Assembly: GCA_013178005.1 (NCBI GenBank)
Contig: JABLXL010000053.1
Coordinates: forward strand, 1-39,010
Direction: 5' to 3'
Length of the DNA stretch: 39,010 nucleotides
Origin: Actinomycetota bacterium
GTDB lineage: Bacteria; Actinomycetota; Geothermincolia; Geothermincolales; RBG-13-55-18
The notes beneath the pieces were generated by a model. It was not told where the DNA came from. It searched no databases and saw only the letters and a program-made list of their open reading frames with translations. Shown here piece by piece: positions 1-39,010 of this stretch; within the stretch, counting starts at the first letter, position 1; each line of letters begins with the position of its first letter. Both the position numbers and the translations under genes were made by a program.

Positions 1-127
1 CACCTCCTCAATCGGTTCTGTGCGTCCCGCCTCGTTCGGGATAGCACCCGTCGCTGCTTTGTTCAGCGTTGGCCTCTAGAGGCCCTTTGAACCCTGGGGA
101 GCGTGCAGCAATTTTCATGGTATCAGG
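1..127 (-). mobile_element. End of a second IS110-family element copy (partial)
   Basis: These 127 bases are identical, base for base, to 21888-22014, the non-coding stretch upstream of the IS110-family transposase at 20884-21882. Identity stops at 127/22014 (TATCAGG in both), and the flanks then differ completely. This marks one element boundary. The transposase of this copy would lie to the left of the window, reading leftward. The stretch contains the perfect palindrome GGCCTCTAGAGGCC and the complement of a strong Shine-Dalgarno at its left edge. Confidence 0.85.
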
Positions 128-220
128 TCTTATTTTTTCATAACCCGGCATGAAGCTCCACAATATGCCGCAATATCTTTTATTGCGCCGGTGTTACAGG
201 AAAGCGCTTAGGTTCATCTC

Positions 221-727
221 ATGGAGATATCAAGACCCCACCTTGTAAGGATCGTCGCTCTGGACGAGGGAATCGCTCCCCGTATTCGTGAAGCCCTCTA
301 CAAGGCCATATACAACCCAGGAGACAGCCCCCTTCCCCAAGGTATACTCGAGGATGAGCGCCTGTCGAAATACCATGAGTCCTGGGGAAAGGAGGGGGAT
401 TTCGGGTATGCGGCGGTGCTCGAGGGTGCCGGTGAGGTCGTGGGGATGTGTTGGTGCAGGCTCTTCAGGGGCACCAACAGGGGCTTCGGCTATGTGGATG
501 ACGATACGCCCGAGCTGTCCATAGCGGTCTGGGAGGCTTTCAGGGGAAAGGGCATAGGCGGGAGGCTGCTGGACGCGACGATAAGCGAGGCCAGATCGAG
601 GGGTTACGGGGGCTTGTCCTTGAGCGTGCAGAGGGAGAACAGGAGCGTTTCACTTTACCGGAGGTCGGGCTTCAAGATTCTCCGTTGCGCGGACGACGCT
701 TATACCATGTACCTGGGTTTCGGCTGA
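221..727 (+). CDS. GNAT-family N-acetyltransferase
   Basis: 168-residue single-domain GNAT protein, which would transfer an acetyl group from acetyl-CoA to an unknown amine. The acetyl-CoA pyrophosphate loop is visible as RGKGIG at residues 108-113, inside the typical motif A (ELSIAVWEAFRGKGIGGRLL). Motif B follows as LSVQRENRSVSLYRRSGF, the usual strand-helix ending in 'Y...GF'. Length and motif order fit the family. No signal peptide is present, so it is probably cytoplasmic. The ATG lies about 90 bp beyond the IS110 end at 127, and no strong ribosome binding site is visible, so an IS-provided or weak promoter is possible. The substrate cannot be told from the sequence. It is co-directional with the S9 peptidase 72 bp downstream, but a shared operon is not clear. 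Confidence 0.85.
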   Translation: MEISRPHLVRIVALDEGIAPRIREALYKAIYNPGDSPLPQGILEDERLSKYHESWGKEGDFGYAAVLEGAGEVVGMCWCRLFRGTNRGFGYVDDDTPELSIAVWEAFRGKGIGGRLLDATISEARSRGYGGLSLSVQRENRSVSLYRRSGFKILRCADDAYTMYLGFG

Positions 728-799
728 GCGTATCGCCCGCAGAGGCAGGTCCGCGCGGGTGCGGGAAAAGCGCCGCGCGCAGAGAGGGAGAATCTGGTA

Positions 800-3085
800 A
801 TGTTTGCTAATCGGTTGAGAATATATGGCAGCCAACGCCCTCCGGGGACGTTTCTCCGCCCTTCGGCGATGTTCTTGAGCGTCGCGGTGATCGTATCCAT
901 GCTTTTCGCGTGCATCGCAGGCTGCGGGAAGAAGGCCCCGGTCCCCGCGACCGGGGGGATAACGGCAAGGGAGCTGGTGGAGCCCGGCGCGCTGGCGGGC
1001 CCCGGCCCGTCCATCCTGGGATGGAGCCCCCGGGGGGCGGTGCTCGCTTACGCCGCGCCCGGGGAAGGGGGCGGAGCGGACGTGCTCTGGACCTACGACG
1101 CATCAACGGGCGAGAGGAGCGTTCTTTTCGATCCCGCCGGCCAGCCGGACAACATCGACGTCTCCTCAGCCCAGTGGTCGCCAGCGGGAGACGCCATGCT
1201 CCTCGCCGGCGACACCTCGCTGTGGCTGCTGCAGACGGAATCGGGCGAGCTGAGGCGGCTGGTCGAGGCCGGGGCCTCGGCGACTGCCATGATGTTCGAT
1301 CCCTCGGGCACGCGCGTTTCATATGTGCAGCGCAACGACCTCCATTACGTCGACATCGCCGACGGTCGGATGCGGCGCGTCACCGCCGACGGGAGCGACG
1401 CGGTCTTCAACGGCTGTCTAGACTGGGTGTACAACGAGGAGCTGGCCACCCGCGCTGCGCAGCCCGGCTACGCCTGGTCACCCGACGGCAGGTGGCTCCT
1501 GTACATGCGCCTGGACGACAGCGGGGTGCAGAACGACCCCGTCACCGATTACCGCACCGTCCCCCCCACCGTCTCCTATACGCGCTACCCCACCGCCGGC
1601 AGCCCCAACCCCGCGGTTTCCATGCACGCCCTCGCGCCGGATGCGGGCGCGCAGGCCCTGGACATCCCCCTGCCGCCGGACGCCGAATACGTGCTGCCTT
1701 TCTACGCCTGGACCCCCGACTCCGGCGAGGCCTTCTTCATCACCGTGAGCCGCGACCACCGCACGCTGAGGCTGAACGCCTGGAGCCCGGCCGGCGGGGC
1801 GGTGCGCACCGTCATCGAGGAGACCGACCCCCACTGGATAAACGAGAGTTACTACGCGGCGCCCTCCTTCCTCCCCGACGGGCGGCGTTTCCTCTGGCTC
1901 TCGGAGCGCGACGGTTTCATGCACCTCTACCTCTACTCGCTGCAGGGAGAGGAGCTGGCGCAACTCACCCAAGGGGACTGGCTCATCGAGACCACCGCCT
2001 TCAACCTGCTCACGCCGGGAAGGCCTGTGCACGTGGACCCCCAGGGTTCCCATGCCTACTTCACCGCCACCGCGGACGGCCCCCTGGAGCGGCAGGCCTA
2101 CCGCCTGGACCTCGCCGGAGGGGGGCTGGAGAGGATCTCCACGCAGGCCGGGTTCCACGCCGTGGCCCTATCCGGCGACGGAGAGTACCTGGTGGACCAG
2201 TTCTCCAACGTCGACACCCCGCCGGTCACCGCCATCCTGGACGCGCAAGGCCGCGAGGTGGAGGAGCTGGGCCGCTGCGCCGGACCCTCCCTCGAGCTGC
2301 CCCGGGTCTCCCGGGAGTTCCTCACCGTTCAGGCCCACGACGGCACCGAGCTTCATGCACAGATGGTCAAGCCCGAGGGGTTCGACCCGGATCGCAAGTA
2401 CGGCGTGGTGGTGCACTGGTACGGCGGCCCCGCGCTGCAGCTGGTCTCAAACCGCTACGGCACCACCAATATCTTCAACCACATCGAGCGCGACGTCCTT
2501 TACACCCAGGCGGGCTTCATCGTCTGGCGCCTGGACAGCCGCGGCAGCTTCGGGCGCGGGCATGCCTTCGAGGTCCCCATCTGCGGGCAGTTTGGCCCGG
2601 CGGCCCTCGACGACCAGCTGGCCGGGGTGGAGTACCTGAAGACCCTTCCCTACGTGGACCCCGAGCGCATCGGGACCGACGGCAAGTCCTTCGGCGGATT
2701 CCTCACCCTCTACGCGCTCATCCACGCCCCGGAGGTCTTCCGCTGCGGCGTGGCCGGATCCGGCCCCACCGACTGGTCCTACTACGACACCATCTACACC
2801 GAGCGCTACATGGGGACGCCGGTCGAAAACCCCGCGGGCTACGCGGCCGCGGAATTGGTGTCGCGGGCGAGCGGCATCGGGGCCGAGCCCCTGATCATCC
2901 ACGGACTCGCGGACACCAACGTGCACCTGCAGAACTCTGTCAATTTTATCCAAGCCCTGGAGCGGGCCGACAAGCCCTTCTCTTTCGTCCCTCTCCCCAA
3001 CGAGGACCATCACTACGAGGGCGACGGCCTGGCCACGGCCCTATCCCACAGCGTGGCCTACTTCCTGAGGCAGATGGGGGAATGA
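800..3085 (+). CDS. S9-family dipeptidyl aminopeptidase (DPP-IV-like), probable lipoprotein
   Basis: 761-residue serine peptidase with an N-terminal beta-propeller (DPPIV_N) and a C-terminal alpha/beta hydrolase domain (Peptidase_S9). The catalytic triad is readable: Ser630 in GKSFGG, Asp705 in GLADTNVH and His737 in NEDHHYEG. The oxyanion tyrosine is in WYGGPA. The propeller keeps the DPP-IV signature DWVYNEEL with Glu213-Glu214, the pair that binds the free N-terminus of the substrate in DPP-IV, so dipeptide removal is more likely than endopeptidase activity. Hydrophobic residues 24-40 end in the lipobox IAGC (Cys42), so the protein is probably an extracytoplasmic lipoprotein. Start 800 follows AGAGGGAG by about 9 bases. 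A shorter start at Met24 (869) would give a more usual signal length but lacks a ribosome binding site. Confidence 0.9.
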   Translation: MFANRLRIYGSQRPPGTFLRPSAMFLSVAVIVSMLFACIAGCGKKAPVPATGGITARELVEPGALAGPGPSILGWSPRGAVLAYAAPGEGGGADVLWTYDASTGERSVLFDPAGQPDNIDVSSAQWSPAGDAMLLAGDTSLWLLQTESGELRRLVEAGASATAMMFDPSGTRVSYVQRNDLHYVDIADGRMRRVTADGSDAVFNGCLDWVYNEELATRAAQPGYAWSPDGRWLLYMRLDDSGVQNDPVTDYRTVPPTVSYTRYPTAGSPNPAVSMHALAPDAGAQALDIPLPPDAEYVLPFYAWTPDSGEAFFITVSRDHRTLRLNAWSPAGGAVRTVIEETDPHWINESYYAAPSFLPDGRRFLWLSERDGFMHLYLYSLQGEELAQLTQGDWLIETTAFNLLTPGRPVHVDPQGSHAYFTATADGPLERQAYRLDLAGGGLERISTQAGFHAVALSGDGEYLVDQFSNVDTPPVTAILDAQGREVEELGRCAGPSLELPRVSREFLTVQAHDGTELHAQMVKPEGFDPDRKYGVVVHWYGGPALQLVSNRYGTTNIFNHIERDVLYTQAGFIVWRLDSRGSFGRGHAFEVPICGQFGPAALDDQLAGVEYLKTLPYVDPERIGTDGKSFGGFLTLYALIHAPEVFRCGVAGSGPTDWSYYDTIYTERYMGTPVENPAGYAAAELVSRASGIGAEPLIIHGLADTNVHLQNSVNFIQALERADKPFSFVPLPNEDHHYEGDGLATALSHSVAYFLRQMGE

Positions 3086-3296
3086 TAGACCCCGGCGGCG
3101 CCCGAGCGGCAGGCGTGTTTCCCTTCCACGGTCCATCTCATCCCAACCAATCCAACCCATGCGAAACACGAGGCATGCGCGCCCGTGCGCGGTCGCGCCA
3201 AGCTGCCTCAATTCACCGGGCCCTTTGAGGTTGATGCGAGGTTCTGGTATCATTAATTCGCTTGTTTGTGCACGGCTTGGGGAAAAATCTGGGGGG

Positions 3297-4730
3297 ATGG
3301 AAATGAAAACCAGACAGCGTAAATTCACCTTGCTTTCCCTTGTGTCCTCGCTTTCGCTGCTCGTGATCCTCGCCGCCTGCATCCACCTCGCGGGCTGCGG
3401 CCTGAGCGTCTACAACCCGGCCAAAGCGTGCAAGGGTTACACCCTTATCTCCAACAATGAGCAGGCGAAACTCCTCGACATGCAGGGCAATATCATAAAG
3501 ACCTGGAAGATCAACAGCTTCCCTGCCAAGATGTTCCCCGGGGGTTCCGTCATGGGCCAGGGAGGATTCGGAGTGGCGCGCCTGGAACTTTCCCAGATCG
3601 TGCAGCTCGATTGGAACGGGAACGAGGAGTGGAAGTTCACCGACTGGGACGAGGTTGACGGCGTGATGTCGGCCAGGGTCCACCACGACTTTCAGAGAGA
3701 TGGGAACCCGGTCGGCTATTACGCCCCGGGCCAAGAGCCGCAATCCCATGGAGGAAAGGTCCTGGTGTTGGGAAGGCTGGATACCGTGGACCCGGAGATA
3801 AGCAAGGTACCCCTCCTGGACGACGTGGTTTACGAAGTGGATTGGGACACCGGCGTTGCCACCCAGTTATGGAAAGCGTCGGAACATTTCGATGAACTGG
3901 GGTTCGACGAGGAAGCAAAACAGCTTATCTACAACGGGGGTGGCGATTACCTGCACGTGAACAGCCTCTCTCGACTTGGGCCCAATAAGTGGTACGACCC
4001 CGAGACCGGAGAGGGTGACCCGCGTTTCCATCCCGACAACCTGATCATGGATTCCCGGGAATCCAACATCATCTGGATCGTCAACATGGCGGAAAGCGAG
4101 GATTACGAGGTGGGCGAGGTGGTGTGGAGGGTCGGGCCTGATTACAGCCCCGGCACCCCGGAGGGGGATAAGTTGGGGCAGATAATAGGCCAGCACCATG
4201 CGCACATGATCCCCAAGGGCCTGCCGGGCGAGGGCAACATCCTGCTTTTCGACAACGGGGGCCTCGCCGGCTATCCCAAGCTCGCCAGGACTTATTCCCG
4301 TATCCTCGAATTCGACCCCACGACCCTCGACCTCGTCTGGAGTTACCAGAGCCCCAATTTCTTCAGTTATTACATCAGCTCTGCGCAGAGGCTTCCCAAC
4401 GGCAACACCCTTATCGACGAGGGCTCCACGGGGAGGATATTCGAGGTCACCCCGGGCGGTGAGATAGTCTGGCAGTATATCGACGGCGCTGGGATCCAGA
4501 TGCTCGGCTCCGTTTACCGCGCCTACCGCGTCCCTCCGGAGTGGGTGCCGGGGAACCCCGCCGGCTACACCCCCTGGAGCGAGCTGTACGAGGAACCGGA
4601 GCCAGCGGAAGGGGCGTCGTCGCCCGGGGAGGAGGCCGGGGCGGCCGAGGGCGAGGAGGCATCACCCCCGGCGCCGGAGCCGGGAGGGACTCCCCTCCAA
4701 CCCGCGGAGCAGGTCCCGGCATCACCGTAA
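3297..4730 (+). CDS. Arylsulfotransferase (ASST)-like lipoprotein
   Basis: About 477 residues. The N-terminus (KTRQRK, then a hydrophobic stretch ending LAGC) is a lipoprotein signal. The body resembles bacterial arylsulfate sulfotransferases: repeated propeller strands of the type 'vyevDwdtG', histidine motifs VHHDF and QHHAHMIP, and DYLHVNSL before a Trp-Tyr-Asp segment. Known family members move a sulfuryl group between phenolic compounds through a histidine intermediate. Here the equivalents would be among these His residues, which is inference. The last 45 or so residues are Pro/Glu/Ala-rich and look like a disordered surface linker. Two in-frame ATGs (3297 and 3303) are present. GGGGGG at 3291-3296 gives 3303 the better spacing. 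It converges on the GH51-like gene with only 9 bases between stops. Confidence 0.8.
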   Translation: MEMKTRQRKFTLLSLVSSLSLLVILAACIHLAGCGLSVYNPAKACKGYTLISNNEQAKLLDMQGNIIKTWKINSFPAKMFPGGSVMGQGGFGVARLELSQIVQLDWNGNEEWKFTDWDEVDGVMSARVHHDFQRDGNPVGYYAPGQEPQSHGGKVLVLGRLDTVDPEISKVPLLDDVVYEVDWDTGVATQLWKASEHFDELGFDEEAKQLIYNGGGDYLHVNSLSRLGPNKWYDPETGEGDPRFHPDNLIMDSRESNIIWIVNMAESEDYEVGEVVWRVGPDYSPGTPEGDKLGQIIGQHHAHMIPKGLPGEGNILLFDNGGLAGYPKLARTYSRILEFDPTTLDLVWSYQSPNFFSYYISSAQRLPNGNTLIDEGSTGRIFEVTPGGEIVWQYIDGAGIQMLGSVYRAYRVPPEWVPGNPAGYTPWSELYEEPEPAEGASSPGEEAGAAEGEEASPPAPEPGGTPLQPAEQVPASP

Positions 4731-4739
4731 AGAGCGCCT

Positions 4740-6941
4740 TCACCTGGAAGGAGACGCCTCCGGAGCCCCGTCCAGGATATCGGCGGTCAGGACGGTGAGG
4801 GAGTGGGGCGGGAAGCGGTAGGCGCCGGTGTCGCTCCAGGCGGAGGAGATGGGCCTGACCGCGTCGGGACATTCCAGGGAATTGCCATCGAGGTAGGAGG
4901 CCGATGTCAGCACGACGGCCCCGCCGGCCTCGGAGACCTCCAGCCCTTCCCACGTTATGGCCGCCTCGATAATCCGCGACGGATGCCTGTTCACCACGGC
5001 CAGGGTGATGGAACGGTCCGTGCGCGTGGCCGAGACGTCCAGGTAGGGCACCTCGACGCCGGCGCCGTTTTCCGCCTGCCCCGGCGGCGCGTAGCTCCCG
5101 CATTCCACGCTCACCGCGATGCCCCGGTCCCCGCAGAAGCGGCGATACATGCTGAAAACATGGAACGAGGGGGTGAGGACCGCCTCCCTGTGGTGATCCT
5201 CGTGGTCAATCCGGATGAGCATGGTCTCGAAGAGCGTGCGGCAGGCCGCCTCTACCACGTCCGAGTGCCTCTGCAGCACATTCAAGACGAGGGCCGTCCA
5301 CAAGCCGCCCTCCAGCGCGGCTGAGTCCCAGTCCTCATTTTCGTGTTCCGGCCACCACTCGGTGATGGACATGGGCATGCCCCGGGAATATCCGTCACCG
5401 GCGAGTACGTCCCGGAGGCGCGCGATGTTCTCCTCCACCGTGATGGGAGTGGACAGCATGTAAAGATAGGCCTCCCCCGGGCCTGCATCCATCTTCAGTT
5501 CCTGGCACACGTGCCACCCGAAGACCTCAGCCTGTCCGCCTATCGTCCGCAGCAGGGGCCCGTACCAGGAGGGCTCGTGATGCCCGTCGGCTATCACTCT
5601 GATGCTCGGGTCCACCTCGGTCATGGCCTTCCGGTACGCCAGGAAGGCGGCGCCGTATTCCTCCGGCGTGACATGGCCGTTCTCCCACTCCCCGTACTGC
5701 TCGTTGCCTATCTCCCAGTGCCTGATGGCGTACGGCTCAGGGTGGCCGTCCTCCGCCCTGCGCCGCGCCCAGTAACCTACCGTGCGCCAGTCAGTCCCCT
5801 TCCGGTCCACGCCGATGACGGAGGCGTCCGAGGGATCGCCGTTGGCGTATGCCACCCAGGCCGCCGCCTCCTCGACGGTGCCGTCGCCGAAGTTCACCAC
5901 CATGTGTGGCTCCGCGCCGATGGCGCGGCAGAAAGCCACGAATTCGCCGGTGCCGAAATCCAGGCGCTGGTAGGAACCCCAGTGCTCATCCCAGTTGGGC
6001 GAGCCCCTCTCGTCGATGGGGCCTATGCCCTCCACCCAGTGGTTGGCCGTCTGGTCGGCGAAGCATCCCCCGGGGTAGCGCATTACTCCGGGCCGCAACT
6101 CGCGGTAGAGCTCCAGCGCCCGCTCGCGCACACCGCCCACGTTACGGGAGGACATGAGGGAGGCCTCGTCGAAGAGGACCTCTCCGGTTCCGGTGAAAAA
6201 GACCTCCAGCCGCGCGGCGGCTTCATGCGCAAGCGCGGGAAATGTGACCTCCTTCCTGCTCCACGAATCCTCGGGAGAGCCGAGCGACACCTCCGACAGG
6301 ATGGCAGTTCCTTCCATGTCAGCGAGGCGCGCCGTGACCGTCCCCGCCGAGGCGTCACCCTTCATGTAGATATAGAACCCATAATCTCCCGGCGGCGAAA
6401 GGAGCACGGCCTGGCAAAGCCCGACGCGGCCCGCGCCGCCGCTCTTCACCACCGATTGCGCGTATGCCCCCCGCGGGTTATAGCCGCCGGGCGCCAGCGA
6501 CCAGGAGGCGTTCACCCCCTGTTCCCGCAGCGGGAACCAGGCCAAGCCGGCCTGCTCCCCGGAAACGCCGTTCGCGTCCCCGTCCGGCTCGTCGAAGCCC
6601 CGGTTCCGCAGCTCCTGCGCCCACAATCCGGCGGGTCCGTTAATGATGCCCGGCAGGAACTCGATAAACCCCCCGTATATGCCCTCCGGGACCTCCGCCC
6701 CTTCCCCGTCCGCGCCATGCACGGTAATGCGCGCCGCCTCAACCTCCCCATCCTTTGGGCCTCCACCGCAGGAGGCGCAAAGCAGCGGCGCAACAGCCAT
6801 TCCCAGTGCCGCCAGGGCGGCACAGAAGAGTCTCGCCCATCTCCGTCTAGCCGTGTTTACCGCGCCCTCCTTGTCAGCGTGGAGTATCCTTCGTTCAGAA
6901 TATACTAGAAAAAAGAAGAACGGCGACACCGGAAAGAACAA
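4740..6941 (-). CDS. GH51-like alpha-L-arabinofuranosidase, probable lipoprotein
   Basis: Clan GH-A glycosidase. The acid/base glutamate is seen in RHWEIGNEQYGEW and the nucleophile glutamate in SITEWWPEHE. The preceding MRYPGGCFAD and NWDEHWG motifs are typical of GH51 arabinofuranosidases. An N-terminal carbohydrate-binding-like beta domain comes before the barrel and a beta-sandwich follows it. The likely substrate is arabinose-containing polysaccharide outside the membrane. The start is problematic. The reading frame opens at TTG 6941 (or GTG 6929), but the clear ribosome binding site AAGGAGG lies at 6866-6872. Five bases after it the frame reads GTA (6858-6860), not a start codon. From there the product would be a perfect lipoprotein precursor (NTARRRWARLF..., lipobox CASC). 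The real N-terminus is probably at 6860. Confidence 0.8.
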   Translation of the reverse strand: MFFPVSPFFFFLVYSERRILHADKEGAVNTARRRWARLFCAALAALGMAVAPLLCASCGGGPKDGEVEAARITVHGADGEGAEVPEGIYGGFIEFLPGIINGPAGLWAQELRNRGFDEPDGDANGVSGEQAGLAWFPLREQGVNASWSLAPGGYNPRGAYAQSVVKSGGAGRVGLCQAVLLSPPGDYGFYIYMKGDASAGTVTARLADMEGTAILSEVSLGSPEDSWSRKEVTFPALAHEAAARLEVFFTGTGEVLFDEASLMSSRNVGGVRERALELYRELRPGVMRYPGGCFADQTANHWVEGIGPIDERGSPNWDEHWGSYQRLDFGTGEFVAFCRAIGAEPHMVVNFGDGTVEEAAAWVAYANGDPSDASVIGVDRKGTDWRTVGYWARRRAEDGHPEPYAIRHWEIGNEQYGEWENGHVTPEEYGAAFLAYRKAMTEVDPSIRVIADGHHEPSWYGPLLRTIGGQAEVFGWHVCQELKMDAGPGEAYLYMLSTPITVEENIARLRDVLAGDGYSRGMPMSITEWWPEHENEDWDSAALEGGLWTALVLNVLQRHSDVVEAACRTLFETMLIRIDHEDHHREAVLTPSFHVFSMYRRFCGDRGIAVSVECGSYAPPGQAENGAGVEVPYLDVSATRTDRSITLAVVNRHPSRIIEAAITWEGLEVSEAGGAVVLTSASYLDGNSLECPDAVRPISSAWSDTGAYRFPPHSLTVLTADILDGAPEASPSR

Positions 6942-7062
6942 CCTTGGGCTTGCCTTGCCGGTGGGTCACGGGAGCGCGATCACGGTCAGCCCTTTTTCAA
7001 AGAAAGAGGGTGACCTATTGGACAGGAAGATCAGCTCGGCACTCGTGGCAAGGGCTCGTTCG

Positions 7063-8088
7063 TCAAGCGTGCGGCAGGAGCAACACCTTTATCGACTCCG
7101 AAGCCTCCGCCACCAGCCTGAACCCCTCGCCGGCCTGTTCCAGGGGGAGGCGGTGGGTGATCATCTCCTCCACCGGCACTCGCCTCGCCCTGATGAGGTC
7201 CATGGCGATCATGATATCCCTCGGGCTCCCTCCGTATGACGGCAGGATGGTGATCCCGTTGCGCCAGAAGTCGTTTATCGGCACCGGCAGGGTGACGCCG
7301 GGTTGGGTGGGCGCGAAACAGAGCAGCGTTCCGCCCCGGTCGAGGGATTGGAGGCCCTGCTCGAAAGCGGAGAGCGCCCCTGCGCAAACGATGGCCAGGT
7401 CGACCGGCCTTCCGTCGTTGAGCTCAACCACGCGCGCCGGCACGTCCTCGCTCGCGGACACCGCCGCGTCCGCCCCGAAGCGTTTCGCCGCCTCCAAGCG
7501 GTAGCCGCTGATGTCGGTGGCGATTATGCGCCCCGCCCCGAGCGCCTTCGCCAGGGCTATGTGCAGCAGGCCCGATATGCCGCTCCCCAGGACGAGCACG
7601 CTCTGGCCCGGCTCGAGCCCCGCCACCCTCTGGCCGCGCACCACGCAGGCGAGGGGCTCGATGAAGGTGGCCTGGTCGTAGCTCATGTCGTCGGGGAGGG
7701 GGAAGACGCCGCGGTCCACGTTGAGCTCCGGCACGCGCAGGTATTCGGCGAAACCCCCGGGGAAGAAATTGGTGGTGTGCAGCGTCTCGCACGCGGTGTG
7801 GTTCCCGTTCAGGCAATACCTGCACGTGTTGCAGGGTATGTGGTGGGACACGAACACGCGCTGGCCCACCCGGTAACGGCCGACCTCGTCCCCGGTCTTC
7901 GCGATCTCCCCGGCGATCTCGTGCCCCAGCACCAGGGGGGCCTTCTTGATGCGGTACCATTCCATGACGTCGCTTCCGCAGATGCCGCTGGCCATGACCT
8001 TCACCAGCATCTCCCGCGGGCCGATGTCCGGGACCGGCATCTCCTCGATCCTGATGTCCTGGTTGTTGTAGTACGTGGCTACGCGCAA
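7063..8088 (-). CDS. Zinc-dependent medium-chain alcohol/polyol dehydrogenase
   Basis: 341-residue medium-chain dehydrogenase. The catalytic zinc ligands are seen in SGICGSD (Cys) and LGHEIAGE (His, Glu). The structural zinc site is the four-cysteine cluster CNTCRYCLNGNHTAC. The Rossmann loop is GSGISG, and the second strand ends in Asp (IIATDIS), favouring NAD over NADP. Overall it resembles sorbitol/threonine-type dehydrogenases acting on a secondary alcohol. The start is TTG at 8088, 17 bases after the stop of the LsrF-like gene upstream, so the two are surely co-transcribed and probably act on related phosphorylated sugars or ketols. The upstream frame through to 8904 is not coding, because it overlaps the aldolase in another frame. 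Confidence 0.88.
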   Translation of the reverse strand: MRVATYYNNQDIRIEEMPVPDIGPREMLVKVMASGICGSDVMEWYRIKKAPLVLGHEIAGEIAKTGDEVGRYRVGQRVFVSHHIPCNTCRYCLNGNHTACETLHTTNFFPGGFAEYLRVPELNVDRGVFPLPDDMSYDQATFIEPLACVVRGQRVAGLEPGQSVLVLGSGISGLLHIALAKALGAGRIIATDISGYRLEAAKRFGADAAVSASEDVPARVVELNDGRPVDLAIVCAGALSAFEQGLQSLDRGGTLLCFAPTQPGVTLPVPINDFWRNGITILPSYGGSPRDIMIAMDLIRARRVPVEEMITHRLPLEQAGEGFRLVAEASESIKVLLLPHA

Positions 8089-8105
8089 GGCCCGACCGCC
8101 CCTTC

Positions 8106-8996
8106 TCAGCGCTCTTTCGCTTCCCGGTAGATCTCCGCCGCCTCCCGCGGCGTGGCCCCTTTGTGGATGACCGCGTGCAGGGCCTTGGCCATGGCGACGG
8201 GAGCCGGGTTCTGCCACACGTTCCTCCCCAGGTTCACGCCGATGGCGCCCCTCTGCATCCCGTCGTGGACGAACTCGAAGACCTCGAGCTCGGTCTCGCA
8301 TTTCGGCCCGCCCGCCATGACCACCGGGACGGGGCAGCCGTTGGTGACCTTCTCGAAATCCTCGCACCAGTAGGTCTTGACCACCCTCGCGCCGAGCTCG
8401 GCCGCGATGCGGCAGCAGAGGCTGAGGTAACGGGCGTCCCGCTTCTCGAGCTCCTTGCCCACCGCGGTCACCGCCATCACGGGTATGCCGTACTTCTCGC
8501 ATTCGTTGACCAGGGAGCTGAGGTTGGCGAGGGTCTGCTTCTCGTAGTCGGTGCCGACGAATATGGACACCCCCACCGCGCACACGTTCAGCCTGATGAT
8601 GTCGTCGATGGACGTGGTGACGACCTCGTCGGCCAGGTCCTTCCCCACCACGCTGGTCCCCCCCGAAACGCGCAGGATAATGGGGATGTCGCGGTCCGGG
8701 TCGATGCAGCTCCTGAGGACTCCACGGGTCACGAAAAGGGCGTCGCAGTAATCGAGGAGATCGCAGACCGTCTCGCCGGGACGCTCCAGGCAGCGCGTGG
8801 GCCCCTGGAAATAGCCGTGGTCGATGGGCATGAAAAAGCAGTGGCCGTCCTCCCGGATCAGCCGCGAGAGGCGGTTCCTCATCCCCCAGTCCACGCGCTC
8901 GCACCCCTTTATGTGCTTGCCGCTTGCGGCCGCGGTCCGCTCCGCTCCCATCTCCGATACGTCCCGCGCCTCGAGAATCCCACCTGCGTCCGGCAT
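8106..8996 (-). CDS. LsrF/FbaB-type class I aldolase-like protein
   Basis: 296-residue TIM-barrel protein resembling LsrF, the thiolase that acts on 3-hydroxy-2,4-pentanedione 5-phosphate, and the wider DhnA-type class I aldolases. Shared landmarks are DWGMRNRLSRL, IDHGYFQGPT, TRGVLRS and RLNVCAVGVSIFVG. The Schiff-base lysine is in RVVKTYW, and GCPVPVVMAGG and GVNLGRNVWQ form the phosphate pocket. The start chosen is ATG 8996, because AGGAGG at 9004-9009 is seven bases away. The ATG at 9000-9002 is too close. No autoinducer-2 uptake genes (lsrACDB, lsrK) are visible. The partner is the zinc dehydrogenase immediately downstream, which suggests a different aldol/ketol pathway. The LsrF name describes similarity only. 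Confidence 0.85.
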   Translation of the reverse strand: MPDAGGILEARDVSEMGAERTAAASGKHIKGCERVDWGMRNRLSRLIREDGHCFFMPIDHGYFQGPTRCLERPGETVCDLLDYCDALFVTRGVLRSCIDPDRDIPIILRVSGGTSVVGKDLADEVVTTSIDDIIRLNVCAVGVSIFVGTDYEKQTLANLSSLVNECEKYGIPVMAVTAVGKELEKRDARYLSLCCRIAAELGARVVKTYWCEDFEKVTNGCPVPVVMAGGPKCETELEVFEFVHDGMQRGAIGVNLGRNVWQNPAPVAMAKALHAVIHKGATPREAAEIYREAKER

Positions 8997-9083
8997 CTCC
9001 ATACCTCCTCGTCGTGAAAGGGCCGCCTTAAGCATTCCGTGCCCGGATCGCTTCCGGCAAGTGATCCCGGCGCGCACGGCCAC

Positions 9084-9299
9084 CTAACGCTCGGGGCGGA
9101 CGATGATGTACCCCTTGTCCATCAGCCAGTGATGGAACTGGTGGGCCGTGAACCTGCAGCGCTCCTTGCATTCCAGCCTTTTTTCCTCGTAGCCCGCCGA
9201 TCCTTCCTCGAGCGCGTTCAGCTCCAACTGCACCGGGCATTCCACGGCCTTGCAGAACTCCCTGCGCTGGTATTCGACATATCCCTCCAACGGCGTCAT
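9084..9299 (-). CDS. Small cysteine-containing protein of unknown function
   Basis: 71 residues, not confidently recognised. It has five cysteines (EFC, VEC, LEC, ERC plus spacing residues), followed by HQFHHWLMDKGYIIVRPE, which is aromatic and histidine-rich. The Cys pattern (C-x4-C, then C-x3-C) together with the His residues could bind a metal or Fe-S cluster, but this is inference. No signal or membrane segment. The start at 9299 follows GGAGGAGC closely, a clear ribosome binding site. The longer frame to 9368 has none. It is co-directional with and 87 bases upstream of the LsrF-like gene, so it may head that operon. Confidence 0.65.
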   Translation of the reverse strand: MTPLEGYVEYQRREFCKAVECPVQLELNALEEGSAGYEEKRLECKERCRFTAHQFHHWLMDKGYIIVRPER

Positions 9300-9442
9300 C
9301 GCTCCTCCAGGGGTATCCGCGGTAGAACATATGGATATTGTACTCTTCCCGCCGGTTAAGAATAACACACCCGATTAAGAGCATCGAACCCGGTGAGCCC
9401 TCGAAATATGGAGATTGCGAGGGGGGCAACCCGGCGACCGGG

Positions 9443-9592
9443 ATGCGTCATTCGGCAGGCAGCTGGCGCGACCTGCTGGAGCTTATCATCAATACCTGCA
9501 AATGGCTGGTGGCCATCCCGATCGTTTGCATGGTCGTGAGTTATCCCGTCCGCAAGAGGACAACAGAGCCCATCGACAAAGCATGGGCGTGA
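9443..9592 (+). CDS. Possible small single-span membrane protein
   Basis: A 49-residue frame with one plausible transmembrane stretch (CKWLVAIPIVCMVVSYP) flanked by charged residues and a basic C-terminus (RKRTTEP). Only a weak GGG precedes the ATG. It lies in a gap between two minus-strand genes and is followed by the terminator of tRNA-Gly. It could be a chance frame, as no family is recognised. Confidence 0.3.
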   Translation: MRHSAGSWRDLLELIINTCKWLVAIPIVCMVVSYPVRKRTTEPIDKAWA

Positions 9593-9615
9593 GCACGAGG
9601 TTTTTTAGCAAACAA

Positions 9616-9643
9616 AAAGCCGGAGGGAAAGGCCTCCGGCTTT
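9616..9643 (-). terminator. Rho-independent terminator of tRNA-Gly
   Basis: An 11-base stem (AAAGCCGGAGG / CCTCCGGCTTT) with a 6-base loop. On the minus strand it is followed by a T-rich run (TTGTTTG). It begins 7 bases beyond the encoded CCA of tRNA-Gly. Confidence 0.8.
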
Positions 9644-9650
9644 GCTGGGC

Positions 9651-9726
9651 TGGAGCGGGTCACGGGGATCGAACCCGCGGCCTCAAGCTTGGGAAGCTTG
9701 CGCTCTACCGACTGAGCTAGACCCGC
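9651..9726 (-). tRNA. tRNA-Gly (anticodon CCC)
   Basis: 76 bases including an encoded CCA. Acceptor stem GCGGGTC pairs with GACCCGC. The anticodon arm is CAAGC-TTCCCAA-GCTTG, giving anticodon CCC, which reads GGG. The T loop is GTTCGATCC. It has its own -10 box (9742-9747) and terminator (9616-9643), so it is a single-gene unit. Confidence 0.95.
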
Positions 9727-9741
9727 CTGCTTCAGTAATGA

Positions 9742-9747
9742 ATTATA
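9742..9747 (-). promoter_or_regulatory. -10 box for tRNA-Gly
   Basis: TATAAT on the minus strand, 15 bases before the mature 5' end. This predicts a leader of about 8-9 bases. No convincing -35 is visible. Confidence 0.55.
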
Positions 9748-9792
9748 TCATAAGGTCTGGGCTTCCCGGAAAAACCGCGGATCAAGGTGCGG

Positions 9793-10953
9793 CTATTCCC
9801 ACCTCGCCTTGCTCCCGGGTTTCGCCGGAGGCCGGGGCATCTCGGGAAGGTAATTGAGCACCCGCCACCTCGATTCCCCGAAGCGGGGACGGGCAAGGTA
9901 GCGGTCGATAGCCGTGGTCAATAGGTTCCAGTAGAGAATGCTCACGGCCACCGCCTCAGCATGGAAACCCACCGCTCGCAGCACGGCCACGGTGACACCT
10001 ATGCCTACCGCGTATATCCATATCCCGCGGTGGGACATGGGACTGGTCACCCAGTCGGTGGCCATGAAGAATGCTCCCAGGAAGAGGGCGCCGCTCAACA
10101 ACTGGTATAGAGGAGAGTTCCCGGCGGCCATGTTGAAAAGGGTGAAGGCGGTGATGATCCCGAACGGGATACGCCAGTCGATAGTCCTCCGCCACATGAG
10201 GTAGACGCCGCCCAGGAGGAGGGCCAGGATCGACACCTCTCCTATGGATCCGCTCTTGAGCCCAAGAAAAAGCGAGAGCAGGGTGGGTCTCCCGCCCGCG
10301 GTAAGCCAGGTGGCCCCCACCGGGGTGGCGCCCGCCACCGCGTCGCTTAGCTTCCCGGCGTGCAGAAGGGAAAGTGGGGTGGCAGCGTTCACCGCATCCA
10401 GCGGCATGCCCGAGAGGGTGCCGTAGGCGACGACGCCCGCCGCACGGTCGATGACCCTGGTGGTGACCGGGGTGAAGAAACCCGCCTTCCTCCAGAAAAA
10501 AGGCACGACGTACCGGGAGGTATAGATGGAAAGGGGCGTGAACATCAGCACCACCCTGGCCAGAAGGGCGGGGTTGAAAATGTTCTTGCCGAGGCCTCCG
10601 AACAACTCCTTGGCCACCGCCACGGCGATGAAGGCGCCGATCGCCACCACCCACAGCGGGGTGGTGGGAGGAAGCAGGAAGGCGAAAAGGAGGCCGGTGA
10701 CCACAGCGCTGAAATCATAAAGGGTCACCCTGCGGCGCATGAGCGCTCGCGCCAGGAGCTCGGAGATGACCGCGACCATGACGCTGACGGTGACGATATA
10801 GATGACGTTCATGCCGAAGACCACCACCGCCACGGCTAAAGCCGGCATCAGGGCCACGAGCACCTGGACCATGGCGCGCGGTATGGTTTCGCCTGCGTCG
10901 TGCAGGTGCGGTGGCGACGATGATCTCATGGCCTCAACCGACAACGCTTTCAC
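9793..10953 (-). CDS. rnfD: RnfD/NqrB-like membrane flavoprotein subunit (orphan)
   Basis: 386-residue multi-span membrane protein with the RnfD/NqrB signature GKNIFNPALLARV (about residues 122-134) and the C-terminal ATDWVTSPMS loop. In Rnf and Nqr complexes this subunit carries FMN bound covalently to a threonine and helps pump ions. Two candidate threonines are visible: Thr192 in DAVNAATPLSLL, positionally the better match but with Asn-Ala in place of the usual Ser/Thr-Gly, and Thr210 in DAVAGATPV. No RnfA, B, C, E or G is in the window. It lies 45 bases downstream of the low-complexity membrane protein gene, so the two are likely co-transcribed. GTG 10953 is the longest start, but TTG 10944 has better spacing from AGAGGTG. 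Confidence 0.85.
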   Translation of the reverse strand: MKALSVEAMRSSSPPHLHDAGETIPRAMVQVLVALMPALAVAVVVFGMNVIYIVTVSVMVAVISELLARALMRRRVTLYDFSAVVTGLLFAFLLPPTTPLWVVAIGAFIAVAVAKELFGGLGKNIFNPALLARVVLMFTPLSIYTSRYVVPFFWRKAGFFTPVTTRVIDRAAGVVAYGTLSGMPLDAVNAATPLSLLHAGKLSDAVAGATPVGATWLTAGGRPTLLSLFLGLKSGSIGEVSILALLLGGVYLMWRRTIDWRIPFGIITAFTLFNMAAGNSPLYQLLSGALFLGAFFMATDWVTSPMSHRGIWIYAVGIGVTVAVLRAVGFHAEAVAVSILYWNLLTTAIDRYLARPRFGESRWRVLNYLPEMPRPPAKPGSKARWE

Positions 10954-10998
10954 CTCTTACGCCTCGAGGGCAGGACTCCACCTGCGCCCGGCCATCGC

Positions 10999-11667
10999 TC
11001 ATCCCGAGAGCCGGTGTCGATCATCCCCGCCGCGGCGCCGCTTAAAGGCGCTCGCCCCGAAGCAGGCTAACCCGAACCAACCCATGGCGAAGAGCGGTAA
11101 GTAAAGTATGAGCGACTCCTTTTCTGCCTCGTCGTCCTCCTTCTTATCTTCCTCTTCCTCTTCCTTTTTCTCTTTTTCTGTCTCTGTCTCTTTCTCTTCC
11201 TTCTCCCCGTCCCCGCCCGGGGCTGGACTGGGTTCGGTGATGACGTCCGGCGGGGCGGTGGGCTCAGGCGCGGGCGAGGGCCCGGTGGTGACGTCCGGCG
11301 GGGCGGTGGGCTCAGGCGCGGGCGAGGGCCCGGTGGTGACGTCCGGCGGGGCGGTGGGCTCCGTCCTATAAGACGGCGAAGGGGATGTCACGACGTCCGG
11401 TGCCAGCTCTCCAGCGCCATCAAGGGGCGTCGCCGAGGAGATGGCGTCGCTTCCCTCAAGGCCGTTCCCGACCGGCGACGCTCCCGTGCCGGCGTCCGCC
11501 ACGCTCCCCTCCTCCGACGCGAGCGAGGGCGCGGCAACCGCATCCCTTTCCGCGTAACCGTCGCCCTTATGGTATCTTCCCCCGATGGCGAACCCGAAGG
11601 TGACCGCGACGATGGTCGCGAAAGCCGCCAGGCCCAACAGGAACCTCAAGTTCGAGAACCTTCTCAC
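10999..11667 (-). CDS. Low-complexity, twice membrane-anchored surface protein
   Basis: About 222 residues, no family recognised. The N-terminus (RRFSNLRFLLG then AFATIVAVTFGFAIGG) is a signal anchor. The middle carries three near-identical 16-residue units of the type PTAPPDVTTGPSPAPE, followed by about 40 residues of Lys/Glu/Asp runs. It ends with a transmembrane helix (LILYLPLFAMGWFGLACFGA) and a basic tail. The middle would be extracytoplasmic and disordered. The start chosen is GTG 11667, eight bases after AAAGG; GTG 11676 overlaps that site. It sits directly upstream of the rnfD-like gene. Confidence 0.7.
   Translation of the reverse strand: MRRFSNLRFLLGLAAFATIVAVTFGFAIGGRYHKGDGYAERDAVAAPSLASEEGSVADAGTGASPVGNGLEGSDAISSATPLDGAGELAPDVVTSPSPSYRTEPTAPPDVTTGPSPAPEPTAPPDVTTGPSPAPEPTAPPDVITEPSPAPGGDGEKEEKETETEKEKKEEEEEDKKEDDEAEKESLILYLPLFAMGWFGLACFGASAFKRRRGGDDRHRLSG
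11243..11362 (-). repeat. 48-bp in-frame tandem repeat (2.5 copies)
   Basis: Identical 48-bp units begin at 11243, 11291 and 11339 (starting ACGTCCGGCGGGGCGG). They encode the 16-residue Pro/Thr-rich units of the surface protein. Near-perfect identity suggests recent expansion. Confidence 0.9.
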
Positions 11668-11777
11668 CTGTACCACCTTTTACATGCCAGCCCGCTCCCA
11701 GTTGTTGCTGATATTTTCGTTTCCCGCTATTGGATTTAAAATGACAGCTGTCAACCTGCCCTCATCGGGGTGAGGGT

Positions 11778-12020
11778 GCCCTGAAAATAGCGCATCTGCC
11801 ACGACATATCGCGTCCTGGATGCCTCGCGGCTGGCTTCGTCCCCGCATGGTGTCACGTACTCGCCGCATGGGGACCTGCCCTGAAAATAGCGCATCTGCC
11901 ACGACATATCGCGTCCTGAATGCCTCGCAGCTGGCTTCGTCCTCGCATGATGTCACGTACTCGCGGCATGGGGACCTGCCCTGAAAACAGCGCATCTGCC
12001 ACGACATATCGTGCCTTGAC
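11778..12020. repeat. 100-bp tandem repeats downstream of a pseudogene
   Basis: Units begin at 11778, 11878 and 11978 with GCCCTGAAAATAGCGCATCT or a close variant, a period of exactly 100 bp. The first two are nearly identical and the third merges into the 3' part of the acyl-CoA synthetase pseudogene. No coding role is visible. The frames crossing the array change when it leaves the repeats. Confidence 0.9.
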
Positions 12021-12029
12021 CACCTCGCG

Positions 12030-12551
12030 GTTATTTTCATCCCCGATGGCATCGCGCTCGGAGGCGGAGAGCGAGTCCAGGTCCAGCCATCCCACGGGCA
12101 CCCAGGTGTCCGCGGCGTTATATGCAGGAGGCCGACTTTCTTCACGCTCTTGAGGTTGGGGGCCGCTTCCAGCGCCTGGGGCACCAGGACGTCCTCCACG
12201 AAGAAGAGGCGGGAACCCCCGTTGTTGACGATGTGCTCGATCTCGTTGGGTTTTTAGCATGAAGTTGAGGATGTCGACCACGCACCCTATCTTGCACGCC
12301 CCCAGCCAGGCATACATATACGTGCGAGGCAGTTGTTAGTCATGAAGGATGTGCGGCCTCCCTTCCCGGCCTAAAGTTTCTGGAAGACGTGGGCCATGAG
12401 GCAGCAGTTGCGGTTGAGTTCCTCGAAGGTGACCTTCAGCCCCATGAACACCAGTGGGGCGCGCCCTGGGTACTTGGCCGCTCTGCGCGCGTGGATGTCC
12501 CCCATGTTTAACCTGCGCAGCATGTTTCGTGACGCTCTCGTTGCCAGACAT
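12030..12551 (-). pseudogene. Acyl-CoA synthetase (AMP-binding) pseudogene, N-terminal part
   Basis: Remains of a fatty-acyl-CoA ligase-like gene. The original start is probably ATG 12551 after GGGAG (MSGNESVTK). After a frameshift it reads MGDIHARRAAKYPGRAPLVF, then MGLKVTFEELNRN. A stop at about 12371 is followed, in other frames, by YAWLGACKIGCVVDILNFML and then FVEDVLVPQALEAAPNLKS and WVPVGWLDLDSL. These match, in order, the first 150 or so residues of AMP-binding synthetases. The phosphate-binding TSGTTG motif and everything after it are missing; the gene dissolves into the 100-bp repeats. At least three frameshifts or stops are needed to join the pieces. Confidence 0.8.
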
Positions 12552-12782
12552 GGATGCTCCCACCCCAGACAATTACTCGACACGATGTTGCTAATCCCTC
12601 CCAGAGCGGTCATGATTACAGCACGTTGGCCAGACTGGCGGGCGCCGGTGGGTTCAGGGAAGCCAACCGTGCGCCGCCCGCCCTCTCCCCGACGCGTGGT
12701 TGACCCCGGCGCTGTCGCTTTGCAAGCCTCAACGCGCTCGCTATACTTTACGCAAAACCCGAGTAACGAGGTGGACCCGGAT

Positions 12783-13214
12783 ATGGACTCGGAAGAGGAC
12801 TTCGACTTCCTGGCCATAGAGATGTTCAACGTCAACCTGGCCATCACCCGCATGAGCCTGGCATCCATCCACGCCGCCGAGGGCAGGCTGGACGCCGCCA
12901 TCGAGGAATACACCCGGGTGCTGGAATTCGACCCCAACCTCTACCTAGCCTATTTCAACCGCGGCAAGGCTTTCTGGCGCAAGGGCGAGCGCGGAAGGGC
13001 CCTTGAGGACCTCACGCGGGCCATCAACCTCGAGCCAGGCGTGGCCATCACCTATGTCTACCGCGGCGACCTCTTCCTCAAGGAGGGCGATGTCGCGGCG
13101 GCGCGCAGGGACTACCGCAAAGCCCTGGAGGTCTCGCCCTCCTTCGAGATGGCCGCCGAGCGCATGGAGTTGCTGCGAAGGTCGCGCCGCAAAGGCACCT
13201 ACCGCAAGACCTGA
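12783..13214 (+). CDS. TPR-repeat protein
   Basis: 143 residues with about three tetratricopeptide repeats: AIEEYTRVLEFDPNLYLAYFN, then the units around GRALEDLTRAINLEPG and AAARRDYRKALEVSP, each with the Ala/Tyr/Pro pattern of TPR helices. The acidic start (MDSEEDFDFLAIEM) precedes a helix. TPRs bind other proteins, but the partner is unknown. The upstream part of the same frame (from 12396) lies antisense to the acyl-CoA synthetase pseudogene and is not coding. ATG 12783 follows GAGGTGG by about 8 bases; GTG 12771 is an alternative. It converges on the cysteine desulfurase gene. Confidence 0.75.
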   Translation: MDSEEDFDFLAIEMFNVNLAITRMSLASIHAAEGRLDAAIEEYTRVLEFDPNLYLAYFNRGKAFWRKGERGRALEDLTRAINLEPGVAITYVYRGDLFLKEGDVAAARRDYRKALEVSPSFEMAAERMELLRRSRRKGTYRKT

Positions 13215-13236
13215 GGTAAAGGCTTCAGGCTGGCGT

Positions 13237-14412
13237 TCAGCCGTGGTAGAGGGGGGACATGCGGCGAAGCTCCTCCACGATGGCGGGGAGGGTCTCGAGC
13301 ACGTAGTCCACGTCCTCCATGGTGTTCTCCCTGCCCAGGGTCAGGCGCAGGCTGCCGTGGGCTTTCTCGGGAGGAATGCCCAGGGCGAGGAGCACGTGGG
13401 AAGCCTCGCCGCTCACGGAGCTGCACGCCGACCCCGTGGATGCGGCTATGCCCTGGAAGTCAAGCTTAAGGCATATGGCCTCGCCCTCGATGAAGTCGAA
13501 GAGCAGGTTCACGTTGTTGGGAAGCCTTCGCTCGCGGTCCCCGTTAAGCCTGGTATGGGGGACGCGCTCAAGAATCCCCTCGATAAGACGCTCCCTTAAG
13601 GGAAGAATGCGTTCCGACCTCTCTTTCCACTCGCGCGCCGCCAGCTCCATGGCCACGCCGAAGCCCACGATCCCGGCCACGTTCTCGGTGCCCGAGCGCA
13701 TTCCGCGCTCCTGCCCCCCTCCCAGCAGCAGCCCCCGCACCCGTGTCCCCTTGCGCACGTATAGACACCCCGTGCCCTTGGGGCCATACAGCTTGTGGGC
13801 GGAGAGGGAGAGCAGGTCCACCCCCAGCCCCTCGACGTTTACGTCCAGGGCGCCCGCCGTCTGCACCGCATCGCTGTGCATATAGACGCCGGCCTCCCGG
13901 CAGACCGCGGCGATCTCGGCAACGGGCTGGATCGTGCCCACCTCGTTGTTGGCGTGCATCACCGAGACCAGCACGGTGGAGGGCTTTATGGCCTTGCGCA
14001 CCTCGTCCGGATCCACTATCCCCGAACCGTCAACCGGGATGTAGGTGACCTGGTGACCAAGGCTTTCCAGGAAATGGCAAGGCTCGAGTATCGCGTGATG
14101 TTCGATAGCGGTGGTGATGACGTGGGCGCTCTCCACGCCGGAGGCGTACACCGCGCCTATCACGGCCAGGTTGTCGGCTTCCGTCCCGCCGCTGGTGAAG
14201 ACGATCTCCGAGGGGTCCGCCCCCAGGGCCTCCGCCACCCGCGCGCGCGCGCCCTCCACCGCCTTACGCGCCTCCCTGCCCTCGCCGTAAACGCTCGAGG
14301 GGTTCCCGAACCTCTCTCCCAGGTAGGGGAGCATTGCCGCGGTGACCTCGGGATGCAGCGGCGTGGTCGCGGCGTGATCCATGTAGATCCTGCGCATCTC
14401 CATCATCTCCAT
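13237..14412 (-). CDS. Cysteine desulfurase (NifS/IscS family)
   Basis: About 390 residues, PLP-dependent. It takes sulfur from cysteine as an enzyme-bound persulfide for Fe-S clusters, tRNA thiolation, or possibly selenium from selenocysteine. Landmarks are YMDHAATTP, SGGTEADNLA, AIEHHAILEP and the PLP lysine in LSLSAHKLYGPKG. The active-site loop STGSACSSVSGEASHVL holds the persulfide cysteine. No IscU, IscR or thiolation gene (mnmA) is adjacent, so the role is open. The start is ambiguous: four in-frame ATGs between 14397 and 14412 lie in a GGAG-containing repeat, each able to serve the next. It is divergent from the Nudix gene. Confidence 0.92.
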   Translation of the reverse strand: MEMMEMRRIYMDHAATTPLHPEVTAAMLPYLGERFGNPSSVYGEGREARKAVEGARARVAEALGADPSEIVFTSGGTEADNLAVIGAVYASGVESAHVITTAIEHHAILEPCHFLESLGHQVTYIPVDGSGIVDPDEVRKAIKPSTVLVSVMHANNEVGTIQPVAEIAAVCREAGVYMHSDAVQTAGALDVNVEGLGVDLLSLSAHKLYGPKGTGCLYVRKGTRVRGLLLGGGQERGMRSGTENVAGIVGFGVAMELAAREWKERSERILPLRERLIEGILERVPHTRLNGDRERRLPNNVNLLFDFIEGEAICLKLDFQGIAASTGSACSSVSGEASHVLLALGIPPEKAHGSLRLTLGRENTMEDVDYVLETLPAIVEELRRMSPLYHG

Positions 14413-14457
14413 ATATGATCCAAGGCGGCCAGATCCATGTCCTCCTACAGGATTATA

Positions 14458-14463
14458 TATAAT
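14458..14463 (+). promoter_or_regulatory. -10 box giving a leaderless Nudix mRNA
   Basis: A perfect TATAAT with six bases between it and ATG 14470. Transcription would start on the A of the start codon, consistent with the absence of a ribosome binding site there. Confidence 0.6.
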
Positions 14464-14469
14464 CATGCC

Positions 14470-15054
14470 ATGGACTATGTAAGCGACGACATGATAGCGG
14501 AGATGGAGAGCAAATACGGCGCGCCGCGCCACCTTGACCATTCCTTCGAGATCCTGCCGCAAGAGATGGTCATGCTCCAGGGCTCCAAGAAGCATGGCCG
14601 CGACCACGACGTAACCTTGTTCATCTTCAAAGACCGCTCCTACCGCGAGTTCGCCGCCATCGCCAAACACATGTTCCCCGAAGGCGCCTACCGCGCGCCC
14701 AGCGGAGCGGCCAACCTGGGAGAGGACCTGGAAGCGGGGGCTTTGAGGGAAGCCCTGGAGGAAACGGGACTGGAGATCGAGATCGACCGGTTTATCCTGC
14801 ACATACACGCACGCTTCACTTGCGGGCCCATGGTGGAGAACTGGCGCAGCCTGGTCTTCACCGCCATGCAAACCGACGGGGAACTGCAGCACCGTGACAT
14901 GGAGGAGATAAGGGAGACCAAGTGGGTCACGCTGGAGGAGCTGCAGGGGCCCATCAGGGAGAAGCTGCTGGCCACGGGCATGGGCCTCTTCGCCTACCGT
15001 GTGGCCCTGCACGACGCCTCGGTGGAGGAGATCCTCAAGCTTCGCCCCCTCTAG
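14470..15054 (+). CDS. Nudix hydrolase
   Basis: 194 residues with a canonical Nudix box: Gly-x5-Glu-x7-Arg-Glu-x-x-Glu-Glu-x-Gly, seen as GEDLEAGALREALEETGLE after a Gly five residues earlier. It hydrolyses a nucleoside diphosphate linked to another group, using Mg2+ held by the box glutamates. The N-terminal extension of about 75 residues is unlike plain MutT. The start at 14470 is chosen because a consensus -10 box is placed for a leaderless transcript. The longer frame from 14437 would contain that -10 box inside its coding region. The substrate is not predictable. Confidence 0.85.
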   Translation: MDYVSDDMIAEMESKYGAPRHLDHSFEILPQEMVMLQGSKKHGRDHDVTLFIFKDRSYREFAAIAKHMFPEGAYRAPSGAANLGEDLEAGALREALEETGLEIEIDRFILHIHARFTCGPMVENWRSLVFTAMQTDGELQHRDMEEIRETKWVTLEELQGPIREKLLATGMGLFAYRVALHDASVEEILKLRPL

Positions 15055-15141
15055 GTTAAAACCTCATCGAGTGTCAATAATAAACCTGGAGAACGCGCTA
15101 GCAAGAGAAAACGGCGTGCGGAACACGAACGGAGGGACTGG

Positions 15142-16293
15142 TTGCTCAAATACGTGCTCAGGAACATGTGGAGGCGCAGGGCGCGCACCCTCCTCACCGT
15201 TTTCGGCATCGTGGTGGGGATCTTCGCGCTCACCGTTCTGGGAGCGCTATCCGCCCGCCTCAACCAGCAGGTGAGGGGCGCGGAAACCTGGTTCACCAGC
15301 AAGATATCGGTGGTGCCCTCGGGAAGCGGCCTCTTCGGGGGATCGGACCGCTACCTGGAGCTCTCCAAGGTGGGTGAGATCGAGGCGGTGCCTGGGGTCA
15401 AGAGCGCCGTGGCGGGCTTCGGGCTCCTCCTCTCGGACCAGAGCACCGGTTTCGGGGCTCCCGAGCTCATCGTGGGGGCCGAGCTGAGCAAGGCACAGGA
15501 CCTCCTCAACCTGATAGACCTGGACCGCGGGCGCATCCTTCGTGAAGGGGACGAGGGCAAGGTGGTACTGGGCTCCACCCTGGCGGAGAAATTCGAGGCG
15601 GACCTGGGAGACACGGTGGAGCTTCGCGGCAGGGACTTCGAGGTGGTAGGGGTATACGCGCCCACCCTGTCCGCGCCCGACGGGTTCGCCTTCGTCTCCT
15701 ACCGTGACGCCCTGGACCTTTTCCGCGAGGTGAACCCCTACTTCCAGGTGGGCGACATCGCCGCCACCATCGACGTCATCCCCGAGGAGGGGGTGGACGC
15801 CGAGGAGCTGGCAGCGCGCATCGGCGAGAGCGTGGACGGCATAAAGGTCATCTCACCCGCGGAGGCCGAGAAGCAGATATCCCAGTTCAGCCTGATCTTC
15901 AACGCCATACTGCTGGGCATCGGCTTCATAGCCCTGGTGGTGGGCGGGCTTTCCATCATCAACACCATGATCATGTCGGTGTCGGAGCGCACCAGGGAGA
16001 TCGGCCTCAAGAAGGCAGTCGGGGCGGAAACGGGCTCGGTGTTGTCGGAATACCTTCTGGAATCGGCCATGATCGGCTTCTTCGGCGGGGTCATCGGCGT
16101 CCTGGCCGGGCTTCTCGCGGTATACCTCCTGAACAACGCCACCTCCTCCAGCCAGGTGACCGTGTTCTCCGTCACCCCCACGGTGGCCATAGGTCCGGTG
16201 GTCTTCGCCACCTTCCTGGGCACTGCGGCGGGGCTCTTTCCCGCCTTGAGGGCGGCCCGACTAAAGCCCATTGAGGCGCTCCGGGAGGATTGA
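15142..16293 (+). CDS. ABC transporter permease (MacB/FtsX type)
   Basis: 383 residues: one N-terminal transmembrane segment (TLLTVFGIVVGIFALTVLGA), a MacB-like periplasmic domain of about 200 residues, then three C-terminal membrane helices (FtsX domain) with the conserved MSVSERTREIGLKKAVGA loop that contacts the ATPase. The start is TTG 15142 after GGAGGG. It forms a two-gene operon with the ATPase four bases downstream. This pair type exports lipoproteins, peptides or antibiotics, or couples ATP use to envelope work. The substrate is unknown. Confidence 0.9.
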   Translation: MLKYVLRNMWRRRARTLLTVFGIVVGIFALTVLGALSARLNQQVRGAETWFTSKISVVPSGSGLFGGSDRYLELSKVGEIEAVPGVKSAVAGFGLLLSDQSTGFGAPELIVGAELSKAQDLLNLIDLDRGRILREGDEGKVVLGSTLAEKFEADLGDTVELRGRDFEVVGVYAPTLSAPDGFAFVSYRDALDLFREVNPYFQVGDIAATIDVIPEEGVDAEELAARIGESVDGIKVISPAEAEKQISQFSLIFNAILLGIGFIALVVGGLSIINTMIMSVSERTREIGLKKAVGAETGSVLSEYLLESAMIGFFGGVIGVLAGLLAVYLLNNATSSSQVTVFSVTPTVAIGPVVFATFLGTAAGLFPALRAARLKPIEALRED

Positions 16294-16297
16294 GGGC

Positions 16298-17017
16298 ATG
16301 ATCGTCGCGCGAGGCGTCACCAAGGTTTACCGGATAGGCCCCACGGAGATACGGGCCGTGGACGGCCTCGACCTCAGCATCGAGGCGGGAGAGTTCCTGT
16401 CCATCGTGGGCCCGTCGGGATCGGGCAAGACCACACTTCTCCATCTCCTAGGGCTGCTGGACGCCCCCACCTCGGGAAGCGTCTCCGTGGAGGGGCGGGA
16501 GACGCTGGGGCTTTCCCCCCGGGAGCTGACGCGGCTGCGGCGCGAGAAAATAGGCTTCGTCTTCCAGGAGTTCAACCTGCTCCCGGTGCTCAACGCGCGC
16601 GAGAACGTGGAGCTGCCCCTGCGCTACCTCAAGGTGCCCGGACCCGAGAGGCACCGCCGGGCCATGGAGGCGCTGGAGATGGTGGGGCTCTCGGACCGCG
16701 CGAATAACCGTCCCGCGCAGCTCTCGGGCGGGGAACAGCAGCGGGTGGCCATCGCCCGCGCCCTGGTCACCAACCCAACGCTCGTGCTGGCGGACGAGCC
16801 CACGGGCGAGCTGGACACCCAGAACACCTGCCGGGTCATCGAGCTCATGCGAAACCTCAACCGCGAAACGGGGCAGACCTTCGCCATCGTTACCCACGAT
16901 CCCATGGTCGCCGGCTACACCCGCCGTGTCATCACCCTGCGCGACGGAAAGATCGCGAGCGACTCCATGGGAGCGGAGGCAGAGCTCGCCTGCGATCCGG
17001 AGGCTCCCACCATCTGA
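16298..17017 (+). CDS. ABC transporter ATP-binding protein (MacB/LolD type)
   Basis: 239 residues with Walker A GPSGSGKT (residues 38-45), Q-loop in VFQEFNLLP, signature [15 protein letters not shown], Walker [13 protein letters not shown] and the H-loop in VTHD. The A-loop Tyr (KVYRIG) and the FQEFNLL segment are typical of the MacB/LolD subfamily. It begins four bases after the permease stop, so the two are translated together and form the full exporter. No membrane-fusion (MacA-like) gene is adjacent. Confidence 0.93.
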
Positions 17018-17122
17018 CCAGGGGTTGGGTTTATTGCAAATTTTTCGCCAGATAGCATCGTAGGCAAGCTGGCGGGGCGCTTCCCGCGGCCTCGGAGCTC
17101 GATATCCGGGACCCCACCCCCT

Positions 17123-17128
17123 TATAAT
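17123..17128 (+). promoter_or_regulatory. -10 box of the radical SAM gene
   Basis: A perfect TATAAT 21 bases before ATG 17150, leaving a short leader that carries GGGAG as the ribosome binding site. No clear -35 is visible. Confidence 0.5.
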
Positions 17129-17149
17129 CGTTCTTGGGAGTGATGTAAG

Positions 17150-18025
17150 ATGTTGAGATACGAAGAACCGCTTTTCAGGCCGCCTTGCGAGGCCAACAGC
17201 CTGATCATTCAGGTCACCCTTGGATGTCCCCACAACCGCTGCGTGTTCTGCGGCATGTACAAGATGAAGAAATACCGCGTGCGCGACGTCGACGAAGTAA
17301 AGGCGGACCTGCGGAGGGCAAGGCTTCTTTACTCGTACGTCCCCTCCATCTTCCTCGCCGACGGCAACACCGTGGCCATGAACTCGGAGAAGCTCGCGGA
17401 TATAATCGCCTATGCGCGAGATCTCTTCCCGGAGGTCGAGCGGGTCTCCAGCTACGGGGGGGCACGTTTTCTAAAGGGAAAGCCGGTGGAGGCTTTGAAG
17501 CGGCTTCGCGAAGCGGGGCTGGACATCATCTACCTAGGCCTGGAATCGGGTGACGACGAGATCCTGGCCAGGATGGATAAGGGCGTGGACTCCGAAGGCA
17601 TGATCGAGGCCGCGAGGAGGGTTAAAGAGGCCGGCATCGATCTCTCGGTGTATATACTCCTGGGTCTGGGAGGGGAGGACCTCTGGTTGCAGCACGCTGA
17701 GAACACCGCCCGCGTCCTCAACGCCATGCAGCCCCATTACATAAGGCCGCGCACCCTGGCCCTCTTGCCCGGCATACCCTTATACGAGGAGGCGCGGGAG
17801 GGGCGGTTCCGCGAGGCTTCGGGGGAGACCATCATGCGCGAGCTGCAGGTGATATTGGGGGCGCTGGAAATAGAGGACGCCTGGTTCCTGTCCGACCACA
17901 TCTCGAATTACGTCCCCGTCTATGGTCACCTTCCCGAGGATCGCGAGAAGATGCTCGCCTCGGTCGAGATGGCTTTAGATAATCCTCGGGAGTACCTCGG
18001 ACCGCGCCACCTGACCCACCTGTGA
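17150..18025 (+). CDS. Radical SAM protein with CX4CX2C cluster motif
   Basis: 291 residues. The cluster motif is GCPHNRCVFCGMYK with Cys26, Cys31 and Cys34, that is Cys-x4-Cys-x2-Cys instead of the standard Cys-x3-Cys-x2-Cys. The rest fits an Elp3/MiaB-like barrel: FLADGNTVAM, VSSYGGARF, YLGLESGDDEIL (the SAM-ribose Glu) and LLGLGGED. The enzyme should cleave S-adenosylmethionine to a 5'-deoxyadenosyl radical; its substrate is unknown. No B12 domain and no auxiliary-cluster domain are seen. Its last 62 codons or so are duplicated immediately downstream (17845-18197). Confidence 0.88.
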   Translation: MLRYEEPLFRPPCEANSLIIQVTLGCPHNRCVFCGMYKMKKYRVRDVDEVKADLRRARLLYSYVPSIFLADGNTVAMNSEKLADIIAYARDLFPEVERVSSYGGARFLKGKPVEALKRLREAGLDIIYLGLESGDDEILARMDKGVDSEGMIEAARRVKEAGIDLSVYILLGLGGEDLWLQHAENTARVLNAMQPHYIRPRTLALLPGIPLYEEAREGRFREASGETIMRELQVILGALEIEDAWFLSDHISNYVPVYGHLPEDREKMLASVEMALDNPREYLGPRHLTHL

Positions 18026-18197
18026 GGGCTGCAGGTGATGCTGGGGCGATGGAAGTGGAGGATGCCTGGTTCCTCTACGTCCCCGTCTATGGTCACCTTC
18101 CCGAGGATCGCGAGAAGATGCTCGCCTCGGTCGAGATGGCTTTAGATAATCCTCGGGAGTACCTCGGACCGCGCCACCTGACCCACCTGTGAGGGCT
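17845..18197 (+). repeat. Tandem duplication of the 3' end of the radical SAM gene
   Basis: The first unit (17845-18030) is the gene's end with its stop. The second (18031-18197) repeats it. The last 122 bases (17909-18030 and 18076-18197) appear identical. The front part has diverged and lost about 19 bases. The second unit has no start and is not a gene. Confidence 0.93.
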
Positions 18198-18488
18198 CTA
18201 GAACCCGGGCCTCATGGCCTCGCGGGGAGCGGAGGCGGCCGGTGGCCTCTCAAGGGGACGAAGCATCACGATGTGGCTGCGGTTTACGTCTATGAAATCG
18301 GTGCGGAACACCTCCCGCCCCGTGGCGAGCTCGTACACCTCCACGTCGGTGAGGGCGAAGAAAGAGGAGGTCTCCCTTGACTGCATGATGTCCGTCAGGC
18401 GCGCACCCGCGAATACGTGCAGGTCGGCGACGATACGATGGGTAGTGGTGTAGATCTCCACCCTCATCTTCTCCTTCTTCGCGTGCAT
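18198..18488 (-). CDS. Conserved hypothetical protein (DUF6812-like)
   Basis: 96 residues, apparently cytoplasmic. The sequence (HRIVADLHVFAGARLTDIMQ, then FFALTDVEVYE and DFIDVNRSHIVMLRP) is mostly beta strands. It is reminiscent of a small actinobacterial family I recall as DUF6812; that assignment is from memory and uncertain. The start at 18488 follows GGAGG by about 7 bases. The gene's stop abuts the end of the duplicated radical SAM tail. The function is unknown. Confidence 0.6.
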   Translation of the reverse strand: MHAKKEKMRVEIYTTTHRIVADLHVFAGARLTDIMQSRETSSFFALTDVEVYELATGREVFRTDFIDVNRSHIVMLRPLERPPAASAPREAMRPGF

Positions 18489-18897
18489 TTCTGACCTCCG
18501 TTTCATACGGCTCGGCGGAGCCGCTGTCCCTCCCGCTATCGCTCGATGGATTATTCCACGCCCGCCGCGCCATACCCTTCAACGGAAAGATGAAGGGTGG
18601 GTTGCAGGCCGCCTCGGTGCGCGGTCCTCTGCGAGACCTGACCGCGCCGGGGTCTTGCTGGTGGTGGGCGGAGAAGGCGCCCCTCCCCTCGTTGCCCGCC
18701 GGTTCGAGTTCGGCCAGGCCTGGCACCCGATCGGCCTTTTGCAATTCCAAGAACCACGGGGAACCTCTTGGAACCGCCCATATCCATACGGGCCAGGTGG
18801 CGCCCGTGTGGGGTTAACGGCATATGGCAGAATGATATGATAGCAGAACACGGATAGCGCATTAGTATTTCTGGTAAAAGTGGAAAGGAGTGGGGGG
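18489..18897. other. Gene-free stretch with a weak promoter
   Basis: No supported gene on either strand; the frames present lack starts with ribosome binding sites. Near the right end TATGAT (about 18834) may be the -10 box for the VOC gene. Confidence 0.4.
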
Positions 18898-19254
18898 ATG
18901 AAGGTCAAATACGCCACCATAGCGGTCGCCGACATGGAGGAGTCGGTCCGGTTTTACTCGCAGATCCTGGGACTGGAGATCGCAAGCCGGCACCATCCAC
19001 GTCCCGGGCTGAACATCACCCTGCTGAAGGGGGAGGGGGATGCCATGGTGGAGCTAATAGAGGACAGGGAGACTCCTCGAAAGCCGGGCCTCTTTTCGGT
19101 GGGGATGGAGGTCGAGGACATAGAAGCCAAGGTGGAGGAACTGGAATCCAGGGGCGCGAGAATCACCTTGAGGCCCACGCCCATAACCGTCGGGACCATC
19201 GCCCTGCTGGAGGATCCAAACGGGGCTCAGGTGGCGCTTATCCAACACCGCTGA
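18898..19254 (+). CDS. VOC-family (glyoxalase/bleomycin-resistance fold) protein
   Basis: 118 residues with the paired beta-alpha-beta-beta-beta fold of the VOC superfamily: KYATIAVADMEESVRFYSQI, LGLEIAS, VELIED, then the second half VGMEVEDIEAKVEELESRGA and IALLEDPNGAQVALIQ. The usual first metal ligand, a His near the start of strand 1, is replaced here (KYATIAV). The second-half Glu is not obvious either, so it may be non-metal or use other ligands. ATG 18898 follows AAGGAG by eight bases. The substrate is unknown. Confidence 0.85.
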   Translation: MKVKYATIAVADMEESVRFYSQILGLEIASRHHPRPGLNITLLKGEGDAMVELIEDRETPRKPGLFSVGMEVEDIEAKVEELESRGARITLRPTPITVGTIALLEDPNGAQVALIQHR

Positions 19255-19427
19255 CAGCACGCACATCCCCTCTTTTCCCTTCCTTCTTCGCTTTTCTCGC
19301 TAATGGCCCCGGCCATGGGTTGAGCCGGTGTCCATGAAGGATCCGCGAGTCCCCCGCCCCGGCCGGGCGGAGGTTGTGTCCCTAGGTTTTAATGGGACTT
19401 CAATCCACTTGATCCGGCGACCGGCGC

Positions 19428-20090
19428 CTACCCTGCGAAGAGGCGGTGGAGGTAATGGGAACCGGTTAGTTCCAGGGCGGCCATGGCCGCCGCCGCGAGC
19501 GCGTAGGCGGGCACCATGCCCACGCCCTCCCTGCCACGCAGCAGGTGCACCAGCAGCAGGTTCAAAACCCATATGGTGCCAAGCACGCATACCGCCAGCC
19601 AGAGCTGCCCGACAAAGAACAGGGCCGGGGGACGCCATAGGTACAAGGCCGCGGCGGACCCCGCGGCGAGCGCCGCCCCGGCGAGGTCTCCGGGGTTGGA
19701 ACCGACTCGCAAGGCGCGATCCCCCCCGAAAACGGTGCGGTTCACCAGGGCCGCCGCCGGGAAGGCCATCCCCCCTCCCGCCGTGAAGCCGCTGAGAAAA
19801 CGGATGAGATTGGTGGTCTCCCTGAGCGCGAGGTAGCTCGTCAACCCGTCCCAGGCGAGGAAGAGGACCCCTGCCGCGGCCGCGGCCAGGATATAAGCCG
19901 GAGGCATCCCCGCCTTCTCCTTCCCGCGCAGGAGGGACAACGCCAGGAGCACGGTGAAAAAAGACACGAAGATGCCCGTGTCGCGGGAGCACACGAAAAG
20001 GGAACGACCTCCGAAGCGCAACAGCTTGTCGGGTTCCTGGTGGCAGATGGCGAATCCCAGCTCCCACAGCCAGCGGTCCCACCAGGACAA
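19428..20090 (-). CDS. DUF2085-like membrane protein
   Basis: 220 residues with five or six hydrophobic helices. The N-terminal FAICHQEPDKLL and FVCSRDTGIFVSF match the CHQ...C-RDTGI pattern of the DUF2085 family of small integral membrane proteins, whose role is unknown. The remainder (two repeats of a GREG/KAGMPPAYILAAAA-like helix pair) looks like an extension. The start is TTG 20090. It lies 22 bases after the zinc-ribbon membrane protein gene, so the two form an operon. Confidence 0.7.
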   Translation of the reverse strand: MSWWDRWLWELGFAICHQEPDKLLRFGGRSLFVCSRDTGIFVSFFTVLLALSLLRGKEKAGMPPAYILAAAAAGVLFLAWDGLTSYLALRETTNLIRFLSGFTAGGGMAFPAAALVNRTVFGGDRALRVGSNPGDLAGAALAAGSAAALYLWRPPALFFVGQLWLAVCVLGTIWVLNLLLVHLLRGREGVGMVPAYALAAAAMAALELTGSHYLHRLFAG

Positions 20091-20112
20091 GGCGCCCGCC
20101 CCCAGTCCCCGC

Positions 20113-20601
20113 CTACAACCTGGGCAGGCGACGCGCGTCCCTGCGGTACAGGTACAGGGACACCGCTCCCGCCGCGAGCAACAAAAGGCCCCCGTATCCC
20201 GTGGCCCGGCTGAGCTCCCAGTCGGCGCCGGGGGCCAGGCGCCAGGCGAGAGCCCACACGCCCAGGGGCAGGTAGAGCGAGCCCAGGAGCAGGGCGAGGT
20301 TTCGCCGGCGCACGAGGGCTGAGGAGGCGCCCGCCACGGCGCAAAGCATCAAGGCGGCAAGGGCCAGGAACCACGCGAGCTTTCCCGCCCCGATCATGTA
20401 TAGCGAGCACAGCAGAAAACCCGCGGCGAAAACGAGGGCGAGAAGGACGACGGCCACGGCGAGGAACATCCTGTGGCCGAGGACGCGACGCGGCTCCTGC
20501 CCCGCGATCTCGAGGTGGAGGCAGCGAGCGCACAGGAAGCGGGTACCCACGTCGATGCCCGCGATTTCGATCTCCCGCCCGCATCCGCCGCATCTGATCA
20601 T
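20113..20601 (-). CDS. Zinc-ribbon membrane protein
   Basis: 162 residues. The N-terminus has a zinc-ribbon pattern (IRCGGCG, then FLCARC, two Cys-x2-Cys pairs about 20 residues apart), followed by four transmembrane helices. Proteins of this build are common and uncharacterised. ATG 20601 is used; TTG 20607 is an alternative. No strong ribosome binding site is seen. It heads a two-gene unit with the DUF2085-like gene. Confidence 0.7.
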   Translation of the reverse strand: MIRCGGCGREIEIAGIDVGTRFLCARCLHLEIAGQEPRRVLGHRMFLAVAVVLLALVFAAGFLLCSLYMIGAGKLAWFLALAALMLCAVAGASSALVRRRNLALLLGSLYLPLGVWALAWRLAPGADWELSRATGYGGLLLLAAGAVSLYLYRRDARRLPRL

Positions 20602-20689
20602 ATCCAAAAGTTAAGGGTCGCCGGCTTACAGGTCAACCTCATCGCCCACAGGCCTGGGGATCAGGGCTGGCCATCGGCCTGAGGCCAGG

Positions 20690-20883
20690 GGGTCACCTAT
20701 GAAAATGGCTGTCAACGTCCTTCCAGGCCCGCTCCGGCGAAGGGTCTCTTGATAAAGGACCAGAATCAGTCACCTATCCGTGCTCTGCAAGCAGGCACAC
20801 TATACTTTGGGAGCCGGCCTCTCAATCAGGTCTGAGGGCTCTACCCCACGGGGTAAGCCGTGACCCCCAGGAGACGGCCGGCC
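20690..20883 (-). ncRNA. Candidate bridge-RNA region of the IS110 element
   Basis: The 3' non-coding end of the element, about 190 bases, with several possible hairpins (for example GGGG...CCCC around 20840-20870) and a TATAGT -10-like box on the minus strand at about 20798-20803. IS110-family elements encode a bridge RNA in a non-coding end. IS1111-type members, which like this one have subterminal inverted repeats, place it 3' of the transposase. The 5' end (21888-22014) is the alternative location. This is inference from family knowledge; no guide loops were verified. Confidence 0.35.
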
Positions 20884-21882
20884 CTAGTCCTTGAAAAAGG
20901 GCCTCTCGTCCCGAAGCATATAATAGATCACCTTGAGCATCTCCCTGGCCACCGCCACGCGGGCGGCGTTCTTGCCATGTCGCAGGCAAACCCTGCGGTA
21001 GAGGCGCTCCATCCTGGAGGACCCCCTGCAGAAATGGGGGGAGAGCTCCACCATTATCCAGCGCAGGTACTTGGAGCCCTGCTTGGTGATGGGGCCGTAG
21101 CGCGTCCTCCCGCCCGAGGAGTGCACCCGGGGGACCAGGCCGGCGTAGGAACAGAGCTTGCGGGCGTTGGGGAACCTCGCGATATCCCCGATCTCTGAGA
21201 TGATGAGCAGGGCGGAGTAGTAGCCGATGCCGGGGATGGTGGTGAGCAGTATGGCCCGGGGGTCGTCTGTGGCGATCTCCTCCACCCGCGCGTCCACCTC
21301 CGCGATCAGCTGCTGCAAGGCCTCCGCCAGGCGCAGGTAGCCCCGCAGCTCCAAGGCGTAGGCGGGCCGCAGGTCCAAGGCCTGCAGCTGGCGCAAGGAG
21401 CCCTTGCCGAAGAGGTCCGTATACCTCGGCCGGATGCCGTTCTTGGAGAGGATGGCGTGCACCTTGTTCTTCACCTGGGTGCGCATGGAGATGAGGGAGG
21501 CCCTGTATCTCAGGATCTCCCGCACGTCCCTCACCGCGCGGGGAGGGATGTAGGCGGCGGGCAAAAGGTCCGTCCGCAGCAGATGGGCCAGGATGCGCGA
21601 GTCTATGCGGTCCGTTTTGATCCTGGCCTCGGCGATGGCGCGGGTGCGCAGGGGGTGGGCCAGGTGTACCTCTGTGCCCCGGTCCTCAAGCAGCTCGTAG
21701 AACCAGTACCATGACCCGGTGGCCTCCAGGGCGATCTTGGCGTCTTGGGGAAGATGGTTCAAGAACTCCATAAGACACGGGGCATGGTTTAGAAGCTTCA
21801 CCTGCTCCAACACCTCCCCGTCCTCTCCCATCTTCGTTGCCACCGAATAGCGCTTGTGATAGTCTAGGCCTACATACATCAT
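20884..21882 (-). CDS. IS110-family transposase (DEDD recombinase)
   Basis: 332 residues. The RuvC-like N-terminal domain shows the acidic set Asp7 (VGLDYHK), Glu53 (ALEATGS), Asp91 and Asp94 (KTDRIDSRIL). The C-terminal Transposase_20 domain shows IPGIGYYSALLIISEIGD, LCSYAGLVPRV and SSGGRTRYG (Ser255/256 candidate nucleophile), then GSKYLRWIMVE. The start at 21882 follows GAGGAGG. The frame is intact with no stops, so the element is potentially active. Confidence 0.95.
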   Translation of the reverse strand: MMYVGLDYHKRYSVATKMGEDGEVLEQVKLLNHAPCLMEFLNHLPQDAKIALEATGSWYWFYELLEDRGTEVHLAHPLRTRAIAEARIKTDRIDSRILAHLLRTDLLPAAYIPPRAVRDVREILRYRASLISMRTQVKNKVHAILSKNGIRPRYTDLFGKGSLRQLQALDLRPAYALELRGYLRLAEALQQLIAEVDARVEEIATDDPRAILLTTIPGIGYYSALLIISEIGDIARFPNARKLCSYAGLVPRVHSSGGRTRYGPITKQGSKYLRWIMVELSPHFCRGSSRMERLYRRVCLRHGKNAARVAVAREMLKVIYYMLRDERPFFKD

Positions 21883-22010
21883 TGCTGCACCTCCTCAATC
21901 GGTTCTGTGCGTCCCGCCTCGTTCGGGATAGCACCCGTCGCTGCTTTGTTCAGCGTTGGCCTCTAGAGGCCCTTTGAACCCTGGGGAGCGTGCAGCAATT
22001 TTCATGGTAT

Positions 22011-22398
22011 CAGGGCTGGCCATCGGCCTAAGGCCCAGGTGCCAGGGCTATCGGCCGATTCAAGCGGTTATTAAACTGCCTTTTTCAGTGTGTGTAGCAG
22101 ATAAGCGGCAGGCAGACATATTAGGGATTATGCTTTATATCCCGGAAGCGCGGGCAGGAAGGGCGGTCGGGGTCGTCGCTGGCCGAGAGACAACCGTTTA
22201 GGCCTGGGGGTCAGGGCTGGCCATCGGCCTAAGGCCCAGGTGCCAGGGCTATCGGCCGATTCAAGCGGTTATTAAACTGCCTTTTTCAGTGTGTGTAGCA
22301 GATAAGCGGCAGGCAGACATGTTAGGGATTATGCTTTATATCCCGGAAGCGCGGGCAGGGAGGGCGGTCGGGGTCGTCGCCGGCCGAGAGACAACCGT
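22011..22398. repeat. 201-bp tandem duplication next to the IS110 element
   Basis: Unit 1 (22011-22211) and unit 2 (22212 to about 22398) begin CAGGGCTGGCCATCGGCCT and differ at only a few positions. Further degenerate starts of the unit occur to the left of the IS (20662). No gene is seen in either unit. Confidence 0.93.
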
Positions 22399-22598
22399 TG
22401 CTTAAGATACTGATATGGGGTTGAAGAAAAGGCGAAGCGTATTCCCCATGCTTTGCGGCAAAGAGCCGCTTTCTTTGCCGGGATGACAGGGTGGTTTTCC
22501 AACTCTTTAGAGCCACCGAGAAACGATGCGGCATCGCCCGGCGCTCCTCCGCCGGCACGTCATATGCGCTGGACACGTCAGCCACGATCGCGTGCCGC
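22399..22598. other. Gene-free stretch
   Basis: No supported gene. Frames here resemble the meaningless translations of dispersed intergenic repeats and have no ribosome binding sites. Confidence 0.4.
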
Positions 22599-23435
22599 TC
22601 ACGGGCGCTTTTCCCCGCCGCCCCGGTCAGGCGGCTTGATCACCGGGGAAACGCGCGCGAGCAGCTCCCGGAAAAGGGCGTCACCTGAGTCGAACTCCAC
22701 CTTTATGACCTGCCGGGGACATGCCAGGGCGCAACGCCCGCAGCCCTTGCAGGCTTCCGGGTCGATGGTGGACCTGCCCCCTACCACCCTGGCGGCTCCC
22801 ACGAAGCAGGTGCCCTCGCAGGTGCCGCAGCCCGCGCAATCCTCGCCCACCACCACCCGCACCGATTCCAGCTTGCGGATGGTGTCCTTGAAGCCCTTTC
22901 CCGCCTCCCGCATGTCCGAGCGGACCAGGCAGCAGCAGTCGCAGCAGAAGCACACCACGAGGAAATTTCGGAAATCCCGCAGCAATCCCAGGGTGGTGGC
23001 GTCGAACCAGATGCGCCCGATCATCCCCGTGAGTCCCGTCTCCGACGCCTTTTCCAGGTGCTCGAGGCACTCCTCCACGCCTGCCCTGTGCCCCAGCGAC
23101 GGATGCAGGCGCGCCGCCGCCTCGCCCAGGAAGATGCACCCGATATCCCGTGGGTAATTCATGCACCCCTCCTGGTTGCGGCAAATGCAACCATCATGTA
23201 TGAAGCGGTGCGACGATGCCCTTATGAGCTCGGCTATGGCCTGGCGCGGGAGCGCGGTGTTCTGGGGGGTGGGTATATCCTCGCACACCGGGATGAAGCT
23301 CACCTGGAATATCTCCTCCCTGACCAGGGGGGCGAAGAGCTGCCGGAAGGGAGGATAAGGGCTCAGCCTCTTCACCAGGTGGGTGAAGGGCCAAAGGGAT
23401 AGAAAGGCCTTGACCACTTGCTTGGGATAGCCCAC
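22599..23435 (-). CDS. Cys-rich protein with C-terminal 2x[4Fe-4S] ferredoxin domain
   Basis: 278 residues, probably cytoplasmic. The C-terminal third is a bacterial-type ferredoxin domain: CAGCGTCEGTC and CKGCGRCALACPRQ, the second ligand sets for two [4Fe-4S] clusters (the first lacks the usual final Cys-Pro). The middle has two more unusual cysteine groups: HDGCICRNQEGCMNYP with DIGC, and VVCFCCDCCCLVR, six cysteines in nine residues. These could hold further clusters or a metal. The N-terminus (VREEIFQVSFIPVCEDIPTP) is not recognised. The start is GTG 23435 after AAGGAGG. Probably an electron-transfer or redox-maturation protein of an anaerobe. Confidence 0.8.
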   Translation of the reverse strand: MGYPKQVVKAFLSLWPFTHLVKRLSPYPPFRQLFAPLVREEIFQVSFIPVCEDIPTPQNTALPRQAIAELIRASSHRFIHDGCICRNQEGCMNYPRDIGCIFLGEAAARLHPSLGHRAGVEECLEHLEKASETGLTGMIGRIWFDATTLGLLRDFRNFLVVCFCCDCCCLVRSDMREAGKGFKDTIRKLESVRVVVGEDCAGCGTCEGTCFVGAARVVGGRSTIDPEACKGCGRCALACPRQVIKVEFDSGDALFRELLARVSPVIKPPDRGGGEKRP

Positions 23436-23827
23436 GCTGCGCCTCCTTCTTCACACGGACTTTCTCCGCGCCTCTTGGCCCCATATGTGCCATGCCCGAA
23501 CTTTAGCTGCCCGTGAGCGCGCCGTTGTCATGACGAGCTTCCTTCCGCGCGCGCCGCAGATCGAGGCCACCACCATTATTCCCCTTCGGGGAAACGCGGG
23601 CAATGGGAAACAACCGGGGGGCCGATCGCCGCACGCCCACAGCCGCCCCGCCGGTGTGGAACTCCCGAGACCGGTGATGAAAAGATTCCCGCGCCGTATA
23701 GACGGACGCTTTCCGGGTTGAAACCGTTGGGATTTCGGTCGATGGCCGATCGAGGACAATCAATGGCGCCCGGAGCCACCGGGGGGTATGCTGGTGGTAA
23801 GGCAGGCGAGGAGAAAAGGAGGGTGTT
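23436..23827. other. Intergenic region between divergent genes
   Basis: No supported gene. It should hold promoters for the Fe-S protein (leftward) and the SCP2 gene (rightward). Near 23714 it contains GGGTTGAAA...GGGATTTCGGTCG, also found just before tRNA-Pro. Confidence 0.4.
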
Positions 23828-24226
23828 ATGGCCGATTTCGTTTACCTCAGCCCGGAGTGGACCGAGGAAGGACGGAGGCGGGTGGAGGCGGAACTGACCC
23901 CGGAGACGCTGCACAACGTCACCAGCTCCATGACCAACATCTACAGGAACTGCCCCGACGGGAAGGACCGCTACTTCCACGTGGCCTTCGAGAACGGCAG
24001 GCTGGCCGGCTTCGAGACCGGCGAGGGCGAGGGACCCAAGGCGGAGTTCAGGATCATCGCCGACTACGCTACCTTCGCCCAGATCACCCGGGGCGAGCTG
24101 GGCGCGGTCAGGGCGCTCACCTCGCGCAAGCTCACCCTGCGCGGAAACATGGCCAAGGCCCTGCGCCTGGCCCCGCTGGTGGACAAGCTCAACAAGGTGT
24201 TGGCCACCATCCCCACCGAGTATTGA
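23828..24226 (+). CDS. SCP2 sterol-carrier-like lipid-binding protein
   Basis: 132 residues of the SCP-2 fold, a small lipid-binding domain with a hydrophobic tunnel. Strands and the C-terminal helix region (ALTSRKLTLRGNMAKALRLAPLVDKLNKVL) match, including the 'G.....G.......L....' segment. It presumably binds fatty-acyl-CoA or isoprenoid-like lipids in the cytoplasm. AAAGGAGGG lies four bases before ATG 23828, a strong translation signal. Its neighbours are an M24 peptidase and a CaiB/BaiF protein, compatible with acyl-CoA metabolism. Confidence 0.85.
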   Translation: MADFVYLSPEWTEEGRRRVEAELTPETLHNVTSSMTNIYRNCPDGKDRYFHVAFENGRLAGFETGEGEGPKAEFRIIADYATFAQITRGELGAVRALTSRKLTLRGNMAKALRLAPLVDKLNKVLATIPTEY

Positions 24227-24373
24227 GGCGGCGCCTTTGACCGCGGGCACCGTTACTTCAACCATGGGCGAAACGCGCATACGAAGCGAGGACCGTGAAA
24301 ACAAGCGCCGGCAAGGTTGGACAACATGGGTGGGCCACCACAACGGCGCCCTAACAAACAGGAGATGATGTAA

Positions 24374-25603
24374 ATGCTGGGTATCCCCAAACCCGACCCC
24401 AACGATCCCTTTTCCGTGGATATCGAGAAGCGCCTGCTGGACATCCAGGAAGGCATGCGGGAGCGCGACCTCGACCTTTACCTGGCCTCGCGCATACGCA
24501 CCATGAGCTTCGTACTCGACGCCTTCGTGCCCTGGCGCACCTTCATGGTCATCCCCGCCGAGGGACTGCCCACCGTTTTCACCTTCGTCATCGACTCCGC
24601 CCGCCTCCTCAGCGAGACCTGGCTGGACGAGGACCACGTGCGGGGCTATTTCGGTGCCAGCGGGGCGGACCAGATCGAGGTCATCCAGTACTTCATCGAG
24701 GACGAGCTGGGCCTGGCCAAGGGGCGCATCGGCTACGAGACCGGCATGGCCACCTACACCGCCGAGGGCTGGATGACCCATTACGAGTACGAGCGCTTCC
24801 GGGACGCCCTGCCCGACTTCGAGTTCATCAACTCCCACGACATCGTGGACCAGGCCTCCCTCATCAAGGACGAGGGCACCATCAACCGCTTCCGCGAGGC
24901 GGGACGTATCGTGGATGCCGGCCACAAGGCGGCACGCGAAGCCATCGAGAACGGCGGCTGGAAGGGGATGACGGAGACCGAGCTCGCGGGCATCGCCGCC
25001 CTGGCCATGCGCCGGGAAGGGAGCGTGTCGGAGTGGAACTTCGCCGGCCTCAACGAGATCTCCAGTGGCTGGCGCACCGGCCTGGGAGCATGCACCCCTC
25101 CCACCACCAAGGAGTTCGCCGCCGGGGAGGCGCTCATGTTCGACCTCCACGCCATGTTCAGGCTGGCCTTGGGCGACCACTCCCACAACTACCTCATAGC
25201 CCCCGTTAGCAAGCGGCAGCGCTGGCACGCCGACAATTTCGTGGCCTGCGTGCAGTTCGTGGCGGACAGCTACAAGGCGGAGGCCACGCCGGGAGACCTC
25301 ATCACCGAGTGTGGCCGCTTCGCGGAGGAGAGGGGATGCTCCGACTTCATCCTGCCGGGGGTGGAGCACGGCATCGGGCTCTTCGGCGACGAGTGGCGGG
25401 TGGGGGCGAGCATGGACGTACCCATCCCCTACTGGACCGACCCCGACCACGTCTACCAGGAGAACGAGATGGTCATCCTGGCCATGCAGTACGCCGCCCC
25501 CGAGGACGGGGTGGGCTTCCGCTACGAGAACCCCATCGTCATCGAGAAGGATGGCTGCGAGCTGACCTCGAAGTTCCCCCTGGCCATCGAGGAGATAGAA
25601 TAG
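24374..25603 (+). CDS. M24-family metallopeptidase (Xaa-Pro aminopeptidase-like)
   Basis: 409 residues: a creatinase-like N-terminal domain (about 1-180) and a C-terminal pita-bread domain. All five metal ligands are present: Asp257 (MFDLHAM), Asp268 (LGDHSHN), His332 (GVEHGIGL), Glu365 (ENEMVIL) and Glu385 (RYENPIVI). It would be a dinuclear-metal aminopeptidase P-like or creatinase-like hydrolase. AGGAGATGATGTAA precedes ATG 24374. The last 20 or so codons plus stop are repeated 116 bases downstream. Confidence 0.9.
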   Translation: MLGIPKPDPNDPFSVDIEKRLLDIQEGMRERDLDLYLASRIRTMSFVLDAFVPWRTFMVIPAEGLPTVFTFVIDSARLLSETWLDEDHVRGYFGASGADQIEVIQYFIEDELGLAKGRIGYETGMATYTAEGWMTHYEYERFRDALPDFEFINSHDIVDQASLIKDEGTINRFREAGRIVDAGHKAAREAIENGGWKGMTETELAGIAALAMRREGSVSEWNFAGLNEISSGWRTGLGACTPPTTKEFAAGEALMFDLHAMFRLALGDHSHNYLIAPVSKRQRWHADNFVACVQFVADSYKAEATPGDLITECGRFAEERGCSDFILPGVEHGIGLFGDEWRVGASMDVPIPYWTDPDHVYQENEMVILAMQYAAPEDGVGFRYENPIVIEKDGCELTSKFPLAIEEIE

Positions 25604-25720
25604 GGGCTGGGAACCCGCCTGTCCTGAGGAACAGCGTTCGAAGGGAGAGTCCACTTGCAGAGAAGGACGGATGCGAGCTGACCTCGAAGTTCCCCTGGCC
25701 ATCGAGGAGATAGAATAGGG
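25544..25720 (+). repeat. Duplicated 3' end of the M24 peptidase gene
   Basis: 25544-25605 (gene end with stop) recurs at 25660-25720 with few differences (GATGGC against GACGGA, one C deleted from a run of five). The copy has no start of its own and is frame-shifted by the deletion. Confidence 0.92.
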
Positions 25721-25754
25721 ACGGTCTGCCTGTTCCCCACGGCGCGGGGGTATG

Positions 25755-25760
25755 TATAAT
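25755..25760 (+). promoter_or_regulatory. Possible -10 box for tRNA-Pro
   Basis: TATAAT 56 bases before the mature tRNA. It predicts a leader of about 50 bases. Confidence 0.4.
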
Positions 25761-25816
25761 ATTGAACTGCCGGCTTGGGAGGCGCCGGGTTGAAAACAGC
25801 ATGACGGGATTTCGGT

Positions 25817-25894
25817 CGGGGTGTGGCGCAGTTTGGTCAGCGCGCGGCGTTCGGGACGCCGAGGTCGGAGGTTCAAATCCTCTCACCCCGACCA
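25817..25894 (+). tRNA. tRNA-Pro (anticodon CGG)
   Basis: 78 bases with encoded CCA. Acceptor CGGGGTG pairs with CACCCCG. The anticodon arm is CGGCG-TTCGGGA-CGCCG, giving anticodon CGG, which reads CCG. The T loop is GTTCAAATC. A T-run follows the CCA. Confidence 0.95.
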
Positions 25895-26297
25895 TTTTTC
25901 ACGCCATGGGAACAGCGCGGGCAGGGAACTACCAGGATCCCGATAAGCCTCCGGCTTTGCCCTCGTCCGCTCCGGGAGGGGCGACGCCTTCTGTGGCGGG
26001 ACGACATCCGTCGCCTGGCCCATAAAGCCGATCACGGTAGCAACGGCCTGGGCAAGGCGGCGCCTTCTCCGGCATGGACCGCTCGCCTCACCACATCTGC
26101 AGCGCGAAGCCGGACTCCGCCCCGGTGCCGGCCTGGCTCTCGGAAAACCGGGCCGACATCCATTTTCCTCCCTCCGATTCCCTGGCCACGCACCACAGGC
26201 AACACCATGTCCGCCGCCTTACCCCTGGACAGGAGACTGCTACCGTTTCTTTTCTTATAATTGCATAGGACGGCGACGAGAAATCAGGAGGTAACCC
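25895..26297. other. Gene-free stretch downstream of tRNA-Pro
   Basis: No supported gene. Frames running through the tRNA are artefacts. TATAAT-like TTATAATTG (about 26255) may serve the downstream CaiB/BaiF gene. Confidence 0.45.
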
Positions 26298-27449
26298 ATG
26301 ACCACGCCCCTGGAAGGAATACGCGTACTGGACCTTTCCCAGCTCTACCCCGGGCCGCTCTGCACCATGATCCTCGCCGACCTCGGGGCGGAGGTGATCA
26401 AGGTGGAGCCTCCGGGAACCGGGGACCACGCCCGCACCTTTCGCTTTCTCTTCAACCAGATAAACCGGAACAAAAAGAGCATCGCCCTCAACCTCAAACA
26501 CCCCGGCGCCCAGGAGGCCTTCCGGGGCCTGGCGCGCACCGCTGACATCGTGGTGGAGGGCTTCCGCCCGGGCACCACCGCCCGGCTGGGAGTGGATTAC
26601 GAGACCCTCAGGGCTTTGAACCCGCGCATCATCTACTGCTCCATAAGCGGCTTCGGCCAGGATGGCCCCTACCGCGACCGTCCCGGCCATGACATTAACT
26701 ACATGGCCATGGGTGGAGTCCTCGGGTTGACCAGGGATAAGGACGGCAACCCGGTGGTCCTGGGGTTCGAGGTGGCGGACATCGTCTCCGCGCTCAACTC
26801 CGTCATCGCCATCCAGGCAGCCCTGATGGCACGCGACAGGACGGGCGAGGGCCAGTTCGTGGACATCGCCATGCTGGACTGCGTGGTGTTCCTCCTCCAC
26901 AACAGCGTGGGGTCCTACCTGGAGACGGGCGAGATTCCCACTATCAATCCCCTCCACGCGACCCCCCACTATGGGATCTTCAAGACCGCGGATGGGAAAC
27001 ACCTGGTCATCGGCATCGCCCACGAGGACTGGTTCTGGAATGGGCTCTGCGACGCCCTGGGCCTGGAGGACGCCAAAGGCCTGAACACGTTCCAGCGGGT
27101 CATGGGAAAGACGGAATTGCTCCCCCGGGTGGAGAAGGCTATCGGGGAGCGCACCCTAGAGGAGGCGCTCCGCGTGCTTGCCGAGAAGGACGTGCCATGC
27201 TGCGCCCTGCCGCGCATAGACGAGGCCCTGGACGATCCCCAGGTCAGGCACCGCGGCATGGTGGCACGGGTGGGTGAAGGAGACGGGGCGATCCAGCAGC
27301 TGGGCAGCCCTTACAAGCTCTCCCATACCCCTCCCCGCTTCCTAGCACCCCCGCCCGCCCTGGGCCAGCACACCGATGAGCTGCTGCGGGAGGCAGGCAT
27401 GACGGAAGAGGAGATATCCCGACTCAGGGAGGAAGGGGCGCTCGCCTGA
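26298..27449 (+). CDS. CaiB/BaiF-family protein, probably alpha-methylacyl-CoA racemase type
   Basis: 383 residues of the CaiB/BaiF (class III CoA-transferase) fold. The N-terminus (GIRVLDLSQLYPGPLC, ADLGAEVIKVEPP) and NKKSIALNLKHP segments are typical. At the active site it has His131 in PGHDINY and Asp161 in EVADI, a 30-residue spacing that matches the His126/Asp156 pair of alpha-methylacyl-CoA racemase, whereas CoA-transferases usually lack this His. Racemisation of branched acyl-CoA is therefore the better guess; CoA transfer remains possible. AGGAGG lies seven bases before ATG 26298. The SCP2 neighbour would fit branched or isoprenoid lipid breakdown. Confidence 0.85.
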   Translation: MTTPLEGIRVLDLSQLYPGPLCTMILADLGAEVIKVEPPGTGDHARTFRFLFNQINRNKKSIALNLKHPGAQEAFRGLARTADIVVEGFRPGTTARLGVDYETLRALNPRIIYCSISGFGQDGPYRDRPGHDINYMAMGGVLGLTRDKDGNPVVLGFEVADIVSALNSVIAIQAALMARDRTGEGQFVDIAMLDCVVFLLHNSVGSYLETGEIPTINPLHATPHYGIFKTADGKHLVIGIAHEDWFWNGLCDALGLEDAKGLNTFQRVMGKTELLPRVEKAIGERTLEEALRVLAEKDVPCCALPRIDEALDDPQVRHRGMVARVGEGDGAIQQLGSPYKLSHTPPRFLAPPPALGQHTDELLREAGMTEEEISRLREEGALA

Positions 27450-27756
27450 GCCGTCGCGAAACCACCCGGTCTGGCCCTTCGCGATACAATGGGTTCGGGG
27501 AGTACTCTCGATGATATTCCGCCTGTAATTCGAGTGTTTATCGAGGCCAGAGAGATAAAAAAATCGGCCTGGGAAACCTTGATGATGTTGAGGCAAACGC
27601 TACCGTCTCTACCGGTTTGGCTCAGCGCCTCTCTTCTCTCTTTTCCAAAGTTAGAGTCCCCAGTAGTGGTGTATAAAGCGTAAGCCCCCTAGCAAAGCAA
27701 GGGTCACCGTGTCATCCATTTCTCAAATGGTGAAAAAGAGAGTAAGGTGGGACACG
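27450..27756. other. Gene-free stretch ahead of an IS256 remnant
   Basis: No supported gene. The right half (from about 27670) is probably the non-coding end of the decayed IS256-like element whose transposase start follows. Confidence 0.4.
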
Positions 27757-27840
27757 ATGGCTAACACTAATATGGACTGGCGTGAGTGGTTGTGCAAGCA
27801 GGTCGTTGAAGCGGACGTGGATTTGCTGCGAGAGATGTGT
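27757..27840 (+). pseudogene. IS256-family transposase N-terminal remnant
   Basis: The start MANTNMDWREWLCKQ then VEADVDLLREM matches the conserved opening of IS256 (mutator-type) transposases, 'DW..KQ.EEAD.DLLREM'. The match stops after about 27 residues and the frame continues with unrelated residues. No other part of the transposase is present. A truncated relic. Confidence 0.6.
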
Positions 27841-28169
27841 GCGCCTCCTTGCGGGTATGATGCCGGATGCCCCGTGGACAAGGTCGGGGACCGGGCGGAA
27901 CCACCCCCATCTCCGCACTTCAAGGCCCGCTACCGGACTTTGCCGGGACCGACGGGTCTTTTTTCGTAAACCATGCCGCGGGCACAGGAAGGATCCGGGC
28001 AACACCCCCTAGGAGCTTACCCGGGCCCCGTGATCGCTCTGCTTGCAGGACTCATAGGAGCATCTGTAACATGCCCCTTGCCCGCTTGACGTCGGGAATT
28101 GCGGATATCTTCCGCATCGGATAGAATACCCACCAGCCAGGACTTCTTAAGCTCATGGGGGTAAAACAG

Positions 28170-28781
28170 ATGGTAAAGATCCTGGGGATCGCCGGAAGCC
28201 CGCGCTTGAACGGAAACACCGCGATGCTCCTGGACGAGGCCCTCAAGGGGGCCAAAGAAGCCGGCGCGACCATTAACAAGATCGTGGTATGCAACCGCGA
28301 GATATACCCCTGCCAGGCGTGCGACGACTGCCGAAAAGAGGGAGAGTGCACCATAGACGACGCCATGGACAAGATTTACAGCCTTACCACCTCCTCTCAC
28401 GGCATTATCCTGGCCGCCCCGGTCTATTTCAACTCCCTCAACGCCCAGACCAAGGCCCTCATCGACCGCCACCAGTGCATGTGGGCGCGCAAGGCCCTCC
28501 TGGGGATGGACGTCACCGACCCGGACACCAGGCAAGCCCGCCGCGGGCTCTTCCTCGCCACCGCGGGCGCTGACGACCCCCGCGCCTTCGACGGAGCCAT
28601 AAAGGTGGTGGATATGTTCTTCGATGTCCTGGACATTAAATACTATGAGCGCCTGCTCTTCTTCCGCATGGACCGCAAGGGCGCCATAAAAGAACACCCC
28701 ACAGCCCTGCGGAACGCCTACGCCGCCGGCGAGCACTTGGTGGTGGAAATAGAGCGCAGCCTGGGAGAGAAAAAGGCCTGA
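28170..28781 (+). CDS. Iron-sulfur flavoprotein (NADPH-dependent FMN reductase-like)
   Basis: 203 residues with a flavodoxin-like fold: the FMN phosphate loop GIAGSPRLNGNT at the start and the APVYFNSLNAQTKALIDR motif. The insertion CQACDDCRKEGEC (Cys-x2-Cys-x2-Cys-x5-Cys) is the compact [4Fe-4S] motif of the Isf family from methanogens and other anaerobes, which pass electrons between ferredoxin and oxygen or other acceptors. ATG 28170 is eight bases after GGGGG; ATG 28155 is an alternative. It lies upstream of selD and is separated from it by its own promoter. Confidence 0.88.
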   Translation: MVKILGIAGSPRLNGNTAMLLDEALKGAKEAGATINKIVVCNREIYPCQACDDCRKEGECTIDDAMDKIYSLTTSSHGIILAAPVYFNSLNAQTKALIDRHQCMWARKALLGMDVTDPDTRQARRGLFLATAGADDPRAFDGAIKVVDMFFDVLDIKYYERLLFFRMDRKGAIKEHPTALRNAYAAGEHLVVEIERSLGEKKA

Positions 28782-28909
28782 ATCCTCCGGCAGCCCCTGG
28801 CTCATCCTCGATAATCGCCCGTGAGGAATAAGCGCACGTGATCCAGCGCAAATGGCTCCAGGGCGCGATCATATCGAGCGCCGGGGCTTCCGACAAGCGC
28901 GCGGACGGT

Positions 28910-28915
28910 TATAAT
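28910..28915 (+). promoter_or_regulatory. -10 box of selD
   Basis: A perfect TATAAT, with TTCCGA about 17 bases earlier as a weak -35. The predicted leader is about 28 bases and carries AGGAGG seven bases before ATG 28949. Confidence 0.6.
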
Positions 28916-28948
28916 GTTTTATTATGGTTACCATCAGGAGGTTTAATA

Positions 28949-29989
28949 ATGTCGCGCGAGATACGCCTCACTCACCTCTCCAGTAAATCGGGTTGAGCGG
29001 CGAAGGTGGGTCCGGAGGACCTCGAGAAAGTACTGCGGCTCCTGCCCCTGGATGACCTGGGGCGCGAGATATTGGTGGGGCTGGACACGCCGGATGACGC
29101 CGCGGTCTATATGCTGGACGAGGAGACCGCGCTCGTGCACACCCTGGATTTCTTCACCCCCATCGTTGATGATCCCTACGATTTCGGCCGCATCGCCGCG
29201 GCCAACGCCCTGAGCGACGTTTACGCCATGGGGGGCATCCCCCTTTCCGCCATGAATATCGTATGTTTTCCCTGCTCACTGGGCATGGAAATCCTGGCCA
29301 GGATCCTTGAAGGCGGGCTCGCCGCCATCCGTGGCGCGGGTGCCGTTCTCCTGGGCGGGCACACCGTGGAGGACGCAGAGCCCAAGTACGGGTTGGCGGT
29401 CACCGGCAGGGTCCATCCAGACCGCGTTCTAACCTGCCAGGGCGCGGAAGAGGGCGACCTCCTGGTGCTGACCAAACCCCTTGGAACGGGGGTGCTTGCG
29501 ACCGCCCTCAAGGGCGATTTTCTGACCGAGGAGGAAATGGGGGAAGCGGTGGAGGGCATGGCATCCCTGAACGACCGCGCCTCGAGGGCAGCGGTGCTGG
29601 CCGGGGCGCACGCCTGCACCGACGTAACCGGGTTCGGGCTCGCCGGGCACCTCCTGAACATGCTGTCTGGCAACGGCCTCGGATGCGAGATCGAGGTCTC
29701 GCGGCTTCCCCTCTACCCGCGGGCGAGGGAGATGGCGGAGATGGGGATGGTCCCCGCGGGCGCCTACAAGAACCGGGATTTCCTCTCGCCTATGGTGGAG
29801 ATCCATTCCGATGTGGACGACGTAAGTCGGGACATCGTATTCGATCCCCAGACCTCGGGCGGCCTTCTCCTGGCGATGCCCGAGAAAGCGCTGGGCGTTT
29901 TCGCGCGGGAAATGGGAGGGGAATGCTTCTGGGCGCCCATCGGCAGGTTCACGGCAAACGCGGCGGGCCGGGTGCGCGTACTGCCATGA
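28949..29989 (+). CDS. selD: Selenophosphate synthetase SelD, itself a selenoprotein (UGA codon 16)
   Basis: 346 residues when TGA at 28994-28996 is read as selenocysteine. SelD makes selenophosphate from selenide and ATP. ATG 28949 follows AGGAGG by seven bases and reads MSREIRLTHLSSKSG, then U16, then AAKVGPEDLEKVL, in frame with the rest. The layout matches SelD proteins with Cys/Sec at the catalytic position; U16 and Lys19 correspond to Cys17 and Lys20 of the E. coli enzyme. Later motifs are DTPDDAAVY, VHTLDFFTPIVDDPY, NALSDVYAMG, GGHTVEDAEPKYG, TDVTGFGLAGHL and DPQTSGGLL. A SECIS-like hairpin lies directly after the TGA. A gene caller ignoring Sec would start at GTG 29006 and lose the active site. 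Confidence 0.93.
28994..29024 (+). promoter_or_regulatory. Candidate SECIS element after the selD UGA
   Basis: Downstream of TGA (28994-28996), GGTCC (29009-29013) pairs with GGACC (29017-29021) around a GGA loop. The stem extends through a G-U pair and, past a bulged U (29007), a further G-C pair. A bulged U and a G-containing apical loop about 17-20 bases after UGA are the features SelB recognises in bacterial SECIS hairpins. Folded by eye only. Confidence 0.6.
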
Positions 29990-30095
29990 GCTGGGGCCCC
30001 CTCGGCCGCGGGGCGAGGAAAGCGACCGGGTGCCGGGCGGAAAGCCGTGCGAGACAGGCGGGAGGCATTCGGAAACGAGTATTATGGGAGGTGCC

Positions 30096-30680
30096 ATGAG
30101 AGAGTTGGTGGACGCGCGGGGCCTGGCGTGCCCCACGCCGGTGGTGCGGACCAGGGAAGCGCTCAAGGGGGGCGCCGCGGAGATCGAGGTGCTGGTGGAC
30201 AACCCTACCGCCAGGGACAACGTATGCCGTTTCGCCGCCTCGCAGGGATGCCGCAGCGAGGTCTTCGAGGAGGAGGGCATGTTCCGCATTGCCATAACCA
30301 GGGGCGAGGAGGAGGCTGACGCGGCAAGCTCGCCCGAGACATCCGCGCGCACCGTGGTGGTTCTTTCGGCGGACGTGATGGGCCGCGGGGACGAGGGGCT
30401 GGGAAAGATACTCATCAAGGCCTTCTTAAACACCCTGGCGGAAAGCGATCCGCCTCCCTGGAGGGTGGTGCTGTTCAACCGCGGGGTGCTCCTGGCCGTG
30501 GATGGCGGCGAGGGGGTGGAAGCCCTTTCCAACCTGGAGCGCATGGGCGTTGAAGTGCTGGTCTGTGGAACCTGTCTCGACTACTTCAAGGCTAAGGAAC
30601 GGGTGGCGGTGGGGACGGTGAGCAACATGTACGACATCCTCACCACCATGCTCTCCGCCACCAACTCCGTGACCATATAG
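30096..30680 (+). CDS. yedF: YedF: selenium-metabolism sulfurtransferase-like protein
   Basis: 194 residues. The N-terminal TusA-like domain has the Cys-Pro motif ARGLACPTPVVRTREAL (Cys12). The C-terminal DsrE-like domain runs from VVVLSADVMGRGDEGLGKIL to the end, with VLVCGTCLDYF. YedF is repeatedly found next to selD and selA and is thought to handle reactive selenium or sulfur for SelD; its biochemical role is not firmly established. ATG 30096 follows GGGAGG. It lies 106 bases after selD, probably in one transcript. Confidence 0.9.
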   Translation: MRELVDARGLACPTPVVRTREALKGGAAEIEVLVDNPTARDNVCRFAASQGCRSEVFEEEGMFRIAITRGEEEADAASSPETSARTVVVLSADVMGRGDEGLGKILIKAFLNTLAESDPPPWRVVLFNRGVLLAVDGGEGVEALSNLERMGVEVLVCGTCLDYFKAKERVAVGTVSNMYDILTTMLSATNSVTI

Positions 30681-30920
30681 CGCCATGAGGCCGCCGCTCC
30701 ACGGCCCCGCGCATCTATCCGACCCGCGCCGGACGGCCCGGAACGGATCGCGTGCAGGATGCGCCGGGCATGGATCTGGCTCCCTTGACGCGGTGGCTTT
30801 CGAGCGGCGCTTTCAGGGTTCAGAAAGTCTGGGGAGCTATAAGTCTCGGGCGAAACGGGCAAGCCGCGAGTCGCCGGCGTTGTGGCGGGAGTCCCGCCCT
30901 GAAGGTAAACTATAAACGAC

Positions 30921-32342
30921 ATGGAGAAAAAGGACTACCTGAGAAGCCTCTCCTCGGTGAACGACCTCATCCAGGCCGTTTACCGCAGCCGTCTCATGGG
31001 GAGCAAGGCCATCCCGCGCGAGCTGGTCACCGAGGCCTCGCGCACCGTTCTCGACGGCATCCGGGAGGCCATCCTCGCCGCCAGGGACGAGATGGCCCTG
31101 GAGGAAATCAGCACGGACACCGAGGAGCTGGTCTCCCTGGTGGAAAAGGTGGTGGAGGAGAAGCTGCAGATGAGCTTCCGGCGGGTGATCAACGCCACCG
31201 GCATCGTGATCCATACCAACCTCGGCCGTTCCCTTCTCTCGCGGCCGGCGCTGGAAGCCCTGGCGACCGCCGGCGCGCACTACAACAACCTGGAGTTCAG
31301 GCTCGAGGACGGCGCGCGGGGCTCGCGCCAGGAACACCTGCGGGGGCTGCTCTGCGACCTCACGGGCGCCGAGTCGGCCCTGGTGGTCAACAACAACGCC
31401 GCCGCGGTGCTCCTCGCCCTCACCACCCACGCCAAGGGCCGGGAGGTCATCGTGAGCCGGGGCCAACTCATAGAGATCGGGGGCTCCTTCCGCCTGCCCG
31501 AGGTCATGGCCCAGAGCGGCGCAAGGCTGGTCGAGGTGGGCACCACCAACAAGACCTACCTGGAGGACTACCGCCGCGCCATCACCAGCGAGACGGCGAT
31601 GCTCATGCGCGCCCATCCCAGCAACTACCGCATCACCGGCTTCACCGCCGAGGTGGGGATAAAGGAACTGGCGGGGCTGGCGGGGGAATACGGCCTGGTG
31701 GTCCTGGACGACCTGGGCAGCGGGGTGTACGTGGACCTCTCCGAGCACGGCATGCAATACGAGCCCACCATCAGGCGCTCCCTAGAAGATGGCGCCGACC
31801 TGGTATGCTTCAGCGGCGACAAGCTCCTGGGAGGCCCCCAGGCGGGAATCGTCCTCGGCAGGTCTGACCTGGTGGAGGCCATGGCCCGCCACCCCCTGGC
31901 CCGCGCCTTGAGGGTGGACAAGCTGACCGTGGCCGCCCTCGAGGCCACCCTGCGCCAGTACCTGGATCCCTCACGGGCGCTCAAGGAGATCCCCACCCTG
32001 GCCATGCTCACCACGGATCCCGAGACGCTGCGCAAGCGGGCGCGCCTCCTGGCGAAAAAGATCTCCTCCGGGGGCGCCTTCGAGGCCGAGGTGGTGGAGG
32101 ACGTCTCGCGCGCCGGAGGGGGGGCTTTGCCCATGGAGGACCTCCCCACCTGGACGGTAACCGTGACCTCGACGAGCATGAAGACCTCCGCGCTGGAGGA
32201 GGCATTGCGCAAGGCCGATCCGCCGGTGATCTGCCGCGTCAGGGAGGACCGCGTGATCATGGACATGCGCACGGTGAGCGACGAGGAGGCCGAGCTCATA
32301 GCCTCCGCCTTCAATGAGCTGGCCGGCATGGCCAGCACGTAG
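30921..32342 (+). CDS. selA: L-seryl-tRNA(Sec) selenium transferase SelA
   Basis: 473 residues, PLP-dependent. It converts Ser-tRNA-Sec to Sec-tRNA-Sec using selenophosphate. Landmarks are the N-terminal LRSLSSVNDLIQAVY, INATGIVIHTNLGRSLLS, VNNNAAAVLLAL, and the Schiff-base lysine Lys301 in CFSGDKLLGGPQAG (E. coli Lys295). The C-terminal domain is PPVICRVREDRVIMDMRTV. No good ribosome binding site precedes ATG 30921. TATAAA ends four bases before it, so a near-leaderless transcript is possible. The 240-base gap after yedF contains no gene. selB begins 28 bases after the stop. Confidence 0.96.
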   Translation: MEKKDYLRSLSSVNDLIQAVYRSRLMGSKAIPRELVTEASRTVLDGIREAILAARDEMALEEISTDTEELVSLVEKVVEEKLQMSFRRVINATGIVIHTNLGRSLLSRPALEALATAGAHYNNLEFRLEDGARGSRQEHLRGLLCDLTGAESALVVNNNAAAVLLALTTHAKGREVIVSRGQLIEIGGSFRLPEVMAQSGARLVEVGTTNKTYLEDYRRAITSETAMLMRAHPSNYRITGFTAEVGIKELAGLAGEYGLVVLDDLGSGVYVDLSEHGMQYEPTIRRSLEDGADLVCFSGDKLLGGPQAGIVLGRSDLVEAMARHPLARALRVDKLTVAALEATLRQYLDPSRALKEIPTLAMLTTDPETLRKRARLLAKKISSGGAFEAEVVEDVSRAGGGALPMEDLPTWTVTVTSTSMKTSALEEALRKADPPVICRVREDRVIMDMRTVSDEEAELIASAFNELAGMAST

Positions 32343-32370
32343 CAAAGGGCATCTCGAGCGGAACGAGGAC

Positions 32371-34278
32371 ATGAAGAACTTCATCATCGGCACCGCCGGC
32401 CATATCGATCACGGCAAGACCGAGCTGATCAAGGCCCTCACGGGCACCGACACCGACCGCCTCAAGGAGGAAAAGGAGCGTGGCATCTCCATCGAGCTGG
32501 GCTTCGCGGAGATGGAGCTCCCGGGCGGCGTGACCGCGGGGGTGGTGGACGTTCCCGGGCACGAACACTTTGTGAAGAACATGCTCGCGGGCGCCACGGG
32601 CTTCGACCTGGTGCTGCTGGTGGTCGCCGCCGACGACGGGGTCATGCCCCAGACCCTGGAGCACCTGGCCATCGTGGACCTCCTGGGGGTCAGGGACGGG
32701 GTGGTGGCGATCACCAAGGCCGACCTGGTCGACGAGGAGATGGTGGAGCTGGTGAAGGAGGACGTGGCCGAGGCCCTGGCGGGCACCGCGCTAGAGGGGG
32801 CGGAGATGGTGGTAACCTCCAGCCGCACCGGCCAGGGCCTGGACGAGCTGCGCTCCGCCCTGGTCAGGGCCGCCGGCAGGGCAGGGGAGCGCGACTCCTC
32901 CGGCCCCTTCCGCCTGCCCGTAGACCGCGTCTTCACCCTCAGGGGCATTGGCACCGTGGTCACCGGCACCCTCTGGGAGGGGAGCGTCGCCGACGGCGAC
33001 GAGGCGGTGATCCAGCCCTCGGGCAGGAAGGTGCGGGTGCGCAACGTACAGGTGCATGGAAAGGAAGTGGAGCGGGCTTGCGCGGGACAGCGCGTGGCAC
33101 TGAACCTCCCGGGCATCTCCACGGACGAGATCGAGCGTGGCGACGTCATCGGAACCCCCGGCCACCTCCACCCCACCCTCATGGTGGACGGACTGCTCCA
33201 CCTCATCACGGGCGCGCCGAGGGCGCTCAAGAACCGTGCGCGCGTGCGCTTCCACCACGGGACCAGGGAGGTGATGGCGCGTGTGGTGCTGCTCGGGGGG
33301 AGGGAGGAGCTGGCGCCGGGAGAGAGCTCATACGTGCAGTTACGCCTCGAGAAGCCGGCGGTGGTGCTCTACGGCGACCGTTATATCCTGCGCAGCTACT
33401 CCCCCGTCACCACCATCGGGGGCGGGCGCATCCTGGACAGCCACCCCCGGAAGCACCGCCCGCACCAGCAAGGGATACTCACAGTCCTGGAGCGGAGGGA
33501 GCGCGGCGTTCCCCGTGATCTCATCCTCCTGGTGGCGGAGGAGAGGGGCCTGCCGCTTACCCGCGGGGAGCTGCTTTCCTGGAGCGAGATAAGGGAGGGG
33601 GATTTCGAGCTGGCCCTGCAGGAGCTGCTATCGGCCGGCGACCTGGTGGAGGTGCAGGGCGACGGTGAGCCCATGTATGTCCCTCCCGCCATCCTTTCCG
33701 ACCTCCAGGACCAGATGGCGCGGCTCGCCGCCGACATGCATGCCGCCAACCCCCTGCGGGCGGGGGTGGAAAAGGAAGCCCTGCGCCGCCGGCTGGACTC
33801 CGGCATGGGCGTCGACGTCTTCGACGTCCTGCTCCGAAGCGCCGTGTCCGCGGGGAGGCTGGAGGTGGAGGGTGGAAGGGTGCGCGAAGCGGGGAAGGGT
33901 GTGACCCTGGGCGAAAAGGAACGCGAGCAGAAGGAGGCCCTGCTGCGGGCCATACGCGAGGGAGGGTTCGCCCCCCCGCTCTTCAAGGAACTCATGGATA
34001 TAACCGGCCTGGAGAAGTCCAAGCTGCGCGATATGCTCAACCTCCTCCTGGAGGAGGGCGAGGTGGAGCAGGTGAACCCCGACTACTTCCTCGCCACTGG
34101 GAAGATCGCCGAGGCGGAGGAACGCATCCGCTCCCACCTGGAAAGCCAGGGCAGCCTGGCGGTGCCCCAGTTAAAGGACATGCTGGGAGCGAGCCGTAAG
34201 TATGCCATTCCCCTGCTCGAGTTCTTCGATCGCAGGCGGGTTACGCGGCGAGAGGGGGATGTCCGCGTCCCTTATTGA
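32371..34278 (+). CDS. selB: Selenocysteine-specific elongation factor SelB
   Basis: 635 residues. It delivers Sec-tRNA-Sec to ribosomes paused at a UGA followed by a SECIS hairpin. The GTPase domain has GHIDHGKT (residues 10-17), [16 protein letters not shown] and ITKADLV. Two EF-Tu-like beta-barrels follow ([14 protein letters not shown]). The C-terminal half is the winged-helix array that binds SECIS RNA ([44 protein letters not shown]). Length is normal. The start 32371 has only GAGG at five bases. The last 17 codons plus stop recur 100 bases downstream. Confidence 0.96.
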
Positions 34279-34389
34279 CCCTGACCGCCTACTGTTCATG
34301 CTCGCGGGTAATCGAACGAAAGAAATCGATCGAAGGCGGGTTACGCGACGAGAGGGGGACATCCGCGTCCCTTATTGACCCTGACCGCC
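34226..34389 (+). repeat. Duplicated 3' end of selB
   Basis: 34226-34289, which includes the selB stop, recurs at 34326-34389 with about five changes, a spacing of exactly 100 bp. The copy still reads the same C-terminal residues and TGA in one frame but has no start. Confidence 0.93.
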
Positions 34390-34568
34390 CACCGATCCCG
34401 CCCGCCGACGAGTCTCCTGCCGCGGAGGATACGCATGAACATCATGCCGCAGCCCGCCGCCGGCCTCGCGCAACGTGGCATAATATGGGAGTTAGGGGAC
34501 TCTCGCGAGGGCGGCTCATCTCTTCCACCCGCGCTTTTCCACGCGACATGGGCGAATTGGCTCTTTGA

Positions 34569-34574
34569 TATAAT
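34569..34574 (+). promoter_or_regulatory. -10 box of tRNA-Sec
   Basis: A perfect TATAAT separated by six bases from the first base of the mature tRNA. Initiation would occur on the tRNA's own 5' G, with no leader. No -35 consensus is seen. Confidence 0.6.
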
Positions 34575-34580
34575 ATCCCC

Positions 34581-34676
34581 GGAGATGCATCCGTCCTGGT
34601 GGGCGGCACGGTCTTCAAAACCGCTGCGGTGTCGTAACGGGCGCCGGGTAGGTTCGATTCCTACGCATCTCCGCCA
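34581..34676 (+). tRNA. selC: tRNA-Sec (anticodon TCA)
   Basis: 96 bases including encoded CCA. The 8-bp acceptor GGAGATGC/GCATCTCC and 5-bp T stem GTAGG/CCTAC give the long arm typical of bacterial tRNA-Sec. The D stem is 6 bp (CCGTCC/GGGCGG). The anticodon TCA (34615-34617) sits in CTTCAAA. The long variable arm forms a 7-bp stem (CGGTGTC/GGGCGCCG). It completes the sel gene set. A hairpin GGGGGT/ACCCCC (34691-34711) lies 14 bases downstream but lacks a T-run. Confidence 0.97.
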
Positions 34677-34800
34677 AGGGAAAACCTCACGGGGGTGGGA
34701 AGATAACCCCCATATCCCGGATAGGAGGTCCTCGCGCGTATGGCCATCCGCACGAATCTCATCAAGGGGCGGGAAAGCAACCTCGATTTCCCGGACGGTC

Positions 34801-35030
34801 GTCTGTCATGGCCCCGTCAGGGCTTCGCGGGAAAGACGTGGGCGGAAAAGATCCACTGTTGGCTGTGCCCTTTTCGGATCTCCGGTCAACCCGCACGGAC
34901 GGCGACCATTTTTCCGTTTGTGACCGCAAGTCATGCCCCCGTTTCGGCTTCGCGGAAAAGCCGTGGGCGGAAGTAGTTTCTGATGGTTGTGCTTTTCGGG
35001 CCCTCGCTTCGTCCCGCACGGACGGCGTTA
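34801..35030. repeat. Diverged direct repeat (about 108 bp, spaced 125 bp) downstream of apbE
   Basis: Units around 34801-34911 and 34925-35030 share GGCTTCGCGG, ACGTGGGCGGAA-like, GTGCxxTTTCGG and CGCACGGACGGCG blocks in the same order. They are about 70-75% alike by eye. No gene is supported between tRNA-Sec and apbE; the second unit abuts the apbE stop. Confidence 0.7.
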
Positions 35031-35031
35031 A

Positions 35032-36162
35032 TCACTCTCCGCCCGCTCGTTCCCTTATCGTTTCCACCTTTTCCCCGAGGTCGGGGGAAACGTGCACCGC
35101 TCCTTCCCCGTCCACCATCATCACCCCATCCTGCTCCATCTCCCGCAGCCACTCCATGCCCTGCGGATACCCCATGATGAAGGCCGCGGTGGACATGGCG
35201 TCAGACCAGGCGCCGTTCCTTCCCCCCAGCACCGTCACCGATATCGCCCCCTGCGCGGGATACCCCGTTCGCGGGTCAAGGATGTGGTGATATCGGATCC
35301 CTCCGTACTCGAAGAAGCGCTGGTAATCTCCCGAGGTGCTGATGTAGGTATCTCCGTCGAGGAGCAAGGTGGCCAGGTATCCCTCTCCCCGTGGGTCCAT
35401 CACCGCTATCCTCCAGTCGTTTCCGCCCTCGCCCCCCGGCTTCTCGCCCATGGTCAGGGAGGTGCTGATCATGTCGATGATGGCGGTGCCAACCCCGCCT
35501 TCCCTCAGCGCTGAGGCGGCCTTGTCCAGCGCGTAACCCTTGGCCACCCCGCCCAGGTCAATGGCCATCCCCTCTCTCGCGAACGCCACGGTGCGCGCTG
35601 CGGGATCCAGGACCAATTTATCGGCTCCCACCTTCTCCAGCGCGTCCTCTATCTCCTCCTGGGCAGGGGGAGGATCGCCCCTCTCGCTCCTCCCCGTAAC
35701 GTCCCACACGTCGATGAGGGGCCCAACGGTGATGTCGAAAAGCCCGCCGCTGGCCTCGTACGCCTGCATCCCTATATCGATCATCTCCCATAGCTCCTCC
35801 GAGACCTCGACCGGCCCGGAGGCGGCGGCGGCGTTGAGGCGGGAAAGCTCGCTCTCGGGATCATAGCGGTCCGCGATACCATCGAGGCGGGACAGCTCCC
35901 CGAAGGCATCCTCGACCGCCCCCTCGACCTGGGCCTGGTTCCTGCCGTAGGCGGTAATGGTCACCAGGTCGTCGAGGACGTACTCCTGGCGCGCGTAGGG
36001 GCGTTTCGAATAACCCGGGTTGAGGACCCTGACCAGTACCACCGCCAGCAAGACGAGCGCCAGGGTGACGGCCATGACGATGAGGGTATCCCGGCGGTTC
36101 TTCCTCCCCAGTTCCAGGTGGCCCGGCTGGCTTTCCTCGGTGGTGTTACGCGGTCGTTCCAT
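35032..36162 (-). CDS. apbE: FAD:protein FMN transferase ApbE
   Basis: 376 residues. ApbE transfers FMN from FAD to a threonine of target proteins such as RnfD, RnfG, NqrB and NqrC, outside the membrane. A signal-anchor helix (TLIVMAVTLALVLLAVVLVRV) is followed by YDPESELSRLN, GLFDITVGPLIDVW, IDLGGVAKGYALDKA, HHILDPRTGYPA and WSDAMSTAAFIMG, the conserved family motifs with the Mg/FAD site. The anchor is uncleaved or weakly lipoprotein-like (no Cys), so the enzyme is membrane-tethered. ATG 36162 has no ribosome binding site but a -10 box seven bases before it. It is the likely modifier of the orphan RnfD 24 kb away. Confidence 0.93.
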   Translation of the reverse strand: MERPRNTTEESQPGHLELGRKNRRDTLIVMAVTLALVLLAVVLVRVLNPGYSKRPYARQEYVLDDLVTITAYGRNQAQVEGAVEDAFGELSRLDGIADRYDPESELSRLNAAAASGPVEVSEELWEMIDIGMQAYEASGGLFDITVGPLIDVWDVTGRSERGDPPPAQEEIEDALEKVGADKLVLDPAARTVAFAREGMAIDLGGVAKGYALDKAASALREGGVGTAIIDMISTSLTMGEKPGGEGGNDWRIAVMDPRGEGYLATLLLDGDTYISTSGDYQRFFEYGGIRYHHILDPRTGYPAQGAISVTVLGGRNGAWSDAMSTAAFIMGYPQGMEWLREMEQDGVMMVDGEGAVHVSPDLGEKVETIRERAGGE

Positions 36163-36169
36163 GCGCTGT

Positions 36170-36175
36170 AGTATA
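36170..36175 (-). promoter_or_regulatory. -10 box giving a near-leaderless apbE mRNA
   Basis: TATACT on the minus strand with seven bases between it and ATG 36162, in the 32-base gap after ctpE. apbE can therefore be expressed apart from ctpE. Confidence 0.5.
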
Positions 36176-36194
36176 TCATCCGGAGGCGCGGGAT

Positions 36195-38657
36195 CTAATG
36201 GTCATCGACGCCGGCTTCCTTAATCCCCGCCCCGACGAGGGATCCGCAGCCCTGCTCCACCTCACCCAGCTCATCCACGTGGGGAGGAGGCTCTGCCCCG
36301 ACTATATATCTGCGCATGTAACGCCCGGAAAGCTCAAGGAGGAGGGAAAACACCGCCGCGATGCCCAGCGCCTGCAGGAGCACCACGAGGCGCGGCAGGT
36401 GGAGCTGGAAGAACTCGCGGAACCAAGGGATGGCCAGCACCCCCACGAAGGCGCCCGCCATGGACGCCAGGAGCCCTCCCCGCCAGGAGAGTAATGGCCT
36501 CGAGAGGTAGCCCAGCACCGCAAGCCCTACGATGGTGAGGACGATCACCGCCACGGTTCGGGACTCCTCGAGTCTGACGCCGTTGCTCCTGGCCATGGCG
36601 TTACCGGTAAAGGTCGCCGCCCCGGCGATGAAGCCGGCGGGCACGGCGAAGTAGAGCACGCGGCGCAGCAATCCCGGTCGGTAGCGCTTCCGGCTGCGCG
36701 CGAAGGAGAGGACGAAAGCGGGAATGCCTATGGTCAGGGAGCCCACCAGCGAGATATGGCGGGGCAGGAAGGGGTACTCCCAGGCGACGAGGGCCACGCC
36801 GATGGCGAGAAGGGCGGCGTACACCGTCTTGGTGAGGAAGAGATTGGCCACCCTCTCCATGTTGGCCATTACCCGCCTCCCCTCCGCCACCACGCCCGGC
36901 AGGGTCGAGAACCTGCCGTCCAGCAGAACGAGCTGGGCCACGGCCTTGGTGGACGGCGCTCCCGACCCCATGGCGATGCCCATGTCCGCGTCCTTTAAGG
37001 CGAGGGTGTCGTTGACCCCGTCTCCCGTCATGGCCACCACGTGCCCCGCGGACTGCAGGGCATGCACCATGAGGCGTTTCTGCTCCGGGACCACGCGCCC
37101 GAAGACCGTCTTCTCCCGCAACACCTCCGCGAGTCCCTCCACCTCCCCGGGAAGCTCCCTCGCGTCCACGGGATCCCCCGCGCCCGGGACCCCCACCCGC
37201 TCCGCGACCGCCCCCACCGTCAGGGGGTTATCCCCGGAGATGACCCTGATACCCACCTCCTGGCGCCTGAAGTACTCCAGGGTATCCGCGGCGTCCGGCC
37301 GCAGCTTCTCCTCGAATACCAGCAGCGCGGCGGGGCGGATACCCTCCGGGAGACCCTCTCCGACCACCGCCCTATCGGCGCGGGCGAACAAGAGGACCCT
37401 CCTACCGGTAGCGGCTATTTCGTCCGCCCGCTTCCTGAACTCGGCGGACCCCGGTAGCTCCCTCAACAGCACCTCCGGAGCTCCCAGGACAAAGGTTCCT
37501 TTCCCCGCAAATGAAGCGGCGCTCCACTTCCAGGCCGATGAGAAAGGCACCACCTCCTCGGCCCTCCATCCCTCGGGCGGCGGATACGCGGCGGCAAGGG
37601 CGGTTATGGTGGCGTTCCCGGAAGGTGCCGCCGCGGCGAATGCGCCCAGGGCTTCGTCGAGCTCGCCGTCCCCCTCAAGCTCGATCAGCTTCGAGAACTC
37701 CAGCGTGCCCTCGGTGAGCGTCCCCGTCTTGTCCAGGCAGATCACGTCCACCTTCGCCAGGCCCTCCACCGCCGGCAGCTCCTGCACCAGCACCCTACGG
37801 CGCGCCAGGGCCACCGCGCTCACCGCGAACACCAGGCTGGTGAGCAGGACCAGACCCTCGGGCACCATGCCCACCAGCCCCGCAACCGTGGCCAGGATGG
37901 AGTCGTCGAAAGTGCTGTGGGTGAGGAGTTGGCTCACGGCCAGCAACACCGCCGCGGGGATCATCACGTAGGTTATATAGCGCAGGATGGTGTTTATGGC
38001 GTCGCGCAGGTCAGATTGCACCAGGGCGTACTTCTTGGCCTCCGCCGCCAGCTTCCTGGCGTAGGCATCCTCGCCCACCGCCGTGGCCCTGAACCTCCCG
38101 GCCCCGGAGGAGACGAAGCTCCCCGAGAGCACGCTGTCCCCGGCGCTCTTGGCCACGGGAACCGACTCCCCGGTGAGCAGCGATTCGTCCAACTCGAGGC
38201 CGTTCGATTCCAGCACCACTCCATCCACCAGCACCTGGTCGCCCGCCCTGAGCTCCACCAGGTCGTCGAGGACCAACTCCTCTCTTTGTATCTCCCTGGT
38301 TTCCCCATCGCGCACCACCCTCGCCCTCGGCGCGCTCAACAGGGAGAGTTTGTCCAGGGTCATCTTGGCGCGCAGTTCCTGCACGATGCCGATCAGGGTA
38401 TTGAACACCAGCACCATGCCGAAAAGGGCGTCCCGCCAGGGCCCGATGACCAGCACCACCACGGCCAGGGCACCTAGCACGGCATTAAAGCGGTTGAAGA
38501 CGTTGGTGCGGATGATGGAGGCCAGGGAACGGCTGGTCTGGTCCACCACCCTGTTGACCTGGCCTAGCTCGATGCGCTGCTCGACCTGATTCAGGCTCAA
38601 GCCTCGCTCTACATAGCCTTCGCCCAGTTCGCGCTCCGCCGCTTCCCCCGACATCAC
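36195..38657 (-). CDS. ctpE: P-type ATPase CtpE-like (cation transport, probably Ca2+)
   Basis: 820 residues. The phosphorylated aspartate is Asp309 in CLDKTGTLT. TGES (162-165) is the actuator motif, MVPEGL lies in the M4 ion-binding helix and MTGDGVNDTLALKDAD is the hinge. The sequence resembles mycobacterial CtpE along its whole length (VFNRFNAVLG, VQELRAKMTLDKL, AYARKLAAEAKKY, VQELPAVEGLAKVDV, RVANLFLTKTVY). CtpE in mycobacteria is reported as a calcium uptake pump. No N-terminal metal-binding domain is present. Start GTG 38657 or ATG 38654. apbE follows on the same strand. Confidence 0.93.
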   Translation of the reverse strand: MMSGEAAERELGEGYVERGLSLNQVEQRIELGQVNRVVDQTSRSLASIIRTNVFNRFNAVLGALAVVVLVIGPWRDALFGMVLVFNTLIGIVQELRAKMTLDKLSLLSAPRARVVRDGETREIQREELVLDDLVELRAGDQVLVDGVVLESNGLELDESLLTGESVPVAKSAGDSVLSGSFVSSGAGRFRATAVGEDAYARKLAAEAKKYALVQSDLRDAINTILRYITYVMIPAAVLLAVSQLLTHSTFDDSILATVAGLVGMVPEGLVLLTSLVFAVSAVALARRRVLVQELPAVEGLAKVDVICLDKTGTLTEGTLEFSKLIELEGDGELDEALGAFAAAAPSGNATITALAAAYPPPEGWRAEEVVPFSSAWKWSAASFAGKGTFVLGAPEVLLRELPGSAEFRKRADEIAATGRRVLLFARADRAVVGEGLPEGIRPAALLVFEEKLRPDAADTLEYFRRQEVGIRVISGDNPLTVGAVAERVGVPGAGDPVDARELPGEVEGLAEVLREKTVFGRVVPEQKRLMVHALQSAGHVVAMTGDGVNDTLALKDADMGIAMGSGAPSTKAVAQLVLLDGRFSTLPGVVAEGRRVMANMERVANLFLTKTVYAALLAIGVALVAWEYPFLPRHISLVGSLTIGIPAFVLSFARSRKRYRPGLLRRVLYFAVPAGFIAGAATFTGNAMARSNGVRLEESRTVAVIVLTIVGLAVLGYLSRPLLSWRGGLLASMAGAFVGVLAIPWFREFFQLHLPRLVVLLQALGIAAVFSLLLELSGRYMRRYIVGAEPPPHVDELGEVEQGCGSLVGAGIKEAGVDDH

Positions 38658-38754
38658 CTCATCTCATCCCTTCGATCGATCGTGAGGCCGACCTGGAGGG
38701 CAGACAACAATGACTACCGGTCCGAGAGGACTTGCTTTATTTGCTCCACTATTA

Positions 38755-39010
38755 TTCCACATCCTATCCCTCCCCGTCCCCATTCCGACCTCACGAAGCC
38801 AAGATGTTCCATGTGGGTGAAGCCCTCATAAGAAGGGCGACAACTCTTCCTTCCATATCCCATCCCTCCCCGTCCCCATCCCGTGCTCGCGAAGTCAGGA
38901 TGCTCCATGTGGGTGAAGCCCTCATAAGAAGGGCGACAACTCTTCCTTCCATATCCCATCCCTCCCCGTCCCCATTCCGACCTCGCGAAGTCAGGATGCT
39001 CCATGTGGGT
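38755..39010. repeat. 96-bp tandem minisatellite, running off the window
   Basis: Units begin at 38755, 38851 and 38947 (TTCCATATCCCATCCCTCCC or a variant), with a period of exactly 96 bp. Units 2 and 3 are nearly identical and unit 1 is diverged. Because 96 is a multiple of three, a minus-strand frame stays open across it (32-residue units with WGRGGMGYGRKSC). No start or ribosome binding site is seen, so coding is doubtful. Confidence 0.92.

Follow-up and report, generated by a model that had tools for sequence, protein, structure and literature searches.

An in-frame UGA codon and a bSECIS-type hairpin in the selenophosphate synthetase gene of an uncultured Solincola-type actinobacterium

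The window, meaning here the whole stretch of DNA that was analysed, is a contig of 39,010 bases (64% G+C) from a 3.6-Mb draft genome in 98 contigs, most closely related to MAGs that bear the name Candidatus Solincola (Actinomycetota). A cluster of genes for the synthesis and insertion of selenocysteine (Sec) resides on its forward strand (Table 1). Among the closest relatives, those with loci long enough retain the order selD-yedF-selA-selB, and the FMN-reductase-like gene found upstream of selD is syntenic in most of the closest relatives. SelB ends with the C-terminal winged-helix domains SelB-wing_2 and SelB-wing_3, and SelA, SelB and a tRNA-Sec with anticodon UCA provide the genome with a complete Sec decoding set. 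The forward strand of the sel region yielded no promoter-like site. Genes encoding an ApbE-type flavin transferase (35032-36162) and a P-type ATPase (36195-38657) adjoin the cluster on the opposite strand.

Table 1. Features of the selD locus and of the adjacent sel genes (positions in the window)
Feature	Positions	Strand	Remarks
FMN-reductase-like gene, 5' of selD	28155-28781	+	FMN_red 66.8 bits; without in-frame TGA
Shine-Dalgarno AGGAGG	28936-28941	+	7 nt 5' of ATG 28949
selD	28949-29989	+	346 codons, Sec = codon 16, stop TGA 29987-29989; translated with TGA=U
Sec-encoding UGA (predicted), catalytic position	28994-28996	+	codon 16 of selD
bSECIS apical hairpin GGUCC-GGA-GGACC	29009-29021	+	folding, synonymous shuffles, covariation
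yedF-type gene	30096-30680	+	Pfam TusA 62.9 bits and weak DsrE match
selA, L-seryl-tRNA(Sec) selenium transferase	30921-32342	+	TIGR00474 595.7 bits
selB, Sec-specific elongation factor	32371-34278	+	TIGR00475 381 bits; ORF open from 32314
selC, tRNA-Sec, anticodon UCA	34581-34676	+	ARAGORN; RF01852 78.8 bits

A sequence-only reading of the locus had described an AGGAGG box, an ATG followed by 15 sense codons, a TGA and then an uninterrupted SelD frame, and all of this is borne out by the sequence and its translation. When TGA is read as Sec, the protein begins MSREIRLTHLSSKSGUAAKVGPEDL..., and the frame stays open down to the terminal TGA. The product matches the SelD equivalog TIGR00476 with 383.1 bits (cut-off 125) over residues 6-313 in a profile search, and a domain search identified the AIRS and AIRS_C domains. 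The claim that the TGA falls on the residue that is Cys or Sec in known SelDs was equally correct, since in phmmer alignments residue 16 lies opposite a Cys of both E. coli SelD (3u0o) and Aquifex SelD (2yye). The stretch U16-A-A-K19 supplies the Cys/Sec of the N-terminal loop and then the conserved Lys by which SelD is recognized. As anticipated, standard gene calling truncates the protein, and the table-11 ORF listing reports 29006-29989, 327 aa. The window almost certainly encodes a Sec-type selenophosphate synthetase, with codon 16, a UGA, predicted to be read by SelB and tRNA-Sec(UCA) via a bSECIS element.

A SECIS-like hairpin with a GGA loop and a bulged U had been proposed to follow the UGA. 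The hairpin and its loop were found, and the end of the proposed interval, 29024, is about right for it; the bulged U was not, as U29011 is paired with A29019. The bSECIS of E. coli fdhF has a bulged U, unlike the hairpin described here. The 3-nt loop begins with GG and is separated from the UGA by 17 nt; the stem measures 5 bp, or 6 if G29008-U29022 is added, and the predicted energy is -7.9 kcal/mol. Published limits for bSECIS elements are a loop of 3-9 nt with a G in the first two positions, a stem of 4-16 bp, a spacing of 16-37 nt and an MFE of at most -7.5 (PMC13188914). The selD hairpin falls inside all of them, with an energy near the threshold and a short stem.

When 58 nt (28988-29045) were folded against dinucleotide shuffles, no excess stability was observed (z +0.9). 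The hairpin region is coding, so that synonymous shuffling is the proper control, and synonymous-codon shuffles replaced dinucleotide shuffles. By this measure, the 30 nt from UGA+9 to UGA+38 of this selD gave z -2.45 (p 0.01), and the mean z of 51 TGA genes was -1.79, while control segments taken from these genes averaged -0.24 (Wilcoxon p 2e-9, an optimistic value because the 51 genes are related). The corresponding z in L053, a Cys-type gene, was -0.6. A hairpin which lies within the bSECIS limits and outdoes synonymous shuffles is the opposite of the missing SECIS fold that had been named as a ground for abandoning the Sec interpretation. Codon usage and covariation were looked at as well. 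Gly21 is encoded by GGT in 12/12 close relatives, while GGT makes up only 39 of the 407 Gly codons (9.6%) elsewhere in those genes. The pair 29011-29019 is UA in 19, GC in 4, CG in 1 and GU in 1 of 27 sequences, with compensatory changes, and is the sole covarying pair. The helix is paired in 92% of cells over these 27 sequences, and slid versions in 65% at most, figures to be read knowing that the sequences were picked to align in register, a choice which favours the structure. The hairpin is selected over and above the encoded protein. Some relatives have the 5-bp stem interrupted or displaced. As read from the alignment, selD genes of the Dethiobacter/Syntrophomonadaceae type (L015, L020, L037, L049, L054 and similar) carry CCAGG-GGA-CCUGG, an apparently shifted stem that retains the GGA loop.

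The gene, the position of its UGA, the hairpin and its conservation, the complete Sec machinery and further UGA-containing selenoprotein genes can all be read directly from the DNA; Sec insertion at codon 16, the enzyme activity of SelD and any feedback are what we infer from it. In the model proposed, the UGA would be read as Sec by SelB and tRNA-Sec(UCA), whose genes lie a few kb further downstream, and the small hairpin placed 17 nt after the codon would direct the insertion. The Sec residue, hosted in a flexible N-terminal loop (GUAAK), would take part in the synthesis of selenophosphate from selenide and ATP, and SelA would use selenophosphate to form the Sec-tRNA needed by SelD itself and by the cell's formate dehydrogenases. 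Since SelD would provide the selenophosphate from which SelA forms Sec-tRNA, and SelB would then insert Sec in SelD, the enzyme would depend on its own product. A positive feedback of SelD on its own synthesis, as put forward by the sequence-only reading, would follow logically, and is already in print, the notion that SelD needs its own product having been published (PMC1794560). A search of the genome retrieved one SelD and one distant match (27%), probably another AIRS-fold enzyme.

The UGA might in addition double as a selenium-sensing switch: whenever Sec-tRNA is missing, translation would stop after 15 codons, SelD would fall, and expression would become bistable. Such behavior would follow from the anatomy, as the genome hosts a single Sec-type SelD and no Cys-type copy was found among its matches. 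The same anatomy, however, is common to all Sec-type SelDs, and nothing in it is specific to this gene, which makes a dedicated switch an unlikely addition to plain Sec insertion.

The ORF caller implies a different gene, in which the TGA is a true stop and translation starts at GTG 29006, to yield a SelD devoid of the N-terminal catalytic loop. Comparison with relatives argues against it. Codon 16 is TGA in 50 of 51 readable relatives, and TGC in one (L053, motif GCACK), in a sample enriched for close relatives because collected via peptide patterns from this SelD. The string RLTxLSSKSG preceding the TGA is retained in 12 Solincola-type genes, and homologues starting at the GTG with no upstream conservation, named beforehand as a possible refutation, are not what was encountered. 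The GUAAK motif is conserved in relatives, too. Over the ten codons 5' of the TGA, 12 close relatives differ pairwise by 359 synonymous and 128 nonsynonymous codon changes, where random change would make 28% of them synonymous; to judge from these counts, purifying selection acts on the N-terminal stretch ahead of the TGA. GTG 29006 is the codon of Val20, and relatives have ATA, CTG, ATC, TTC or CGG in its place; because the codon varies, it is no conserved start, and in many relatives it is no start codon at all. The shorter product would moreover be deprived of both the catalytic Cys/Sec and Lys19. Initiation at the GTG is hardly credible.

A wider view was obtained from 296 drawn Actinomycetota genomes, 194 of which have a match at E 1e-30 or better. 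The in-frame TGA occurs in 12/12 matched genomes of the same family. Outside the family, among the matches listed and as judged by eye, most have the in-frame TGA, and a sizeable minority, presumably Cys-type or truncated genes, lack it. A deltaproteobacterial MAG contig (L017) carries two SelD genes separated by about 4 kb (6001-7020 and 11284-12210), both with UGA at the catalytic position and with a YedF-like match in between. In a draft assembly of 98 contigs, the TGA could be thought of as a sequencing error, or as a TGC/TGT Cys codon that mutated in a pseudogene. Yet, the same TGA is found in independent assemblies and in many phyla. In addition, the motif GUAAK goes with Sec, Ala replacing the second Cys of Cys-type SelDs (GCGCK in E. 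coli, GCACK in L053). The probability left to an error or a decayed gene is close to nil.

Sec insertion at selected UGA codons is not a peculiarity of selD in this genome. Three FdhA genes have a Sec-UGA in the canonical CARLUHS site (L096, L097 and L098, on contigs C6, C12 and C25, respectively), in all cases followed by the same CGUCGCC-GGUCU-GGCG sequence, able to form a hairpin with a GGUCU loop. A GrdB-like frame (L099 3024 (+), contig C34) reads through the UGA in TPGUPMCNRAV, and the protein is probably a further selenoprotein. Site-specific recoding in this organism thus rests on more than selD. Genome-wide reassignment of UGA (code 4 or 25) deserves virtually no credit, as selD itself terminates at a TGA, and a UCA-anticodon tRNA-Sec, SelA and SelB are all present. 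A fourth FdhA-like match with TGA lies, in pieces, on contig C33 (3827-6916). YbbB/MnmH, involved in selenouridine formation, was not found in the genome, while controls including E. coli gave matches; a search for GrdA gave no match in the genome, and none in the control genomes either. A composition-filtered scan of the window for further Sec-UGA genes returned no convincing case, with a filter so strict that selD was missed as well, so that this outcome does not speak against such genes. A literature search on Solincola selenoproteins retrieved nothing relevant.

A second match to RF01852 (65 bits) lies outside the window, on the reverse strand of contig C33 at about 22269-22362 (L093 1501-1590 (-)), and is more noteworthy than the selD UGA itself. 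ARAGORN classifies it as tRNA-Cys(GCA). The molecule is 94 nt long, with a long variable arm, U73 and an encoded CCA; an ordinary tRNA-Cys(GCA) is also present, on contig C4. Of 15 genomes of the family, 9 have a Sec-like tRNA-Cys (relatives L102-L109), in all cases with anticodon GCA. So-called selC* tRNA-Cys, whose acceptor branch is of a modified 8/4 type and has a bulged A51a, have been reported from Firmicutes, Thermodesulfobacteria, Nitrospirae and Proteobacteria (PMC7609411). The tRNA described here is alike overall, but its letters suggest an 8/5-like branch without the A51a bulge, although RNAfold draws 7 plus 6 pairs. The ORFs listed next to this tRNA included no recognisable selB or cysS. 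One may speculate that this tRNA interacts with SelB or the Sec pathway and buffers the self-dependence of SelD, Cys/Sec exchange being programmed at some sites. Such a role is very improbable, as its GCA anticodon does not decode UGA, U73 is suggestive of CysRS, and a single SelB scores above the family cut-off in the genome.

The presence of Sec at this site of SelD, its abundance, and the self-dependence that it would entail are textbook knowledge or already published. The significance of the locus is mostly a matter of annotation, as standard calling drops the first 19 residues, the catalytic Sec included. This uncultured lineage is also confirmed to decode Sec, its predicted selenoproteins being at least SelD and three FdhA, and probably the GrdB-like protein.

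Sec-type SelD is the second most widespread selenoprotein family in prokaryotes (PMC13188914), and Rubrobacter, an actinobacterium, has been listed in connection with SelD (PMC1794560, Zhang et al. 2006). The gene described here is an ordinary Sec-type SelD, a well-known kind of selenoprotein. It shares with bacterial Sec-type SelDs, such as that of Aquifex aeolicus (PDB 2yye/2zod; PMC1794560; Mariotti et al. 2015, PMC4561486), the N-terminal Sec/Cys position, the SGUAAK motif and the AIRS domains, and likewise the in-frame UGA with an adjacent bSECIS; no difference of substance separates them, the host being here an uncultured Solincola-type actinobacterium. The Cys-type SelD of E. coli (3u0o) is a full-length homologue whose catalytic Cys lies opposite residue 16, with Cys in place of Sec and GCGCK in place of GUAAK. 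Compared with the bSECIS consensus (PMC13188914), the hairpin has the smallest loop allowed.
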